NCBI GenBank assembly: GCA_947459175.1
Contig: CANHCT010000003.1
Span: 1-50,180, forward strand
Direction of reading: 5' to 3'
DNA from: Hymenobacteraceae bacterium
Lineage (GTDB): Bacteria > Bacteroidota > Bacteroidia > Cytophagales > Flexibacteraceae
DNA length: 50,180 nt
The translations under genes and the position numbers were made by a program. Positions 1 through 50,180 of this stretch are shown one piece after another. The notes below the pieces were generated by a model. That model was not told where the DNA came from. It made no database searches and worked only from the letters and a program-made list of their open reading frames with translations. Each line of letters begins with the position of its first letter. The stretch's first letter is position 1.

Positions 1-2
1 CC

Positions 3-650
3 CTGAAAGAAAGCCAAAAGCAAGTGGTGAGTGACTTGTCCAAAAGGGAAAAAGAACTGCGGCAAAAAATCGAAAAACACAAGGCAGCTGTCAGGCGGCT
101 GGATGAAATTATTTCCAGAATGGTAAAGGCAGAAATACGGCGCTCACGCAAGCTGGCCGGACCGGCCAAACCGGAAAAAGAAGAAGCGGCCACAGAACAA
201 CAAATGGTCCTGACTCCGGAGGGTAAGCTGATTTCGCAATCCTTCTCGGGCAACAAGGCCCGCCTCTCCTGGCCGGTTGAAAACGGGTTTATTTCTTCGG
301 GCTTCGGGCGGCACGAACACCCCGTGCTCAAGAAAGTGTATGTGGACAATCTGGGAATAGACATTTCTACCCGGGCGGGCGAAAAGGTTCGGTCGGTATT
401 TGAGGGCACAGTGGGATTGGTGGGCGAGGTGCCGGGTATGGAGGGCAAAATAGTGATGATCCGGCACGGCGAATATTTTACTGTATACAGCGGACTCCGC
501 AATGTGCGGATTTCGGCCGGCGACAAGGTAAAAAACAAGCAAGTTATCGGCGAGGTAGAAAAAGACGATGAGGAGGGCGCCGTATTGCAGTTTCAGATTT
601 GGAAAAACAGTAAAAAGCTAAACCCGCAGCAATGGCTGGCCAAAGATTGA
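3..650 (+). CDS. EnvC-like protein with degenerate LytM (M23) domain, 5' truncated
   Basis: The frame is open from the left edge, so the start lies outside the window. The N-terminal part is charged and coiled-coil-like (KREKELRQKIEKHK), followed by a C-terminal LytM/peptidase M23 fold (from ENGFISSGFGRHEHP to the end). Family knowledge: active LytM enzymes bind zinc through HxGxD and HxH and have a YxHL histidine. Here these read NLGID, LQFQ and YSGL, so the catalytic residues are replaced. That is the pattern of EnvC/NlpD-type activators, which switch on amidases during cell separation and do not cut peptidoglycan themselves. The arrangement of coiled coil plus inactive LytM fits a periplasmic amidase activator; the specific partner is inferred. 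The stop overlaps the next gene's start by 19 bases, so the two are probably co-transcribed. Confidence 0.85.
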   Translation: MKESQKQVVSDLSKREKELRQKIEKHKAAVRRLDEIISRMVKAEIRRSRKLAGPAKPEKEEAATEQQMVLTPEGKLISQSFSGNKARLSWPVENGFISSGFGRHEHPVLKKVYVDNLGIDISTRAGEKVRSVFEGTVGLVGEVPGMEGKIVMIRHGEYFTVYSGLRNVRISAGDKVKNKQVIGEVEKDDEEGAVLQFQIWKNSKKLNPQQWLAKD

Positions 651-1792
651 CGAAAGAGGAACAAGAACCCTTGGGCAACCGAAAACCAGCGGGCAGCAAC
701 AAGCGAAGGCCGTCAGGAAAAAAAAGCCTGTGGGCCATTCGCCTGAATCTATTTTTCTGTTTCGCCACCATAGGCCTGTATTATCTGGCCACCATCCGGC
801 CCGAATCGTTCTGGCTGGCGGGTTTCTCGGGATTTCTGATTCCCCCTTTTCAAATTACGCTGGCTGCATTCCTCCTTTACTGGATATCAAAAAGGCCTTT
901 TTTCTCGGTTTTTTCCCTGTTTACCCTGCTGCTGGGCATTCGGTTTATTGTGGCATCCTGGAGTTGGCATTTCATCAAAACAGAACCATGCAAAGACTTT
1001 AAAGTATTGAGCTTCAATGCCAAAACCTTTGGGGGAATGGACCCGGACAAACAGAAACAAAAAGAAATCTGCACCGGGATGGTAAAAAAGATGTTGCAGT
1101 CCGATGCCGATATTCTGTGCATTCAGGAAATGTTTGACAACCCAAATTCCAAAACCTTCAATGTCATAGAGCGACTGAGAAAAGGCGGGTACAAATACAT
1201 TTACTTTTCCAAATCTGTGACCATGCGCTGGGGCGCTTCGGTGGGAATGGCCATCTGCTCCCGCTACCCCATCCTGAGCCGGAAAGCCATCAGAAAAAAG
1301 AAAAACAGCAACAACCAGATTATCAGTGCTTTGATAGATATAAACGGACAAAGTGTGGTGGTGGTGAACATGCACTTGCAATCGATATTCATAAAAGAAG
1401 ATGAGCTTGACCCCAACCGGATAAAAGAAAATTTCAAGGCCTCATTTTTCACCATTGCCTCTAAAATGAAGGTTGCCTACAAAGCCCGGACAAATCAGAT
1501 CGATCAGCTGCTGGCCCATACTCTGGACGAAGAACTGCCGCTGATTATCGCCGGCGACATGAACGACACGCCGTACAGCAATGCCTATCTACGGTTGCGG
1601 GATTCCTACAAAAATGGATTCGAAGAAAAGGGCAGCGGATTTGGATTTACCTACAACGGGCCTTTGCCCTTCCTGAGGATTGACCATCAGTTTGCCAATG
1701 AGCGATTGGATTTTACCCGGTTTAGGGTGAACAATGAATTTCAAGGCTCAGACCACTTTGGCACAGAGGCCTGCTATCGGATCTTGAAATAA
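632..1792 (+). CDS. Membrane-anchored endonuclease/exonuclease/phosphatase family protein
   Basis: The 386-residue protein has a basic N-terminus, about three hydrophobic segments (residues ~37-52, 61-84, 90-112) and then an endonuclease/exonuclease/phosphatase (EEP) domain from about residue 123. Family landmarks are present: LSFNAKTFGG at the domain start, the metal-binding glutamate in CIQEMFD, the GDMND motif (AGDMNDTPYS), IDHQFAN and the terminal GSDHFGTEA. All catalytic positions appear intact, so it is probably a metal-dependent phosphodiesterase or nuclease facing one side of the inner membrane. The substrate (DNA, phospholipid or other phosphodiester) cannot be told from sequence. 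The start overlaps the upstream EnvC-like gene by 19 bases, implying translational coupling. Confidence 0.88.
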   Translation: MAGQRLTKEEQEPLGNRKPAGSNKRRPSGKKSLWAIRLNLFFCFATIGLYYLATIRPESFWLAGFSGFLIPPFQITLAAFLLYWISKRPFFSVFSLFTLLLGIRFIVASWSWHFIKTEPCKDFKVLSFNAKTFGGMDPDKQKQKEICTGMVKKMLQSDADILCIQEMFDNPNSKTFNVIERLRKGGYKYIYFSKSVTMRWGASVGMAICSRYPILSRKAIRKKKNSNNQIISALIDINGQSVVVVNMHLQSIFIKEDELDPNRIKENFKASFFTIASKMKVAYKARTNQIDQLLAHTLDEELPLIIAGDMNDTPYSNAYLRLRDSYKNGFEEKGSGFGFTYNGPLPFLRIDHQFANERLDFTRFRVNNEFQGSDHFGTEACYRILK

Positions 1793-1830
1793 CAGTTTTT
1801 AGTCCCTGCGAAAACAGTACTAAACCTGTG

Positions 1831-1845
1831 TCCGCCTGAGGCGGA
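1831..1845. repeat. Short GC palindrome after the EEP gene
   Basis: TCCGCC-tga-GGCGGA forms a perfect 6-bp hairpin about 40 bases after the EEP stop codon. No T-run follows on either strand, so it is a poor intrinsic terminator. Similar GC-rich palindromes occur as dispersed intergenic elements in some Bacteroidetes genomes, but I see only this copy here. Confidence 0.3.
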
Positions 1846-1870
1846 TATGAGCCGAAAAGGATGTTTGTAA

Positions 1871-1900
1871 AATAAAAAAGCCCCTGAATTTCAGAGGCTT
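1871..1900 (-). terminator. Intrinsic terminator of tRNA-Met
   Basis: Read on the minus strand, AAGCCTCTGA and TCAGGGGCTT form a 10-bp stem (one U-G wobble) with a 3-base loop, followed by a T-rich run (CTTTTTTATTTTAC). It begins 7 bases beyond the tRNA 3' end. On the plus strand the stem has one mismatch and could also weakly serve the EEP gene. Confidence 0.7.
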
Positions 1901-1907
1901 TTCTTTG

Positions 1908-1980
<73 letters not shown>

Positions 1981-2048
1981 GTGTATTTTTCCCTCTAGAA
2001 ACCACAACATTTTCACTTTCGAAAACATGGTAATTGTTTTAAGGAATG

Positions 2049-2056
2049 CAAAGGTA
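2049..2056 (-). promoter_or_regulatory. Candidate -7 box for tRNA-Met
   Basis: TACCTTTG on the minus strand matches TAnnTTTG exactly and is followed by C. It would start the transcript about 60 bases before the mature tRNA 5' end. No clear -33 TTG was found at the usual 19-20 base spacing. Confidence 0.5.
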
Positions 2057-2130
2057 CGATTTATTGCTTTTCCGATTTCAGATTTTTTCAAAAAATTTGA
2101 AAAAATCTTTTCCGGCCCTTTGGAAAAATG

Positions 2131-2138
2131 TTGGTTTG
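2131..2138 (+). promoter_or_regulatory. Candidate -7 box for the HtrA protease gene
   Basis: TTGGTTTG followed by CA matches TAnnTTTG in all but one defined position. It sits 61 bases before the ATG at 2199, similar in spacing to other boxes in this window, and supports that start over the in-frame ATG at 2046. Confidence 0.35.
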
Positions 2139-2198
2139 CATAAAAAACAAAGCTTCAGCCAAGTCGGTTTAATACAAAGCCTCAACCCTTTCAAAAAT

Positions 2199-3674
2199 AT
2201 GTCCAAAGGATTTTCCTGGTTTTCGGTTCTGATTATTTCTTTGGTTTCCAGTCTCGGAGCTCTGTATCTGGACAGGAAAGTTTTTCGGGATTCGGAGCAG
2301 CCCTACCAAAGCATCAGCGAGCGGCAGACTGATATTCTGAGTAAATATTTTTCAGATACGCTGCCTGCTTTCGGAGCCAATGTCAATTTTGTTGCACCTG
2401 CCCAAAGGGTAAAAAGTTCAGTGGTGCACATCCGTTCCTCCTGGGATAAAACCCCGGAAAATCTCCGTCAATATCACCGCGAGGTTCCGGGGTTTGATGA
2501 TTTTTTCTCAGATCCCGGTCCAAAAAATGAATCCTCCGGCTCAGGGGTAATCCTTACAGATCAGGGATTTATCGTCACCAACCACCATGTGATTGACGAA
2601 GCATCCAAAGTAGAAGTGGTTTTAGACAACAAACAAAGTTATCAGGCCGAAATCATCGGCTCCGACCCTACCACAGATCTGGCACTGCTGAAAATCAATG
2701 CCAACGGACTGCCTTTTGTGAAATACGGCAACTCCGATGCCCTACAGATCGGAGAGTGGGTGCTGGCCATCGGCAACCCCTTTGACCTCACCTCTACGGT
2801 AACTGCCGGAATTATTTCAGGAAAAGGCCGTAGCATCAACCTGCTTCGGGAAAAATCAAGCCTGGCCATTGAGTCCTTTATTCAAACCGATGCTGCAGTA
2901 AACCCGGGTAATTCGGGAGGTGCATTGGTAAATCTGCGGGGAGAATTGGTGGGCATCAACACAGCCATCGCCTCTCCTACCGGCTCATACTCAGGCTATT
3001 CCTTTGCTGTTCCCTCCAATCTGGTAAAAAAAGTGGTGGACGATTTGCAGAAATACGGGGTGGTTCAACGGGGCCTGCTGGGCGTTTCCATAATGGACAT
3101 AGATGCCGGCCTGGCAAAAGAAAACAACCTGAGTTCAAACGAGGGTGTTTTTGTCAGGGAAGTGGGCGAAGGTTCTGCAGCTGCAGAAGCCGGTATCCTC
3201 AGGGGTGATATTCTGATGGCCCTGAATGGTAAAAAAACCGGATCTGTTCCCGAGCTTCAGGAGTTGGTCGGGCGTTTCAGGCCGGGCGAAAAGGTAAAAA
3301 TCACCCTGCTTCGGGGTATTGAAGAAAAAACGCTAACCGTGACCCTGAAAAATCAGAATGGCAATACCCGGATTACAAGAAAAGAAAAAGAAGAGAATCT
3401 GGAAATTGAAGAATTGCAGGCCATCGTGGCACCCGTATCTGAAAAGAAAATGCAGGAACTCGGCATCAGTTATGGCGTGGAAATCAAAAATCTGACCGGA
3501 AGCCGCCTTGAAAAACTGGGCATCCCGGCGGGCTTTATCATTCAGAAACTGGACAAGCAGGCAGTGAAATCACCGGAGCAACTCCGGCAATTGTACAGGA
3601 GAGCCAGCGAGGCCATTTTACTGGAAGGATTGGCACCTGACGGAAGTAAAAAATTCTTTGCATTGGTCAAATAG
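2199..3674 (+). CDS. degP: DegP/HtrA-family periplasmic serine protease
   Basis: This is an HtrA-type protease and chaperone for damaged envelope proteins. I chose the ATG at 2199 (491 residues) rather than the longer frame from 2046, because an N-terminal membrane or signal segment (FSVLIISLVSSLGALYL) follows it directly and the upstream extension is unlike any signal peptide. The trypsin-like domain has the catalytic triad H130 (TNHHVID), D160 (DPTTDLALLKI) and S239 (NPGNSGGAL). A PDZ domain follows (from about GVVQRGLLGVSI), then a second, weaker PDZ-like segment to the C-terminus. The uncleaved look of the N-terminus suggests membrane anchoring, as in DegS, but the two PDZ regions resemble DegP/DegQ. 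The last 8 bases overlap the convergent hemH. Confidence 0.93.
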   Translation: MSKGFSWFSVLIISLVSSLGALYLDRKVFRDSEQPYQSISERQTDILSKYFSDTLPAFGANVNFVAPAQRVKSSVVHIRSSWDKTPENLRQYHREVPGFDDFFSDPGPKNESSGSGVILTDQGFIVTNHHVIDEASKVEVVLDNKQSYQAEIIGSDPTTDLALLKINANGLPFVKYGNSDALQIGEWVLAIGNPFDLTSTVTAGIISGKGRSINLLREKSSLAIESFIQTDAAVNPGNSGGALVNLRGELVGINTAIASPTGSYSGYSFAVPSNLVKKVVDDLQKYGVVQRGLLGVSIMDIDAGLAKENNLSSNEGVFVREVGEGSAAAEAGILRGDILMALNGKKTGSVPELQELVGRFRPGEKVKITLLRGIEEKTLTVTLKNQNGNTRITRKEKEENLEIEELQAIVAPVSEKKMQELGISYGVEIKNLTGSRLEKLGIPAGFIIQKLDKQAVKSPEQLRQLYRRASEAILLEGLAPDGSKKFFALVK

Positions 3675-4686
3675 AACGAGACTTCAGCCAGGCCGAAAGA
3701 TTGTTTACCCACTCTTCGGAGTCATTCAGGCAGGGCAGTAAATCCCATTGCTCCCCGCCTGCTTTCATGAAAACCTCATGGTATTCTTCCCCGATTTCTT
3801 CGGTGGTTTCCAGACAATCGGAAACAAAAGAAGGCGATAGAGCCAGCACTTTTTTGATTCCTTTTGAAGGCCATGCCGAAATGACTTCGTCGGTATACGG
3901 TTTTATCCAGGGGTCGCGGCCCAACCGGGACTGAAAAGAAGTGGTGGCCATGCCCTCCGGAATGCCCGCTTTTTCGGCCAAAAGGCGGGTGGTGGCAAAG
4001 CATTGCGCCCTGTAACACAGATAATTGTGCGACCCCAAAACTTTGCAGCAATCAGGATTTTTTATACATTTTCCCGTATGATCGCCTTTTCGGATTTGCC
4101 TTTCGGGAAGTCCGTGATAGGTAAACAATACCTGGTCATAGCTTTTGTCTGCCATAGCCGCTTTCAATTGATTTGCAATCGGTTGCAGAAAAAAATCCTG
4201 GTCAAAAAACGGACCGGTAACCGCAATGGCAGGAATGGTTTGCCAGGCCGAGACAATTCTGTTAACCTCTTCCACCACCGAGCCATTGGTTGCCGAGGCA
4301 TATTGGGGAAATAGCGGTACCACCACTATTCTGGCCGGTTCAGCCTCCTTGATGGCTTGAAGGCTTTCTTCAATTGACGGACTTTGGTACCGCATTCCCA
4401 GCCTGACCACAAATTCGGATCCAAGCAAAGCCTGAACTTTTTTGCTCAGACTCATGCCATAAACTTTGAGCGGAGAGCCCTCCTTCATCCAAACGGTTTT
4501 GTAAACTTTGGAAGATTTGGGAGCCCGAAAAGGGGCGATGATACCATTTACCAGAGCAAACCGAAGGAGGTAAGGAACATCAATGACGCGGCCATCCATC
4601 AGAAACTGACGAAGATATTTTCGGACATCGGGAACAGAAGGTGAGTCGGGCGTACCCAGATTTACGAGTAAAATTCCTGTTTTCAT
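3667..4686 (-). CDS. hemH: Ferrochelatase
   Basis: Ferrochelatase inserts iron into protoporphyrin IX, the last step of protoheme synthesis. The 339-residue length is typical. Diagnostic motifs are the N-terminal ILLVNLGTPDSP, the catalytic histidine H191 in TYHGLPER and the acidic metal-site motif SDCLETTEE (E293). Between them lies a cysteine-rich insert, C207, C213, C214, C224 and C229 (CIKNPDCC and CYRAQC). Some bacterial ferrochelatases hold a [2Fe-2S] cluster; whether these cysteines do so here is inference. It has no heme-pathway neighbours in the window and converges on the HtrA gene with an 8-base overlap and no terminator between, so antisense interference at the 3' ends is possible. 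Confidence 0.96.
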   Translation of the reverse strand: MKTGILLVNLGTPDSPSVPDVRKYLRQFLMDGRVIDVPYLLRFALVNGIIAPFRAPKSSKVYKTVWMKEGSPLKVYGMSLSKKVQALLGSEFVVRLGMRYQSPSIEESLQAIKEAEPARIVVVPLFPQYASATNGSVVEEVNRIVSAWQTIPAIAVTGPFFDQDFFLQPIANQLKAAMADKSYDQVLFTYHGLPERQIRKGDHTGKCIKNPDCCKVLGSHNYLCYRAQCFATTRLLAEKAGIPEGMATTSFQSRLGRDPWIKPYTDEVISAWPSKGIKKVLALSPSFVSDCLETTEEIGEEYHEVFMKAGGEQWDLLPCLNDSEEWVNNLSAWLKSRSI

Positions 4687-4805
4687 ATGAGTACAGATGA
4701 TTTGGACACGAGCAGTATCGCTGAATTTTTATTTTGGTAAGTAAAGCATCAACGGAAGGTTTTGTTTTAGGCCAGCCATTTTTTCAAAATTTAATTTTAA
4801 AAATT

Positions 4806-4813
4806 TATGTTTG
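4806..4813 (+). promoter_or_regulatory. -7 promoter box for the alpha/beta hydrolase operon
   Basis: TATGTTTG matches TAnnTTTG exactly, followed by CGGCC. It lies 43 bases before the ATG at 4856 and overlaps the TTG codon at 4811 that would otherwise extend the frame. Only a poor -33 (TTC instead of TTG) is seen 20 bases upstream. Confidence 0.55.
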
Positions 4814-4855
4814 CGGCCCAATCAGGAAACACTCCTTTGGGCTGCAAAGCTAGCA

Positions 4856-5647
4856 ATGACAAATCAATACCTTACATATACAGAAGCAGGTGAAGGTCTA
4901 CCGGTCGTGCTCCTGCATGGCTTTTGTGAAACAAAGGAATTGTGGGACGGCTTTTTGGAGCCGCTTTCTAAAATTTGCAGGGTAATCCTGATGGATTTAC
5001 CTGGTTTTGGTGAAAATCAGGAACTTGAGGGTCCCATTACCATTGCCGATATGGCGGAAATGGTATATGCCACCATAACCCACATGGGTATCGAACATTG
5101 CATGTTGATCGGCCACAGTATGGGAGGATATGTGGCCCTGGCATTCACCGAAAAATTTCCCTCCAGGGTGAAAGGCCTGGGGCTTTTTCATTCTACAGCC
5201 TATTCCGATTCAATAGAAAAAAAGCAGGCGCGGGACAAAACCATTGAGTTCATCGAGCGATATGGCACGGAAGAATTTGTTGAAGAATTTGTTCCTCCCC
5301 TATTTTTTGAAGGCAGGCGCAAGGACTTCAAAGATGAAATTCGCCGGATAGTGGAGATGGGCAAAAAGGCCCCCAAAGGTTCTGTTATCGAGTCCATCAG
5401 GGCCATGCGGGACCGGAAAGACCGAAGCAAGGTGCTCGAAAAATGTCAGTGCCCGATTTTATTTATTGTAGGAAAAAACGATATTGCCATTCCTTTTCAG
5501 GGCAGTCAGGGACAGTACTCTATGCCAAGTTACTCCACCATTCATATTTTAAATAATACCGGCCATATGGGCATGATAGAATGGAAGGAAGAAACCCTGT
5601 TTATGGTAGATCAATTCATTCAACGCATTAAAAAGTTTTACATTTAA
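4856..5647 (+). CDS. Alpha/beta-fold hydrolase
   Basis: The 263-residue protein is a classical soluble alpha/beta hydrolase. The oxyanion loop is LLHGFCETKELW, the nucleophile elbow is GHSMGG with S88, the acid is D209 in VGKNDIAIP and the catalytic histidine is H237 in NTGHMGM, so the triad is complete. The family includes esterases, C-C bond hydrolases and haloperoxidase-like enzymes; the substrate cannot be named. A longer reading from the TTG at 4811 is unlikely because that codon falls in a promoter box. The next gene begins 11 bases after the stop, suggesting co-transcription with the small secreted protein and the T9SS cargo. Confidence 0.9.
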   Translation: MTNQYLTYTEAGEGLPVVLLHGFCETKELWDGFLEPLSKICRVILMDLPGFGENQELEGPITIADMAEMVYATITHMGIEHCMLIGHSMGGYVALAFTEKFPSRVKGLGLFHSTAYSDSIEKKQARDKTIEFIERYGTEEFVEEFVPPLFFEGRRKDFKDEIRRIVEMGKKAPKGSVIESIRAMRDRKDRSKVLEKCQCPILFIVGKNDIAIPFQGSQGQYSMPSYSTIHILNNTGHMGMIEWKEETLFMVDQFIQRIKKFYI

Positions 5648-5658
5648 TCTTTTACACC

Positions 5659-6174
5659 ATGAAAAAACAATTTTTCAGCGTAGCCATTCTTTTTTCGCTC
5701 GTTATTCTGACTGGATTCAGAATAAAAAACAGCGAAATATGGACTGCTACTTTAAAACTGGAGGGCAAGGGAAAAACCTACATTCTTGTTTCTGATGCCG
5801 TTTACGGAGGATACAACAAAGATGTCAGCAAATTTTTTCTATTTGGTAAAAACCACATGTTTCAGTGCAAAGAGGATGCAGCGGCAACCAAAGCCTTTTT
5901 GGATTTGTGTACATTGAATGGTTCGGGACAATTCGAATTTCAATTGTCAGGAATTCAAAATCCTGCTGCGGGTTCAAGAACAATTTCGGGTCCCGGAAAG
6001 CTGAATTTTTTAAAATCCGGTGGCCCCGTACAGGCGCAATACAAATACAATAAACAGAAGGGCAAGGAAATTTCTGTAAATGGGAACTTCCGGCAATTCG
6101 GTCTGAATTTGGATGGTGAAACCTCTAAAATCCTGTCCGGTAATTTCTCCCTAATTTTCACCTCCAACAAGTAA
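5659..6174 (+). CDS. Small secreted protein of unknown function
   Basis: I do not recognise a family. The 171-residue product begins with a plausible signal peptide (MKKQFFSVAILFSLVILTGF) without a clear lipobox. The rest is rich in alternating polar and hydrophobic residues, as in a beta-sandwich or lipocalin-like fold (LKLEGKGKTYILVSDAVYG, QFEFQLSGIQ, FGLNLDGE). Two cysteines (FQCKED, DLCTLN) could form a disulfide after export. It lies 11 bases after the hydrolase and 10 bases before the T9SS cargo, so it is probably made together with them and acts in the periplasm or at the surface. Confidence 0.7.
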   Translation: MKKQFFSVAILFSLVILTGFRIKNSEIWTATLKLEGKGKTYILVSDAVYGGYNKDVSKFFLFGKNHMFQCKEDAAATKAFLDLCTLNGSGQFEFQLSGIQNPAAGSRTISGPGKLNFLKSGGPVQAQYKYNKQKGKEISVNGNFRQFGLNLDGETSKILSGNFSLIFTSNK

Positions 6175-6184
6175 TTAAACACCT

Positions 6185-8833
6185 ATGAAGCCTCTCTTTC
6201 AACTAGTTACGTTCTTTGTTCTCTCCGTCTTCGCCATTGAGTCGTTTGCACAGCCAACTGTTTGTCCTGCACCGTTGCCAGGCACACCCAATTGCTTCCA
6301 AACCACCAGGCCTTCGCAGGGAAATCCGCTCACAAATTGGCCCCCGATTCCTAATCAGGATTGCTGCAATTCCATTCCTCTTTGTCAGCCATTGAATTTT
6401 ATTGACAATGGAGTGGTTGTGCCAACCGGTGCACCTGCCGGTGTGCTGTTCCCCGGTTGTGTGGACCAGGAATTACCCAGCGACCTGAACACCTGCTTTT
6501 CAAACAATGAAAAAGCTACCACCTGGTATAAGTGGCAAATCAGGCCACTTCCCAATGGCCCGACTGCAGCGGGTTCTCCGGCAGGAAAACTCAGATTCAA
6601 AATCATTCCGTTGGATGCGCTGGCAGATCCCAATTACGATCCATTTACTGATGTGGGTTCTGCCAGTTACGGAAATACTGATTATGATTTTCTGCTTTTT
6701 AAAATTCCGTCCAATGTAACGAATGACGGTCAAATCTGCACAAGAATAAAAAACAGTACTGCTTTCGGTACAGCCAATTCCGTCATTGCAAGTTGTAATT
6801 GGACAGGAACCCGCGGCCCTACCGGTCTTTTTGAGCCCGGAACAGGAACAGACGCTGCGCAGGGTCCCGCAACCAGGTTCAATCGGCCTTTGGATGTAAA
6901 AGTCGGGGATGTTTTTTATTTGGCAATCGATAATTTTTCTGTAAATCAGCAGGGTTTCTATGTGGATTTCAGAGGATTGGAAGCCCCGGATGATTCTACA
7001 GCAATTGTAAATCCGCCGCAGGACACACTGATCAGTATTGCCAAAGTAGAAAGTCCACAGTGCGCTTCCAGGGAATTCAGGATGGTGTTTAACCGCCCGG
7101 TTCGTTGCGATTCTGTTCAGGCTGATAAATTTACCGTAACCGGGGCTTCACCCAATATCGTAATAACCAGCATATTACCCGAGGGTGGTTGCAATCCGGG
7201 AGGGCAGGATACTGCTTACATTTTCACCATTTCACCCGACACCCCTGATACTACCTTAAAAATTGTGGTATCCAGTGAGATAAAAGATATATGCGGAAAT
7301 AAGGTGCTACGGGATACTGCATTTATGCGCATCGATTTTCCGGCTCCTCTGGTATTCGACATTATCGGCAATCAGCCCAGTTGCGGCACGCCGGAAATAA
7401 CCGTCCGTTTTTCTAAGAAAGTATATTGCGACTCCTTAAAACCAGCCAAATTTTCCGTTCTTTATGGGAATAATTTCTTCGGTAAAATACTGAAAATAAG
7501 GAGAAAAACGGGAACCTGTACACCAGGAACACTGGATTCTGTGTATGTACTTACCCTGGATCGAATAGTGAAAGATTCACTAAACCTGAGTCTGACCTTA
7601 AACGGAAAGATTTTGGATAAGTGCTTGGCACAGGTAAAATCTGATACCCTGTCATTTAGGGTCAATCCGTTTTTATCGGTAAATGCAGAACCACCTGCAG
7701 TTTGTCCGGGAATACCTACTTTCATTTCTGTAAAGCTTGACTCTACTTTTATCGGGGTTAGCGGAGATTCATTGAAAGTAAGGTGGACTAATTTGGTTTC
7801 CGGTCTGGACTTGGCAGATGATTTGGAAAACTCACTTTATCCGTATGCAACCAATCAAAGATCCTTTCAGCTAAAAGTGGTCAGGAATCTGACTCAAAGC
7901 CAAACGGTAAATTACAGGGCGATTGTAACCAATATCAGCAACGACTGTGTGGATACAACTTATGTACCGGTGGTTTTCTCTGCCAAGCCGGTTCCTGAGG
8001 AAAAAGCTACCATTACCCCTTGTTTTGGTGAAACGCTGACCTACAAGCCACAGTTTACCAATGCTTTATCCAGTCAATTAAAATTCTATTGGACCAGAAA
8101 AACTCGGCCTTCCGATACCCTTTCAAGGGACAGCGTTTTCACTCAATTGGTTGACGATTCAGTTCTGGCTAAAGGAGTGAATCAAACCTACATTCTGAAA
8201 GTAAAATTCCTGGATAGCCTTGGCGGCTGTGCATCTGATGCGCAGGAATTTAAGATAAGGTACGGCAGAAAAATTCAACCAAAGATTGTTTTAGATCCCG
8301 GTTTGATATACGCCTCTATTACTCCGGCGGATTTCACTTTTGGCAATGGTTCGGTGTTTACACCTGACAAACCGAATTCAAGATTCTTCTGGGATTTTGG
8401 CCAGGGTAAAACAACCGAAATCAGTGGTACAGGTTCTGTATCAACGGTTTATCCTGAGCCCGGAAAAAATGGTGCGCCATATTTGGTTAAATTGAAAGCC
8501 GTAGATACACTGCTTATAAATCCAAGTCTGATTGGAAAGATATGTGAAAACAAAGATTCCATTCAGGTATTTGTTCAGGATCTGGTGCCTTCTTTGGTAA
8601 CCTCCAACAGAGATGGAAAAAATGATTTCTTCTACATCGAAGGCATGCGCCCCAATACATTTGAAATGAAATTATACAACCGCTGGGGCAAGGAAGTCGG
8701 GGCACAAGATCCTTTGGACCATGTAGTAGGCTGGGACCCCGATAAAGTGGGACCGGGTACATACTATTATATTCTCACCGAAAAACGGAGCGGAAAAACG
8801 AAAGTAGGCTGGCTAACGATTTCGAAACCGTAA
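6185..8833 (+). CDS. T9SS type B cargo: large secreted protein with PKD-like region
   Basis: The 882-residue protein starts with a signal peptide (FFVLSVFAIESFAQ, cleavage after AQ). The first ~260 residues are Cys/Pro-rich and resemble a beta-sandwich adhesion domain. Next come two similar Ig-like repeats (SPQCASREFRMVFNRPVRCD and QPSCGTPEITVRFSKKVYCD) and a PKD-like segment (FFWDFGQGKT). The end is the gliding-motility-associated type B sorting domain: NRDGKNDFFYIEG, LYNRWGKEV, WDPDKVGPGTYYYIL, GWLTISKP. Family knowledge: such C-terminal domains direct export through the type IX system and surface release or attachment. The usual TPNGDG reads TSNRDG here. A strong terminator follows. It may act as an adhesin or matrix protein; no enzyme domain is visible. 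Confidence 0.88.
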   Translation: MKPLFQLVTFFVLSVFAIESFAQPTVCPAPLPGTPNCFQTTRPSQGNPLTNWPPIPNQDCCNSIPLCQPLNFIDNGVVVPTGAPAGVLFPGCVDQELPSDLNTCFSNNEKATTWYKWQIRPLPNGPTAAGSPAGKLRFKIIPLDALADPNYDPFTDVGSASYGNTDYDFLLFKIPSNVTNDGQICTRIKNSTAFGTANSVIASCNWTGTRGPTGLFEPGTGTDAAQGPATRFNRPLDVKVGDVFYLAIDNFSVNQQGFYVDFRGLEAPDDSTAIVNPPQDTLISIAKVESPQCASREFRMVFNRPVRCDSVQADKFTVTGASPNIVITSILPEGGCNPGGQDTAYIFTISPDTPDTTLKIVVSSEIKDICGNKVLRDTAFMRIDFPAPLVFDIIGNQPSCGTPEITVRFSKKVYCDSLKPAKFSVLYGNNFFGKILKIRRKTGTCTPGTLDSVYVLTLDRIVKDSLNLSLTLNGKILDKCLAQVKSDTLSFRVNPFLSVNAEPPAVCPGIPTFISVKLDSTFIGVSGDSLKVRWTNLVSGLDLADDLENSLYPYATNQRSFQLKVVRNLTQSQTVNYRAIVTNISNDCVDTTYVPVVFSAKPVPEEKATITPCFGETLTYKPQFTNALSSQLKFYWTRKTRPSDTLSRDSVFTQLVDDSVLAKGVNQTYILKVKFLDSLGGCASDAQEFKIRYGRKIQPKIVLDPGLIYASITPADFTFGNGSVFTPDKPNSRFFWDFGQGKTTEISGTGSVSTVYPEPGKNGAPYLVKLKAVDTLLINPSLIGKICENKDSIQVFVQDLVPSLVTSNRDGKNDFFYIEGMRPNTFEMKLYNRWGKEVGAQDPLDHVVGWDPDKVGPGTYYYILTEKRSGKTKVGWLTISKP

Positions 8834-8856
8834 AAACTTTCTATGAATGCTTAAAG

Positions 8857-8885
8857 CCGGCCCTGTGATGGGCCGGTTTTTTTTT
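8857..8885 (+). terminator. Strong intrinsic terminator
   Basis: CCGGCCC-tgtgat-GGGCCGG is a perfect 7-bp GC stem followed by nine T residues. It closes the hydrolase/secreted protein/T9SS cargo unit 24 bases after the stop codon. Confidence 0.92.
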
Positions 8886-9004
8886 GTAAAATATAGCCTC
8901 TGCATGCCTGAAGTATTGAAGCATTTCCAAATCTTCGAAATTGCATTCAAACCTGCCGTATCATGAAAAATACAATAATTTTACAGATTTCGAAGAAATG
9001 AACT

Positions 9005-9012
9005 TATGTTTG
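9005..9012 (+). promoter_or_regulatory. -7 promoter box for the phosphopantetheinyl transferase gene
   Basis: TATGTTTG matches TAnnTTTG exactly, the same octamer as at 4806. It lies 23 bases before the ATG at 9035. An imperfect -33 (TTA) sits about 21 bases upstream. Confidence 0.5.
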
Positions 9013-9034
9013 GCACAAATTTTAAGTCCTGATA

Positions 9035-9670
9035 ATGGCACTGGTTCATTTTGAGGAAATCAATTCCGAAGCCTCCTGGGGTATTTGGCGCATTGAGGAG
9101 ACTGAAGAACAGTTGATGTATCTGCTCAATCCATCCAAAACCGATACCACACATTTTGAATCCATTCAACATCCCCGAATCCGGTTGGAGTCGATTGCCA
9201 GCCGAATGATTGTAAAGGAACTTTGCGAGAAAGCAGGACATGAATACCATGGTATTTTTAAAAACAAGAACGCCAAGCCATTTCTCTATAATTCTCCCCT
9301 TCATATTTCATATTCCCACACAGAAGATTTTGCGGCGGCCATTATCCACTCTGAAAAACCATGCGGCATAGATCTCGAACACATTCAGGAAAAAATGAAA
9401 ACGGTGAGCAGCCGGTTTCTTTCTGAAAAGGAGCTTGAGCATTGCGGGAACGACCTGGATAAAATCTGTATTTACTGGTGTGCCAAGGAAGCCATGTATA
9501 AGCTTTACAACCTGAAGGATACCGAGTTTAAGGGCAACCTGAAAGTGTCTGACTTTGAAAAATTGCGAAGCGGAAGTCTGGAGGGTGTCATTCATGTAGG
9601 TTCATTCCTGAGCAAAACCGAAGTACACTATCATATGTTCGGCGGTGTAGTGGCGGCCTATTGTTTTTAA
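9035..9670 (+). CDS. 4'-phosphopantetheinyl transferase (Sfp-type)
   Basis: This family moves the phosphopantetheine arm of coenzyme A onto a serine of carrier proteins. The 211-residue product has the two signature motifs: CGIDLEHI (D113 and E115, magnesium ligands) and WCAKEAMYKL (residues 148-157), plus the HISYSH segment (90-95). The length fits the Sfp/AcpT group, not the shorter AcpS. No fatty acid, polyketide or peptide synthase gene is near, so the carrier protein is unknown; it may serve as the general housekeeping enzyme. It has its own -7 box and a probable downstream hairpin, so it looks monocistronic. Confidence 0.92.
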   Translation: MALVHFEEINSEASWGIWRIEETEEQLMYLLNPSKTDTTHFESIQHPRIRLESIASRMIVKELCEKAGHEYHGIFKNKNAKPFLYNSPLHISYSHTEDFAAAIIHSEKPCGIDLEHIQEKMKTVSSRFLSEKELEHCGNDLDKICIYWCAKEAMYKLYNLKDTEFKGNLKVSDFEKLRSGSLEGVIHVGSFLSKTEVHYHMFGGVVAAYCF

Positions 9671-9692
9671 TCTCCTCGTTTTTTGGGTTTCG

Positions 9693-9720
9693 AATTCCCC
9701 TTTTTAGGGGATTTGTTTTT
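9693..9720 (+). terminator. Probable weak terminator
   Basis: ATTCCCC-ttttta-GGGGAT forms a short stem (four G-C pairs plus A/T pairs with one mismatch), followed by TTGTTTTTC. It lies 23 bases after the transferase stop codon. Confidence 0.45.
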
Positions 9721-9742
9721 CTATTGCAATTCGCTTCCTTTG
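9712..9742 (+). promoter_or_regulatory. Candidate -33/-7 promoter for the papain-like lipoprotein operon
   Basis: TTTG at 9712-9715 is separated by exactly 19 bases from TTCCTTTG at 9735-9742, which differs from TAnnTTTG at one position. The ATG at 9782 follows 39 bases later. It is one of the better two-element matches in the window, and partly overlaps the preceding hairpin's tail. Confidence 0.45.
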
Positions 9743-9781
9743 ATATCGGAAGTCAATCACCAATCCATACCCCCTTGACCT

Positions 9782-11446
9782 ATGAATCTTAATGAATCAA
9801 CCCCATCCTTTTGGACTAAGCTATTTTTTGCATTTATTTTATCATTTGCTTTTGCATGTTCAGAAGAAGGTGACCCTGCGCCCAAAAAAGCAACAGGCTG
9901 GTTTGGTGATGATAATACCAACACCATCCCGAGCAACCTGAACAATCCTTTTGAAGCCGACCCCTCCACCCTTCCGGCAACAGTTGACCTTTCACAATTC
10001 TTTCCACCGGTAGGTGATCAGGGACAATTCGGGACATGTGTGGCATGGGCAGCAGGCTATAATTGTAAAACAGCCCTTGAAGCAATCAAATTCAATCTGA
10101 CGCCACAGCAATTGGCAAGTTCTTCTTATCAGTTGAGCGCCAAATACTTATTTACTGCCATTGCCAATTCCAAAAAAGGAGAAAACTGCAATGGCACAGA
10201 CTTTGTACCTGCATTGGATGTCATGCTGAATAAAGGTGTGGCCACCAAATCAGTTGTACCCTACACCGATTTGGGAAATTGTTCAGAAAGCAATGTCAAT
10301 TCGGGTTGGGATTCGGATGCTGCCAAACACAAAATTAAATTTTACAGAAAAATTGATTTCACCGTAACTGCGATAAAGCAAGCCCTGGCTGCAAAAATGC
10401 CTGTAATTCTGGGGGCCAAGTTGGATGACTCCTTTATGCAGTGGAACTCAGAGACCGTTTACCAAAATCATACTTCATATGATAATGTCGGGATCCACTC
10501 CTATCATGCCATGTGCATTGTTGGCTATGACAACAACAAGGGGCCAAGGGGTGCTTTCAAAGTAGTAAACAGCTGGAGTTCCAATTGGGGGTCTGGCGGG
10601 TTTATCTGGGTGGATTATGATTTTATGGTGAATGGATTTGCTTTTAATAAAAACCTGTATGTGGCCACCAATGACGATCAAAAGCCGAATACAAACGACC
10701 CTGACCCTGTAGTAAATCCATCCGGAGTCGATGTAATGCCCTGGGTGTTTGACGATTTCAACCTTCAGAACGACACCTTCCCCACAGCCCGTGTTATGGA
10801 GTTTGACCTTTTCAATATCGGAACAGCTCCGGCAGAGGCGAGCTCAATATGGGGGTATGCCTTTTTGTACTACAATGCCTACAATGCCAACGATTACGGG
10901 GTAATCTTTTACGATGAATTTGACCCCTCGGTACCTGCCGGAGGCTACAGAGTAAGAACCGGCGGCGATTATAAAGGACTGCAAATCAATGTAAACATTC
11001 CGGCCAACGGCAGTTTTGCCCAAAATTTCGGCGAAGGTTCCGAATCTTTGTTCCGTACCTATGCTATGCCGTCAACCTTGAATGGGGATTATTATCTTGT
11101 ACTTGTGGCAGACGCCACCGATAAATTTGTGGAAAACGATGAAAGTAACAACCTGTTTTATACCACAGATCAGACACCCAAAACCTTTGTAAATGGTGTG
11201 GGCAACCGCCTGGCTGCCGGTCAAAACGACCGATTCAAAAATAAATTGAGCCGCAGTCAAATACAAAGCCCTCTCGCCAGAGAATACAGAACAGCAGTAA
11301 AACCCCACAATCGCAATGCCTATACACCGGAAGAAATCATCGGGCTCCTGAAAAGGGAAGCCCGAAACGGCGGACTGGCCCGAAAATTAGCCGAAGCAGG
11401 TCCCCGTGGGCAGAACAAAATTAGTTCGTTTCGGCCGGGAAAATAA
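9782..11446 (+). CDS. Papain-family (C1A) cysteine peptidase, lipoprotein
   Basis: The 554-residue protein has a lipoprotein signal (AFILSFAFAC, lipid cysteine C26). The peptidase domain begins near ATVDLSQFFPPVGDQ. Catalytic residues are intact: Q80 (oxyanion), C86 in GTCVAWA, H242 in HSYHAMCIVGYD and N263 in VVNSWSSNWG. There is no obvious long inhibitory propeptide. A CARDB-like beta-sandwich follows (through DKFVENDESNNLF), then a basic C-terminal tail with YTPEEIIGLLKREAR. It is probably an outer-membrane-attached peptidase acting in the periplasm or at the cell surface. The pentapeptide-like lipoprotein gene begins 6 bases after the stop, so the two are one operon. The substrate and whether it self-activates are unknown. 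Confidence 0.88.
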   Translation: MNLNESTPSFWTKLFFAFILSFAFACSEEGDPAPKKATGWFGDDNTNTIPSNLNNPFEADPSTLPATVDLSQFFPPVGDQGQFGTCVAWAAGYNCKTALEAIKFNLTPQQLASSSYQLSAKYLFTAIANSKKGENCNGTDFVPALDVMLNKGVATKSVVPYTDLGNCSESNVNSGWDSDAAKHKIKFYRKIDFTVTAIKQALAAKMPVILGAKLDDSFMQWNSETVYQNHTSYDNVGIHSYHAMCIVGYDNNKGPRGAFKVVNSWSSNWGSGGFIWVDYDFMVNGFAFNKNLYVATNDDQKPNTNDPDPVVNPSGVDVMPWVFDDFNLQNDTFPTARVMEFDLFNIGTAPAEASSIWGYAFLYYNAYNANDYGVIFYDEFDPSVPAGGYRVRTGGDYKGLQINVNIPANGSFAQNFGEGSESLFRTYAMPSTLNGDYYLVLVADATDKFVENDESNNLFYTTDQTPKTFVNGVGNRLAAGQNDRFKNKLSRSQIQSPLAREYRTAVKPHNRNAYTPEEIIGLLKREARNGGLARKLAEAGPRGQNKISSFRPGK

Positions 11447-11452
11447 ATATAC

Positions 11453-12298
11453 ATGAACACTCTGCGTCTCCTGATTATTTTAGGTATGGCACATCCGATA
11501 ATAGCCTGTTCAGGATTGCCGGGTACTTCAGCAAAATCATCCAAAGAAGAACTTCAAGTGAAAATTTCGGGCAAAACATTTGAAAATCAAGAAATTGCGT
11601 CGCTTCTGTATTCAAAAAAAGAGCGACCTGCCGGCATTATCGAATTTGAAAACTGCACATTCAACGGGCAAACTGTTCTTATTTTGCCGCAAGGAACCTA
11701 CCAGGCATTCCCGGCTTCGGTGATTTTTCGCAATTGCAGTTTCAATGGTGAGCTGAATGCTGAAAAAGTCAGCTTTTTGGGGCAGGTAAACTTTTCCAAA
11801 ACCTCTTTTTCAAAAAAAGTTTCCTTTCAAAACGCGGCTTTTATGGCCCCGGCAGGGTTCCGGGAATGCAATTTTAACGGAGACTTATTGTTTCAGAATT
11901 CCCTTTTGATGAAAGAAGCCACCTGGATGGGCTCTCATTTTTATGGTATTTCCTTGTTTCAGGGGACTCGCTTTTTTGAAAAGGCTCAATTTCAAAACAC
12001 GGTTTTTCATTCCAACGCGGATTTTACCCTTTGCAGGTTTGATGAAGGTGCCATGTTCGATTTCGCCACAGCCGAAGGGAAACTGGATTTTATGGAAAGC
12101 CGGAATGACGGCCTGTTTACTTTTCGCAAAGCAGCATGTCTGAAAACAGTAGACCTGAGTCGCATGAAAAGTTTTGCCCCTATCCGGTTTTTCGAAACCA
12201 CGCTTATGGATAGTGTTGTAACCTCCGGCATGACCTTTTATTCTGAGCGACTGGAATTCAAAGAAACAAAGGGAAAATTTCTGCCCGCTGAACGCTAA
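11453..12298 (+). CDS. Pentapeptide-repeat-like lipoprotein
   Basis: The 281-residue product has a short signal with lipobox (LGMAHPIIAC). The body is a run of about 20 five-residue units centred on F or V, for example FENCTFNGQ, FRNCSFNGE, VNFSKTSF, VSFQNAAF, AGFRECNFNGD, AQFQNTVF and ADFTLCRF. Pentapeptide repeats form a square right-handed beta-helix used as a binding or mimicry surface; no enzyme activity is expected. Position centring on aromatic F instead of L is typical of one branch of the family. It follows the peptidase by 6 bases, so a role as its partner, inhibitor or co-presented surface protein is a reasonable but untested inference. Confidence 0.75.
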   Translation: MNTLRLLIILGMAHPIIACSGLPGTSAKSSKEELQVKISGKTFENQEIASLLYSKKERPAGIIEFENCTFNGQTVLILPQGTYQAFPASVIFRNCSFNGELNAEKVSFLGQVNFSKTSFSKKVSFQNAAFMAPAGFRECNFNGDLLFQNSLLMKEATWMGSHFYGISLFQGTRFFEKAQFQNTVFHSNADFTLCRFDEGAMFDFATAEGKLDFMESRNDGLFTFRKAACLKTVDLSRMKSFAPIRFFETTLMDSVVTSGMTFYSERLEFKETKGKFLPAER

Positions 12299-12382
12299 AT
12301 AATATTTGACTTTGCACTAATAAAGAAATCACTCAACCAGAATGAACCTCCGGCAGAACCATAAAATTAAGGACTTACCATT

Positions 12383-12598
12383 TTAGTCGATCCTGAAAGC
12401 ATTAAACCCCTGAATTTCAGGGTTGCCTTCAGGAATTGGCTTCATTTCAGAAGGTTTAGCCAAAGTGCTTTCTTCCAATCCCGCATGACTATTGTTTTGA
12501 ATCCAAAATTCTTTGGCGATTCCCATTTTCTTTAAGGACAGAGACTCCGGTTTTTCGGAACTAACTTGAACTGACTTTACCGAAATTTCCGTTGTCGC
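12383..12598 (-). pseudogene. Remnant of a protein C-terminus (or a 47-residue small protein)
   Basis: After an in-frame TGA at 12601-12599 the minus strand reads 71 codons to a TAA. The product is protein-like: EISVKSVQVSSEKPESLSL, then MGIAKEFWIQNNSHAGLEES, then EGNPEIQGFNAFRID. The only ATG in frame is at 12526 (47 residues). Just upstream a different frame also reads well (KKTIQIRVSDNGNFGKV, about 12570-12625), which suggests a frameshift plus a stop in a decaying gene. No family recognised. A genuine small gene starting at 12526 is the alternative; no promoter box was found. Confidence 0.45.
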
Positions 12599-13016
12599 TC
12601 ACCCGGATTTGAATTGTTTTTTTGATCTTTCTCCCTCGCTGATCAAAAATTCAGATCAAAAACTCCCGAAAATCTAATGGAAGCAAGTGCATAAAAGACC
12701 CTGTTTGCATAAAATATTCTAATCAAAAATCAAAAATGCCCCACTCCTCAAGTAATGCGAAGGGAATATCCGCAGACTATTTTTTCACAAAATTGAATTT
12801 TGTTTTCGGGTAGGCTCCAAGGAAGACCTTACACTCTTAATGCATTGTTTTATAATGATTTACACTTGAAATAATACAAATCCTAATGGAATTTCAGCGT
12901 CTCCGGTAGACTGAATTCTAAGAGTTAGAAAGGTTTTCCGGCTCGTACATAATGCAGTAAGGCAGCCATGTAACATTTAGTTGTATTGGAAAAATTAAAT
13001 TTTTTTAAGGTAATTT

Positions 13017-13024
13017 CATATTTG
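13017..13024 (+). promoter_or_regulatory. Candidate -7 box for the chitobiase-repeat cargo gene
   Basis: CATATTTG followed by CA matches TAnnTTTG except at the first base. It lies 33 bases before the ATG at 13058 and downstream of the ATG at 12986, so it argues for the later start. Confidence 0.4.
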
Positions 13025-13057
13025 CAGAAACATTTTGACTTTTTACCATTAAATATT

Positions 13058-14893
13058 ATGAAAAATTCAATTCTTCACACAACGACCGGCTCTGCAGGAT
13101 GTTTCGCAGGAAAACAATTTTCCTTGTTTGAATCACTGATAAAGAATAAAAATACCTTTATCGTTTTCGGGGTCCTGTTTCAATTTTTATCGCCATTAAC
13201 CCACAACCTGGTAATGGGTCAATGCAAACCTATTTTTGCTTCAAATATTTCTTCAGAACCAACAACAGTTGAGGCAGTTGCAAGTCTAACCCCGTATCAA
13301 TCTGCAGGCTACTTATTAACACCTGGAAATCATGGAGCTTCTCAGCAGGGTCCAGGAATCCCAGTAAACCCTGCCAACAATATTGACTTGAATAATAGGT
13401 TTCTAAATTTTTCTTTTTCATATGATGCGGGTTCAGGACTTTCAACCTGGCAAATTGATTTTAACGACAATGGATTTTTCTCAGATAACGGTGAGTCAGC
13501 AATATCGCAGGAAGTGGAACTGGAAAACAAAGGGTTTGGCAACCTAAGATTATCTTTATCTGCTGGAAATTCATCCAGTTTTTGGAGCAGGACAACAATC
13601 TATAACTTAAACATAAACGGTACAGATATGGGATCACGCACAGCATACGGCTCTTTTCCAGTTGAGCAGATTTATTCTGGAATTTCAGGAAGTCTGAATG
13701 ACATATCAGTTACCGGAATTCTGATATTTAATCACGTTTCAAGTGTATTTATTGAAGATTTCCCATTCTTAAAGATTGAGCTGGTAGAGCCTGTGGAACG
13801 CACCCTTTGCGAGGTTCCAATAATTAGTCATCCAACAGGAACCTACGAAGAACAGCAAAGCGTTTCGATAGATTTTCCGGACCCTGATGCTTCAGTGTAT
13901 TTCACAACCAACGGAAATATTCCCCGGTTTGATGTGCCAAATACATTCACCATGCTTTATACAGGACCAATTCAGGTAAACCAAAGTACAACCATTAGAG
14001 CTGTGGCAGTAAAAAGCGGGTTTCCCAATTCACAGGAAGTGGTATCTTACATTTCTATAAATGGTGGACCGTCCCCGGTAATGGCCCCGGTTGTCAGTCC
14101 GGGAGCTGGGGTTTACACAAGTGCTCAGGAAATAAGCCTGTCTTGTGAAACCGATAGTGCCACAATTTATTATACCACAACAGGAAATGTACCCGTACCC
14201 GGCACCTCCTTTACCAAAATATATTCGCAGCCATTTGTTGTACATTCATCTACCCAAATCAGAACATTTGCTGTGAAGGAAGGCATGCTCAATTCACCCC
14301 AAACCATTACAAACATTGTAATAAACGCCCCCACTCCAGTTGTTTCTACCCCTGTAATTTCTCCAGGCAGTGGTAATATTAGCCCAAGCCAATTCATTTC
14401 TATTGATTGTGCCACTCCCGGATCCATAATTTATTATACAACCAATGGAAATGTGCCTTTATTAAGTCCATGGCCCAACTCGTTTACCCGAATTTACACA
14501 GGACCTTTCAGACTTTCAGCAAGGGGTATGAATACCATCAGGGCGATGGCCACAGCCCCATCATCAATTAACTCACAGGTAACAGTTGCCAATTTGTTGG
14601 TAATCAATCCCGAAGCCCGTATGGCTTTTGATGAGAATGATTCCAAAACCTTAAACAAAGAAATTCAGGTTTATCCGAATCCATCATCCGGAACATTCTT
14701 TGTTCAGGTGCCTATTGAAGATGAAAATTTATCCTTCTCAGTATTTACTACCGATGGAAAAGAGGTGGAAAATGGGGAATTTATGCCGGGACAAACCTCA
14801 AAGCTTGATTTGGCAACTCTAAAATCAGGCCTTTATCTGTTAAGAATCAAAACCGACAACGGATTAAAAACAATACGGCTCTCAAAGGAGTAA
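13058..14893 (+). CDS. T9SS type A cargo with three chitobiase-like C-terminal repeats
   Basis: I take the ATG at 13058 (611 residues) rather than 12986. The hydrophobic export segment (TFIVFGVLFQFLSPLTHNL) is preceded by about 33 residues, an unusually long signal N-region. Residues ~65-250 form an unassigned beta-rich domain. Three tandem repeats of about 80 residues follow, resembling the chitobiase/beta-hexosaminidase C-terminal domain: each has PVxSPGxGxY, an IYYTTxGNVP core and IRAxAV near the end. The C-terminus is a T9SS type A sorting domain (VYPNPSSGTFFVQV, LKSGLYLLRIKTDNG). No catalytic domain is visible, so it is probably a surface adhesin or carbohydrate-binding protein. The coding sequence is visibly richer in A/T than its neighbours. 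A strong terminator follows. Confidence 0.85.
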   Translation: MKNSILHTTTGSAGCFAGKQFSLFESLIKNKNTFIVFGVLFQFLSPLTHNLVMGQCKPIFASNISSEPTTVEAVASLTPYQSAGYLLTPGNHGASQQGPGIPVNPANNIDLNNRFLNFSFSYDAGSGLSTWQIDFNDNGFFSDNGESAISQEVELENKGFGNLRLSLSAGNSSSFWSRTTIYNLNINGTDMGSRTAYGSFPVEQIYSGISGSLNDISVTGILIFNHVSSVFIEDFPFLKIELVEPVERTLCEVPIISHPTGTYEEQQSVSIDFPDPDASVYFTTNGNIPRFDVPNTFTMLYTGPIQVNQSTTIRAVAVKSGFPNSQEVVSYISINGGPSPVMAPVVSPGAGVYTSAQEISLSCETDSATIYYTTTGNVPVPGTSFTKIYSQPFVVHSSTQIRTFAVKEGMLNSPQTITNIVINAPTPVVSTPVISPGSGNISPSQFISIDCATPGSIIYYTTNGNVPLLSPWPNSFTRIYTGPFRLSARGMNTIRAMATAPSSINSQVTVANLLVINPEARMAFDENDSKTLNKEIQVYPNPSSGTFFVQVPIEDENLSFSVFTTDGKEVENGEFMPGQTSKLDLATLKSGLYLLRIKTDNGLKTIRLSKE

Positions 14894-14920
14894 AACATCC
14901 CAGACAAATTTCAACAATCA

Positions 14921-14951
14921 ATCCCGGGTGTAAAAGCCCGGGATTTTTTTT
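14921..14951 (+). terminator. Strong intrinsic terminator
   Basis: ATCCCGGG-tgtaaaag-CCCGGGAT is a perfect 8-bp stem followed by a run of eight T residues, 27 bases after the cargo gene's stop. Confidence 0.92.
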
Positions 14952-15021
14952 CATGTCAGATAATAAAAGAAGCGATGCCTTTTCATCCGGCAGGTAAATT
15001 TTATGAAACAGAACATTGCTT

Positions 15022-15029
15022 GAACTTTG
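15022..15029 (+). promoter_or_regulatory. Candidate -7 box for the VOC/S9 peptidase operon
   Basis: GAACTTTG followed by CGC differs from TAnnTTTG at the first base and leaves a 41-base leader before the ATG at 15071. A perfect TAATTTTG at 15055-15062 is the alternative but would give an almost leaderless transcript. Confidence 0.35.
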
Positions 15030-15070
15030 CGCAAAAAACATCAATTTAGCCGCATAATTTTGACAAACTT

Positions 15071-15454
15071 ATGTATAAGTCATTATCACCCAATCTTTTG
15101 GTTGAAGATGTGGAAAAATCCACAGAATTCTACCACATGCTGGGTTTTGAAAAAGTGGCCCAGGTTCCCGAAAATGGCAAACCCCAATGGGCGATGATTA
15201 AGGGAGGGGATGTCAGCATCATGCTCCAGGAAAAAAAATCTGCTCAGTTTGATTTGCCTTTTCGCTTCACACAGGGGCAAAATGCAGGTGCATTCCTTTA
15301 TTTTGATGTTGAAAATGTAGAAGAACTTCGTTCAAGAATAGACGGCAAAGTCATGGTGCTGAAGGATATTTTCTCTACTTTCTATGGAACCCACGAATTT
15401 ATCATCTCCGACCCCGACCATTTTGTCCTCATTTTTGCTCAGGATGTAAAATGA
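15071..15454 (+). CDS. VOC-superfamily (glyoxalase/bleomycin-resistance-like) protein
   Basis: The 127-residue protein has the paired beta-alpha-beta-beta-beta fold of the vicinal oxygen chelate superfamily. The first module is SPNLLVEDVEKSTEFYHMLGFE with the WAMIKGGDVSIML strand; the second begins AFLYFDVENVEELRSRI and ends FIISDPDHFVLIFAQD. Candidate metal or ligand positions can be seen but do not identify a reaction: members include glyoxalases, dioxygenases and drug-binding proteins. Its stop overlaps the S9 peptidase start (ATGA), so the two are translationally coupled. Confidence 0.85.
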   Translation: MYKSLSPNLLVEDVEKSTEFYHMLGFEKVAQVPENGKPQWAMIKGGDVSIMLQEKKSAQFDLPFRFTQGQNAGAFLYFDVENVEELRSRIDGKVMVLKDIFSTFYGTHEFIISDPDHFVLIFAQDVK

Positions 15455-17493
15455 AAAAAATCCTTTACGCTTTGATTTTAATGTGCACCCATCTGAGTGC
15501 GCAAAATATCTGGACACCCGAAGACATTTGGAAACTAAAACTGATAAGCGACCCGCAAATCTCACCCGACGGAAATTCCATTTTGTTCGCCATAAAAACC
15601 TTTGATTTGGGAGCCAATAAGGGTCAAAACGACTTGTACTCTATTTCTTCCGAGGGAGGAAAAATAATCTCCCTCACTCAATCTCCTGTCTCGGAGATGA
15701 ACGCCCGCTGGCGACCTGACGGAAAAAAGATTGGCTTTCTGGCATATACAGACGCAGGAGCTCAACTTTTTGAGATGAATCCGGACGGGACAGGAACAAC
15801 CAAAATTTCAAATGAACCCGGAGGAATGGATGGATTTGAATATGCACCTTCGGGGGATAAAATCCTGTTTTACAAGTCTGTACAGGTCCAGCTGAAAAAT
15901 GCAGCCTTATTTCAGGACTTGCCCAAAGCCACCGGACAAATCTATGATGGCCTGCTCTACCGCCACTGGACCGACTGGCACGACGGAACCTTTCAGCATG
16001 TCTTTATTCAGGAATACCAAAATAGCGAATTGAAGGGCGCAGCTTTGGATATCATGCCCGGTGAGCCATTCGATGCCCCTCTGAAGCCGATGGGCGGAAT
16101 TGAACAAATGAGCTGGAGACCGGATGGTAAAGCCTTGGTGTACACCTGCAAAAAGAAAACCGGAACACAGGATGCCATCAGCACCAATTCTGATATTTAC
16201 CTGTACGATACAGAAAACCGTAAAACCACCAACCTCTCCGAACCCAACCCTGGCTATGATACCGAAGCCAGATTTTCGCCCGACGGCAAAAAAATTGCCT
16301 GGCAATCCATGGAGAGAGATGGTTATGAAGCAGATAAAAACAGACTCTTTGTAAAAGACTTGAGTACCGGCAAAGTTACAGATGCCACCCACAATGCCGA
16401 CATCACCATCGAGAGCCTGGTATGGAGCAGCAACGGAAGCAAAATTTATTTTTTGGTTCAGGACAAGGGGACCATTCAGGTTTACCAATGGGATTCCAAA
16501 GCAAAACCCTCTGATGCTATTCAGGTGATGTCAAAGGGTGATTACAATTTTACCTCATTGGTCCTGGGCACCTTTAAAAAAACCGACTTTCTGCTCGGAA
16601 CGCGGCAAAGCATGAACCGGCCCAACGATATTATTAAACTGGATCTCAAGTCAAAAAAGGAATGGATCCTGACCGATATCAACGGCGGTTTTCTGAGCAA
16701 ATTTAAGCCCTGTCGGGTAGAAAAAAAGTTTATTCCGGCCTCCGACGGAAAAACCATTCTCACCTGGGTAATGTACCCTCCGGATTTTGACCCGGCAAAA
16801 AAATATCCTGCTGTAATGGTTTGCCAGGGCGGGCCGCAATCCATGGTAGGGCAGAGCTTTTCACTGAGATGGAATTTCCAGACGATGGCCAGTCAGGGTT
16901 ACATTATGATTCTGCCTAACCGCCGCGGATTGCCGGGATTTGGTAAAGACTGGAACGAGCAGATTTCCGGGCAATGGGGCGGGCAAGCCATGCAGGATTT
17001 ACTCTCGGTTTCGGATTTTATGGCCAAAGAACCCGGCGTAGATGCTGGTAAAATGGCAGCTGCCGGGGCCAGTTTTGGGGGGTATTCTGTGTACTGGCTG
17101 GCCGGCAATCACAACAAAAGATTCAAAGCCTTCATTGCACACTGCGGGGTATTCAATTTGGAAAGTATGTACGGAGCCACAGAAGAAACCTGGTTTACCC
17201 ATTGGGACATGAAAGGTGCATATTGGCAAGAACCTAAACCTGAAAGCTACACCCGATTTTCTCCACACCTGTTTGTAAAAAACTGGGACACTCCCATGCT
17301 TGTAATCCACAACGACAAAGACTTCAGGGTACCCCTAACGGAAGGTCTTCAGGCATTTACAGCAGCACAGCTTCGAAATGTCAAAAGCAGATTTCTGTAT
17401 TTTCCGGACGAGGGCCACTGGGTGCTGAAACCACAGAATTCAGTTCTATGGAATCGTGTTTTTTTCGATTGGCTTAATGACAATCTAAGGTAA
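15451..17493 (+). CDS. S9-family peptidase (prolyl oligopeptidase/DPP-like)
   Basis: The 680-residue protein starts with a signal peptide (KILYALILMCTHLSAQ), so it acts in the periplasm. An N-terminal beta-propeller of TolB/WD40-like blades follows (ISPDGNSILFAIK, WRPDGKKIGFLAYT, FSPDGKKIAWQSMERDG). The C-terminal alpha/beta hydrolase domain has the serine nucleophile in GASFGGYSVYW (about residue 535), the aspartate in HNDKDFRVPL and the histidine in DEGHWVLKP. Length and order match bacterial dipeptidyl-peptidase or acylaminoacyl-peptidase-like S9 enzymes that trim oligopeptides. It is coupled to the VOC gene by a 4-base overlap. A -7 box for the next gene starts 7 bases after its stop. Confidence 0.93.
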   Translation: MKKILYALILMCTHLSAQNIWTPEDIWKLKLISDPQISPDGNSILFAIKTFDLGANKGQNDLYSISSEGGKIISLTQSPVSEMNARWRPDGKKIGFLAYTDAGAQLFEMNPDGTGTTKISNEPGGMDGFEYAPSGDKILFYKSVQVQLKNAALFQDLPKATGQIYDGLLYRHWTDWHDGTFQHVFIQEYQNSELKGAALDIMPGEPFDAPLKPMGGIEQMSWRPDGKALVYTCKKKTGTQDAISTNSDIYLYDTENRKTTNLSEPNPGYDTEARFSPDGKKIAWQSMERDGYEADKNRLFVKDLSTGKVTDATHNADITIESLVWSSNGSKIYFLVQDKGTIQVYQWDSKAKPSDAIQVMSKGDYNFTSLVLGTFKKTDFLLGTRQSMNRPNDIIKLDLKSKKEWILTDINGGFLSKFKPCRVEKKFIPASDGKTILTWVMYPPDFDPAKKYPAVMVCQGGPQSMVGQSFSLRWNFQTMASQGYIMILPNRRGLPGFGKDWNEQISGQWGGQAMQDLLSVSDFMAKEPGVDAGKMAAAGASFGGYSVYWLAGNHNKRFKAFIAHCGVFNLESMYGATEETWFTHWDMKGAYWQEPKPESYTRFSPHLFVKNWDTPMLVIHNDKDFRVPLTEGLQAFTAAQLRNVKSRFLYFPDEGHWVLKPQNSVLWNRVFFDWLNDNLR

Positions 17494-17499
17494 TCCGGA

Positions 17500-17507
17500 T
17501 ACTTTTG
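17500..17507 (+). promoter_or_regulatory. -7 promoter box for the ABC exporter gene
   Basis: TACTTTTG matches TAnnTTTG exactly, lies just after the S9 peptidase stop and 30 bases before the ATG at 17538. No TTG at the preferred spacing was found. Confidence 0.45.
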
Positions 17508-17537
17508 TTATTGACTTACTGAACTGAAAACCAATAA

Positions 17538-19289
17538 ATGAAAATCTTATTCGGATACCTGAAAAACCATTGGCCTGTGGTTTTTCTGGCCTTATTCCTT
17601 GCTACTGTAAATCAGGTCTTTTCCATGCTGGATCCCTACTTTATGGGAAAAATGATTGACCATTATCTCACAAGATTCAATGAATATACCAGAAACGAAT
17701 TCCTTTGGGGAGCAGGTAAATTACTTCTGGCCATCATCGGGGTGGCCTTTGTTTCGAGAATTGCCAAAAATTTTCAGGACTACTATGTGAATGTAATTAC
17801 CCAGAAAATCGGAGCACAGATTTATTGCGATGGTCTGGCCCATTCACTTGAACTCCCCTATCAGGTATTTGAAAACCAGAGGAGCGGCACCACCCTCACC
17901 ATTCTGCAAAAGGTCAGAACAGATGTGGAAAAACTGATTACCGCCATGGTCAACATCATTTTTGTGACTCTGGTGGCCTTTACCTTCGTGTCTGTGTATG
18001 CATTCAAGGTGCATTGGGCTGTTTTGCCCATGTATCTGGCTACCATTCCGCTTTTGGGGTCGGTAGTTTTTTTCCTTGGCGGAAGGATTAAAAAAATACA
18101 AAAAAAGCTGATTGCCCAAAGCACCGAACTGGCAGGTTCGACGATCGAATCATTGCGAAATATTGAATTAATTAAAGCTTTGGGTCTCAGCAGGCAGGAA
18201 ATTCAAAGGCTGAACGATACCACAGGTAAAATCCTGGATGTAGAACTGGAAAAAGTGAAATTTCTGCGGATGCTCAGCTTTACACAAGGCACCATGGTCA
18301 ACCTGCTCCGCACCGGCATTATGTTTGGTTTATTGATACTGGTATTTGATGGCCATATCAGTCCAGGCCAATTTATGACCTTGATTTTTTACTCATTCGC
18401 CATTATCAATCCCCTTCAGGAAATGGGTAATGTAATCAGCATTTACAGAGAGAGCCAGACCAGTCTGGAAAATTTTACCAGAATCATGGAAACTCCAAAA
18501 GAACCGGTTTCGGCTCAGGCTCATATCATCAGAGATATTGAAGAAATAAAATTCCAGGACGTTGGATTCATGTATCCCGGTTCAAAGCAAGATGCTTTGG
18601 ATGAAATAAATTTCAACCTGAAAAAAGGCGAAACAGTAGCCGTAGTCGGTCCGTCCGGTTCAGGCAAATCAACCCTGATAAAACTTCTGGTGGGGTTATA
18701 TGTGCCACAAAAAGGCAAAATTTCCTTCAACGGGGAATCATTTGAAAATATTTTCAAGGACCCGCTCCGGTCTCAACTTGGGTTGGTCACTCAGGATACC
18801 CACCTATTTGCCGGCACCATCCGCGAAAATCTTCTGTTTGTAAACCCCAATGCAAGTGATGCACTATTATGGGAAATGCTGAACAAGGCTTCGTGCCAAA
18901 ACCTGATGGCCCGTGCCACTCACGGACTTGATACCCACATCGGCGAAGGAGGCGTAAAAGTTTCCGGGGGCGAAAAGCAAAGATTAGCCATTGCCAGAGC
19001 ACTGCTCAGGCATCCCAAAATCCTGATTTTTGATGAAGCCACATCTTCCCTGGATTCCCTTACCGAAGAAGAAATCAACCAGACTATCAGGAACATCAGC
19101 AATGAAAAAGAACATTTGGTCCTGATGGTGGCCCACCGCCTTTCCACCATAATGCATGCCGACCGCATCTATGTCATGGAGCATGGAAAGATAACCGAAA
19201 CCGGCTCCCATGAAGAATTGCTGGGGTTGAAAGGACTGTATTTCGCCATGTGGCGACAGCAAATCGGGGAGCGAAGACAGGTAAAATGA
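17538..19289 (+). CDS. ABC exporter half-transporter (fused permease and ATPase)
   Basis: The 583-residue protein has the type IV (B-type) ABC exporter order: a transmembrane domain with about six helices (residues ~1-310) then a nucleotide-binding domain. ATPase motifs are complete: Walker A GPSGSGKST (~371-379), Q-loop LVTQDTHLFAG, signature VSGGEKQRLAIARAL, Walker B ILIFDEATSSLDS and H-loop MVAHRLSTI. It should dimerise in the inner membrane and export a lipid, peptide or drug; MsbA- and MDR-like proteins share this layout and the substrate cannot be assigned. It has its own promoter box and a weak A/T hairpin downstream, between it and the convergent arginine deiminase operon. Confidence 0.92.
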   Translation: MKILFGYLKNHWPVVFLALFLATVNQVFSMLDPYFMGKMIDHYLTRFNEYTRNEFLWGAGKLLLAIIGVAFVSRIAKNFQDYYVNVITQKIGAQIYCDGLAHSLELPYQVFENQRSGTTLTILQKVRTDVEKLITAMVNIIFVTLVAFTFVSVYAFKVHWAVLPMYLATIPLLGSVVFFLGGRIKKIQKKLIAQSTELAGSTIESLRNIELIKALGLSRQEIQRLNDTTGKILDVELEKVKFLRMLSFTQGTMVNLLRTGIMFGLLILVFDGHISPGQFMTLIFYSFAIINPLQEMGNVISIYRESQTSLENFTRIMETPKEPVSAQAHIIRDIEEIKFQDVGFMYPGSKQDALDEINFNLKKGETVAVVGPSGSGKSTLIKLLVGLYVPQKGKISFNGESFENIFKDPLRSQLGLVTQDTHLFAGTIRENLLFVNPNASDALLWEMLNKASCQNLMARATHGLDTHIGEGGVKVSGGEKQRLAIARALLRHPKILIFDEATSSLDSLTEEEINQTIRNISNEKEHLVLMVAHRLSTIMHADRIYVMEHGKITETGSHEELLGLKGLYFAMWRQQIGERRQVK

Positions 19290-19320
19290 TTGGTTTGACA
19301 AGCCCAATCCGCTGAATTTC

Positions 19321-19346
19321 AAAGAAAAAGTGCCTAATTTTTCTTT
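19321..19346. terminator. A/T-only hairpin between convergent genes
   Basis: AAAGAAAAA and TTTTTCTTT form a 9-bp perfect but all A/T (one G-C) stem with an 8-base loop. Placed between convergent genes it may serve as a weak two-way terminator. Confidence 0.3.
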
Positions 19347-19364
19347 AATCCTATATTCATATTT

Positions 19365-19655
19365 CTACCAATTCTCCCAAAAGGGAGCTTTCCGGTTTCG
19401 CTTGCAGGCCTGGTAGTAGGCATACCCAAAAGCAGCCAAAAACATACCCAATGTGGAAACGGGAACCAGAAAAAGGAGGGCAATGTGGATGTACAAATCC
19501 TCGCCCGGCTTTAGTGGCCCCGGTTCGGCTACCATGCGCATAAAGTCAAAACCAATAAGGAAACAGGTGAATATCAGGCCAATAAAAATCAGCTTCCCGA
19601 TAAGGGGAATTTCTTTCCAAAGCCGGTAAAACTGCAGTGGCTGGGTTTCCTTCAA
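19365..19655 (-). CDS. Small inner-membrane protein of unknown function
   Basis: The 96-residue product has two clear membrane helices (LIGKLIFIGLIFTCFLIGF and IALLFLVPVSTLGMFLAAF) with a short Pro/Gly-rich loop (EPGPLKPGEDLY) between and a basic end (QACKRNRKAPFWENW). I recognise no family. It begins 11 bases after the arginine deiminase stop and is presumably expressed with it. It is too small and has too few helices to be an arginine/ornithine antiporter. Confidence 0.65.
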   Translation of the reverse strand: MKETQPLQFYRLWKEIPLIGKLIFIGLIFTCFLIGFDFMRMVAEPGPLKPGEDLYIHIALLFLVPVSTLGMFLAAFGYAYYQACKRNRKAPFWENW

Positions 19656-19666
19656 GACTGCATGTA

Positions 19667-20899
19667 TTAAAAGTCCATCCGGTCGAGGGCCATGGTCATG
19701 CAGCGGGGTCCGCCGAGGCCCCGCGAAAGTTCTGAACTCGGAATAACCAGTACCTCTACACCAGCTTCACGCAAGGCCCTGTTGGTATGCCGGTTGCGAT
19801 TGTAGCTGATTACCCTACGTGGTCCGATGGCAAACACATTGGCACCATCAAACCATTGCTCACGGCTGGCATAATCAGGATTGCCGTCACCTGTGGAAAT
19901 GATTTCCAGATAATCGATTTCCTTTTTCAATACATCCAGAATACTTTCTTTTAATATCTCGGTCGAAAGGATGGTATTACCGTTTTCGTCCTCCCCTTCT
20001 TTGCGGTGTACACGGGTTTCCATTACAGCCTGCATAGCATCGGGGTAGGTAACCACAAGATTTTCGTCGATGATGGTAAAAACCGTATCGAGGTGCATAA
20101 AATTCCGCTTCTTGGGCAGCAGCACCTCATATACCCTTTCTACCTTTCCGTCCTTCAGGACTTCTTTGGCAATTTCTTGAATAGCCTCAGGATCAGATCT
20201 TTCTGAATTACCGATGGCCAAAGCTTTGCCCGAAAGCACAATGATGTCGCCGCCTTCTATGTCGGGATATTTTTCGGTCAGGGCTTCTTCGATGGTATCG
20301 TGAGGATAGATGAGATTGAAATTGTCTTTAAACAGGGGATGATTTTCAAAAATCATCCGCATGATAAATGATTCCCGGTTGCGTATGGGAAATTTCATCT
20401 GGCATGAGATGACACCTGTTTGCACCACTGCAGCCGGATCCCGCATAAAATAAGAGTTCGGACTCGGGGTAATCACAAATGCATGCTCACCCAGTTTATC
20501 CAGAGAATGGTGGTTGAGTTTTCGCTTCAACTCCCTGACTTTCACCCCGGCGATGAGGGCATTGGCGCATTCGAGTGTGGAAAAACGCCCGATGATGTCT
20601 TCTGCCAGATGCTCCAGACTATGGGGCTTCAGGGCTATCTGAAAGGCTTTGATGAGCAAATCATCATCGATGAGGGATTCGATGAGCAAATCCAGCAATC
20701 GATAGACGGTGGCTCCGGTGGCTCCTTTAATCAGGCTGCGGAATTCATCGTGCTCCCGCTGCATGATTTCCAGAAAGGGCATATCCTCAAACAGGTATTC
20801 GGAAATGTTGTAAGGAGTAAGCCGGTCGATTTCACGGCCGGGGCGGTGCATCAGCACGGCCTTTAGGGTTCCGAATTCTGAATTGAGGCGTAATTTCAT
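19667..20899 (-). CDS. arcA: Arginine deiminase
   Basis: Arginine deiminase hydrolyses arginine to citrulline and ammonia. I use the ATG at 20899 (410 residues). The longer frame to 20986 runs through a promoter box and the preceding gene's terminator. The protein begins KLRLNSEFGTLKAVLMHRPG, typical of the family. Active-site motifs are present: FMRDPAAVV, the histidine/aspartate motif FMHLDTVFTI and the nucleophilic cysteine C400 in GLGGPRCMTMAL. Ornithine carbamoyltransferase and carbamate kinase (arcB, arcC) are not in the window, so it may supply ammonia for acid or nitrogen balance instead of running the full ATP-yielding pathway; that is inference. Confidence 0.94.
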   Translation of the reverse strand: MKLRLNSEFGTLKAVLMHRPGREIDRLTPYNISEYLFEDMPFLEIMQREHDEFRSLIKGATGATVYRLLDLLIESLIDDDLLIKAFQIALKPHSLEHLAEDIIGRFSTLECANALIAGVKVRELKRKLNHHSLDKLGEHAFVITPSPNSYFMRDPAAVVQTGVISCQMKFPIRNRESFIMRMIFENHPLFKDNFNLIYPHDTIEEALTEKYPDIEGGDIIVLSGKALAIGNSERSDPEAIQEIAKEVLKDGKVERVYEVLLPKKRNFMHLDTVFTIIDENLVVTYPDAMQAVMETRVHRKEGEDENGNTILSTEILKESILDVLKKEIDYLEIISTGDGNPDYASREQWFDGANVFAIGPRRVISYNRNRHTNRALREAGVEVLVIPSSELSRGLGGPRCMTMALDRMDF

Positions 20900-20937
20900 A
20901 AAGTCCTGATTTGATGTGCAATAAGTTATTGATGCCG

Positions 20938-20945
20938 CAAAGATA
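20938..20945 (-). promoter_or_regulatory. -7 promoter box for arcA
   Basis: TATCTTTG on the minus strand matches TAnnTTTG exactly and is followed by CGGC. It is 38 bases before the ATG at 20899 and downstream of the 20986 ATG. A near -33 (TTT) is 18 bases upstream. Confidence 0.55.
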
Positions 20946-20967
20946 GCCTTTTGGCCCAACCCGAAAT

Positions 20968-21006
20968 AAAAAAACCGGGCCGACATCGCAAAGGAAACCG
21001 GCCCGG
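20968..21006 (-). terminator. Strong intrinsic terminator
   Basis: On the minus strand CCGGGCCG and CGGCCCGG form a perfect 8-bp GC stem (16-base loop) followed by seven T residues. It terminates the CsgG/FlgO-like gene, 21 bases after its stop, and insulates it from arcA. Confidence 0.9.
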
Positions 21007-21027
21007 GAGGGTAAAATTTATTTATTA

Positions 21028-22173
21028 TTAATTACAATAACGGGTTTTGGCATTGAAACCAAAGGAAAATCCGAACCGGAATCCATCGGCCTGCGGGACA
21101 AAGTACAGGTTTACAGGAATATTGAGTCTGCCGGAACGGAAGGTTTTTCCTCCGGCTATTACAAAACCTGTGGTAAGGGTTGGGTTGCCCCTGCTGTCGA
21201 GCCGGCTCTCTGTCGCAAAGCCTGAATTGTTTGATTCGTTGTTGGTCAGCCTGTGCCAATTGTTGTTTTCATCGAAATATCCGTTTGACTTGGTGACGAT
21301 GGAAACGGTAGGTCCGAATGCAAATTCCCAACCGTTTTTATTGTTGCGGATACCATTCATTACGGTAAAACTGGGGATAAAAAGACCCTGATCGAGACCG
21401 GTGACCATGGGAATAAATTCGAACAAAGCCTGGAAGTTGCCTTCATTCAGGTATTGCTTTTCAAACTGATACCCAAATTGAAACATGAGGGGGAAAACTT
21501 CGAATCCGCCGTTGGATTTCCGGTCTTTGAGGATGGCGGCTACTTTGGGCTCAAAGTGAAAAGATGTGAAGCCCATTCGGGGGCCGTCGTTGCGAAGGCA
21601 AAGTTGCTCAGGATTATTCACCGAGCCGGCGTAGTCATTTTTTACTGTCAGTTTTTGAATCAGCGCCTGGTCGTTGGGCAGTCCAAGCATCTGATTGACT
21701 GTGATTTGCACCATGGTACCAATTTCGGTGGGCAGATCCAGAAAATCCATGGTTTGGGCTTTTTCAAACTGCCGGCTCGCCTTGTCAAAAATCTTTACGG
21801 TTACCGAAATCCGGCCGTTCAGGGGTTTGATGTTGCCCACGGCCAACTTTTCGATGCTCAGTTTTGAAGACACATCTTCAAGACAAAACCGGCTCAGACA
21901 AGATTGATAATCAATCTTTTGCTGCGACATGATGTAGTCCATATCAAAGCGGTCGAGTACCTGATAGCGGTCACTTTTTTCCAGTTGCATGCGAAGCAGG
22001 TCAGACAAAGAATACTGGCCTGCCTTGGGATCCGGGTGGTCATTTCGGAAAGCAATGACCGCAAGAGTAGGTTTGTCTTTGGGCTGTGCGGCAAGCGGAA
22101 AAATGGCCGGAAGAATGCAGGCAGAAGCAATGGCCAGTTTTGAAAGAGCGGAAATAAAGGTTGTTTTTTTCAT
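21028..22173 (-). CDS. Exported CsgG/FlgO-like protein with C-terminal barrel-like region
   Basis: I use the ATG at 22173 (381 residues). The signal peptide is KLAIASACILPAIFPLAAQ; the longer frame starting at 22221 crosses a probable promoter box. Residues ~30-160 resemble the CsgG/FlgO alpha-beta fold: LAVIAFRNDHP, LSDLLRMQLEKSDRYQVLDR, LSIEKLAVGNIKPLNGRISV and VKIFDKASRQFEKA. Two cysteines close together (SCLSRFC) probably pair. The second half (from ~200) has repeated amphipathic strands with aromatic ends (FEVFPLMFQFGYQF, NIPVNLYFVPQADGFRFGFSFGF) as in an outer-membrane barrel and ends in KTRYCN. The combination suggests an outer-membrane-associated assembly or secretion accessory protein; the function is unknown. 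Both assignments are from pattern, not a database match. Confidence 0.7.
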   Translation of the reverse strand: MKKTTFISALSKLAIASACILPAIFPLAAQPKDKPTLAVIAFRNDHPDPKAGQYSLSDLLRMQLEKSDRYQVLDRFDMDYIMSQQKIDYQSCLSRFCLEDVSSKLSIEKLAVGNIKPLNGRISVTVKIFDKASRQFEKAQTMDFLDLPTEIGTMVQITVNQMLGLPNDQALIQKLTVKNDYAGSVNNPEQLCLRNDGPRMGFTSFHFEPKVAAILKDRKSNGGFEVFPLMFQFGYQFEKQYLNEGNFQALFEFIPMVTGLDQGLFIPSFTVMNGIRNNKNGWEFAFGPTVSIVTKSNGYFDENNNWHRLTNNESNNSGFATESRLDSRGNPTLTTGFVIAGGKTFRSGRLNIPVNLYFVPQADGFRFGFSFGFNAKTRYCN

Positions 22174-22202
22174 GGCAATACTGTTTTTGTTTTTTGATGT
22201 GA

Positions 22203-22210
22203 CAAAGGTG
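22203..22210 (-). promoter_or_regulatory. Candidate -7 box for the CsgG/FlgO-like gene
   Basis: CACCTTTG on the minus strand differs from TAnnTTTG at the first base. It lies 29 bases before the ATG at 22173 and downstream of the alternative start at 22221. Confidence 0.35.
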
Positions 22211-22340
22211 AAGGACTGCAATAGCCTGATTTTAAGGATTCCTGCACCGCAGGAACCGGTTGTGGTTTATTTTGCCAAAAAATGAGGGCTTTACCTGTTT
22301 AGCTTCAGAATTTTATTGATTTACGGGGTAAGCCAGTCTG

Positions 22341-22363
22341 TGTTTTGCATTTTTTGCAAAACA
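22341..22363. repeat. Perfect 9-bp inverted repeat
   Basis: TGTTTTGCA and TGCAAAACA are separated by five T residues. It is about 170 bases upstream of the CsgG/FlgO-like gene start. It could be a regulator-binding palindrome or a weak hairpin; no flanking T-run of terminator type on the minus strand. Confidence 0.4.
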
Positions 22364-22455
22364 TTTGGGAGGGTACGGATAAAACTTACCAAAGAAATAT
22401 CCTCAAAAAACAAATTGGGTTATGGCCTTATGCCCCTCTCCTGCCCTTTCGCAAA

Positions 22456-22563
22456 TCAGTAGGCTGATTCAGGCATAAGAAAGTCATGAAGATTATCCCG
22501 GTCAATGATTACGCCTTCGGCCTGATAGGTTTCCAAAAAAGTAGCCACAAAGAGAATCGGCGC
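22456..22563 (-). pseudogene. Coding remnant B (C-terminal fragment)
   Basis: After an in-frame stop the minus strand reads 35 codons to a TGA: APILFVATFLETYQ, then AEGVIIDRDNLHDFLMPESAY. The composition is clearly protein-like. An ATG at 22567-22565, four bases after remnant A's stop, starts a different frame (MSADSLCGYFFGNL), which would join this fragment through a one-base slip at the run of T near TACTTTTTTGG. This is what a frameshifted second gene of an operon would look like. No family recognised. Confidence 0.5.
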
Positions 22564-22571
22564 TCATTGCT

Positions 22572-22679
22572 CTATTTTTTATAATTCAGAAAAACTTTCT
22601 CCTTGATAGGAACCCGCTTATTGGTTACGGGACAGAATTCTACAGAACTTAAAAATTGGTTGGGTAAGCCCTTTCCCAA
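22572..22679 (-). pseudogene. Coding remnant A (C-terminal fragment)
   Basis: After an in-frame TGA the minus strand reads LGKGLPNQFLSSVEF, then CPVTNKRVPIKEKVFLNYKK and a TAG. In another frame just upstream NPQKCSINREVIGKGL reads into the same point, so the gene seems broken by a frameshift near 22670. It runs in the same direction as uvrA, which ends about 180 bases upstream. No family recognised. Confidence 0.5.
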
Positions 22680-22862
22680 TCACTTCCCGGTTTATAGAAC
22701 ATTTTTGGGGATTTGATTCTCCAAACTTTTATCACAATCGGGGATTTACTTTGAATTCAACGGGCAGCCGGTACTGTCTCCCAAAGCAGAAGATAAGGCA
22801 GGAACCTTCCTGTTACCGGGTATTAATCACCTATTTCAATGAAAAAACGGTTTGGATGGAAT

Positions 22863-25739
22863 TCAATCCTGCAACTTGAGGCGCAGAAAGTCGGCCGTGT
22901 AGCCTTTACCGGTTTTAACCATCTCTTCGGGGGTGCCTTCAAACATAAGATGACCTCCTTCGCTGCCGCCTTCGGGGCCCAAGTCAATAATCCAGTCCGC
23001 CGATTTGATTACCTCCATATTGTGCTCAATCAGAATGACGGTATTACCCCTGTCTACCAACATGTTAATGGCTTTCAGCAATTGTCCGATGTCATGAAAA
23101 TGAAGCCCTGTAGTAGGCTCATCAAAAATGAACAACATATTGCGGGCATCATTCTTTCCCAGGCTCAGGTAATAGGCCAGCTTTACCCGCTGGGCCTCTC
23201 CGCCCGAGAGGGTATTGCTGCTCTGTCCCAACTGCACATAACCCAAACCCACTTCCTGCAATACACGAATTTTATCGGCTATACGAGGCTGAGGGGCAAA
23301 AAACCCAACCGCCTCATCTACCGTCATTTGTAAAATATCCGAAATATTTTTGCCGTTCCACTCCACCTCCAGCACCTCTTCCATAAAGCGCTTGCCCCTG
23401 CATGACTCGCAGGTGAGGTATATATCGGCCATAAACTGCATTTCAATTTTGGTAAGGCCCTCACCCTGACACATTTCGCAACGTCCGCCCTCTACATTGA
23501 AACTGAAATGGGCCGGCTTGTACCCCCGCTGAACCGAAAGCGATTGTTCTGCCATGAGGTTGCGCACAAATTCATACGCCTTGATGTAGGAAACCGGATT
23601 GGACCGGGAGCTCTTGCCAATGGGGTTCTGGTCTACATATTCTATTTGCTGAATTTTCTGGTAACTGCCCTCCAGTTTCAAATACTTTCCGGCCTCTGCC
23701 GTACTGATGCCCAGCATTTTACCCAAAGCCGGGTACAGCACCTTGTTGATGAGGGATGATTTTCCTGAACCGCTCACACCGGTAACCACGGTGAGGATAT
23801 GCAGTGGGATTTTCACCTCCAGGTTTCTGAGGTTATTTTCTGAAGCACCCAACACTTTTACAAAATCACGCCAGGACCTCCGCGATTCCGGCAGGGGAAT
23901 TCTATCCAACCCGTTGAGAAATCGGAATGTATGCGACCTGAGGGCAAAAGGACTTAAGGCCGCATTGGCCTGCCTGTCTTCGGTCACCCTGCCCTGAAAA
24001 ACCAATTCTCCTCCTCCCGAGCCGGCACCCGGCCCAATGTCAATAAGCTGATCTGCGGCCAGCATCACCTCCTCTTCGTGCTCTACCACCACCACAGTAT
24101 TGCCCAAATCCCGAAGCGATTTCAGCACATTCACCAAACGGCGGGTGTCGCGGGGATGCAAACCTATGCTGGGTTCATCCAAAATATACATAGAACCCAC
24201 GAGGGCTGAGCCTAGAGAAGTAGCCAGCTTGATTCTTTGGTATTCGCCTCCCGACAGTGTGGAAGTCAGGCGGTTGAGGCTGAGATATCCCAGGCCAACC
24301 TCCTGCATAAAGTGCAGTCGGTTTCGGATTTCCTTTAAGATTTGCCGGGTTACTTTGGCTTCATATTCAGCGAGTTGCAGGCTTTCGAACCAGGGAATAA
24401 GATCGGAAATGGACATCAGCACCAAATCGATAATGGATTTCCCTGCAATTTTTACATATCCCGCATCCTTGCGCAGCCGGCTGCCTTTACAATCGGGACA
24501 TGTGGTCCTGCCCCGGAACCGGCTCATTTGCACCCGGTACTGGATTTTATATGCATTGCTCTCCAGATATTTGAAGTAAGCATCAAGACCTGAAAAATGT
24601 TCATTGCCGGTCCACAGAAGGTTCTTTTCTTCTTCCGAGAGCTGAAAATAAGAGCGATGTATCGGGAAGTTGAACATGATGCCTGTGCGAAGCAGGGGCT
24701 GCAGCCATTCCCGGCGCAGATTTTCACTGTTCCAGGGGGCAATGGCACCCTCAAAAACCGAGAGATTCGGATCAGGAAAAACCAAATCGGGATCTATGCC
24801 CAGCACGGTTCCGAATCCGTCGCAGGTTTTACAGGCCCCATAGGAATTGTTGAAAGAAAACAGGTTGACAGAAGGTTCTTCAAACTTCAATCCGTCGGCC
24901 TCAAAACGGTCCGAAAAAACCCGGATTTCGTCCCCGTGTCGAATTTGCAAGGTGCCTTCTCCTTCAAAAAAAGCCGTTTGAACCGAATCGGCCAGCCGAA
25001 AGGCTTTTTCCTCACCGGATTGAATGACCGCCCTGTCAATCAAAATAAACACTTCATGCACCGCTGCCGCAGCCTTTTTCTTTCCTTTGGGCTCATCCGG
25101 TAAGCCGGCCAAAAAGTCCTCCGTAAACACCACTTCCCCGTCCACCATCAGCCGGGGAAATCCTTTGGAGAGCAGAACCTGTACTTCTGTTTTCAAATTG
25201 CGATCCTGCCTGATTTTCAGGGGACTGAGAATCAAAGTTTTGGTACCTTCCGGCAGGGTACTGAGGTATTGCACCACATCGGTTACCGTTTCTCTTTTCA
25301 CCTCTTCGCCCGAAACCGGGGAACAAGTCTTGCCGATACGGGCAAAAAACAGTTTCAGATAGTCGTATATTTCGGTGGTGGTGCCCACGGTGGACCTTGG
25401 ATTTTTGGTACTCACCTTCTGCTCGATGGCAATGGCAGGCGATACCCCCCGGATGTACTCCACCTCCGGCTTTTCCATCCGGCCCACAAACTGCCGGGCA
25501 TAGCTGCTCAGTGTTTCCACATACATGCGCTGCCCTTCTGCAAAGAGGGTATCAAAAGCAAGCGATGACTTTCCCGAGCCCGAAAGTCCGGTAATGACCA
25601 CCAGCTTATTGCGGGGGATGGCCACCGACAAGCCTTTCAGATTGTGTGCCTTTGCCCCTTTGATGATAATAACTTGTTTTGGGCTCAACTCATCGAGCGG
25701 TGCCGGAAGGGTGATTTCCTTTATGTTTCGGGTGGGCAT
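22863..25739 (-). CDS. uvrA: Excinuclease ABC subunit A
   Basis: UvrA is the damage-sensing ATPase of nucleotide excision repair and loads UvrB. The 958-residue protein is full length. It has two ABC ATPase modules: Walker [10 protein letters not shown] (51-59) with signature [13 protein letters not shown], and Walker [10 protein letters not shown] with signature [13 protein letters not shown]; Walker B motifs are [11 protein letters not shown] and [11 protein letters not shown]. The zinc modules are CKTCDGFG with CPDCKGSR in the first half, and CEMCQGEG with CESCRGKR in the second. All four ATPase and zinc signatures are intact. No SOS-type operator can be identified. The only promoter-like string upstream (TACCTTTC, 25748-25755) is too close to the start to be convincing. 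uvrB and uvrC are not in the window. Confidence 0.98.
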
Positions 25740-25770
25740 ATATGGCTGAAAGGTAATCGGTTGCGAAACG

Positions 25771-25796
25771 AAAAGGCCTGCCGAAACAGACCTTTT
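25771..25796 (-). terminator. Probable terminator of ndk
   Basis: On the minus strand AAAAGGTCTG and CAGGCCTTTT form a 10-bp stem (one U-G wobble) with loop TTTCGG. The stem ends in TTTT and continues CGTTTC. It lies 75 bases after the ndk stop and before uvrA. Confidence 0.65.
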
Positions 25797-25870
25797 CTAT
25801 TTTCATTTGGAGGTGCCTTTTCTCCGGTACCGGTCATGGCGACAGAACCAGAGACAGGCAGTTGGCAGCA

Positions 25871-26290
25871 CTACATAATTTCGAGACCGGAAAAGAAGAA
25901 ACTGCCTTCGATAGCAGCATTCTCATCCGAATCAGAACCGTGGATGGCATTTGCCTCCAGGCTTTTGGCAAAAATCTTCCGGATGGTGCCCTCGGCGGCA
26001 TTGGCCGGATTGGTGGCCCCGATAAGAGTACGGAAGTCGGCAACTGCGTTATCCTTCTCCAGGATGGCAGCAACAATGGCTCCGGAACTCATATATTGGC
26101 ACAGGTCCTGATAAAAAGGACGCTCGCTGTGAACAGCATAAAATTTGCCAGCCGTTTCCGCCGTCAGGCGGGTGACCTTGGCTGCTTTTATTTTAAAACC
26201 TGCTTTTTCGATCATGGCCAGAATGGCGCCGGTATGGCCATCGGCAAAAGCATCCGGCTTGATCATGGTAAAGGTACGATTTGTAGCCAT
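25871..26290 (-). CDS. ndk: Nucleoside diphosphate kinase
   Basis: Ndk transfers the gamma-phosphate of ATP to nucleoside diphosphates through a phosphohistidine. The ATG at 26290 gives 139 residues, the usual family length; the longer frame to 26437 adds a non-homologous leader. Motifs: [10 protein letters not shown] at the N-terminus, the ERPFYQDL segment, and the active site [12 protein letters not shown] with H117. The site matches the family consensus. It looks monocistronic, with a candidate box GACTTTTG at 26346-26339, 48 bases upstream, and a terminator downstream. Confidence 0.96.
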
Positions 26291-26338
26291 TTTGTTGATT
26301 TTCAGAACTTTGTTTTTAATACTATCTAAATGCGGCCG

Positions 26339-26346
26339 CAAAAGTC
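26339..26346 (-). promoter_or_regulatory. Candidate -7 box for ndk
   Basis: GACTTTTG followed by CGGCC on the minus strand differs from TAnnTTTG at the first base. The bases after it are the same as those after the hydrolase box at 4806 (CGGCC). Confidence 0.35.
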
Positions 26347-26572
26347 GGGATATTTTGGCGTAAGGCCAAAGGAGCAGCAATAAAATAGTTTTATCCTCTT
26401 TAGTCAGCCCCATGAAACAGGAAAAACCGATTAACAAAAACCATTAATCTCCTGTAAACCTGAAAACAGAATCATCCTAAAAGAGCAAAAAGGAATTTTA
26501 CTTCCTCTGATTCATCTTCCTTTCCTAAATTGCCCTCTCAAAAACAAGGCTGTTCAGCCTACAGGATTTACG

Positions 26573-26962
26573 ATGAAAAATTACCGCGAATACTACAAAC
26601 AACTCGGCAACCTGCTTTATGCTGTGGCTTCTGCCGATGGCAATATTTCCAAAAAAGAATTGCAGGAACTCAGAAAAATGGTCAGCGAAAAACTGGTTCC
26701 GGCAGAGCTGCACAACGACGATTTCGGCTCGGATGCTGCTTTTTCAGTTGAATTTCAATTCGATTTTCTGGAAGGCAACGACTACACTGCCGACATGGCT
26801 TTTGAGGAAGTAGCAGAATACTTGAAGCACAATGCCGCTTTGCTGCCGCAAAAGGACAAAGACCTGATGATGGAAGGGGCACGAAAAGTAGCGGAAGCTT
26901 TTCATCACATCAACAAAGAAGAAATGAGTTTCCTGAATAAACTGGCCGGCCTTCTTCAGTAA
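26573..26962 (+). CDS. TerB-like domain protein
   Basis: The 129-residue all-helical protein resembles the TerB/DjlA-N family: LLYAVASADGNISKKELQEL near the N-terminus with the metal-binding-type acidic loop ADGNI, and a second helical half ending AFHHINKEEMSFLNKL. Despite the family's name, members are widespread in genomes without tellurite resistance and probably sense or bind metal or membrane stress; the role here is unknown. No ter gene cluster is present. It is followed 43 bases later by the glycosyltransferase gene and divergent from ndk. Confidence 0.75.
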   Translation: MKNYREYYKQLGNLLYAVASADGNISKKELQELRKMVSEKLVPAELHNDDFGSDAAFSVEFQFDFLEGNDYTADMAFEEVAEYLKHNAALLPQKDKDLMMEGARKVAEAFHHINKEEMSFLNKLAGLLQ

Positions 26963-27004
26963 AAAACTAAAAAATATCATCCCCAAAAACCAACCATCAA
27001 CAGG

Positions 27005-27748
27005 GTGAGCGACAGTCTGGTTATCATTCCCACCTACAACGAAAAGGAAAATGCAGAAGCCATTATCCGGGCGGTAATGGAACTGGAACCGGAATTTCAT
27101 GTCCTCATTGTAGATGACGGATCGCCCGACGGCACGGCTGAAATCGTAAAAGGCCTGCAAAAAGAATTTGAAAACCGATTGTTCCTTGAACAGAGGAAAG
27201 GCAAGCTGGGCCTGGGCACAGCCTATATCCACGGATTTAAATGGGCCCTGGAGAGGGGATACGATTACATTTTTGAAATGGATGCCGATTTTTCCCACAA
27301 TCCCAAAGACCTGATCCGGCTTCGGGAGGCCTGCTATTTCGGGGGTGCAGATATGGCCATCGGCAGCCGGTATGTGGTTGGGGTAAATGTGGTGAACTGG
27401 CCCATGGGCCGGGTGCTGATGAGCTATTTTGCCAGTTACTATGTGAGGCTGGTTACCGGAATGACCATCCGTGACACCACAGCAGGATTTAAATGCTACA
27501 AAGCCATTGTCCTGAAAACCATAGATTTAGACAAAATCGATTTTGTCGGCTATGCATTCCAGATTGAAATGAAGTTTCTGACCTGGATGTTCGGATTTAA
27601 GATTGTAGAGGTACCCATCATTTTCACCGACCGCACAAAGGGGCAATCGAAAATGAGCTCAGGGATTTTCAAAGAAGCGGTGCTGGGCGTACTTCAAATG
27701 AAAATTCAATCCTACTTCAGGTCTTTCAAGCGCCCGGCCCGGGCCTGA
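27005..27748 (+). CDS. Polyprenol-phosphate mannosyltransferase-type glycosyltransferase (GT2)
   Basis: The 247-residue protein matches the DPM1-like branch of family 2 glycosyltransferases, which load a sugar from a nucleotide donor onto polyprenyl phosphate. The start is a GTG at 27005, giving the expected N-terminus SDSLVIIPTYNEKENAE. Motifs: DDGSPDGTA (nucleotide/metal site), FEMDADFSHNP (catalytic DXD-type) and RDTTAGFKCY. There is no C-terminal membrane domain, consistent with soluble members acting at the membrane surface. The stop is 2 bases from the PBP1C start, so the two envelope genes are one operon. The sugar (mannose or another) is inferred from family only. Confidence 0.9.
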   Translation: MSDSLVIIPTYNEKENAEAIIRAVMELEPEFHVLIVDDGSPDGTAEIVKGLQKEFENRLFLEQRKGKLGLGTAYIHGFKWALERGYDYIFEMDADFSHNPKDLIRLREACYFGGADMAIGSRYVVGVNVVNWPMGRVLMSYFASYYVRLVTGMTIRDTTAGFKCYKAIVLKTIDLDKIDFVGYAFQIEMKFLTWMFGFKIVEVPIIFTDRTKGQSKMSSGIFKEAVLGVLQMKIQSYFRSFKRPARA

Positions 27749-27750
27749 TT

Positions 27751-30066
27751 ATGGCCCTTTCCAAAAGAGCAAAACCAGGGCTTGCCATTCTCCTGCTGAT
27801 GCCGGCATTTTGGTTGACGGCTAAATTTCTTTGCCTCCTTTTTCCTCCCGCTGTTCAAACCGAACTCTCGAAAGAAATCCTGGATGAAAAGGGCCGGCTT
27901 TTGCATGTTTTTCTGAGCAAAGACCAGAAATGGCGCCTCAGTACCTCTGAAAAAGAAATACCTGAAAGGCTGGCAGACTGGATGATATGGAAGGAGGACA
28001 AATATTTTTACCTGCATCCGGGCATCAATCCGGTGGCGGTAGTAAAATCGGCTTTCGGCAATCTGATATCAGGAAAAAGAACTTCGGGAGCCTCTACCAT
28101 CACCATGCAGGCCGTAAAACTGAGCCGCCCTGCAGCCCGGAACTGGACCAGTAAAATTTCCGAAAGTCTGAAGGCCCTGTATTGGGAAATGGCCCTTTCC
28201 AAAGAGGAAATTCTGGCTTATTATTTCAGCCATCTGCCCTTTGGCGGCAATGTAGAAGGCTTTCGCTCAGCATCCCGAATCTACTTCGGGAAAGAATTAC
28301 ACAACCTCAGTCCTGCCCAATGGGCTGCTTTGGTGGTGATTCCGAATAAACCGGCCAAAAACCACCCGCTGCGGAACCCGGAGCAACTGACCCGCAGCCG
28401 AAATAAATTTTTAAGCCGGATGTACCGGGCCGGCAAACTGGATGCAGGCGAGTACAAAGCCGCCCTGCTCGAACCCTTTTTTGCCGGAAGATATCCCATG
28501 CCCCGTCAGATTCCCCATTTGGCCAGACAATTGGAATCCGAATCCGGATTCAAAGTGCAGACGACCCTGGATGAAAACCTGCAATCCCGGGCAGAACAAC
28601 TGCTTCAATTCCATCATATTCCACTGAAAATGAATGGAATAAAAAATGCAGCCCTGCTGTTGGCAGATATACAAACCGGCGATATCAAGGCATGGATCGG
28701 CAATCCGGACTTTGAAGACAAGGAAAACAGCGGTCAGGTGGACGGGGTCCTGGCCATACGCTCGCCCGGCAGTACGCTGAAGCCCTTCATTTTTGCACTC
28801 GGTTTTCAAAAAGGTCTGATTACCCCCAAATCAGTTTTATATGATATTCCTTCTGAATACCAGGATTATGCGCCCGAAAACTATGACAAGCAATTTCACG
28901 GCGCTGTTACTGCCGATGAGGCCCTGCTCCATTCGCTGAACATGCCGGCTATTGAATTGCTCAATAGGGTGAAGGTGGATACCCTGCTTGCCTGCCTGGA
29001 TAAAATGGGTATGAGTCAGTTGCTGCACCGAACCCGCCAACCGGGTCTATCCATGGCGGCGGGCGGCTGCGGCACCAACTTGTACGAACTGGTACAGGCT
29101 TACCGGATACTGGCTCTGGACGGTAAAAACGGGAGAATCAGGATAAAGAAAGATCAGGAATATGCCCGCACGGATGCCCGGATTATGGAAGCCGGCTCAG
29201 CGGAGTTGGTCAAGCGCATTTTGTCGGTGAAAAACAGGGGTGAGGTAATTTTTTCACTTGGTGTCCGGGCAAAAGAATTTGATCAGTTTGTCTGGAAAAC
29301 CGGCACCTCATTTCGCCGGAAGGACGGCTGGTGCCTGGGCTTTGGGCAGCGGTATGTACTGGGCATTTGGCTCGGAAATTTCTCCGGACAGGGGCACCCT
29401 GCTTTATCTGGCCTGGAGACTGCGGCACCGGTTTTTCAAAAGATTATTTCAGAACTGGAGCGTAATCCGGCAGCCTCCGAAAGAAAAAGCAATCTGATAC
29501 CGAACTGGAAACTGCGAAAAATTTGCTCTGAAACCGGCTTAAAACCAGGTCCTTACTGCAAAAAAACCACTACAGACTTTTTTCTTCCTCTGGTTTCTTC
29601 TCAAGCCATTTGCAGGCACAGAAAAGCCACCATGGTGAATAAATCTGGCAGTATGTCCTTCTGCAACCATTGCCGGCCGGAACGTGAAATGAAAGAGGAA
29701 ATCTTCGACAATCCCGACCCGGGCTGGAAGCAATTTGCAGAGCAAAAGGGCCATAATTTTTCTTTACCGCCCCCGCACAATCCGGCCTGCCAAAAGTTTG
29801 AGCAGGAAATGAACCTCAGCTTTCTCTATCCTATGGACGGAAAAGCCTATTTCCTGAATGGGTCCGAAAGCCTGAAAACCGCCATAAGGCTGAAGGCTCC
29901 GGCAGAGGCATTTCCGGTCCGCATTTATGAAAACGGCAACTTGTTGGGCAGCAGCAAGTCAGGTGAGGAAATTCCCGTGCTGCTGAAAGAAGGAGAACAC
30001 CGGTTTTCTGCCGTTGGTCAAAACGGAGGCTTCCGAAAAATCAGTTTTTGGGTCAGGACATTTTAG
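27751..30066 (+). CDS. pbpC: Penicillin-binding protein 1C
   Basis: PBP1C is a class A penicillin-binding protein with glycosyltransferase and transpeptidase domains for peptidoglycan synthesis. The 771-residue protein has an N-terminal anchor (LAILLLMPAFWLTAKFLCLL), a glycosyltransferase-51 domain with the catalytic glutamate in KEDKYFYLHPG (about 82) and SGASTITMQ, then the transpeptidase: SPGSTLKPF (SxxK), HSLNMP (SxN) and WKTGTSFRRKDGWC (KTG). The C-terminal PBP1C-specific domain follows (PNWKLRKICSETGLKPGPYC, with several cysteines, then a beta-sandwich). It starts 2 bases after the glycosyltransferase stop. The last 14 bases overlap the convergent sensor kinase gene. Confidence 0.95.
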   Translation: MALSKRAKPGLAILLLMPAFWLTAKFLCLLFPPAVQTELSKEILDEKGRLLHVFLSKDQKWRLSTSEKEIPERLADWMIWKEDKYFYLHPGINPVAVVKSAFGNLISGKRTSGASTITMQAVKLSRPAARNWTSKISESLKALYWEMALSKEEILAYYFSHLPFGGNVEGFRSASRIYFGKELHNLSPAQWAALVVIPNKPAKNHPLRNPEQLTRSRNKFLSRMYRAGKLDAGEYKAALLEPFFAGRYPMPRQIPHLARQLESESGFKVQTTLDENLQSRAEQLLQFHHIPLKMNGIKNAALLLADIQTGDIKAWIGNPDFEDKENSGQVDGVLAIRSPGSTLKPFIFALGFQKGLITPKSVLYDIPSEYQDYAPENYDKQFHGAVTADEALLHSLNMPAIELLNRVKVDTLLACLDKMGMSQLLHRTRQPGLSMAAGGCGTNLYELVQAYRILALDGKNGRIRIKKDQEYARTDARIMEAGSAELVKRILSVKNRGEVIFSLGVRAKEFDQFVWKTGTSFRRKDGWCLGFGQRYVLGIWLGNFSGQGHPALSGLETAAPVFQKIISELERNPAASERKSNLIPNWKLRKICSETGLKPGPYCKKTTTDFFLPLVSSQAICRHRKATMVNKSGSMSFCNHCRPEREMKEEIFDNPDPGWKQFAEQKGHNFSLPPPHNPACQKFEQEMNLSFLYPMDGKAYFLNGSESLKTAIRLKAPAEAFPVRIYENGNLLGSSKSGEEIPVLLKEGEHRFSAVGQNGGFRKISFWVRTF

Positions 30067-31459
30067 CAGGGACTGCCTTTCCTGATTTGACTACCGAAGG
30101 AATCATAATTGTAAAAACAGAACCTTTTCCTTCTTCACTTTCTACCCTAATAAGACAATCTTCCTTGCTCAGAAACTCTTTGCAAATGGAAAGACCAAGG
30201 CCCGTACCTGCCTCATTATCAGTACCGGCCATGGAAATTGAAGAAGGTGTAAAAAGGGTTTTCATCAGGGCAGGACTCATACCGGTGCCGTTGTCTGAAA
30301 CAGCCAAAGTATCCCAGTCTTTTTCTTTACGATAGCTCAGGACAATGTTGCCCCCGGAACGGGTAAATTTTATGGCGTTGGAAATCAGGTTCCTAAAGAC
30401 GGTCAGAAACATGGGCCTGTCAACTGTGAGCACAAGTTCGGCAGGAATTTCGTTGCTCAGACTGATTTTCTTTTGGTGCAAACTTTCTCCAAAAAGACTG
30501 GCCACTTCCTGTGTAAGCTCCGGGATATTCCAGGGCTGGGGATTGGTCTGAATTTTATCCATCTGCAGCCGACTCCAGGTGAGCAGGTCTTCCAACAGAT
30601 TGGAATAATTGACGGCCGCCTGATCCAAAAGGCTGATACTCTCCTTCAATTCAGCTTCAGACAAAGCATTCAAATGGTTCTTTAGTAAATAAATTACCGC
30701 ATTGATACCCGAAAGTGGCAACCTGAGGTCATGACCCAAAATAGAAAAAAGCCGGGTTTTGTCCTCGTTCAACTGGCGGAGAATTTTTTCAATTTCTTTT
30801 TGCCTTAGATAATCCTGGGCAATGGAAAGCGTTGCAAAAAATGCCACCAGCACAGCAATGCCTATGGCCAGATAATTGGTATAACCCCCGTAGGAAATAC
30901 TTCTGTCTATATACTTCTGGTTGATTTGCAGGGAAACACGCAAACCAGTTTCCATATTGTTCAAAATCTCCCGGATGTCGGGCGCTTTGCCTGCACCATC
31001 GGAAAACAAATCGAGGGCTTCATTTACTCCATTGGGGTTGCGGCTTTTCACCAGTTTCATGGTGGCGAAAAACATTTTTTTTCGCTCCTTTATTGCCTCC
31101 TGAAGTGCTGTAAAAAGTTCTCTGGATATTTTGAGTTCCTGTTCTCCTGCTTTCAGCTGGTCCATATGTTCGTCCAGCCGCTCCACAGCCCTAAGGTGGC
31201 TGCGCAGGTAAATGGTTTGCCCCGAAATTATATAATTCTTCATCGAACTCTCGGCATAACCCAAATCCGATTTGATGGCATTCATCAAGTCCAACTCACC
31301 GTAAATCTTTCCGATACTGCTTACCTTGATACGGAGATTGGAGGCAATTTCATAGGTAAGCACAATATTGCCAATGAAGGTGGCAATGGTGAGCAAAAAA
31401 CCAGTTACCACTATGGCCAATGGCCTGTTTTTCAGAATGGTAACCAAAATTCGCTTCAT
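30053..31459 (-). CDS. Membrane sensor histidine kinase
   Basis: The 468-residue kinase has two membrane helices (about 13-35 and 193-213) around a ~155-residue, mostly helical periplasmic domain that resembles CHASE3-type sensors. The cytoplasmic part has the phospho-acceptor H243 in FSILGHDLRLPLSGI, N-box NLISNAIKFT, G1 box AVSDNGTGM and G2 box GTGLGLSICKEFLSKE. All kinase motifs are intact. No response regulator is adjacent, so it is an orphan kinase here. It is the last gene of the greA/HIT/proC/TlpA run, 55 bases after the TlpA-like gene, and overlaps pbpC by 14 bases at its end. The signal sensed is unknown. Confidence 0.92.
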   Translation of the reverse strand: MKRILVTILKNRPLAIVVTGFLLTIATFIGNIVLTYEIASNLRIKVSSIGKIYGELDLMNAIKSDLGYAESSMKNYIISGQTIYLRSHLRAVERLDEHMDQLKAGEQELKISRELFTALQEAIKERKKMFFATMKLVKSRNPNGVNEALDLFSDGAGKAPDIREILNNMETGLRVSLQINQKYIDRSISYGGYTNYLAIGIAVLVAFFATLSIAQDYLRQKEIEKILRQLNEDKTRLFSILGHDLRLPLSGINAVIYLLKNHLNALSEAELKESISLLDQAAVNYSNLLEDLLTWSRLQMDKIQTNPQPWNIPELTQEVASLFGESLHQKKISLSNEIPAELVLTVDRPMFLTVFRNLISNAIKFTRSGGNIVLSYRKEKDWDTLAVSDNGTGMSPALMKTLFTPSSISMAGTDNEAGTGLGLSICKEFLSKEDCLIRVESEEGKGSVFTIMIPSVVKSGKAVPAKMS

Positions 31460-31514
31460 CAGTCGGGGCTTTTAAAACAATAAACAAGAGAACTGCTATG
31501 CAATTTTCTCATTT

Positions 31515-32642
31515 TCAGCGAAGAAGCAAGTTCAATTTCTTCTGCAATTCCTGTCCTCTGAGATTTTTTGCTACGATTTTTCCCTGCGGATCCAGCAGAA
31601 TGGACATCGGAATGGAATTGACTTTGTATTCCTGCGCTGCCCCGTTCAGCCAACCTTTGAGATCAGATGCATGCGACCACATCATACCATCGGCTACCAT
31701 AGCTTTCATCCATACCGATTTGTCAGAATCCAGACTCACAGAAAGGATATTGAAACCCTTATTTTTGAATGAATTATAGGCCGCAACCAGATTGGGATTT
31801 TCGGCGCGGCACGGCTTGCACCATGATGCCCAGAAATCTACCAAAAGCCATTTTCCGCGAAAAGAACTCAACTTGACAGGATTTCCGTTGGGGTCTGGCT
31901 GGGTAAAATCAGGGGCAATCTGCCCGATGGCAAACTTCCTGTGACCATCCAGATAGGCATTCAGCTTTTTGGTAAAATAAGCACCGGGCTTTTCTTTGGT
32001 AAAGCGCATCGCAAGGGTATCCAGATATCCGAAATCCTCCTCTACCGAAAGCATGGAAGTGGCTATATGGCTTACCGGATTCGGCCCCATACTGTCAATC
32101 AAGGCCTTTACCTTGATTTTGTTTTCAGAAAGACGCTTGTAAAAAAGACCTTCAACAGAATCGGCTGCCTTCATATTCCGGGACATCATCGATTTTTCGA
32201 AGAGAAACTGAAGGGCACCGGCTTCTTTATCAAAATCATCTTTCAGTCGGTTCACCTTTTTCAGCATAAGGGTTAAAGCAGAGTTGGAATAAGTGATGGT
32301 TTGCGCCAGACGATTGAAATCACCCTGAATCTCATGGTGGCCTGCCTCCATAAAAACAGGCACCTTTTGTTCGCCGATACCAAACAGATAGATCCGCTCA
32401 TCATCTTTACTTCCGGAAAGTTCAAATTTGCCCTCTCCATCCGGCATTACAGAGTCGACCTTTACAGGTCCGGCAGCGTCCACCCTAAAAAGTTCAATTT
32501 GCTTTCCCTCAGGAATGTTGGAAATCACCCCCGTGATGCGGGCCTGGTCTTTTTGCTGCTCCTCGTTGCCGCGGTTGCAGGAAATCACACCCATCAAGAC
32601 CCCGAAGGCGGGGACAAGAAGAGAATATTTCATCTGTTTCAT
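31515..32642 (-). CDS. TlpA-like thiol-disulfide oxidoreductase, lipoprotein
   Basis: The 375-residue lipoprotein (signal LLVPAFGVLMGVISC, lipid cysteine C22) has an N-terminal DUF4369-like beta domain (ITGVISNIPEGKQIELFRV), a helical linker and a C-terminal thioredoxin fold of the AhpC/TSA-TlpA type. The redox motif is WASWCKPCRAENP with C275 and C278, preceded by VKLSSFRGKWLLVDF. Such proteins reduce disulfides in periplasmic or surface proteins, for example for cytochrome c maturation; no ccm gene is near. It lies 16 bases after proC and 55 before the sensor kinase, within the same minus-strand run. Confidence 0.92.
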   Translation of the reverse strand: MKQMKYSLLVPAFGVLMGVISCNRGNEEQQKDQARITGVISNIPEGKQIELFRVDAAGPVKVDSVMPDGEGKFELSGSKDDERIYLFGIGEQKVPVFMEAGHHEIQGDFNRLAQTITYSNSALTLMLKKVNRLKDDFDKEAGALQFLFEKSMMSRNMKAADSVEGLFYKRLSENKIKVKALIDSMGPNPVSHIATSMLSVEEDFGYLDTLAMRFTKEKPGAYFTKKLNAYLDGHRKFAIGQIAPDFTQPDPNGNPVKLSSFRGKWLLVDFWASWCKPCRAENPNLVAAYNSFKNKGFNILSVSLDSDKSVWMKAMVADGMMWSHASDLKGWLNGAAQEYKVNSIPMSILLDPQGKIVAKNLRGQELQKKLNLLLR

Positions 32643-32658
32643 ATTGATATTCTGCGAA

Positions 32659-33459
32659 TTAACTTCCCAATTCTACTGAGCGCTTCAGTGCGGCCTCTAA
32701 TCCTGTCCGGATATGAACCTCCAGCGAAGACTGCATAAAAGACATCAAAGCAGCCTCGGTAGTACCGCCCTTACTGGCCACTTTTTCAATCCACTCAGAA
32801 CAGGAAAAATTGTTGTTGTTCAGCAGGTGGATGGCACCAAGAAAGGTTTGTTCTACCAAAGTTTCTGCCTCTGAGGCTGAAAATCCCATCGTTTTGGCAG
32901 CATCCATCATCGATTTCATAAAGAAATACACATAGGCCGGACCTGTACCGGAAATAGCAGTTACTCCGTCGAGCAGGGATTCATCATCAAAGTAAAGAGA
33001 TTTACCTGTTGTATTCAGAAGATTTTGAACCGAAAACAGTTCCGTTCTGCTGACGGCCTGATTGGCGGTAAAACCCGTCATCCCCATTCCGACCTGCGCC
33101 GGCAAGTTGGGCATAGCCCGGATGATTCGGGTAGTAGGCATTTTTCTCTCCAGTGTCTCAATCTTTACCCCGGCCATGATACTAAGCACCAATTGGTCTT
33201 GTTTCATGAAAGACGGGAGTGAAGAAAACAAAGCAGGAAGATCCTGAGGCTTTACAGCCAGAATAATCAAGTCCATTTTTTCAACGAATAGACCTGGCTC
33301 AGAAAAAACCGATTCAAAGCCAAGTCCTTGAAAATATGGAATCTTGCTCTGCTGCTTTTCAAGTATGTACAAATCACTTCTGACCACGGTGTGGTTGGCA
33401 ATAAAACTTTCGGCATAGGTTCTGCCCATATTGCCACCACCCACAATCAGAATTTTCAT
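32659..33459 (-). CDS. proC: Pyrroline-5-carboxylate reductase
   Basis: ProC reduces pyrroline-5-carboxylate to proline with NAD(P)H. The 266-residue protein has the N-terminal Rossmann motif ILIVGGGNMGRTYAESF, the family stretch LILAVKPQDLP, TTRIIRAMPNLPAQVGMGMTGF and the C-terminal signature VTAISGTGPAYVYFFMKSM followed by SKGGTTEAALMSF. Its start overlaps the HIT gene stop by four bases, so expression is coupled. The upstream glutamate kinase and semialdehyde dehydrogenase genes (proB, proA) are not here. Confidence 0.96.
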   Translation of the reverse strand: MKILIVGGGNMGRTYAESFIANHTVVRSDLYILEKQQSKIPYFQGLGFESVFSEPGLFVEKMDLIILAVKPQDLPALFSSLPSFMKQDQLVLSIMAGVKIETLERKMPTTRIIRAMPNLPAQVGMGMTGFTANQAVSRTELFSVQNLLNTTGKSLYFDDESLLDGVTAISGTGPAYVYFFMKSMMDAAKTMGFSASEAETLVEQTFLGAIHLLNNNNFSCSEWIEKVASKGGTTEAALMSFMQSSLEVHIRTGLEAALKRSVELGS

Positions 33460-33860
33460 GCTGCTTCTTCGATGCTAATTTTAATTTTCCGACAAATCTG
33501 CTCCAGTTCTTCCATACCCGGATTCAACTTGGGTTTGGAAAAATTAATGTCGCCCATACTGTTCAAAGGGACCAGATGGATGTGGGCATGCGGTACTTCA
33601 AGCCCGATGACCGTAATGCCCACCCGCTTACAGGGTATGGCTTTTTTCAAGCCTTTTGCCACATGCGCAGCAAAAGCCCATAGACTCTTAAATTCTTCTT
33701 CCTCAATATCAAAAATAGAATCTGTTTCCTTTTTCGGAATAACCAACACATGACCGGTAGCAACAGGATTGATATCCAAAAAGGCAAGATGGTCCTGATC
33801 TTCAGCCACTTTCCAGGCAGGAATTTCTCCTGCTACAATCCTAGAAAAAATACTGGCCAT
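33456..33860 (-). CDS. HIT-family hydrolase/nucleotide-binding protein
   Basis: The 134-residue histidine-triad protein has the defining motif HAHIHLVPL (H91, H93, H95) and the N-terminal SIFSRIVAGEIPAWKV. HIT proteins of this Hint-like branch hydrolyse phosphoramidates of purine nucleotides. The real substrate in bacteria is seldom known. It begins 2 bases after greA and overlaps proC by four, so it is translated within the greA operon. Confidence 0.94.
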   Translation of the reverse strand: MASIFSRIVAGEIPAWKVAEDQDHLAFLDINPVATGHVLVIPKKETDSIFDIEEEEFKSLWAFAAHVAKGLKKAIPCKRVGITVIGLEVPHAHIHLVPLNSMGDINFSKPKLNPGMEELEQICRKIKISIEEAA

Positions 33861-33862
33861 AT

Positions 33863-34339
33863 TTATATCCCGGGGGCAATATCAAGAATTTCGAATTCCA
33901 TAGCACCGGCCGGAACCTGGATGGTGGCTTTCTCTCCCACTCGTTTACCCAAAAGTCCTTTTCCAATCGGACTTTTCACAGATATTTTGCCGCTTTTCAA
34001 ATCGGCTTCCTCTTCTGAAACAATGGAATAGGAAATGGTAGCACCGTTTTTGGCATTTTTAATTTTCACTTTGGTCATAATGGAGACCTTGGAAGTATCA
34101 ATCGAACCGGAATCCAGCACCCGTGCATTGGCCACAATGTCTTCGAGCTTTGAAATTTTTAATTCCAGCAGTCCCTGTGCATCTTTGGCTGCATCGTATT
34201 CAGCGTTTTCACTCAAATCGCCTTTGTCACGGGCCTCGGCAATCTGCCTCGCCATTTCGGCCCTGCCCCTTACTTTGAGTTCATTCAACTCATCTTTCAA
34301 TTTCTTCAGGCCTTCTTCTGTGTAATAGGAAATAGACAT
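33863..34339 (-). CDS. greA: Transcription elongation factor GreA
   Basis: GreA rescues stalled RNA polymerase by stimulating cleavage of backtracked RNA. The 158-residue length is standard. The N-terminal coiled coil (GLKKLKDELNELKVRGRAEM) carries the family acidic tip DKGDLSENAEYDAAKDAQ, and the C-terminal FKBP-like domain ends PIGKGLLGKRVGEKATIQVP. The tip residues D and E that act on RNA polymerase are intact. It heads a tight operon with HIT and proC. Upstream, a perfect -7 box is followed at once by a terminator-type hairpin, suggesting leader attenuation (see findings). Confidence 0.97.
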   Translation of the reverse strand: MSISYYTEEGLKKLKDELNELKVRGRAEMARQIAEARDKGDLSENAEYDAAKDAQGLLELKISKLEDIVANARVLDSGSIDTSKVSIMTKVKIKNAKNGATISYSIVSEEEADLKSGKISVKSPIGKGLLGKRVGEKATIQVPAGAMEFEILDIAPGI

Positions 34340-34353
34340 TTTTCTCCGTTTGG

Positions 34354-34391
34354 TTTAAAAAAATAAAAAACGGCCAGAACCTGACCGTTTT
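34354..34391 (-). terminator. Hairpin with T-run between PorV-like gene and greA
   Basis: On the minus strand AAAACGGTCAG and CTGGCCGTTTT form an 11-bp stem (one U-G wobble) with a 3-base loop, followed by TTATTTTTTT. It starts 25 bases after the PorV-like stop and would end the TonB-receptor operon. It also lies inside the presumed greA leader. Confidence 0.85.
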
Positions 34392-34398
34392 CAGTGTG

Positions 34399-34406
34399 CA
34401 AATATA
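34399..34406 (-). promoter_or_regulatory. -7 promoter box for greA
   Basis: TATATTTG on the minus strand matches TAnnTTTG exactly and is followed by CA. The predicted transcript start (about 34392) is directly before the hairpin at 34391. No TTG at -33 was found. Confidence 0.5.
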
Positions 34407-34415
34407 AGGAAATTC

Positions 34416-35519
34416 CTAAAGTGAAAGCAGAAGGGCAAAACGATGTGTTCCGCCAAAATACCGGGTCACAGAATATGAATAATCCAAAGCAATCACTTTG
34501 GATTTGGTTGCACCGGAATACAAATCACTGTCGCTTGCCTGAATATTTTCTCCGGCTGAATTCTTCATAAACGGAATCTGGAAGGTCAAACCTGCTGAAG
34601 GACCCAGATTGGCTGTGGTAGACTCCTGTTTGTTGAAAATGCCTTCCTGGTAATCATAACCTCCGCGCACCATGAACATATCTTTCCATGAGGCCTGAAA
34701 ACCAATCTGATACTGGTCACTGGTAAAGGAATTTGAACGAAAGTTGAACATGGGCGTAAGTCTGACAAGATCGTCTTCAAAATAAAAATCATAACCAACA
34801 CCGATGTTCAGCATAGATGGCTGCTCAAAGGCAGCAGTCAGCAATCCAAGTGTCTGGTCATTCTGACTGTTCTGAAGTTTACCCCTTCCGGAAAGGTCGG
34901 TTCCGGAGTAGCTCATCTTGGGGCCAAGATTCATAATGGATACACCGAATTTAAATTCATTTTTCGGCCCCCTTTGGTATTGAATTCCTGCATCAAAGGC
35001 CACACCAAATGCTGAAGTTGCCCTGAATGATTGAGAGATTCCCCTGACAAGCAAACCTCCTGAAATCCGGTTGGAAAACTTTTTGGAATAAGCAGCACCA
35101 AAATTGAAAATCTGAGGCTTAAAAGTATTCCCTGTGCCGTCAGGCAATTCAACAGTGGTCTCATAAAATGTTCCCAAGTCATAAGAGGTAAGTGTAATCC
35201 CCATAGTACCGGTCTCGCCTACCCGTTGAGCCAAACCCAAAGAATTAATGTTAATCTGGCTGCCCATCAGGTAGAGGGCCGAGCAGAAGTTAATTTCTGT
35301 CTTTCGGATGCCATTGAGGCCTGCCACATTCAATCCCATGGATTCGATGCCCCTTACAATACCCGAATTGGCACCTGCCATCCCGGAAGACCTGGCCCAG
35401 GGATTCACAAGCAGTTCAACTGCACCGGCTTGTCCTCTTTTTGTGTCGTTGCCGGCCATCAGGTTGGCCGAAACCAAGCCTCCGAGCAGACTTAAACCTA
35501 AAATTCTTTTAAAATTCAC
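34416..35519 (-). CDS. PorV/PorQ-family outer-membrane protein
   Basis: The GTG at 35519 gives a 367-residue protein with a good signal peptide (NFKRILGLSLLGGLVSANLMAG), 22 bases after the upstream stop. The longer frame to 35648 would overlap the 1500-residue gene and lacks a signal. The mature N-terminus has the PorV/PorQ hallmark AVELLVNPWARSSGMAGANSG followed by repeated amphipathic strands (FNFGAAYSKKF, GGLLVRGISQSF, LNIGVGYDFYFEDDLVRLTP) ending in an aromatic-rich barrel strand (HRFALLLSL). PorV relatives act as FadL-like 14-strand barrels; PorV itself shuttles T9SS cargo to the attachment machinery. Whether this copy is the general PorV or a dedicated partner of the adjacent secreted protein is open; its place in the operon favours the latter. 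Confidence 0.82.
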   Translation of the reverse strand: MNFKRILGLSLLGGLVSANLMAGNDTKRGQAGAVELLVNPWARSSGMAGANSGIVRGIESMGLNVAGLNGIRKTEINFCSALYLMGSQININSLGLAQRVGETGTMGITLTSYDLGTFYETTVELPDGTGNTFKPQIFNFGAAYSKKFSNRISGGLLVRGISQSFRATSAFGVAFDAGIQYQRGPKNEFKFGVSIMNLGPKMSYSGTDLSGRGKLQNSQNDQTLGLLTAAFEQPSMLNIGVGYDFYFEDDLVRLTPMFNFRSNSFTSDQYQIGFQASWKDMFMVRGGYDYQEGIFNKQESTTANLGPSAGLTFQIPFMKNSAGENIQASDSDLYSGATKSKVIALDYSYSVTRYFGGTHRFALLLSL

Positions 35520-35541
35520 GGTAACTCGTTTAAAATCACTA

Positions 35542-38500
35542 TTAATTGAAAGTATCCAAATCAATTGGCCGCAGGATACCAAACCACTTGATAACCTTTT
35601 CACCAAGCTTGTCTGACTTGATGTGGATGATATATACCCCGGAAGCAATGGGCAACCCGTTCTGATTTTTCAAATCCCAATCAAGGAATGTTTGATAATT
35701 GGTTCCCCGTTCATTGATTTTCAATTCACCCCCTCCTACTGCTGCATAAGGCTTGGTATTGGTCTGATCAAAATTATATTGCCTTATCAGAGAACCTGAG
35801 AGATTGAAAATACTGACCACACATTGAGAAGGAATGTTCACAATCTTCACGCGATTATCAATCTGAGAACTTTCGTATTCGGATACAGACAAGTATGGAT
35901 TGGGCACAACACGAATCATATCCAATGCACTGGAACCTACGCTGGTGACATTCCGCTGGCTGGCATCAGCAGGAATTTCGAATTCATACACCGGGTCACA
36001 TTTTCCTGCATTTGCAAGTCCTCCGTGAGCAAAAGGCTCAAAAGCACGTTGAACACGAAGATTCACCTCGATTTGATTCAAATTCATAGAAAATTCCTCT
36101 GCATTGATGAAATCAATATTCCGGCCCATCAGTCCAACATACATCACATTGTTCATATACCAATTCCATACTCGGGGATTAAAATTCTGCGGACTCTGAG
36201 AGCTGAAATTGGTAAATAAAGAATCTATGGAACGCTCTGTTTCCCTGCAGGCATCATAAGCAGTATTGAGTACATAAATATAGTTCCTTGTACCAAGATT
36301 CAAACCCAGATTGGCTCGTGGCTCCCACTTAAGGTCATTGCCGGCTCCATTGTAAGGGTTTCCGAATCCTCCGGAGGTATCTTCCAAAATACTTTCAGAA
36401 AACATCATGTTCAGCCTTTGCCCTCTGTCAAGATCAACAGCATAACCGGGGAACCAGCTCATCCCTCTGGAGGCAACCAAATTGCCAAAGGGAGAAACCG
36501 AACCATCGCGCTGATACCTTTTGTTAACTGAAGGTCTTCTGCTTTTTGCCATGGTCCATTTGGGCCTGTTGGAACTGGACGCTCCTATGGTATCACATTG
36601 CAGAACCACAACGCGAGTCCATTTGCTCGTATCCGAAGTAAATACAATATCAACATTTTTTAATAGTGACATATTCCGAAATACGGATTTTGGACCATTG
36701 GCGTAATACAACTCGTCATCTTCAAAAGAATTGGTGGCTGCAAACATGGGGCCTCTGGTGAGTGATGTAGCAGCTGTGGTAAGGGCATATGGAGCCCATG
36801 AACCACCGGCCTGATTCCGGAAGGAACGGAAAGGATCCAGAGTCTGGTAAATATTCCCTGTGGCATATTTATCATCCCTTATCCATGAGGGACTAACTCC
36901 CGCTGTATTGAAGTCATACAACCATTGCTTTTGCCTGTCTGGGTCGTATTGAATGATTGAATTCAATGCTCCGTTTTTCTCAATTCCGTTGAATACATCA
37001 CTCCCAGGGGTAATTCCATTCTTGGGCCTTACTGCGATGCCATAATCAGGAATAATCTCTTCGGAAAGAGAACTTACCGGATTGGTACAAATGGTCTCCT
37101 TTCCTGAACCCAATTCCACCAATGTCCAGTAATCGAAGGGAAAATATTGTTGCACCACATTATTTTTGGTCGGATCTCCCTGGAGGAAAATTCTCGCACC
37201 TTTTGACTTGGAATCAACCAATATGGTATCACTGCGGTCTCTTTCAACCCTATCCATCTGAAAAGAGAAACTTCCGCCCTCACAACTGAAAGATTCAATA
37301 TCCAAATCGACCAAAGTGGGGAAACCATTCACAGGAACAACTCTTCTCACTCTGGCTACACCTTTTCTGTAGTCAAATCTCGGACTGATCCGGTAGCCGG
37401 CATCGGGCACAAAATTGTCGTCCGATTCAATGATATCACCAACCTTGAAAGCATACCCGGCATTGATGTTGTAACGAATGCGGTTGGAAAAGGTCATGCG
37501 GAATTTACCGCCTTTCAGTGCTTTGGGATTATACACCTTGAAGTCGATAGGACCGTTGCCAGCCTTGTAAGTTACCCTGTCAACTTTGCCTTCAGTGAGA
37601 ATCCTGTCCCGTTGCCCTTCTTTCAATTGCAGGAGATTCCCGGAGTTGCCGGTTCCGTTTACGCGGGTCACCTCAAATGAACTTCCAAAGCCATACGCCG
37701 ATGTAGTACCAAATGATTCAGGATTGAACTTATGGGGAATGGCCGTAAAAATCTTATAATTCTCAACACCCTGAATATACGGACGCTTAGCTTGAGAATT
37801 TTTATTGTAACCATACGCCACAACAGCATAATAATACTTTTTGAAGTTGGACAGCTTACCTCCGCTTATTGAAGAAAACATATCCCGCTCTACCTGAAAT
37901 GTCCGAAAAATACCTTTATCAGGTGTATTTTTCACCTTAGGAGTAAGAATATCCTGATTGAGATCGGGATTGAACTCAATATTACTGATAGAAGTGACAC
38001 CATCGGCAACATCCATAATACCATTGAAGTCCACCACGCCGTCACCGTTGACATCAGCATCCAGCGGACGGGCTCTGTCCGGGTTATCTAAATCCTGAAC
38101 TGAAACCTTATCGTCCTTCAGTTGGAAAATTTTATATCCCTGAAACCTGAAATATACATCTTCATTATTTGGTCCACCGGTGACAGAGCGATTCAGCTCC
38201 AAATAAGATTCTGTGGTCATCAGGGGAGAAGGCACGATAACATCAGGAACTATGGTGAACACCAACTTTCTGTCGATTTCAGAAATTTCAAGATTGGGGC
38301 TGTTGGGTCCAATATTCCTTTTGAAACAGGTATTGAAACGGTCCTGAGCCAAATCATCAGCTGCCAAAAGTTTTCCGAAAGACCCGGTAGCCCCGCCGGA
38401 ATTGGCTCTTGCCCATACAATTCCTATGGTACACTCATTTTTGGCGCCCGGCTTCAGCGTAAAAGGACCATTGTTGGCAAGGAAACGACGGTCACCGGGA

Positions 38501-40044
38501 GGGTTATTGGCCGTTTTTTCATTCCAGGCTGCACCGCAGGATCTGGGTTGTTCACAGCCCCGGTTGCCGCATGCAAAACCGAAGGGATCGCTTTGCTCCG
38601 TAACATTCGGGAACATGTACACCGCTTTAGGATTGTTGGGTGAAACAGGCTCAAGCCCAGCGCCTCCGAAACTGATGTCGTTGCCGTTTTTCCAACGGTT
38701 ACGCAGGTAATTATAAAATTCTGAGGGCAAACGGGGGTCTCCGTTGATGGGATTTCCGCCAATGTTGTAATAGATAAACCCGGACATTACAATTCTTTCA
38801 TTTGTATCCGGCGGGGAAGAACCGGGACCGTCACAATCCAAATCCCAGTCTATATTATCAAACTTATCATCCGGGAAGGGGCCCCTGAAAAAATCCACAC
38901 CTATAGCGGGTGGGTTTTCACCGTATCCCATGGTTCCTTCGTCGAAGTCGTCGCCATTGTAGCAAATACCCAAACCACGCATTACATCGCATCCTACATA
39001 ATCATCGCTGGCATTACCCAGGTCGGGATCCGCCCATTGGGCGAGATAGGTTTGGTCCAAAATATAATTGCCTTTGTTAAATAAGCGCTGGCGCAGAAAG
39101 GTCATGTCGTTGGTGGCATCTGTAGCCGCATATGCGAAAGCCTCATAATGAACCTCCATGCCCAAACCGGGTACAAACGGTGCAGCTATGTCTGGAAAAC
39201 CCTTTTTATTCCCTATGTCGTTACAAACCCACCAAAGCACCTGATCCGCTCCGGAGTTGATGTTGATTTCAGTACCCTCGCACTCCAGATCTTTTTCAGT
39301 TCCTGCCCAGAGAGGATAATCGCCCTGACATGGATTGTAAATACCATTGGAATCGGCATCATAAAAATTTGCCAGATTATTATCAACAGAAGCTACAGCC
39401 TCAGGATCAATAGAGAATTCACTTTTCTGCTTTAAGTAAGGATTGCCTTTTCCTGGCCAAAACCGAATTTCTGCAGGGATTTGCTCACAGTCGGTAATCA
39501 AACCGGCAGCCTGATTGCTGACAAAGTCTTTCACCGTTTTCCTGTTGCATTTAAAAAGTTGATCCCAGGCTGCACATACCCTTGGGGATGTATAGGTAGT
39601 AAGGTCTGGATTGTAATCTTTTAAAGGACCCGGCCAGTAATTGGCAAATCGGCCATTTTCCCGGTATGTCTGGGCCATTACAATCAGGTTACCTGAGCCT
39701 CTTTCCAATCCACCCAGCCAAATGGCAGCAGCAAACATAGAATGCTTAGATGTGGTAAAATTGTCTGTACGCTTGGGCACTTCATATCTGGCCTGACTAA
39801 GGCCCGGATCCCAAAACATATCCCCCTGATTCATGTATCTGGCCCTTACGTTATTGATATCCAAATCTGCACGGCTGGCACCAACATTACAATCGGAAGA
39901 AGCCTGAACAGATTGACCGCCGGTAGAACCATTGGAAGTGTTACCGGAACCCGGAGTTATCGGAGCAGCAGGTGGAGCAGCAGCAAAAGCTGTAGCGCCA
40001 AACCAGCAAATCAACCATCCTGTTAATAAATTCCTGTTTTTCAT
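35542..40044 (-). CDS. Very large exported protein with FlgD-like/T9SS-type C-terminal domain
   Basis: I use the ATG at 40044 (1500 residues; the frame also opens at 40053). The signal peptide is GWLICWFGATAFAAA. The body is rich in Asp/Asn/Gly/Pro and aromatic residues with no enzyme motif I recognise. One segment (DADVNGDGVVDFNGI) matches an EF-hand/dockerin-type calcium loop, and other acidic loops (DLDCDGPGSSPPDTNE, DADSNGIYNPCQGD) probably also bind calcium. The C-terminal ~130 residues start VVPNPYLSVSEY and continue CVVSIFNLSGSLIRQYNF and ASGVYIIHI, an Ig-like FlgD/T9SS type A-like module, but with an extra tail KWFGILRPIDLDTFN. It is probably exposed at the surface. It lies 28 bases after the TonB receptor and 22 before the PorV-like gene. 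Confidence 0.82.
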   Translation of the reverse strand: MKNRNLLTGWLICWFGATAFAAAPPAAPITPGSGNTSNGSTGGQSVQASSDCNVGASRADLDINNVRARYMNQGDMFWDPGLSQARYEVPKRTDNFTTSKHSMFAAAIWLGGLERGSGNLIVMAQTYRENGRFANYWPGPLKDYNPDLTTYTSPRVCAAWDQLFKCNRKTVKDFVSNQAAGLITDCEQIPAEIRFWPGKGNPYLKQKSEFSIDPEAVASVDNNLANFYDADSNGIYNPCQGDYPLWAGTEKDLECEGTEININSGADQVLWWVCNDIGNKKGFPDIAAPFVPGLGMEVHYEAFAYAATDATNDMTFLRQRLFNKGNYILDQTYLAQWADPDLGNASDDYVGCDVMRGLGICYNGDDFDEGTMGYGENPPAIGVDFFRGPFPDDKFDNIDWDLDCDGPGSSPPDTNERIVMSGFIYYNIGGNPINGDPRLPSEFYNYLRNRWKNGNDISFGGAGLEPVSPNNPKAVYMFPNVTEQSDPFGFACGNRGCEQPRSCGAAWNEKTANNPPGDRRFLANNGPFTLKPGAKNECTIGIVWARANSGGATGSFGKLLAADDLAQDRFNTCFKRNIGPNSPNLEISEIDRKLVFTIVPDVIVPSPLMTTESYLELNRSVTGGPNNEDVYFRFQGYKIFQLKDDKVSVQDLDNPDRARPLDADVNGDGVVDFNGIMDVADGVTSISNIEFNPDLNQDILTPKVKNTPDKGIFRTFQVERDMFSSISGGKLSNFKKYYYAVVAYGYNKNSQAKRPYIQGVENYKIFTAIPHKFNPESFGTTSAYGFGSSFEVTRVNGTGNSGNLLQLKEGQRDRILTEGKVDRVTYKAGNGPIDFKVYNPKALKGGKFRMTFSNRIRYNINAGYAFKVGDIIESDDNFVPDAGYRISPRFDYRKGVARVRRVVPVNGFPTLVDLDIESFSCEGGSFSFQMDRVERDRSDTILVDSKSKGARIFLQGDPTKNNVVQQYFPFDYWTLVELGSGKETICTNPVSSLSEEIIPDYGIAVRPKNGITPGSDVFNGIEKNGALNSIIQYDPDRQKQWLYDFNTAGVSPSWIRDDKYATGNIYQTLDPFRSFRNQAGGSWAPYALTTAATSLTRGPMFAATNSFEDDELYYANGPKSVFRNMSLLKNVDIVFTSDTSKWTRVVVLQCDTIGASSSNRPKWTMAKSRRPSVNKRYQRDGSVSPFGNLVASRGMSWFPGYAVDLDRGQRLNMMFSESILEDTSGGFGNPYNGAGNDLKWEPRANLGLNLGTRNYIYVLNTAYDACRETERSIDSLFTNFSSQSPQNFNPRVWNWYMNNVMYVGLMGRNIDFINAEEFSMNLNQIEVNLRVQRAFEPFAHGGLANAGKCDPVYEFEIPADASQRNVTSVGSSALDMIRVVPNPYLSVSEYESSQIDNRVKIVNIPSQCVVSIFNLSGSLIRQYNFDQTNTKPYAAVGGGELKINERGTNYQTFLDWDLKNQNGLPIASGVYIIHIKSDKLGEKVIKWFGILRPIDLDTFN

Positions 40045-40072
40045 GGTAATCATTAGTTAAGTGGTGGGTATG

Positions 40073-43000
40073 TCAGAAGTTGTATGAAAATCCAATCCTA
40101 AAACGGCGTGGCAATGAAATGTTGTCGGGATTCATGATGGCCATATTGTAAAACATGGCATAGCTTTCAGGACTAACTGCCTGACTGGTGAGATTCTGAC
40201 CAAACTGAGAGGTCAGAAAACCATTGTCTGTGGGAGAACCTGTACGGGCATACACACCAAGAACATTTTGCGCGTTGAAAACATTTTGTACATAAAAATA
40301 TACATTGATAAAATGGTCTCTGGAAGATCCTCCGGATTTTATGGTAAAATTCTTATCAATCCGGATGGAGGTACGGTTGTTCCATGGCAATCGGGAACCG
40401 TTGATTGCACCTTTTACCTGATACCTTCCGCCCCATGGCGAACCATCTTGTGTAAAGGGGGTTCCCGAGCCGGCATAATTGGTCATGTTGAAGCCCATGT
40501 TTGCCAAAGGCTTCATTCCCAATAATTCAGGACCTTCTCCATCGCCGAAGCGGTAATCAAAGTTCAACTTAAAAGCATGCCGCTGATCAAAGTTGAGGGC
40601 TGTAGTATTGCGAAGATTGGGCGTGGATGTATTAAGTAATGCGCCGGCAAAATTGGATGCCGAACCCTCTGCGAATGCCAACGTGTAAGAAGCCTGGGCA
40701 GTAAAGTTTTTGGTTTTCCTCAGGTCATACTGGAGAGATATTCCTTTTACCACACTAAAGTCCTGATTACCACTTGTTTGATAGCGTATGGGATAAGCAT
40801 AGTTGACATTGATTACCTGAATCAGATCTTTCACCTCGGAATAAAATACTGAAAGTTTAAGAGCAGAGCTTTCGTTGAGTGCCTGCTGGAAACCCAAAGC
40901 ATAATCTATCTTCTTTTGAGGCTTCAGATTGGGATTATTCAGAAAACCTCCGTTGTTACCCAAAATTCCAAGATAATCGGCACCTGTGGCATAATTCTGT
41001 TGCAATGCGTTGTTGGCATTAACTCCGAGCGGCCGCTGGGTCAACACATCGTAATGGGCGTAGAAAAGAGCCTTTTCCGAAATGGGAAAGGAAAAGGAAA
41101 TTCTGGGTAATACATTGATTTGAGGCTTGAAATCTTCAAAAGCATCCAAAGTTATTCCGTTGACACGCTGAAGGTTGCGAAGATTTCTGTCTTGTATGCC
41201 CGTAGCGTTGAAGAAAGGATTAACCGATCCATTTACTTCCAGGGAGGCCGGATTGCTGGTCTCTACCCCGTTTTGGTCGTACCATGTATCTCCGTTCCTG
41301 AAACCTTTAACCTGAAATTCATTGTAGTTGGTTCCGTTGAAGGTACTGGATGGCTTATCTACATAAACGGCCCAATCGTCGCCTACTCCGGCAGGGCGGT
41401 TTTTATTGGATGCGGTGAAAAAATCACGGGCAGTGGTCAGGCGGGTAAGGGAGTACTTGTCTCTCAACACCGGCATATTGACATCAAAAGCATCCACCCT
41501 GAGGCCGAGCCGAAGAATTAAATCTCCGATTTGAAAGCGATCTTCGATGAATCCTGCATAGTACAGCGGGCGGAATGCATCTATTGGCCGGTTGATGGTG
41601 TCTGTAAAAAAGTCGTAGAAAGATGTTCTTTTGGCTACATCACCATATGCATTATATCCCGACCACGAAGTAATTCGGTTTACCCCGTTATTAAGCAAAT
41701 CTGACACTCCAAAGTCCCTGAGCGAAAAAGTATTGGGGCCGTAACTGTCAATAAAAATTTCCTCATCAATCGGAATACCATTTCTTCTTCTGAAGTTAAA
41801 ATCAAATACAGACTGACCTTCAAGCCTACCGCTTCCGTCCTCATTCAGATTCCGGTTAACGAATGGCGAACGATAAACAAAATTAACCAGTTTGCCATTG
41901 TTCGGATCGCCCGGATTAATGTAACGACCAGTATCCAATCTGATGTCTTCTCCCAATAAACCGGAAGAAAGATGTCCGTTCAATTGCTGACGGGCCCTTC
42001 CATACAAAGAACCTGAGGTATTGAAATCACGGATAATTCTCTGCTCAAATTCTCCCCCGATTTTGATGGTGTGGTTCTTAATTTCGGCAGCAGCCTGAAA
42101 AGAAAACCGGTATTGTTCATCCCGGTCGCGGGAAAAATTGACCTGACTTTTGCCGAGAGCAGGGTAAAAGTATCCAAAATCATTGATACCACCGGATGTA
42201 GCACCATTAAAGAAACCACCAAGATTAAACACCTGAAAATCATTAACAATATTGTTTTCAGTAAAAATCTGGCTGTTGACACTGGACAAATCGCGATTCA
42301 GGTCTGATGGTTGATAAGATATTCTGAAGGGCTCATCCTTAAATACATACAAATTGCCGGGAGCGGACAAGAAACTACTATCTTTTGTAAAAACATTCCC
42401 ATTCTCATCAATTCCTTTATAAAGCAAGGTTCGGGGAGGTGCCTGTGTGGGCCAAAACAAATCCCGACGGTCGATGTTGAATTTGCCCACATAATTGTAT
42501 TCATTCAATCTCTCTCCGAACCTGGGATCATAGGACATTCGGTTTCTGCGTACATAATCAAACTGTACCTGGTAGTAGACATTTTTCAGCAATGCTCCGG
42601 TATCCTTAATTCCGGTGTTGAAAGTCTGGCGGAAGCGGATAAAGGCATTGTAGTTATTATCCGAAGAGTTGCCGTTATTGGCAGAATTGAATAGATTCTG
42701 ATAGCTGTTGGGGTCCGGACTTTCGCCTGAATTGTCCTCACTGGGTCCCAACTTTGATCGGGTCATATTGTAATTTCCGCCAACAGTTAGCAGTATGTCA
42801 TCAGAAGGCTGGAAGTCCAGATTCAGATTCGACTGAAAAAGGGTACTGGCCATGTTGGGCCGTGCCGAAACCCGCTGAAACTGGTCCGGTCCAAAAAAAT
42901 TGGCAGTGGCGGAATATGAATCGCCAAAACGGGTCAGAGGCTTTTGCCGGATTTGATTGAGTGCAGCGTCAGTAGCCCTGTAAATGGGAAGCGCTGATGG

Positions 43001-43924
43001 ATCTTCATCGGCATTGGAGGTAAATTGCGCAGCCCCAAAGAAACCCAGAATGGTTTTTCCTTCGGTTACCATACCATTGGGCAGAGTCTCCTTTCTTTTT
43101 ATGAGTGGTCCTGAACCATTAATACCTGCGAAGTTGTAGTGCCATTTATCAAATAAAGAGGATGTTTCACCCTGAACGCCGAAAGACAATTTCTGAGCGG
43201 CCGATTTGGTTGTTATGGAAATGATACCGCCCAGGGCATCCCCGTACTGAGCAGGAATTCCTCCGGATACGATAGAAAGTTCTTCAATCGCTTCTGCAGG
43301 GGGAAGGTTGGTTCCAAACTGACGGATTCCGTTGATAAACACAGCGTTATCCGTTGTTCTCATACCCTTGATGTTAACATTATTGTTATCATCGGCAGAA
43401 AATACATTGGCCTGAGTGGCCACCATGGAGTTCACATTCCGGGTCGGAATTTTGGCAATCTGCTCGGCGCTGAGACTCACTTTTTCTCCGTTGTCCACTC
43501 CGATGATGGGCTCTTTGTAAGCCTTTATCACAACTTCTTCCGTAGTTTTGGATGAAGAGGTGAGCTGAACATCGAGCTTACGGGTTTGCTCAAACCCTAT
43601 TTTCACATCCTTGATTACCTCTTTTACATACCCGACTCCAAGAACTTCCACGGTGTAAGTTCCGGGAGAAACCGGTGATACAGAGTAGTTTCCGTCAAAA
43701 TCGGCATTGGCACCACCTTTGAGGGCACCCCCGGAGAACAATTTTACCCCTGCAAAGGCGACAGGCTCTTTGGAGTCCTTGTCCACAATTCTTCCGAATA
43801 GTTTTCCGTTCTGTGCATACACGGACGAAAACCCGCAAATCAGGGAGGCAAGCCCGAAGGCCAGCGCAACTTTTATTTTTTCAGACAATTCCAACACGTA
43901 ACAGTTTTTCGTTAGCGGTTTCAT
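40073..43924 (-). CDS. TonB-dependent receptor with carboxypeptidase-regulatory-like domain
   Basis: The ATG at 43924 gives 1283 residues with signal peptide VALAFGLASLICGFSSVYAQ. An N-terminal carboxypeptidase-regulatory-like domain follows (GKLFGRIVDKDSKEPVAFAG, FDGNYSVSPVSPGTYTVEV), then the plug (ISLSAEQIAKIP-type segment VSLSAEQIAKIPTRNVNSMV, NIKGMRTTDNAVFINGI, SGGIPAQYGDALGGIISITT) and a long 22-strand barrel with AsnAspArg-rich loops, ending RFRIGFSYNF with a terminal phenylalanine as outer-membrane proteins usually do. Such receptors move substrates across the outer membrane with TonB energy. No SusD gene is linked; its operon partners are the giant secreted protein and the PorV-like barrel. 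The substrate is unknown. Confidence 0.93.
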   Translation of the reverse strand: MKPLTKNCYVLELSEKIKVALAFGLASLICGFSSVYAQNGKLFGRIVDKDSKEPVAFAGVKLFSGGALKGGANADFDGNYSVSPVSPGTYTVEVLGVGYVKEVIKDVKIGFEQTRKLDVQLTSSSKTTEEVVIKAYKEPIIGVDNGEKVSLSAEQIAKIPTRNVNSMVATQANVFSADDNNNVNIKGMRTTDNAVFINGIRQFGTNLPPAEAIEELSIVSGGIPAQYGDALGGIISITTKSAAQKLSFGVQGETSSLFDKWHYNFAGINGSGPLIKRKETLPNGMVTEGKTILGFFGAAQFTSNADEDPSALPIYRATDAALNQIRQKPLTRFGDSYSATANFFGPDQFQRVSARPNMASTLFQSNLNLDFQPSDDILLTVGGNYNMTRSKLGPSEDNSGESPDPNSYQNLFNSANNGNSSDNNYNAFIRFRQTFNTGIKDTGALLKNVYYQVQFDYVRRNRMSYDPRFGERLNEYNYVGKFNIDRRDLFWPTQAPPRTLLYKGIDENGNVFTKDSSFLSAPGNLYVFKDEPFRISYQPSDLNRDLSSVNSQIFTENNIVNDFQVFNLGGFFNGATSGGINDFGYFYPALGKSQVNFSRDRDEQYRFSFQAAAEIKNHTIKIGGEFEQRIIRDFNTSGSLYGRARQQLNGHLSSGLLGEDIRLDTGRYINPGDPNNGKLVNFVYRSPFVNRNLNEDGSGRLEGQSVFDFNFRRRNGIPIDEEIFIDSYGPNTFSLRDFGVSDLLNNGVNRITSWSGYNAYGDVAKRTSFYDFFTDTINRPIDAFRPLYYAGFIEDRFQIGDLILRLGLRVDAFDVNMPVLRDKYSLTRLTTARDFFTASNKNRPAGVGDDWAVYVDKPSSTFNGTNYNEFQVKGFRNGDTWYDQNGVETSNPASLEVNGSVNPFFNATGIQDRNLRNLQRVNGITLDAFEDFKPQINVLPRISFSFPISEKALFYAHYDVLTQRPLGVNANNALQQNYATGADYLGILGNNGGFLNNPNLKPQKKIDYALGFQQALNESSALKLSVFYSEVKDLIQVINVNYAYPIRYQTSGNQDFSVVKGISLQYDLRKTKNFTAQASYTLAFAEGSASNFAGALLNTSTPNLRNTTALNFDQRHAFKLNFDYRFGDGEGPELLGMKPLANMGFNMTNYAGSGTPFTQDGSPWGGRYQVKGAINGSRLPWNNRTSIRIDKNFTIKSGGSSRDHFINVYFYVQNVFNAQNVLGVYARTGSPTDNGFLTSQFGQNLTSQAVSPESYAMFYNMAIMNPDNISLPRRFRIGFSYNF

Positions 43925-43936
43925 TTTTAAAGCGAG

Positions 43937-43967
43937 CAATATTAGTTCACGGTTTACCTCTGACCAA
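43937..43967 (-). promoter_or_regulatory. Candidate -33/-7 promoter for the TonB receptor operon
   Basis: On the minus strand TTG (in TTTTTTGG, 43967-43965) is 20 bases before TAATATTG (43944-43937), which differs from TAnnTTTG at one base and is followed by C. Spacing is right for a Bacteroidetes sigma-ABfr promoter, but the leader to the ATG at 43924 would be very short. Confidence 0.45.
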
Positions 43968-43981
43968 AAAATATTGAGAGT

Positions 43982-44965
43982 TTACATCAGATTCGGACCG
44001 CTTTTCACAATTTTAAGGTTAAAATAATGCAGGATTTTCAGAGCAAGAATTTTTGAAATTTTTTCATAAGATTCTAAAGACCAGCCTGCTACATGCGGAG
44101 TGAGGATTACATTCTCTCTTGAGAACAGATTACCGAAGTACAGGGGAAATTTTTTGTCAAATTTTTCCAATGGTTCGGTCTCAAATACATCCAGACCTGC
44201 TGCGGAAACATGACCCTTTTCCAGCATCTGATCCAGTTCTGCAGTCTTCACAATCTTTCCTCTCGAAGTATTGATAAAAACCAGTCCTTTCTTACACGAC
44301 TCAAAAAAAGCCTTATCAACCCAATGCCTGGTTTCTTCTGTCAGCGGAATGTGCAGCGACACAATATCGGATTTGGCTTGCAGGGTTTTGAGATCTGTTC
44401 TTTCTGCGTTGTCATCCGGCCAGTCTGAAAGGTATTTGTCGTAAGCCAGAACCTTGCAACCAAAACATTTTAGCCGCCTGGCCACTGCCCTGCCCATGTT
44501 GCCGTATCCAATCAGGCCCACTGTTTTACCTGCCAATTCAAAGCCTCTGAATTTTTCGCGGTCCCAGATTCCTTTTCGCATACTGCGGTCGGCCTCAGAA
44601 ATACGGCACAAAAGACCCAGAATCAATGCCATTGTATGCTCGGCTACGGCATCGGCATTGCCTTCGGCTGCATGTAAAAGTTGAACCCTGTGTTTTTCGG
44701 CTGCCTTTTGGTCAATTCCATCCAGACCCGCCCCGGCACGAGCCACCAATTTCAGGTTGGAGGCTTTTTCGAAAAAAGCAGAGTCCAAATAAAATTTACT
44801 CCTGATGACCATAACTTCAAAAGACGCAATAACGGAAAGCACCTCTGCCTCAGAAATGTGAGGCCGGTATTCAATATGCATGCCATGGGCCGAAAGCATA
44901 TCCATCAAAGCGGGATGAACATCATCGGCTATCAGGCATCTGAAGTGCACAGACAAATCAGGCAA
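43982..44965 (-). CDS. D-2-hydroxyacid dehydrogenase (phosphoglycerate dehydrogenase-like)
   Basis: The 327-residue NAD(P)-dependent dehydrogenase has the Rossmann motif VGLIGYGNMGRAVA (149-162) and catalytic residues R235 in NTSRGKIV, the acidic motif DVFETEPL (E262/E264) and H291 in LTPHVAGW. The N-terminal segment IADDVHPALMDMLSAHG is as in SerA-like enzymes. There is no C-terminal ACT domain, so it may be a short SerA or another 2-hydroxyacid dehydrogenase; the 'SerA-like' label is the safe limit. It follows the Bcp gene by 40 bases on the same strand. Confidence 0.9.
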   Translation of the reverse strand: MPDLSVHFRCLIADDVHPALMDMLSAHGMHIEYRPHISEAEVLSVIASFEVMVIRSKFYLDSAFFEKASNLKLVARAGAGLDGIDQKAAEKHRVQLLHAAEGNADAVAEHTMALILGLLCRISEADRSMRKGIWDREKFRGFELAGKTVGLIGYGNMGRAVARRLKCFGCKVLAYDKYLSDWPDDNAERTDLKTLQAKSDIVSLHIPLTEETRHWVDKAFFESCKKGLVFINTSRGKIVKTAELDQMLEKGHVSAAGLDVFETEPLEKFDKKFPLYFGNLFSRENVILTPHVAGWSLESYEKISKILALKILHYFNLKIVKSGPNLM

Positions 44966-45005
44966 AGAAAAGGTTGGAAGGCAGGTAAAAAATCAGGATA
45001 AATAA

Positions 45006-45455
45006 TTACCCCAGAATCTGTGCGGTGTGGTCGTCGGTTTTTACTTTGTCGATGATTTGGGCAATCATTCCGTTTTCATCAATGACAAAGGTATTCCGCA
45101 CCACACCCATGTATTTCTTCCCGTACATGGATTTTTCCTGCCATACACCGTATGCTTCTGCCACTTTGTGGTCGGTGTCGGCAAGGAGCGGAAAGTTCAG
45201 GCTGTACTTATTGATAAACTTCTGATGCGATTTTTCATCATCCCCGCTTACACCCAAAACATGATATCCAGCGGCTGAAAGGGCAGAAATATTGTCCCTC
45301 AGATTGCATGCCTGAGCAGTACAGCCGGGTGTATCATCTTTGGGGTAAAAATAAAGAACCAGTTTCTTTCCTTTGAAATCAGACAGGCGGATTTCGTTTC
45401 CGTTCTGATCTTTTCCCTGAAAATCAGGGGCTTTGTTTCCTGTTGACAGTACCAT
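45006..45455 (-). CDS. bcp: Thioredoxin-dependent peroxiredoxin (Bcp/PrxQ)
   Basis: The ATG at 45455 gives 149 residues, the family norm; the frame to 45635 overlaps the next gene and is not homologous. Motifs: NKAPDFQGKDQNGNEIRLSD, YFYPKDDTPGCTAQACNLRD with peroxidatic cysteine C45 and the resolving candidate C50, and GVVRNTFVIDENG. Bcp reduces hydrogen peroxide and organic peroxides using thioredoxin. It has a candidate box about 40 bases upstream and runs into the dehydrogenase gene. Confidence 0.95.
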   Translation of the reverse strand: MVLSTGNKAPDFQGKDQNGNEIRLSDFKGKKLVLYFYPKDDTPGCTAQACNLRDNISALSAAGYHVLGVSGDDEKSHQKFINKYSLNFPLLADTDHKVAEAYGVWQEKSMYGKKYMGVVRNTFVIDENGMIAQIIDKVKTDDHTAQILG

Positions 45456-45495
45456 TTTAATAATAATTTGAAATGGAGATAATGAATTTGGCGTG

Positions 45496-45503
45496 CAAAT
45501 GTT
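45496..45503 (-). promoter_or_regulatory. Candidate -7 box for bcp
   Basis: AACATTTG followed by CACG on the minus strand differs from TAnnTTTG at the first base, 40 bases before the ATG at 45455. It is downstream of the 45635 ATG and supports the later start. Confidence 0.35.
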
Positions 45504-45525
45504 TTGAAAAAAAGTGAAATCGGAA

Positions 45526-46479
45526 TCAATCCCGGTAAATGAATGTCTCCGCCTTTCCGGCTTCAACCATAAATCCTCTGTACATCCCTGGGGTATTGAA
45601 CTCAAGGCAGAAACGGCCTGCAGCATCCAGGGCAATCAAACCGCCGCATTCGGGATCCTGCAGATGGATTTTTTCGATTACAGTTTTACAGGCCTCCGGG
45701 AGGGACAGGCCTTTGTATTCCATCAGGCAGGAAACATCATAAGCCACCACATTACGGATAAATGTTTCTCCGTTTCCCGTGGCTGAGACAGCGCAGGTTT
45801 TGTTATTGGCATAGGTGCCGGCTCCAATAATGGGGGAATCACCAATCCGGCCAAATCGTTTATTGGTGAGGCCACCGGTGGAGGTAGCTGCCGCAAGATT
45901 GCCATGGATATCGAGGGCCACGGCACCGACCGTGCCGAATTTCCCGGTCCTTTGAGGTTGCGCCGCAGTGTCTACATTGTGGTCCAGTTTTGCCTTGCCC
46001 GAATCCATGATAGCCAGCAACTGCTGGTATCGCATATCGGTGTAAAAATATGAAGAATCTACCCGCTTTACTCCCTGCAAATCGGCAAACTTCTCGGCTC
46101 CTTCGCCAGAAAGCATCACAAAATCTGATTTCTGCAAAACCTTCAGCGCCAGCTCAACCGGATTTTTTACATGGGTAACACCGGCCACAGCACCGGCCTT
46201 CAGGGTATTGCCATCCATTATTGCTGCATCGAGTTCATGCTTTTTGTCGTGGGTAAAAACAGCACCCTTTCCAGCATTAAATAAAGGATTGTCTTCCAGA
46301 ACTTTAACAGCAGCTTCTACAGCAAAAAGTGCGGGTGCACCTTCAGCAAGGAGGGCATAACCTGCAGAAAGGGCCCGGGCAAGTCCCGATTTGTATCCGG
46401 CCTCCGATTGGGGCGTCATGGCAGAGGGCAGGATGGTACCGGCACCGCCGTGAACCAATATCCGGACAGGAATGCTCAT
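45526..46479 (-). CDS. Isoaspartyl peptidase/L-asparaginase (Ntn hydrolase)
   Basis: This type-2 asparaginase family is made as a precursor that cuts itself before a threonine, which then becomes the nucleophile; it removes isoaspartyl dipeptides and asparagine. The ATG at 46479 gives 317 residues. Diagnostic sequences: VRILVHGGAGTI near the N-terminus, the self-cleavage site FGTVGAVALDIHGN with T183, TSTGGLTNKRFGRIGDSPIIGAGTY (substrate loop) and ATGNGETFIRNV. The processing site is intact. No signal peptide is seen, so it is cytoplasmic. It lies between the Bcp and DNA glycosylase genes on the same strand. Confidence 0.95.
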   Translation of the reverse strand: MSIPVRILVHGGAGTILPSAMTPQSEAGYKSGLARALSAGYALLAEGAPALFAVEAAVKVLEDNPLFNAGKGAVFTHDKKHELDAAIMDGNTLKAGAVAGVTHVKNPVELALKVLQKSDFVMLSGEGAEKFADLQGVKRVDSSYFYTDMRYQQLLAIMDSGKAKLDHNVDTAAQPQRTGKFGTVGAVALDIHGNLAAATSTGGLTNKRFGRIGDSPIIGAGTYANNKTCAVSATGNGETFIRNVVAYDVSCLMEYKGLSLPEACKTVIEKIHLQDPECGGLIALDAAGRFCLEFNTPGMYRGFMVEAGKAETFIYRD

Positions 46480-46582
46480 TAATGGTTGTTTGGAAAAAGG
46501 ACCCGCAAGTTGCAATCCGGATTCTGCAACAGGCAAGACCTGACAGAAATATTTTTAGGTTCCCGGTGAGGCAAACAGGCCA

Positions 46583-47242
46583 TCAGACTGATTCCAAGCC
46601 TTTTGGATAAGCCGATACCCATGGATTATTTTTGACAAAGAATCTCCATGGTCGAAGGGCATCCGACCCGGCATAAGAAACTCCGATCCTTGTGTCAGCG
46701 GCTATTTGGTCCTTGTCAAGAGCAAATGACCAGTCTTCCAGCCAAATACCGGATTTTTCCCACAAGCGGTCACCATCCATATGCTTATGGATGCCCAGTG
46801 CCATACTGAGGCATGCAGGGCCCGAACTGACTTTGGGTTGATTGCGGTTCAGATTTCTCCGGCGCAGCATTTCATCCAAACCCAACACCGGCTCCATAGC
46901 CCTGATGAGAACGGCATCGGGAACTTCTTCGGGGCCGGAAACCACATTAAACAAATGGTGAAGGCCATAGCACAAATATATGTAAGCATGCCCGCCAGCC
47001 CGAAACATGGTCTCAGTCCGTTTGGTGCGCTTGTTCATATAGGCATGGCAGGCACGGTCGTCGGCACCTCTGTAGGCCTCGGTCTCCACAATTACGCCCG
47101 CTGTTTCTATCCCGGAAAATTGAGTCACCAATACCTTTCCCAAAAGATTTTTAGCCACAGAAAGAACATCTTCCTCATGAAAAAAAGAACGGGACAGCAG
47201 GCGGCGGATTCTCTTTTCAGGAAGATTTTCAGAAAAAACCAT
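46583..47242 (-). CDS. DNA-3-methyladenine glycosylase (AAG/MPG family)
   Basis: The enzyme removes alkylated or deaminated purines (3-methyladenine, hypoxanthine) in base-excision repair. I use the ATG at 47242 (219 residues). The longer frame to 47476 runs into the divergent gene and is low-complexity. Family motifs: LARSFFHEEDVLSVAKNLLGK-type start (LSRSFFHEEDVLSVAKNLLG), the catalytic segment VIVETEAYRGADDRACHAY, YIYLCYGLHHLFNVV and DAVLIRAMEPVLG. All look intact. The gene is divergent from the DUF418 gene, with a 9-bp inverted repeat in the 96-base gap between them. Confidence 0.93.
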   Translation of the reverse strand: MVFSENLPEKRIRRLLSRSFFHEEDVLSVAKNLLGKVLVTQFSGIETAGVIVETEAYRGADDRACHAYMNKRTKRTETMFRAGGHAYIYLCYGLHHLFNVVSGPEEVPDAVLIRAMEPVLGLDEMLRRRNLNRNQPKVSSGPACLSMALGIHKHMDGDRLWEKSGIWLEDWSFALDKDQIAADTRIGVSYAGSDALRPWRFFVKNNPWVSAYPKGLESV

Positions 47243-47282
47243 TTGATAAACAGGAATTTGAATAAAATTGGGCCAAAAAACC

Positions 47283-47320
47283 ACTTGCCGGTATCGGTGC
47301 CGCACTTGAATCCGGCAAGT
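47283..47320. repeat. Inverted repeat in divergent promoter gap
   Basis: ACTTGCCGG and CCGGCAAGT are perfect 9-bp arms 20 bases apart, ending 18 bases before the DUF418 start and 41 bases before the glycosylase start. No T-run follows on either strand, so a regulator site or leader hairpin fits better than a terminator. Confidence 0.5.
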
Positions 47321-47338
47321 CGAAAATAGAAAACCAAC

Positions 47339-48676
47339 ATGGAAAATCAAAACCAATCGGTCCGGCCTTTGGCATTTGAAAGCCGCATTTCGCTGCTGGA
47401 TGCGCTTCGGGGTGCTGCCCTGTTGGGGATTTTGCTGATGAACATTCCTTTTTTCGGCAAGTCTTATCACCTGCATTTCAATCTGGACATACTCAAAGAA
47501 TACAGCGGTCCGAATTACTGGTGCTGGTGGGGAGTAAACGGTCTTTTTGAGGGAACCATGCGGGGTGTTTTTTCCATGTTGTTCGGGGCAGGCAGTTTTT
47601 TGCTTCTCGACAGGCTGGAAAAGAAAAATACCGGCAGCCTTACACCGGCAGATATCTACTACCGGCGTCTGATTTGGCTGTTGGTTTTCGGGTTGATCAA
47701 TGCGTTCATTTTGCTTTGGCCTGGAGATATTTTGTATGCCTATGCCATTGCAGGACTTTTTCTGTACCCTTTCCGAAAATTAAAACCTGTTCATTTACTG
47801 GCATTTGGATTTTTGTTTTTAGGTTTTTCTGTAGCACAAAATTCTTTTAAAGCTTGGTCGGAACTTGAAATCAGGGAAAAGGGAGAAGCCGCCATTGCAT
47901 TGGAGAAAAAGGGGGGTAGGTTATCACCGACTCAGAAAGAGGATCTGGAAGCCTGGAATGCCTACCGGTCCGAAAACAGCATCGACCATTGGCAGTCGGA
48001 AATTGAGAAAGAAAATAAAATACGGAAAAAGGGTTATGCAGCCAATTTTGAAAATCTGGCCGGTGTAAATGTTTACATCGAAACCAAAGATTTTTATTCC
48101 GAAGTTTTCTTCGATGCCCTTTCCTTTTTTCTGATTGGGATGGCACTTTTTAAATGGGGTTTCCTGAGTGGTGCCCTGCCTTCGGGCCATTATCTGGGCA
48201 TTGGATTTGTTTGCTATCTGTTGGGATTGCCACTTAGCTATTACATCAATCATACCGCCATTCTTCTGCATTTCGATCACTCCAAAATGACTGAAGTATT
48301 ACCGGTCAGTCCATATCAGGCAAGGCGGCTTCTGCTGGCAACCGGCCACATTTCCACTCTGATTATTTTGTACAAATCCAACCTTATTGCATTCATTTTC
48401 AAGTGGCTGTCCAGGGTTGGGCAAATGGCATTTACCAATTACCTGATGCAAACCATTATCTGCGGATTTATTTTCCACGGATATGGTTTGGGGCTTTTCG
48501 GAGAATTGCAGCGGTATCAACTCTATCAGATTACTGCTTTAATCTGGATTTTTCAGATTGTGTTCTCCAATGTATGGATGCATTATTTTCTTTTCGGACC
48601 CTTTGAGTGGGTTTGGAGAAGCCTCACCTATTGGCAACTGCAGCCATTCCGAAAAGGAGCCCCGCAGAAGTTTTGA
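47339..48676 (+). CDS. DUF418 (YeiB-like) membrane protein
   Basis: The 445-residue protein has about ten membrane helices. The N-terminal half starts with ISLLDALRGAALLGILLMNIPFF and the RGVFSMLFGAGSFLLLDRLE segment; the C-terminal half is the DUF418 signature: GQMAFTNYLMQTIIC, GYGLGLFGE, then SNVWMHYFLFGPFEWVWRSL and LTYWQLQP. A hydrophilic insert (about residues 175-250, many E/K) divides the two halves. The family is thought to be related to acyltransferase-type membrane proteins but its reaction is not established. It is divergent from the DNA glycosylase gene. Confidence 0.92.
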   Translation: MENQNQSVRPLAFESRISLLDALRGAALLGILLMNIPFFGKSYHLHFNLDILKEYSGPNYWCWWGVNGLFEGTMRGVFSMLFGAGSFLLLDRLEKKNTGSLTPADIYYRRLIWLLVFGLINAFILLWPGDILYAYAIAGLFLYPFRKLKPVHLLAFGFLFLGFSVAQNSFKAWSELEIREKGEAAIALEKKGGRLSPTQKEDLEAWNAYRSENSIDHWQSEIEKENKIRKKGYAANFENLAGVNVYIETKDFYSEVFFDALSFFLIGMALFKWGFLSGALPSGHYLGIGFVCYLLGLPLSYYINHTAILLHFDHSKMTEVLPVSPYQARRLLLATGHISTLIILYKSNLIAFIFKWLSRVGQMAFTNYLMQTIICGFIFHGYGLGLFGELQRYQLYQITALIWIFQIVFSNVWMHYFLFGPFEWVWRSLTYWQLQPFRKGAPQKF

Positions 48677-48827
48677 AAATGTACGACAAGGCTGGACCTC
48701 GGTAAAATGTAAAATAAATTGAAGGCTTTGTAATAACCTTTGTGCTGTTGCAATTACAATTTATCGGTTCCAAAAACCGGTAGATTTCCCACCGGAAAAT
48801 TGATTATCAGGATATTTCAGCAGGGCT

Positions 48828-48861
48828 AAAAATCAGAAGGCCCTCAAAGAGAGCCTTCTGA
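48828..48861 (-). terminator. Intrinsic terminator on minus strand
   Basis: TCAGAAGGC and GCCTTCTGA form a perfect 9-bp stem with an 11-base loop. On the minus strand TTTTTAGC follows directly. It may end TPR-gene transcripts or a separate small RNA. Confidence 0.75.
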
Positions 48862-48916
48862 ATATTTCAATAAACCCAAAATCACAATTACGATCTCTTT
48901 TCCCTAAACGAGACCG
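48828..48916 (-). ncRNA. Candidate small RNA (promoter box plus terminator, no frame)
   Basis: A -7-like box GACATTTG followed by CA (48929-48922, minus strand) would start a transcript near 48916 that runs about 85 bases into the terminator hairpin. Near its 5' end GGTCTC and GAGATC can pair (one G-U wobble). No -33 element is seen and no family recognised, so this is only a candidate; it might equally be the 3' trailer of the TPR gene. Confidence 0.25.
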
Positions 48917-49129
48917 CATTGCAAATGTCAAACTTTTTTCAAAACCTGATTCGCGTTCAGGCCTAAATTAGAAAAAATAACGTTTTTATTAACATTAATC
49001 AGTTAAATCCCTGGGATTGGCCGGGCAGGAATACCCATCGAAATCTGATTTTTAATGTAATCACCTGCCTTCCGGTTGTTGCAGGTTTACTTTCAAACCG
49101 AGGAGAACCAAGACCAGGGATGAAGCTTT

Positions 49130-50179
49130 CTATTTGAAGTAAGCTTTTACCAACCGCTTGAATTCAGAATCCTTCAGAATGGGCTTCATCCAGGGGTCCT
49201 TTTTTATCAAATCGTAGTTTAATCTCCGCGGTATAAAAGCCTGTTCAAAATTCCGCATGGCCAGTTCCTTCTTATTCAGCAGGAATTGCGTCGCCCCCAT
49301 TCCATAATTGGCCTTGGGGTCGAGATAATCTTTATCCAATGCGAGATTAAATTGCTTTTCAGCCCCGGAAAAATCCGAGAACCGGAGCTTGAGCAATCCC
49401 AGTTCAACCCTGTTTTTTACGGTTCCCAGCCCGGTATCAATTTTTATGGCTTCATCAAGATCAGCGAGGGCTTCTTTATAGTCTTCTTCATACAAATAGC
49501 ATAATCCCCGGTGTGCATATGCAGGGGCTTTGTTCGGACTAAGCCGGATGGCATCTGTAAAAAATCGGATTCCCTTGCTGTATTTACCCATGTCTACAAA
49601 AGAAAGCCCAACTTCCACAGCGCATTCATACGGATTGAAACCTAAGGCTTTGGCTTCATTAAAATCGTCAATGGCCTTTTCGGTTTGCTTCAGTTCTTTG
49701 TTGATTTTTCCCTTGTAAAAATATGCTTCGGCGTTTCGTTTGTCTTTATCAATCGCATCTTCAAAATCCATAAGTGCCCTTCGGTAATTTTCCATTTGAT
49801 AATGGCATTTCCCCCTGTTTATCAGGGCTTCTGAATTTCCGGGGCTGATGTCCAAGGCCTCTGCAAACCAAACCATGGCCGAATCGTATTGCCGCAATTG
49901 AGAAAAAGCAATGCCCAAACCCAGACAGGCATCGAGGTTTTTCTTGTCATATTTCCTTGTTGCATAGAAGGGATTGAGCGATGATTCGAAATCCTGTTTC
50001 CTGAGAAAAATCCGGGCTTTTTTCAGGTATGCCGGAGCATAGGTTTCTTTCACAAATACCGCCCGGTCCAAGGCCATCAGGGCTTCATCATCTTTGCCTT
50101 GTTTCTCCAGTTCCGAGGCCAGAAAATAATGCGCCTCTGCGCTGCCGGGCTTGGAAATAATGGCTTTCCTGATTTGTTC
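49130..50179 (-). CDS. Tetratricopeptide repeat protein, 5' truncated
   Basis: The frame is open to the right edge of the window, so the true start lies beyond it; the ATG at 50077 is internal because the coding pattern continues upstream (SAEAHYFLASELEKQGKDDE). The visible 349 residues are about nine TPR units of 34 residues, for example SAMVWFAEALDISPGNSEAL, NRGKCHYQMENYRRALMDFE and PAYAHRGLCYLYEEDYKEAL. The end (KELAMRNFEQAF, DPWMKPILKDSEFKRLVKAYF) is the usual cap of Bacteroidetes TPR proteins. TPR arrays bind partner proteins. Signal and any extra domain lie outside the window, so location and role stay open. Confidence 0.88.
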   Translation of the reverse strand, partial: EQIRKAIISKPGSAEAHYFLASELEKQGKDDEALMALDRAVFVKETYAPAYLKKARIFLRKQDFESSLNPFYATRKYDKKNLDACLGLGIAFSQLRQYDSAMVWFAEALDISPGNSEALINRGKCHYQMENYRRALMDFEDAIDKDKRNAEAYFYKGKINKELKQTEKAIDDFNEAKALGFNPYECAVEVGLSFVDMGKYSKGIRFFTDAIRLSPNKAPAYAHRGLCYLYEEDYKEALADLDEAIKIDTGLGTVKNRVELGLLKLRFSDFSGAEKQFNLALDKDYLDPKANYGMGATQFLLNKKELAMRNFEQAFIPRRLNYDLIKKDPWMKPILKDSEFKRLVKAYFK

Positions 50180-50180
50180 A

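Follow-up and report, generated by a model that had tools for sequence, protein, structure and literature searches.

A conserved three-gene locus of Bacteroidota encoding a TonB-dependent receptor, a giant protein with a PorZ/PorU-like sorting domain and a PorV-family barrel, a candidate device for surface capture and uptake

In the T9SS, PorV picks up type A cargoes within SprA (PMC10994853), and PorU:PorV and PorQ:PorZ form stable pairs at the cell surface (PMC5562754). PorZ and PorU carry the two sorting domains that are known to stay uncleaved (PMC11285876). Cargoes with a type B C-terminal domain (CTD) use cognate barrel shuttles whose genes follow directly downstream, some shuttles being shared (PMC12618676, PMC9143113), and a protective role of cognate barrels against CTD cleavage has been hypothesized (PMC10202324). 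Here we describe a locus in which a PorV-family barrel, a giant exported protein and a TonB-dependent receptor are encoded together. Taken singly, the components are of familiar kinds, and the novelty lies in the PorV-side barrel family, the fixed tail of the cargo and the near-constant TonB receptor. No description of such a receptor-cargo-barrel trio was found in the open-access literature searched.

Arrangement and distribution of the locus

The window (the whole stretch of DNA analyzed, 50,180 nucleotides from a Hymenobacteraceae genome) carries three adjacent genes on its minus strand, on which the other features given with coordinates below also lie. These encode a TonB-dependent receptor (positions 40073-43939; 1,288 residues from the first TTG, with the probable start at an ATG at 43924), a giant exported protein (35542-40044; 1,500 residues) and a PorV-family outer-membrane barrel, the candidate dedicated shuttle and anchor (34416-35519; 367 residues, GTG start). 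The trio was as originally predicted from the sequence, and the predicted gaps of 28 and 22 bases agreed exactly with the gene coordinates. The module is flanked by a 2-hydroxyacid dehydrogenase gene upstream and by greA downstream. A single terminator had been placed at its end, and a strong intrinsic terminator-like hairpin with a U-run was indeed found directly after the barrel gene, between it and greA (34366-34392; 12-bp stem, -14.7 kcal/mol, shuffle z of -3.5). Since the region as a whole showed no excess of terminator-like sites over shuffles (11 vs 12.0), such counts are uninformative here and the weight rests on the hairpin at 34392-34366 itself. The single promoter that had also been proposed was left unconfirmed, as the 57-base gap between the receptor gene and the upstream dehydrogenase gene held no sigma-70-like match in a scan whose model excludes Bacteroidota promoters, and the dehydrogenase gene may therefore be co-transcribed with the module.

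All three genes were present in 11 of 11 genomes of the window's GTDB family, in the same order and contiguous where contigs allowed, and the family loci that were read had mostly the same flanks, with the dehydrogenase gene on the upstream side and greA and a HIT-family gene on the downstream side. When named genomes were scanned with a 10-sequence alignment, at least 586 relatives came out, from which 80 loci were kept. Among the matches listed, the closest was from a pond "Cytophagaceae" MAG, and others came from Flavobacteriales, Bacteroidales, Saprospiraceae, Cryomorphaceae and further groups. The full trio was found in 62 of the 71 kept loci with room on both sides, the receptor lay beside the giant in 65/74 loci with room, and the barrel gene lay directly downstream of the giant in 66/76. 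Because the full order is kept in so many loci across many families, it goes beyond chance. Loci from other classes showed the order receptor, giant, barrel nearly without exception, and five more PorV-family loci in two genomes of other classes all read receptor, cargo, barrel (5/5). The original prediction had been staked on these genes not being rarely adjacent in relatives, and the search across Bacteroidota came out in its favor. Most of the exceptions among the kept loci were stand-alone extra giants with the same C terminus and without an adjoining barrel or receptor, and in at least two genomes a full module, or a further copy, occurred elsewhere (L174 with L193, L186 with L178). These stand-alone giants with the same tail suggest that several cargoes may share a barrel.

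Profile searches of 296 evenly sampled Bacteroidota genomes found the giant in 117, the barrel in 142 and the T9SS channel protein SprA in 229. Every giant carrier had SprA (117/117) and all but one had the barrel (116/117); the Fisher p value of 8e-18 is uncorrected for relatedness, and the SprA co-occurrence counts are not phylogenetically independent. These counts point to a device that most likely needs the T9SS. Of the proposal that a dedicated PorV-like shuttle, one cargo and a receptor make up a self-contained device, the pairing is supported, and "self-contained" is too strong.

Outside the family, the 11 genomes sampled from the same order lacked the module although all had SprA, and it was also missing from most of the class. 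Genomes of other classes held several copies, with 14 PorV-family barrels in one of them. This distribution bears on whether the trio could be an outer-membrane housekeeping accessory, comparable to the subunits that the BAM complex of Bacteroidota has at the surface, and not a nutrient system. The single module and its largely fixed chromosomal neighborhood in the window's family would fit such a role, and BamG and BamH provide an example of a machine in which a surface protein is held by a FadL-family barrel (PMC12611786). So patchy a distribution is not what a housekeeping part would show, however, nor does the presence of several copies per genome in other classes favor this explanation, which we consider very improbable. 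The specific candidate of the barrel as a BamG-like BAM part was given low weight because of the same patchiness and multiple copies.

Sorting domain, tail and barrel

The C terminus of the giant had been described as FlgD/T9SS-like, and structural comparison sharpened the T9SS part of that description to a PorZ/PorU kind, with FlgD matches ranking lower. In an AlphaFold model of residues 776-1500 (mean pLDDT of 72, with several strands of the sorting domain near 90), residues 1367-1500 (positions 35545-35946) formed a C-terminal, seven-stranded, Ig-like sandwich resembling known CTDs in structure. The top match in the PDB was PorZ (Foldseek 9.4e-5; VIA Z of 10.7, rmsd of 2.6, 89 residues aligned, 28% identity) and the second was PorU (VIA Z of 9.1), followed by CTDs of NucA, RemA and RemZ caught within the SprA-PorV channel; the RemA CTD scored a Z of 7.1, and that of mirolase a Z of 7.7. 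Weak sequence matches of the last 130 residues were also to PorZ (NCBIfam PorZ model, 6.9e-5; PDB 5m11, E value of 0.05). The type A model TIGR04183 scored 17.4 bits on the giant, below its curated cutoff of 23, and the type B model TIGR04131 gave no match up to an E value of 1. As modeled, the last domain of the giant is a T9SS sorting domain in fold, a CTD in the wide sense that falls outside type A as curated. The module giants have additional C-terminal residues, and some also have an insertion ahead of the WDL strand, as described for PorU and PorZ (PMC11285876).

The domain ends in the tail WFGILRPIDLDTFN (positions 35545-35586), a candidate address tag that follows the conserved Lys1486. 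A stretch past the normal domain end, KWFGILRPIDLDTFN, had been singled out in the original prediction, and an alignment of 76 sequences showed it to be real and strongly conserved, with R1492 and D1495 invariant (76/76) and position 1486 a lysine in 75/76. K1486 provides the conserved last-strand lysine seen in PorV-bound type A CTDs (PMC10994853), its equation with the RemZ lysine being by position in the last strand and not by a solved complex. In the alignment, exactly 13 residues followed the lysine in 72/76 sequences, and a direct check found a lysine at position -14 in 62/65 named sequences and in 27/28 from other classes; the window's giant has one residue more than the usual 13. In nine of nine cases, comprising cargoes beside barrels outside the module clade (see below) and one ordinary type A cargo, five residues followed the lysine or arginine. 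By this difference, 13 against five residues, the tail adds about eight residues to the domain, and its occurrence follows the barrel clade. Within the window's genome about 100 frames matched the type A domain, and the tailed domain occurred once, in the giant (182 bits), the next match (42 bits) being a tail-less cargo. A giant lacking any sorting signal would have counted against the prediction; what was found was a PorZ/PorU-like domain with a conserved tail of fixed length.

The barrel scored 113 bits against the PorV/PorQ family model NF033709 (cutoff of 90), bearing out its assignment as a PorV/PorQ-type barrel, and was also over the Pfam PorP_SprF cutoff. It fell far short of the narrower models, namely the PorV equivalogue NF033710 (52 bits; cutoff of 250), PorQ NF033711 (51.1 bits; cutoff of 220) and PorV2 NF052325 (29.7 bits; cutoff of 325). 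Its only sequence match in the PDB was PorV (6h3i, 1.3e-9). True PorV is encoded elsewhere in the window's genome (C233, 452 bits), as is PorV2 (C9, 463.6 bits), and the possibility that the barrel might be the genome's only PorV is thereby removed. In a tree of 43 barrels, on which PorQ is not firmly labeled, PorV (8 rows, 100/100), PorV2 (4 rows, 100/100) and the module barrels (19, 100/99) formed separate groups. The proposed comparison with true PorV thus ended clearly: the barrel is not the genome's PorV, and the barrels of the modules make up a clade of their own. Outside it, among the barrels of tail-less cargoes, fell a single divergent module barrel (L160). All 19 in-clade barrels of the tree pair with tailed cargoes, and the cargoes adjoining out-of-clade barrels were tail-less where examined.

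We also considered whether the N-terminal domain of the giant is found with other sorting signals. A 600-residue protein (G000:C188) has an N-terminal domain 41% identical to residues 47-535 of the giant and a canonical type A tail that scores 49.7 bits on TIGR04183; beside it, no PorV-family barrel was found. The same pairing occurs in another genome (L186). Sorting signal and barrel thus appear to be exchanged together, as a unit that can be parted from the functional domain.

These observations must be set against the view that the giant is an ordinary cargo of the general PorV and that the adjacent barrel is a FadL-like transporter for the receptor's substrate, with no role in sorting. PorV-family and PorP/SprF barrels do belong to the FadL superfamily, other members of which move hydrophobic molecules, and a true PorV was present in 8/8 genomes examined for PorV. 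When distance co-variation with the barrel was corrected for the receptor, there was likewise no peak at the sorting domain (partial correlation of 0.26, with values up to 0.34 elsewhere in the giant); the central N-terminal region of the giant followed the receptor rather than the barrel, a tendency to which no significance is attached. Against a plain transporter stand the score above the PorV/PorQ cutoff, the joint occurrence of tail and barrel clade, the other barrels of tail-less cargoes and the type A-tailed paralogue with no such barrel alongside, and we regard it as distinctly unlikely.

The receptor and the N-terminal half of the giant

The receptor consists of a signal peptide, CarboxypepD_reg domains, a plug and a barrel, and its Plug domain (PF07715) scored 40.4 bits against a Pfam cutoff of 23.9, identifying it as a TonB-dependent receptor. 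It did not match the SusC/RagA model TIGR04056, and no SusD gene flanks the module, which is therefore not a SusCD pair in the sense of a SusC/RagA-type receptor with an adjacent SusD. Searched as a single sequence, the receptor had no sequence match in the PDB; a profile of 15 receptor orthologues matched the plug regions of solved Cir, PirA and PfeA as well as SusC-type N-terminal domains. A SusD partner had been called expected but missing. Its absence was upheld and the expectation was not, since a receptor that is not of the SusC/RagA type gives no reason to expect one.

No Pfam family matched the giant. An AlphaFold model of residues 51-830 (pLDDT of 79.5, pTM of 0.77) resembled the N-terminal super-beta-sandwich of dextran dextrinase, cellodextrin phosphorylase, glucoamylase and a GH116 glucosidase, with VIA Z scores of 17 to 19 over about 230 to 280 residues at rmsd values of 3 to 3.7 (for example, Z of 19.3, rmsd of 3.1, 252 residues aligned). 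Residues 52-576 (positions 38317-39891) are accordingly assigned to a predicted domain resembling the one at the N terminus of GH94/GH15/GH65/GH116 enzymes. Foldseek TM-scores across the whole 51-830 model were low (0.15 to 0.23), as expected where one domain of a long model matches. The acidic loop YDADSNGIYNPCQGDYP (positions 39310-39363; consensus FxDxDGDGxYxPxxGDYP from 42 relatives) is a putative calcium-binding loop. The (alpha/alpha)6 catalytic barrel of the GH enzymes was not seen in two models of the giant, parts of which are of low confidence; because the match covers the sandwich and not the catalytic barrel, a role connected with glycans is to be taken as a lead, not as a result. 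Sandwiches of this fold serve many non-catalytic and binding functions.

The size of the giant, its richness in beta-sandwich folds and the lack of a recognized catalytic domain would also suit an adhesin, surface-layer or matrix protein, in which case the trio would be assembled at the surface without serving uptake, and the receptor would act in signaling or in the energized release or removal of the giant. The stand-alone giants without a receptor are in keeping with this. The receptor is nevertheless a near-constant partner in the kept loci, it has a plug and CarboxypepD domains but no STN domain, which a signal transducer would be expected to carry, and the sandwich resembles domains of glucan-processing enzymes. 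We consider such a role apart from uptake unlikely.

Proposed mechanism and comparison with known systems

The reading that we prefer, with a probability of about 0.6, is that the giant, once delivered by the T9SS, is taken over by its own barrel and kept beside the TonB receptor, probably for glycan uptake. It is the most economical account, and each of its steps has a precedent in the studies cited at the outset. Sec would export the receptor, the giant and the barrel, and the receptor and the PorV-family barrel would insert into the outer membrane. The PorZ-like sorting domain would take the giant through the SprA channel, where the co-encoded barrel, and not the general PorV, would collect it, guided in part by the fixed-length tail. 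The sorting domain would stay uncut and docked on the barrel, like PorZ on PorQ and PorU on PorV, so that the carbohydrate-enzyme-like domain would be kept at the surface next to the receptor. There the giant may capture a ligand, or present it, for uptake driven by TonB, the ligand being most likely a glycan or glycoconjugate. What the data show directly is which genes are present, their order and its conservation, the likeness of the sorting domain to known ones, the tail, the distinct clade of the barrels and the joint occurrence with SprA; we infer the export route, the capture by the co-encoded barrel, the retention of the sorting domain, the contact with the receptor and the nature of the ligand, and with them the binding of cargo by barrel and nutrient uptake by the trio. 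Counting against this reading are the type A score below its cutoff, the sorting domain's failure to stand out in the co-variation with the barrel, the stand-alone giants with the same tail, the many other functions of the sandwich fold and the shared ancestry behind the SprA counts.

The locus bears on how T9SS cargoes reach different destinations, and natural examples of the proposed CTD-protecting barrels (PMC10202324) are few. It offers a phylum-wide set of hundreds of cargo-barrel pairs in which the number of residues after the key lysine, 13 or 5, matches the split of the barrel tree, and this clean difference makes an address code testable by swapping tails and barrels. If the receptor belongs to the complex, the module would be a new way to build an outer-membrane uptake system without SusD. 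More broadly, and tentatively, at a little under even odds, there may be a third T9SS route across Bacteroidota, with PorZ-like, fixed-tail cargoes, each with its own PorV-family shuttle as a permanent anchor and a TonB receptor in the operon, a T9SS-delivered protein thus standing in the place of SusD; PorQ:PorZ would then perhaps be a specialized offshoot of an older receptor-cargo-shuttle class.

Compared with the SusC/SusD glycan uptake pairs, the module shares a TonB receptor with an N-terminal CarboxypepD domain and a co-encoded surface partner. It differs in having no SusD, in a receptor that fails the SusC/RagA model and in a surface partner that appears to be T9SS-delivered and barrel-held instead of being a lipoprotein. 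With PorV, the general type A carrier, the barrel has in common its family (NF033709) and the solved structure that it matches, whereas its equivalogue score (52 of 250 bits) and its separate clade set it apart. The type B/PorP-SprF pairs, such as SprB/SprF of Flavobacterium johnsoniae, likewise have a cargo gene followed by the gene for a dedicated barrel shuttle, some shuttles being shared (PMC12618676), and the module barrel is over the same Pfam PorP_SprF cutoff; however, the giant's domain has the PorZ/type A fold and not that of type B, the barrel lies on the PorV side of the family, and the operon contains a TonB receptor. The PorQ:PorZ and PorV:PorU pairs of Porphyromonas gingivalis differ from the module in that PorZ and PorU belong to the secretion machine itself, whereas the giant is a 1,500-residue cargo that bears a carbohydrate-enzyme-like domain, shares its operon with a TonB receptor and ends in about eight further C-terminal residues. 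It is to the domains of PorZ and PorU, nonetheless, that the giant's sorting domain is structurally nearest, and in those pairs too a PorV-family barrel keeps an exported protein with a retained sorting domain at the surface (PMC5562754, PMC11285876, PMC10202324), retention in the giant being suggested by analogy with them.

Chromosomal setting of the module

The chromosomal address of the module was found to be largely fixed within the family, with greA and a 2-hydroxyacid dehydrogenase gene bordering it in most of the family loci read. In the window, greA (33863-34339) lies downstream of the module and the dehydrogenase gene (43982-44965) upstream. Outside the module, the window also encodes a type A T9SS sorting domain (TIGR04183) at 14669-14887 on the plus strand, which scored 52.3 bits and is located within a 639-aa frame.

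Related genes elsewhere in the same genome

A second, divergent version of the module seems to be present outside the window, on contigs C130 and C132 of the same genome (loci L278 and L059). Contig C130 carries a cargo bearing a variant sorting domain without the tail, the conserved extension after the key lysine of the giant protein's domain. The frame of a further exported protein apparently spans from C130 to C132. It is followed first by the gene for a 516-aa protein and then by those for a TonB receptor (950 aa), a PorV-family barrel and a lipoprotein; the receptor-barrel-lipoprotein set was also observed in another genome (G005, L275).

On contig C188 (L055:282-2081), the N-terminal domain of the giant protein has a paralogue that is joined to a canonical type A sorting domain; the 208-aa protein encoded after it had no NCBIfam match. 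PorV2 (NF052325) of this genome is on contig C9 (L056). Close to it are a further PorV-family barrel, which is partial and encoded on the other strand, and a 1737-residue frame whose type A domain is weak.

Probable multiplication of the trio in other classes

One genome from another class contained 14 PorV-family barrels, and a receptor, a cargo and a barrel occurred together at all five loci inspected in two genomes of other classes (L271, L272, L273 and L276 in G013; L274 in G028). Together, these data suggest that the receptor-cargo-barrel trio has expanded in other classes to an extent comparable to that of the SusCD families.
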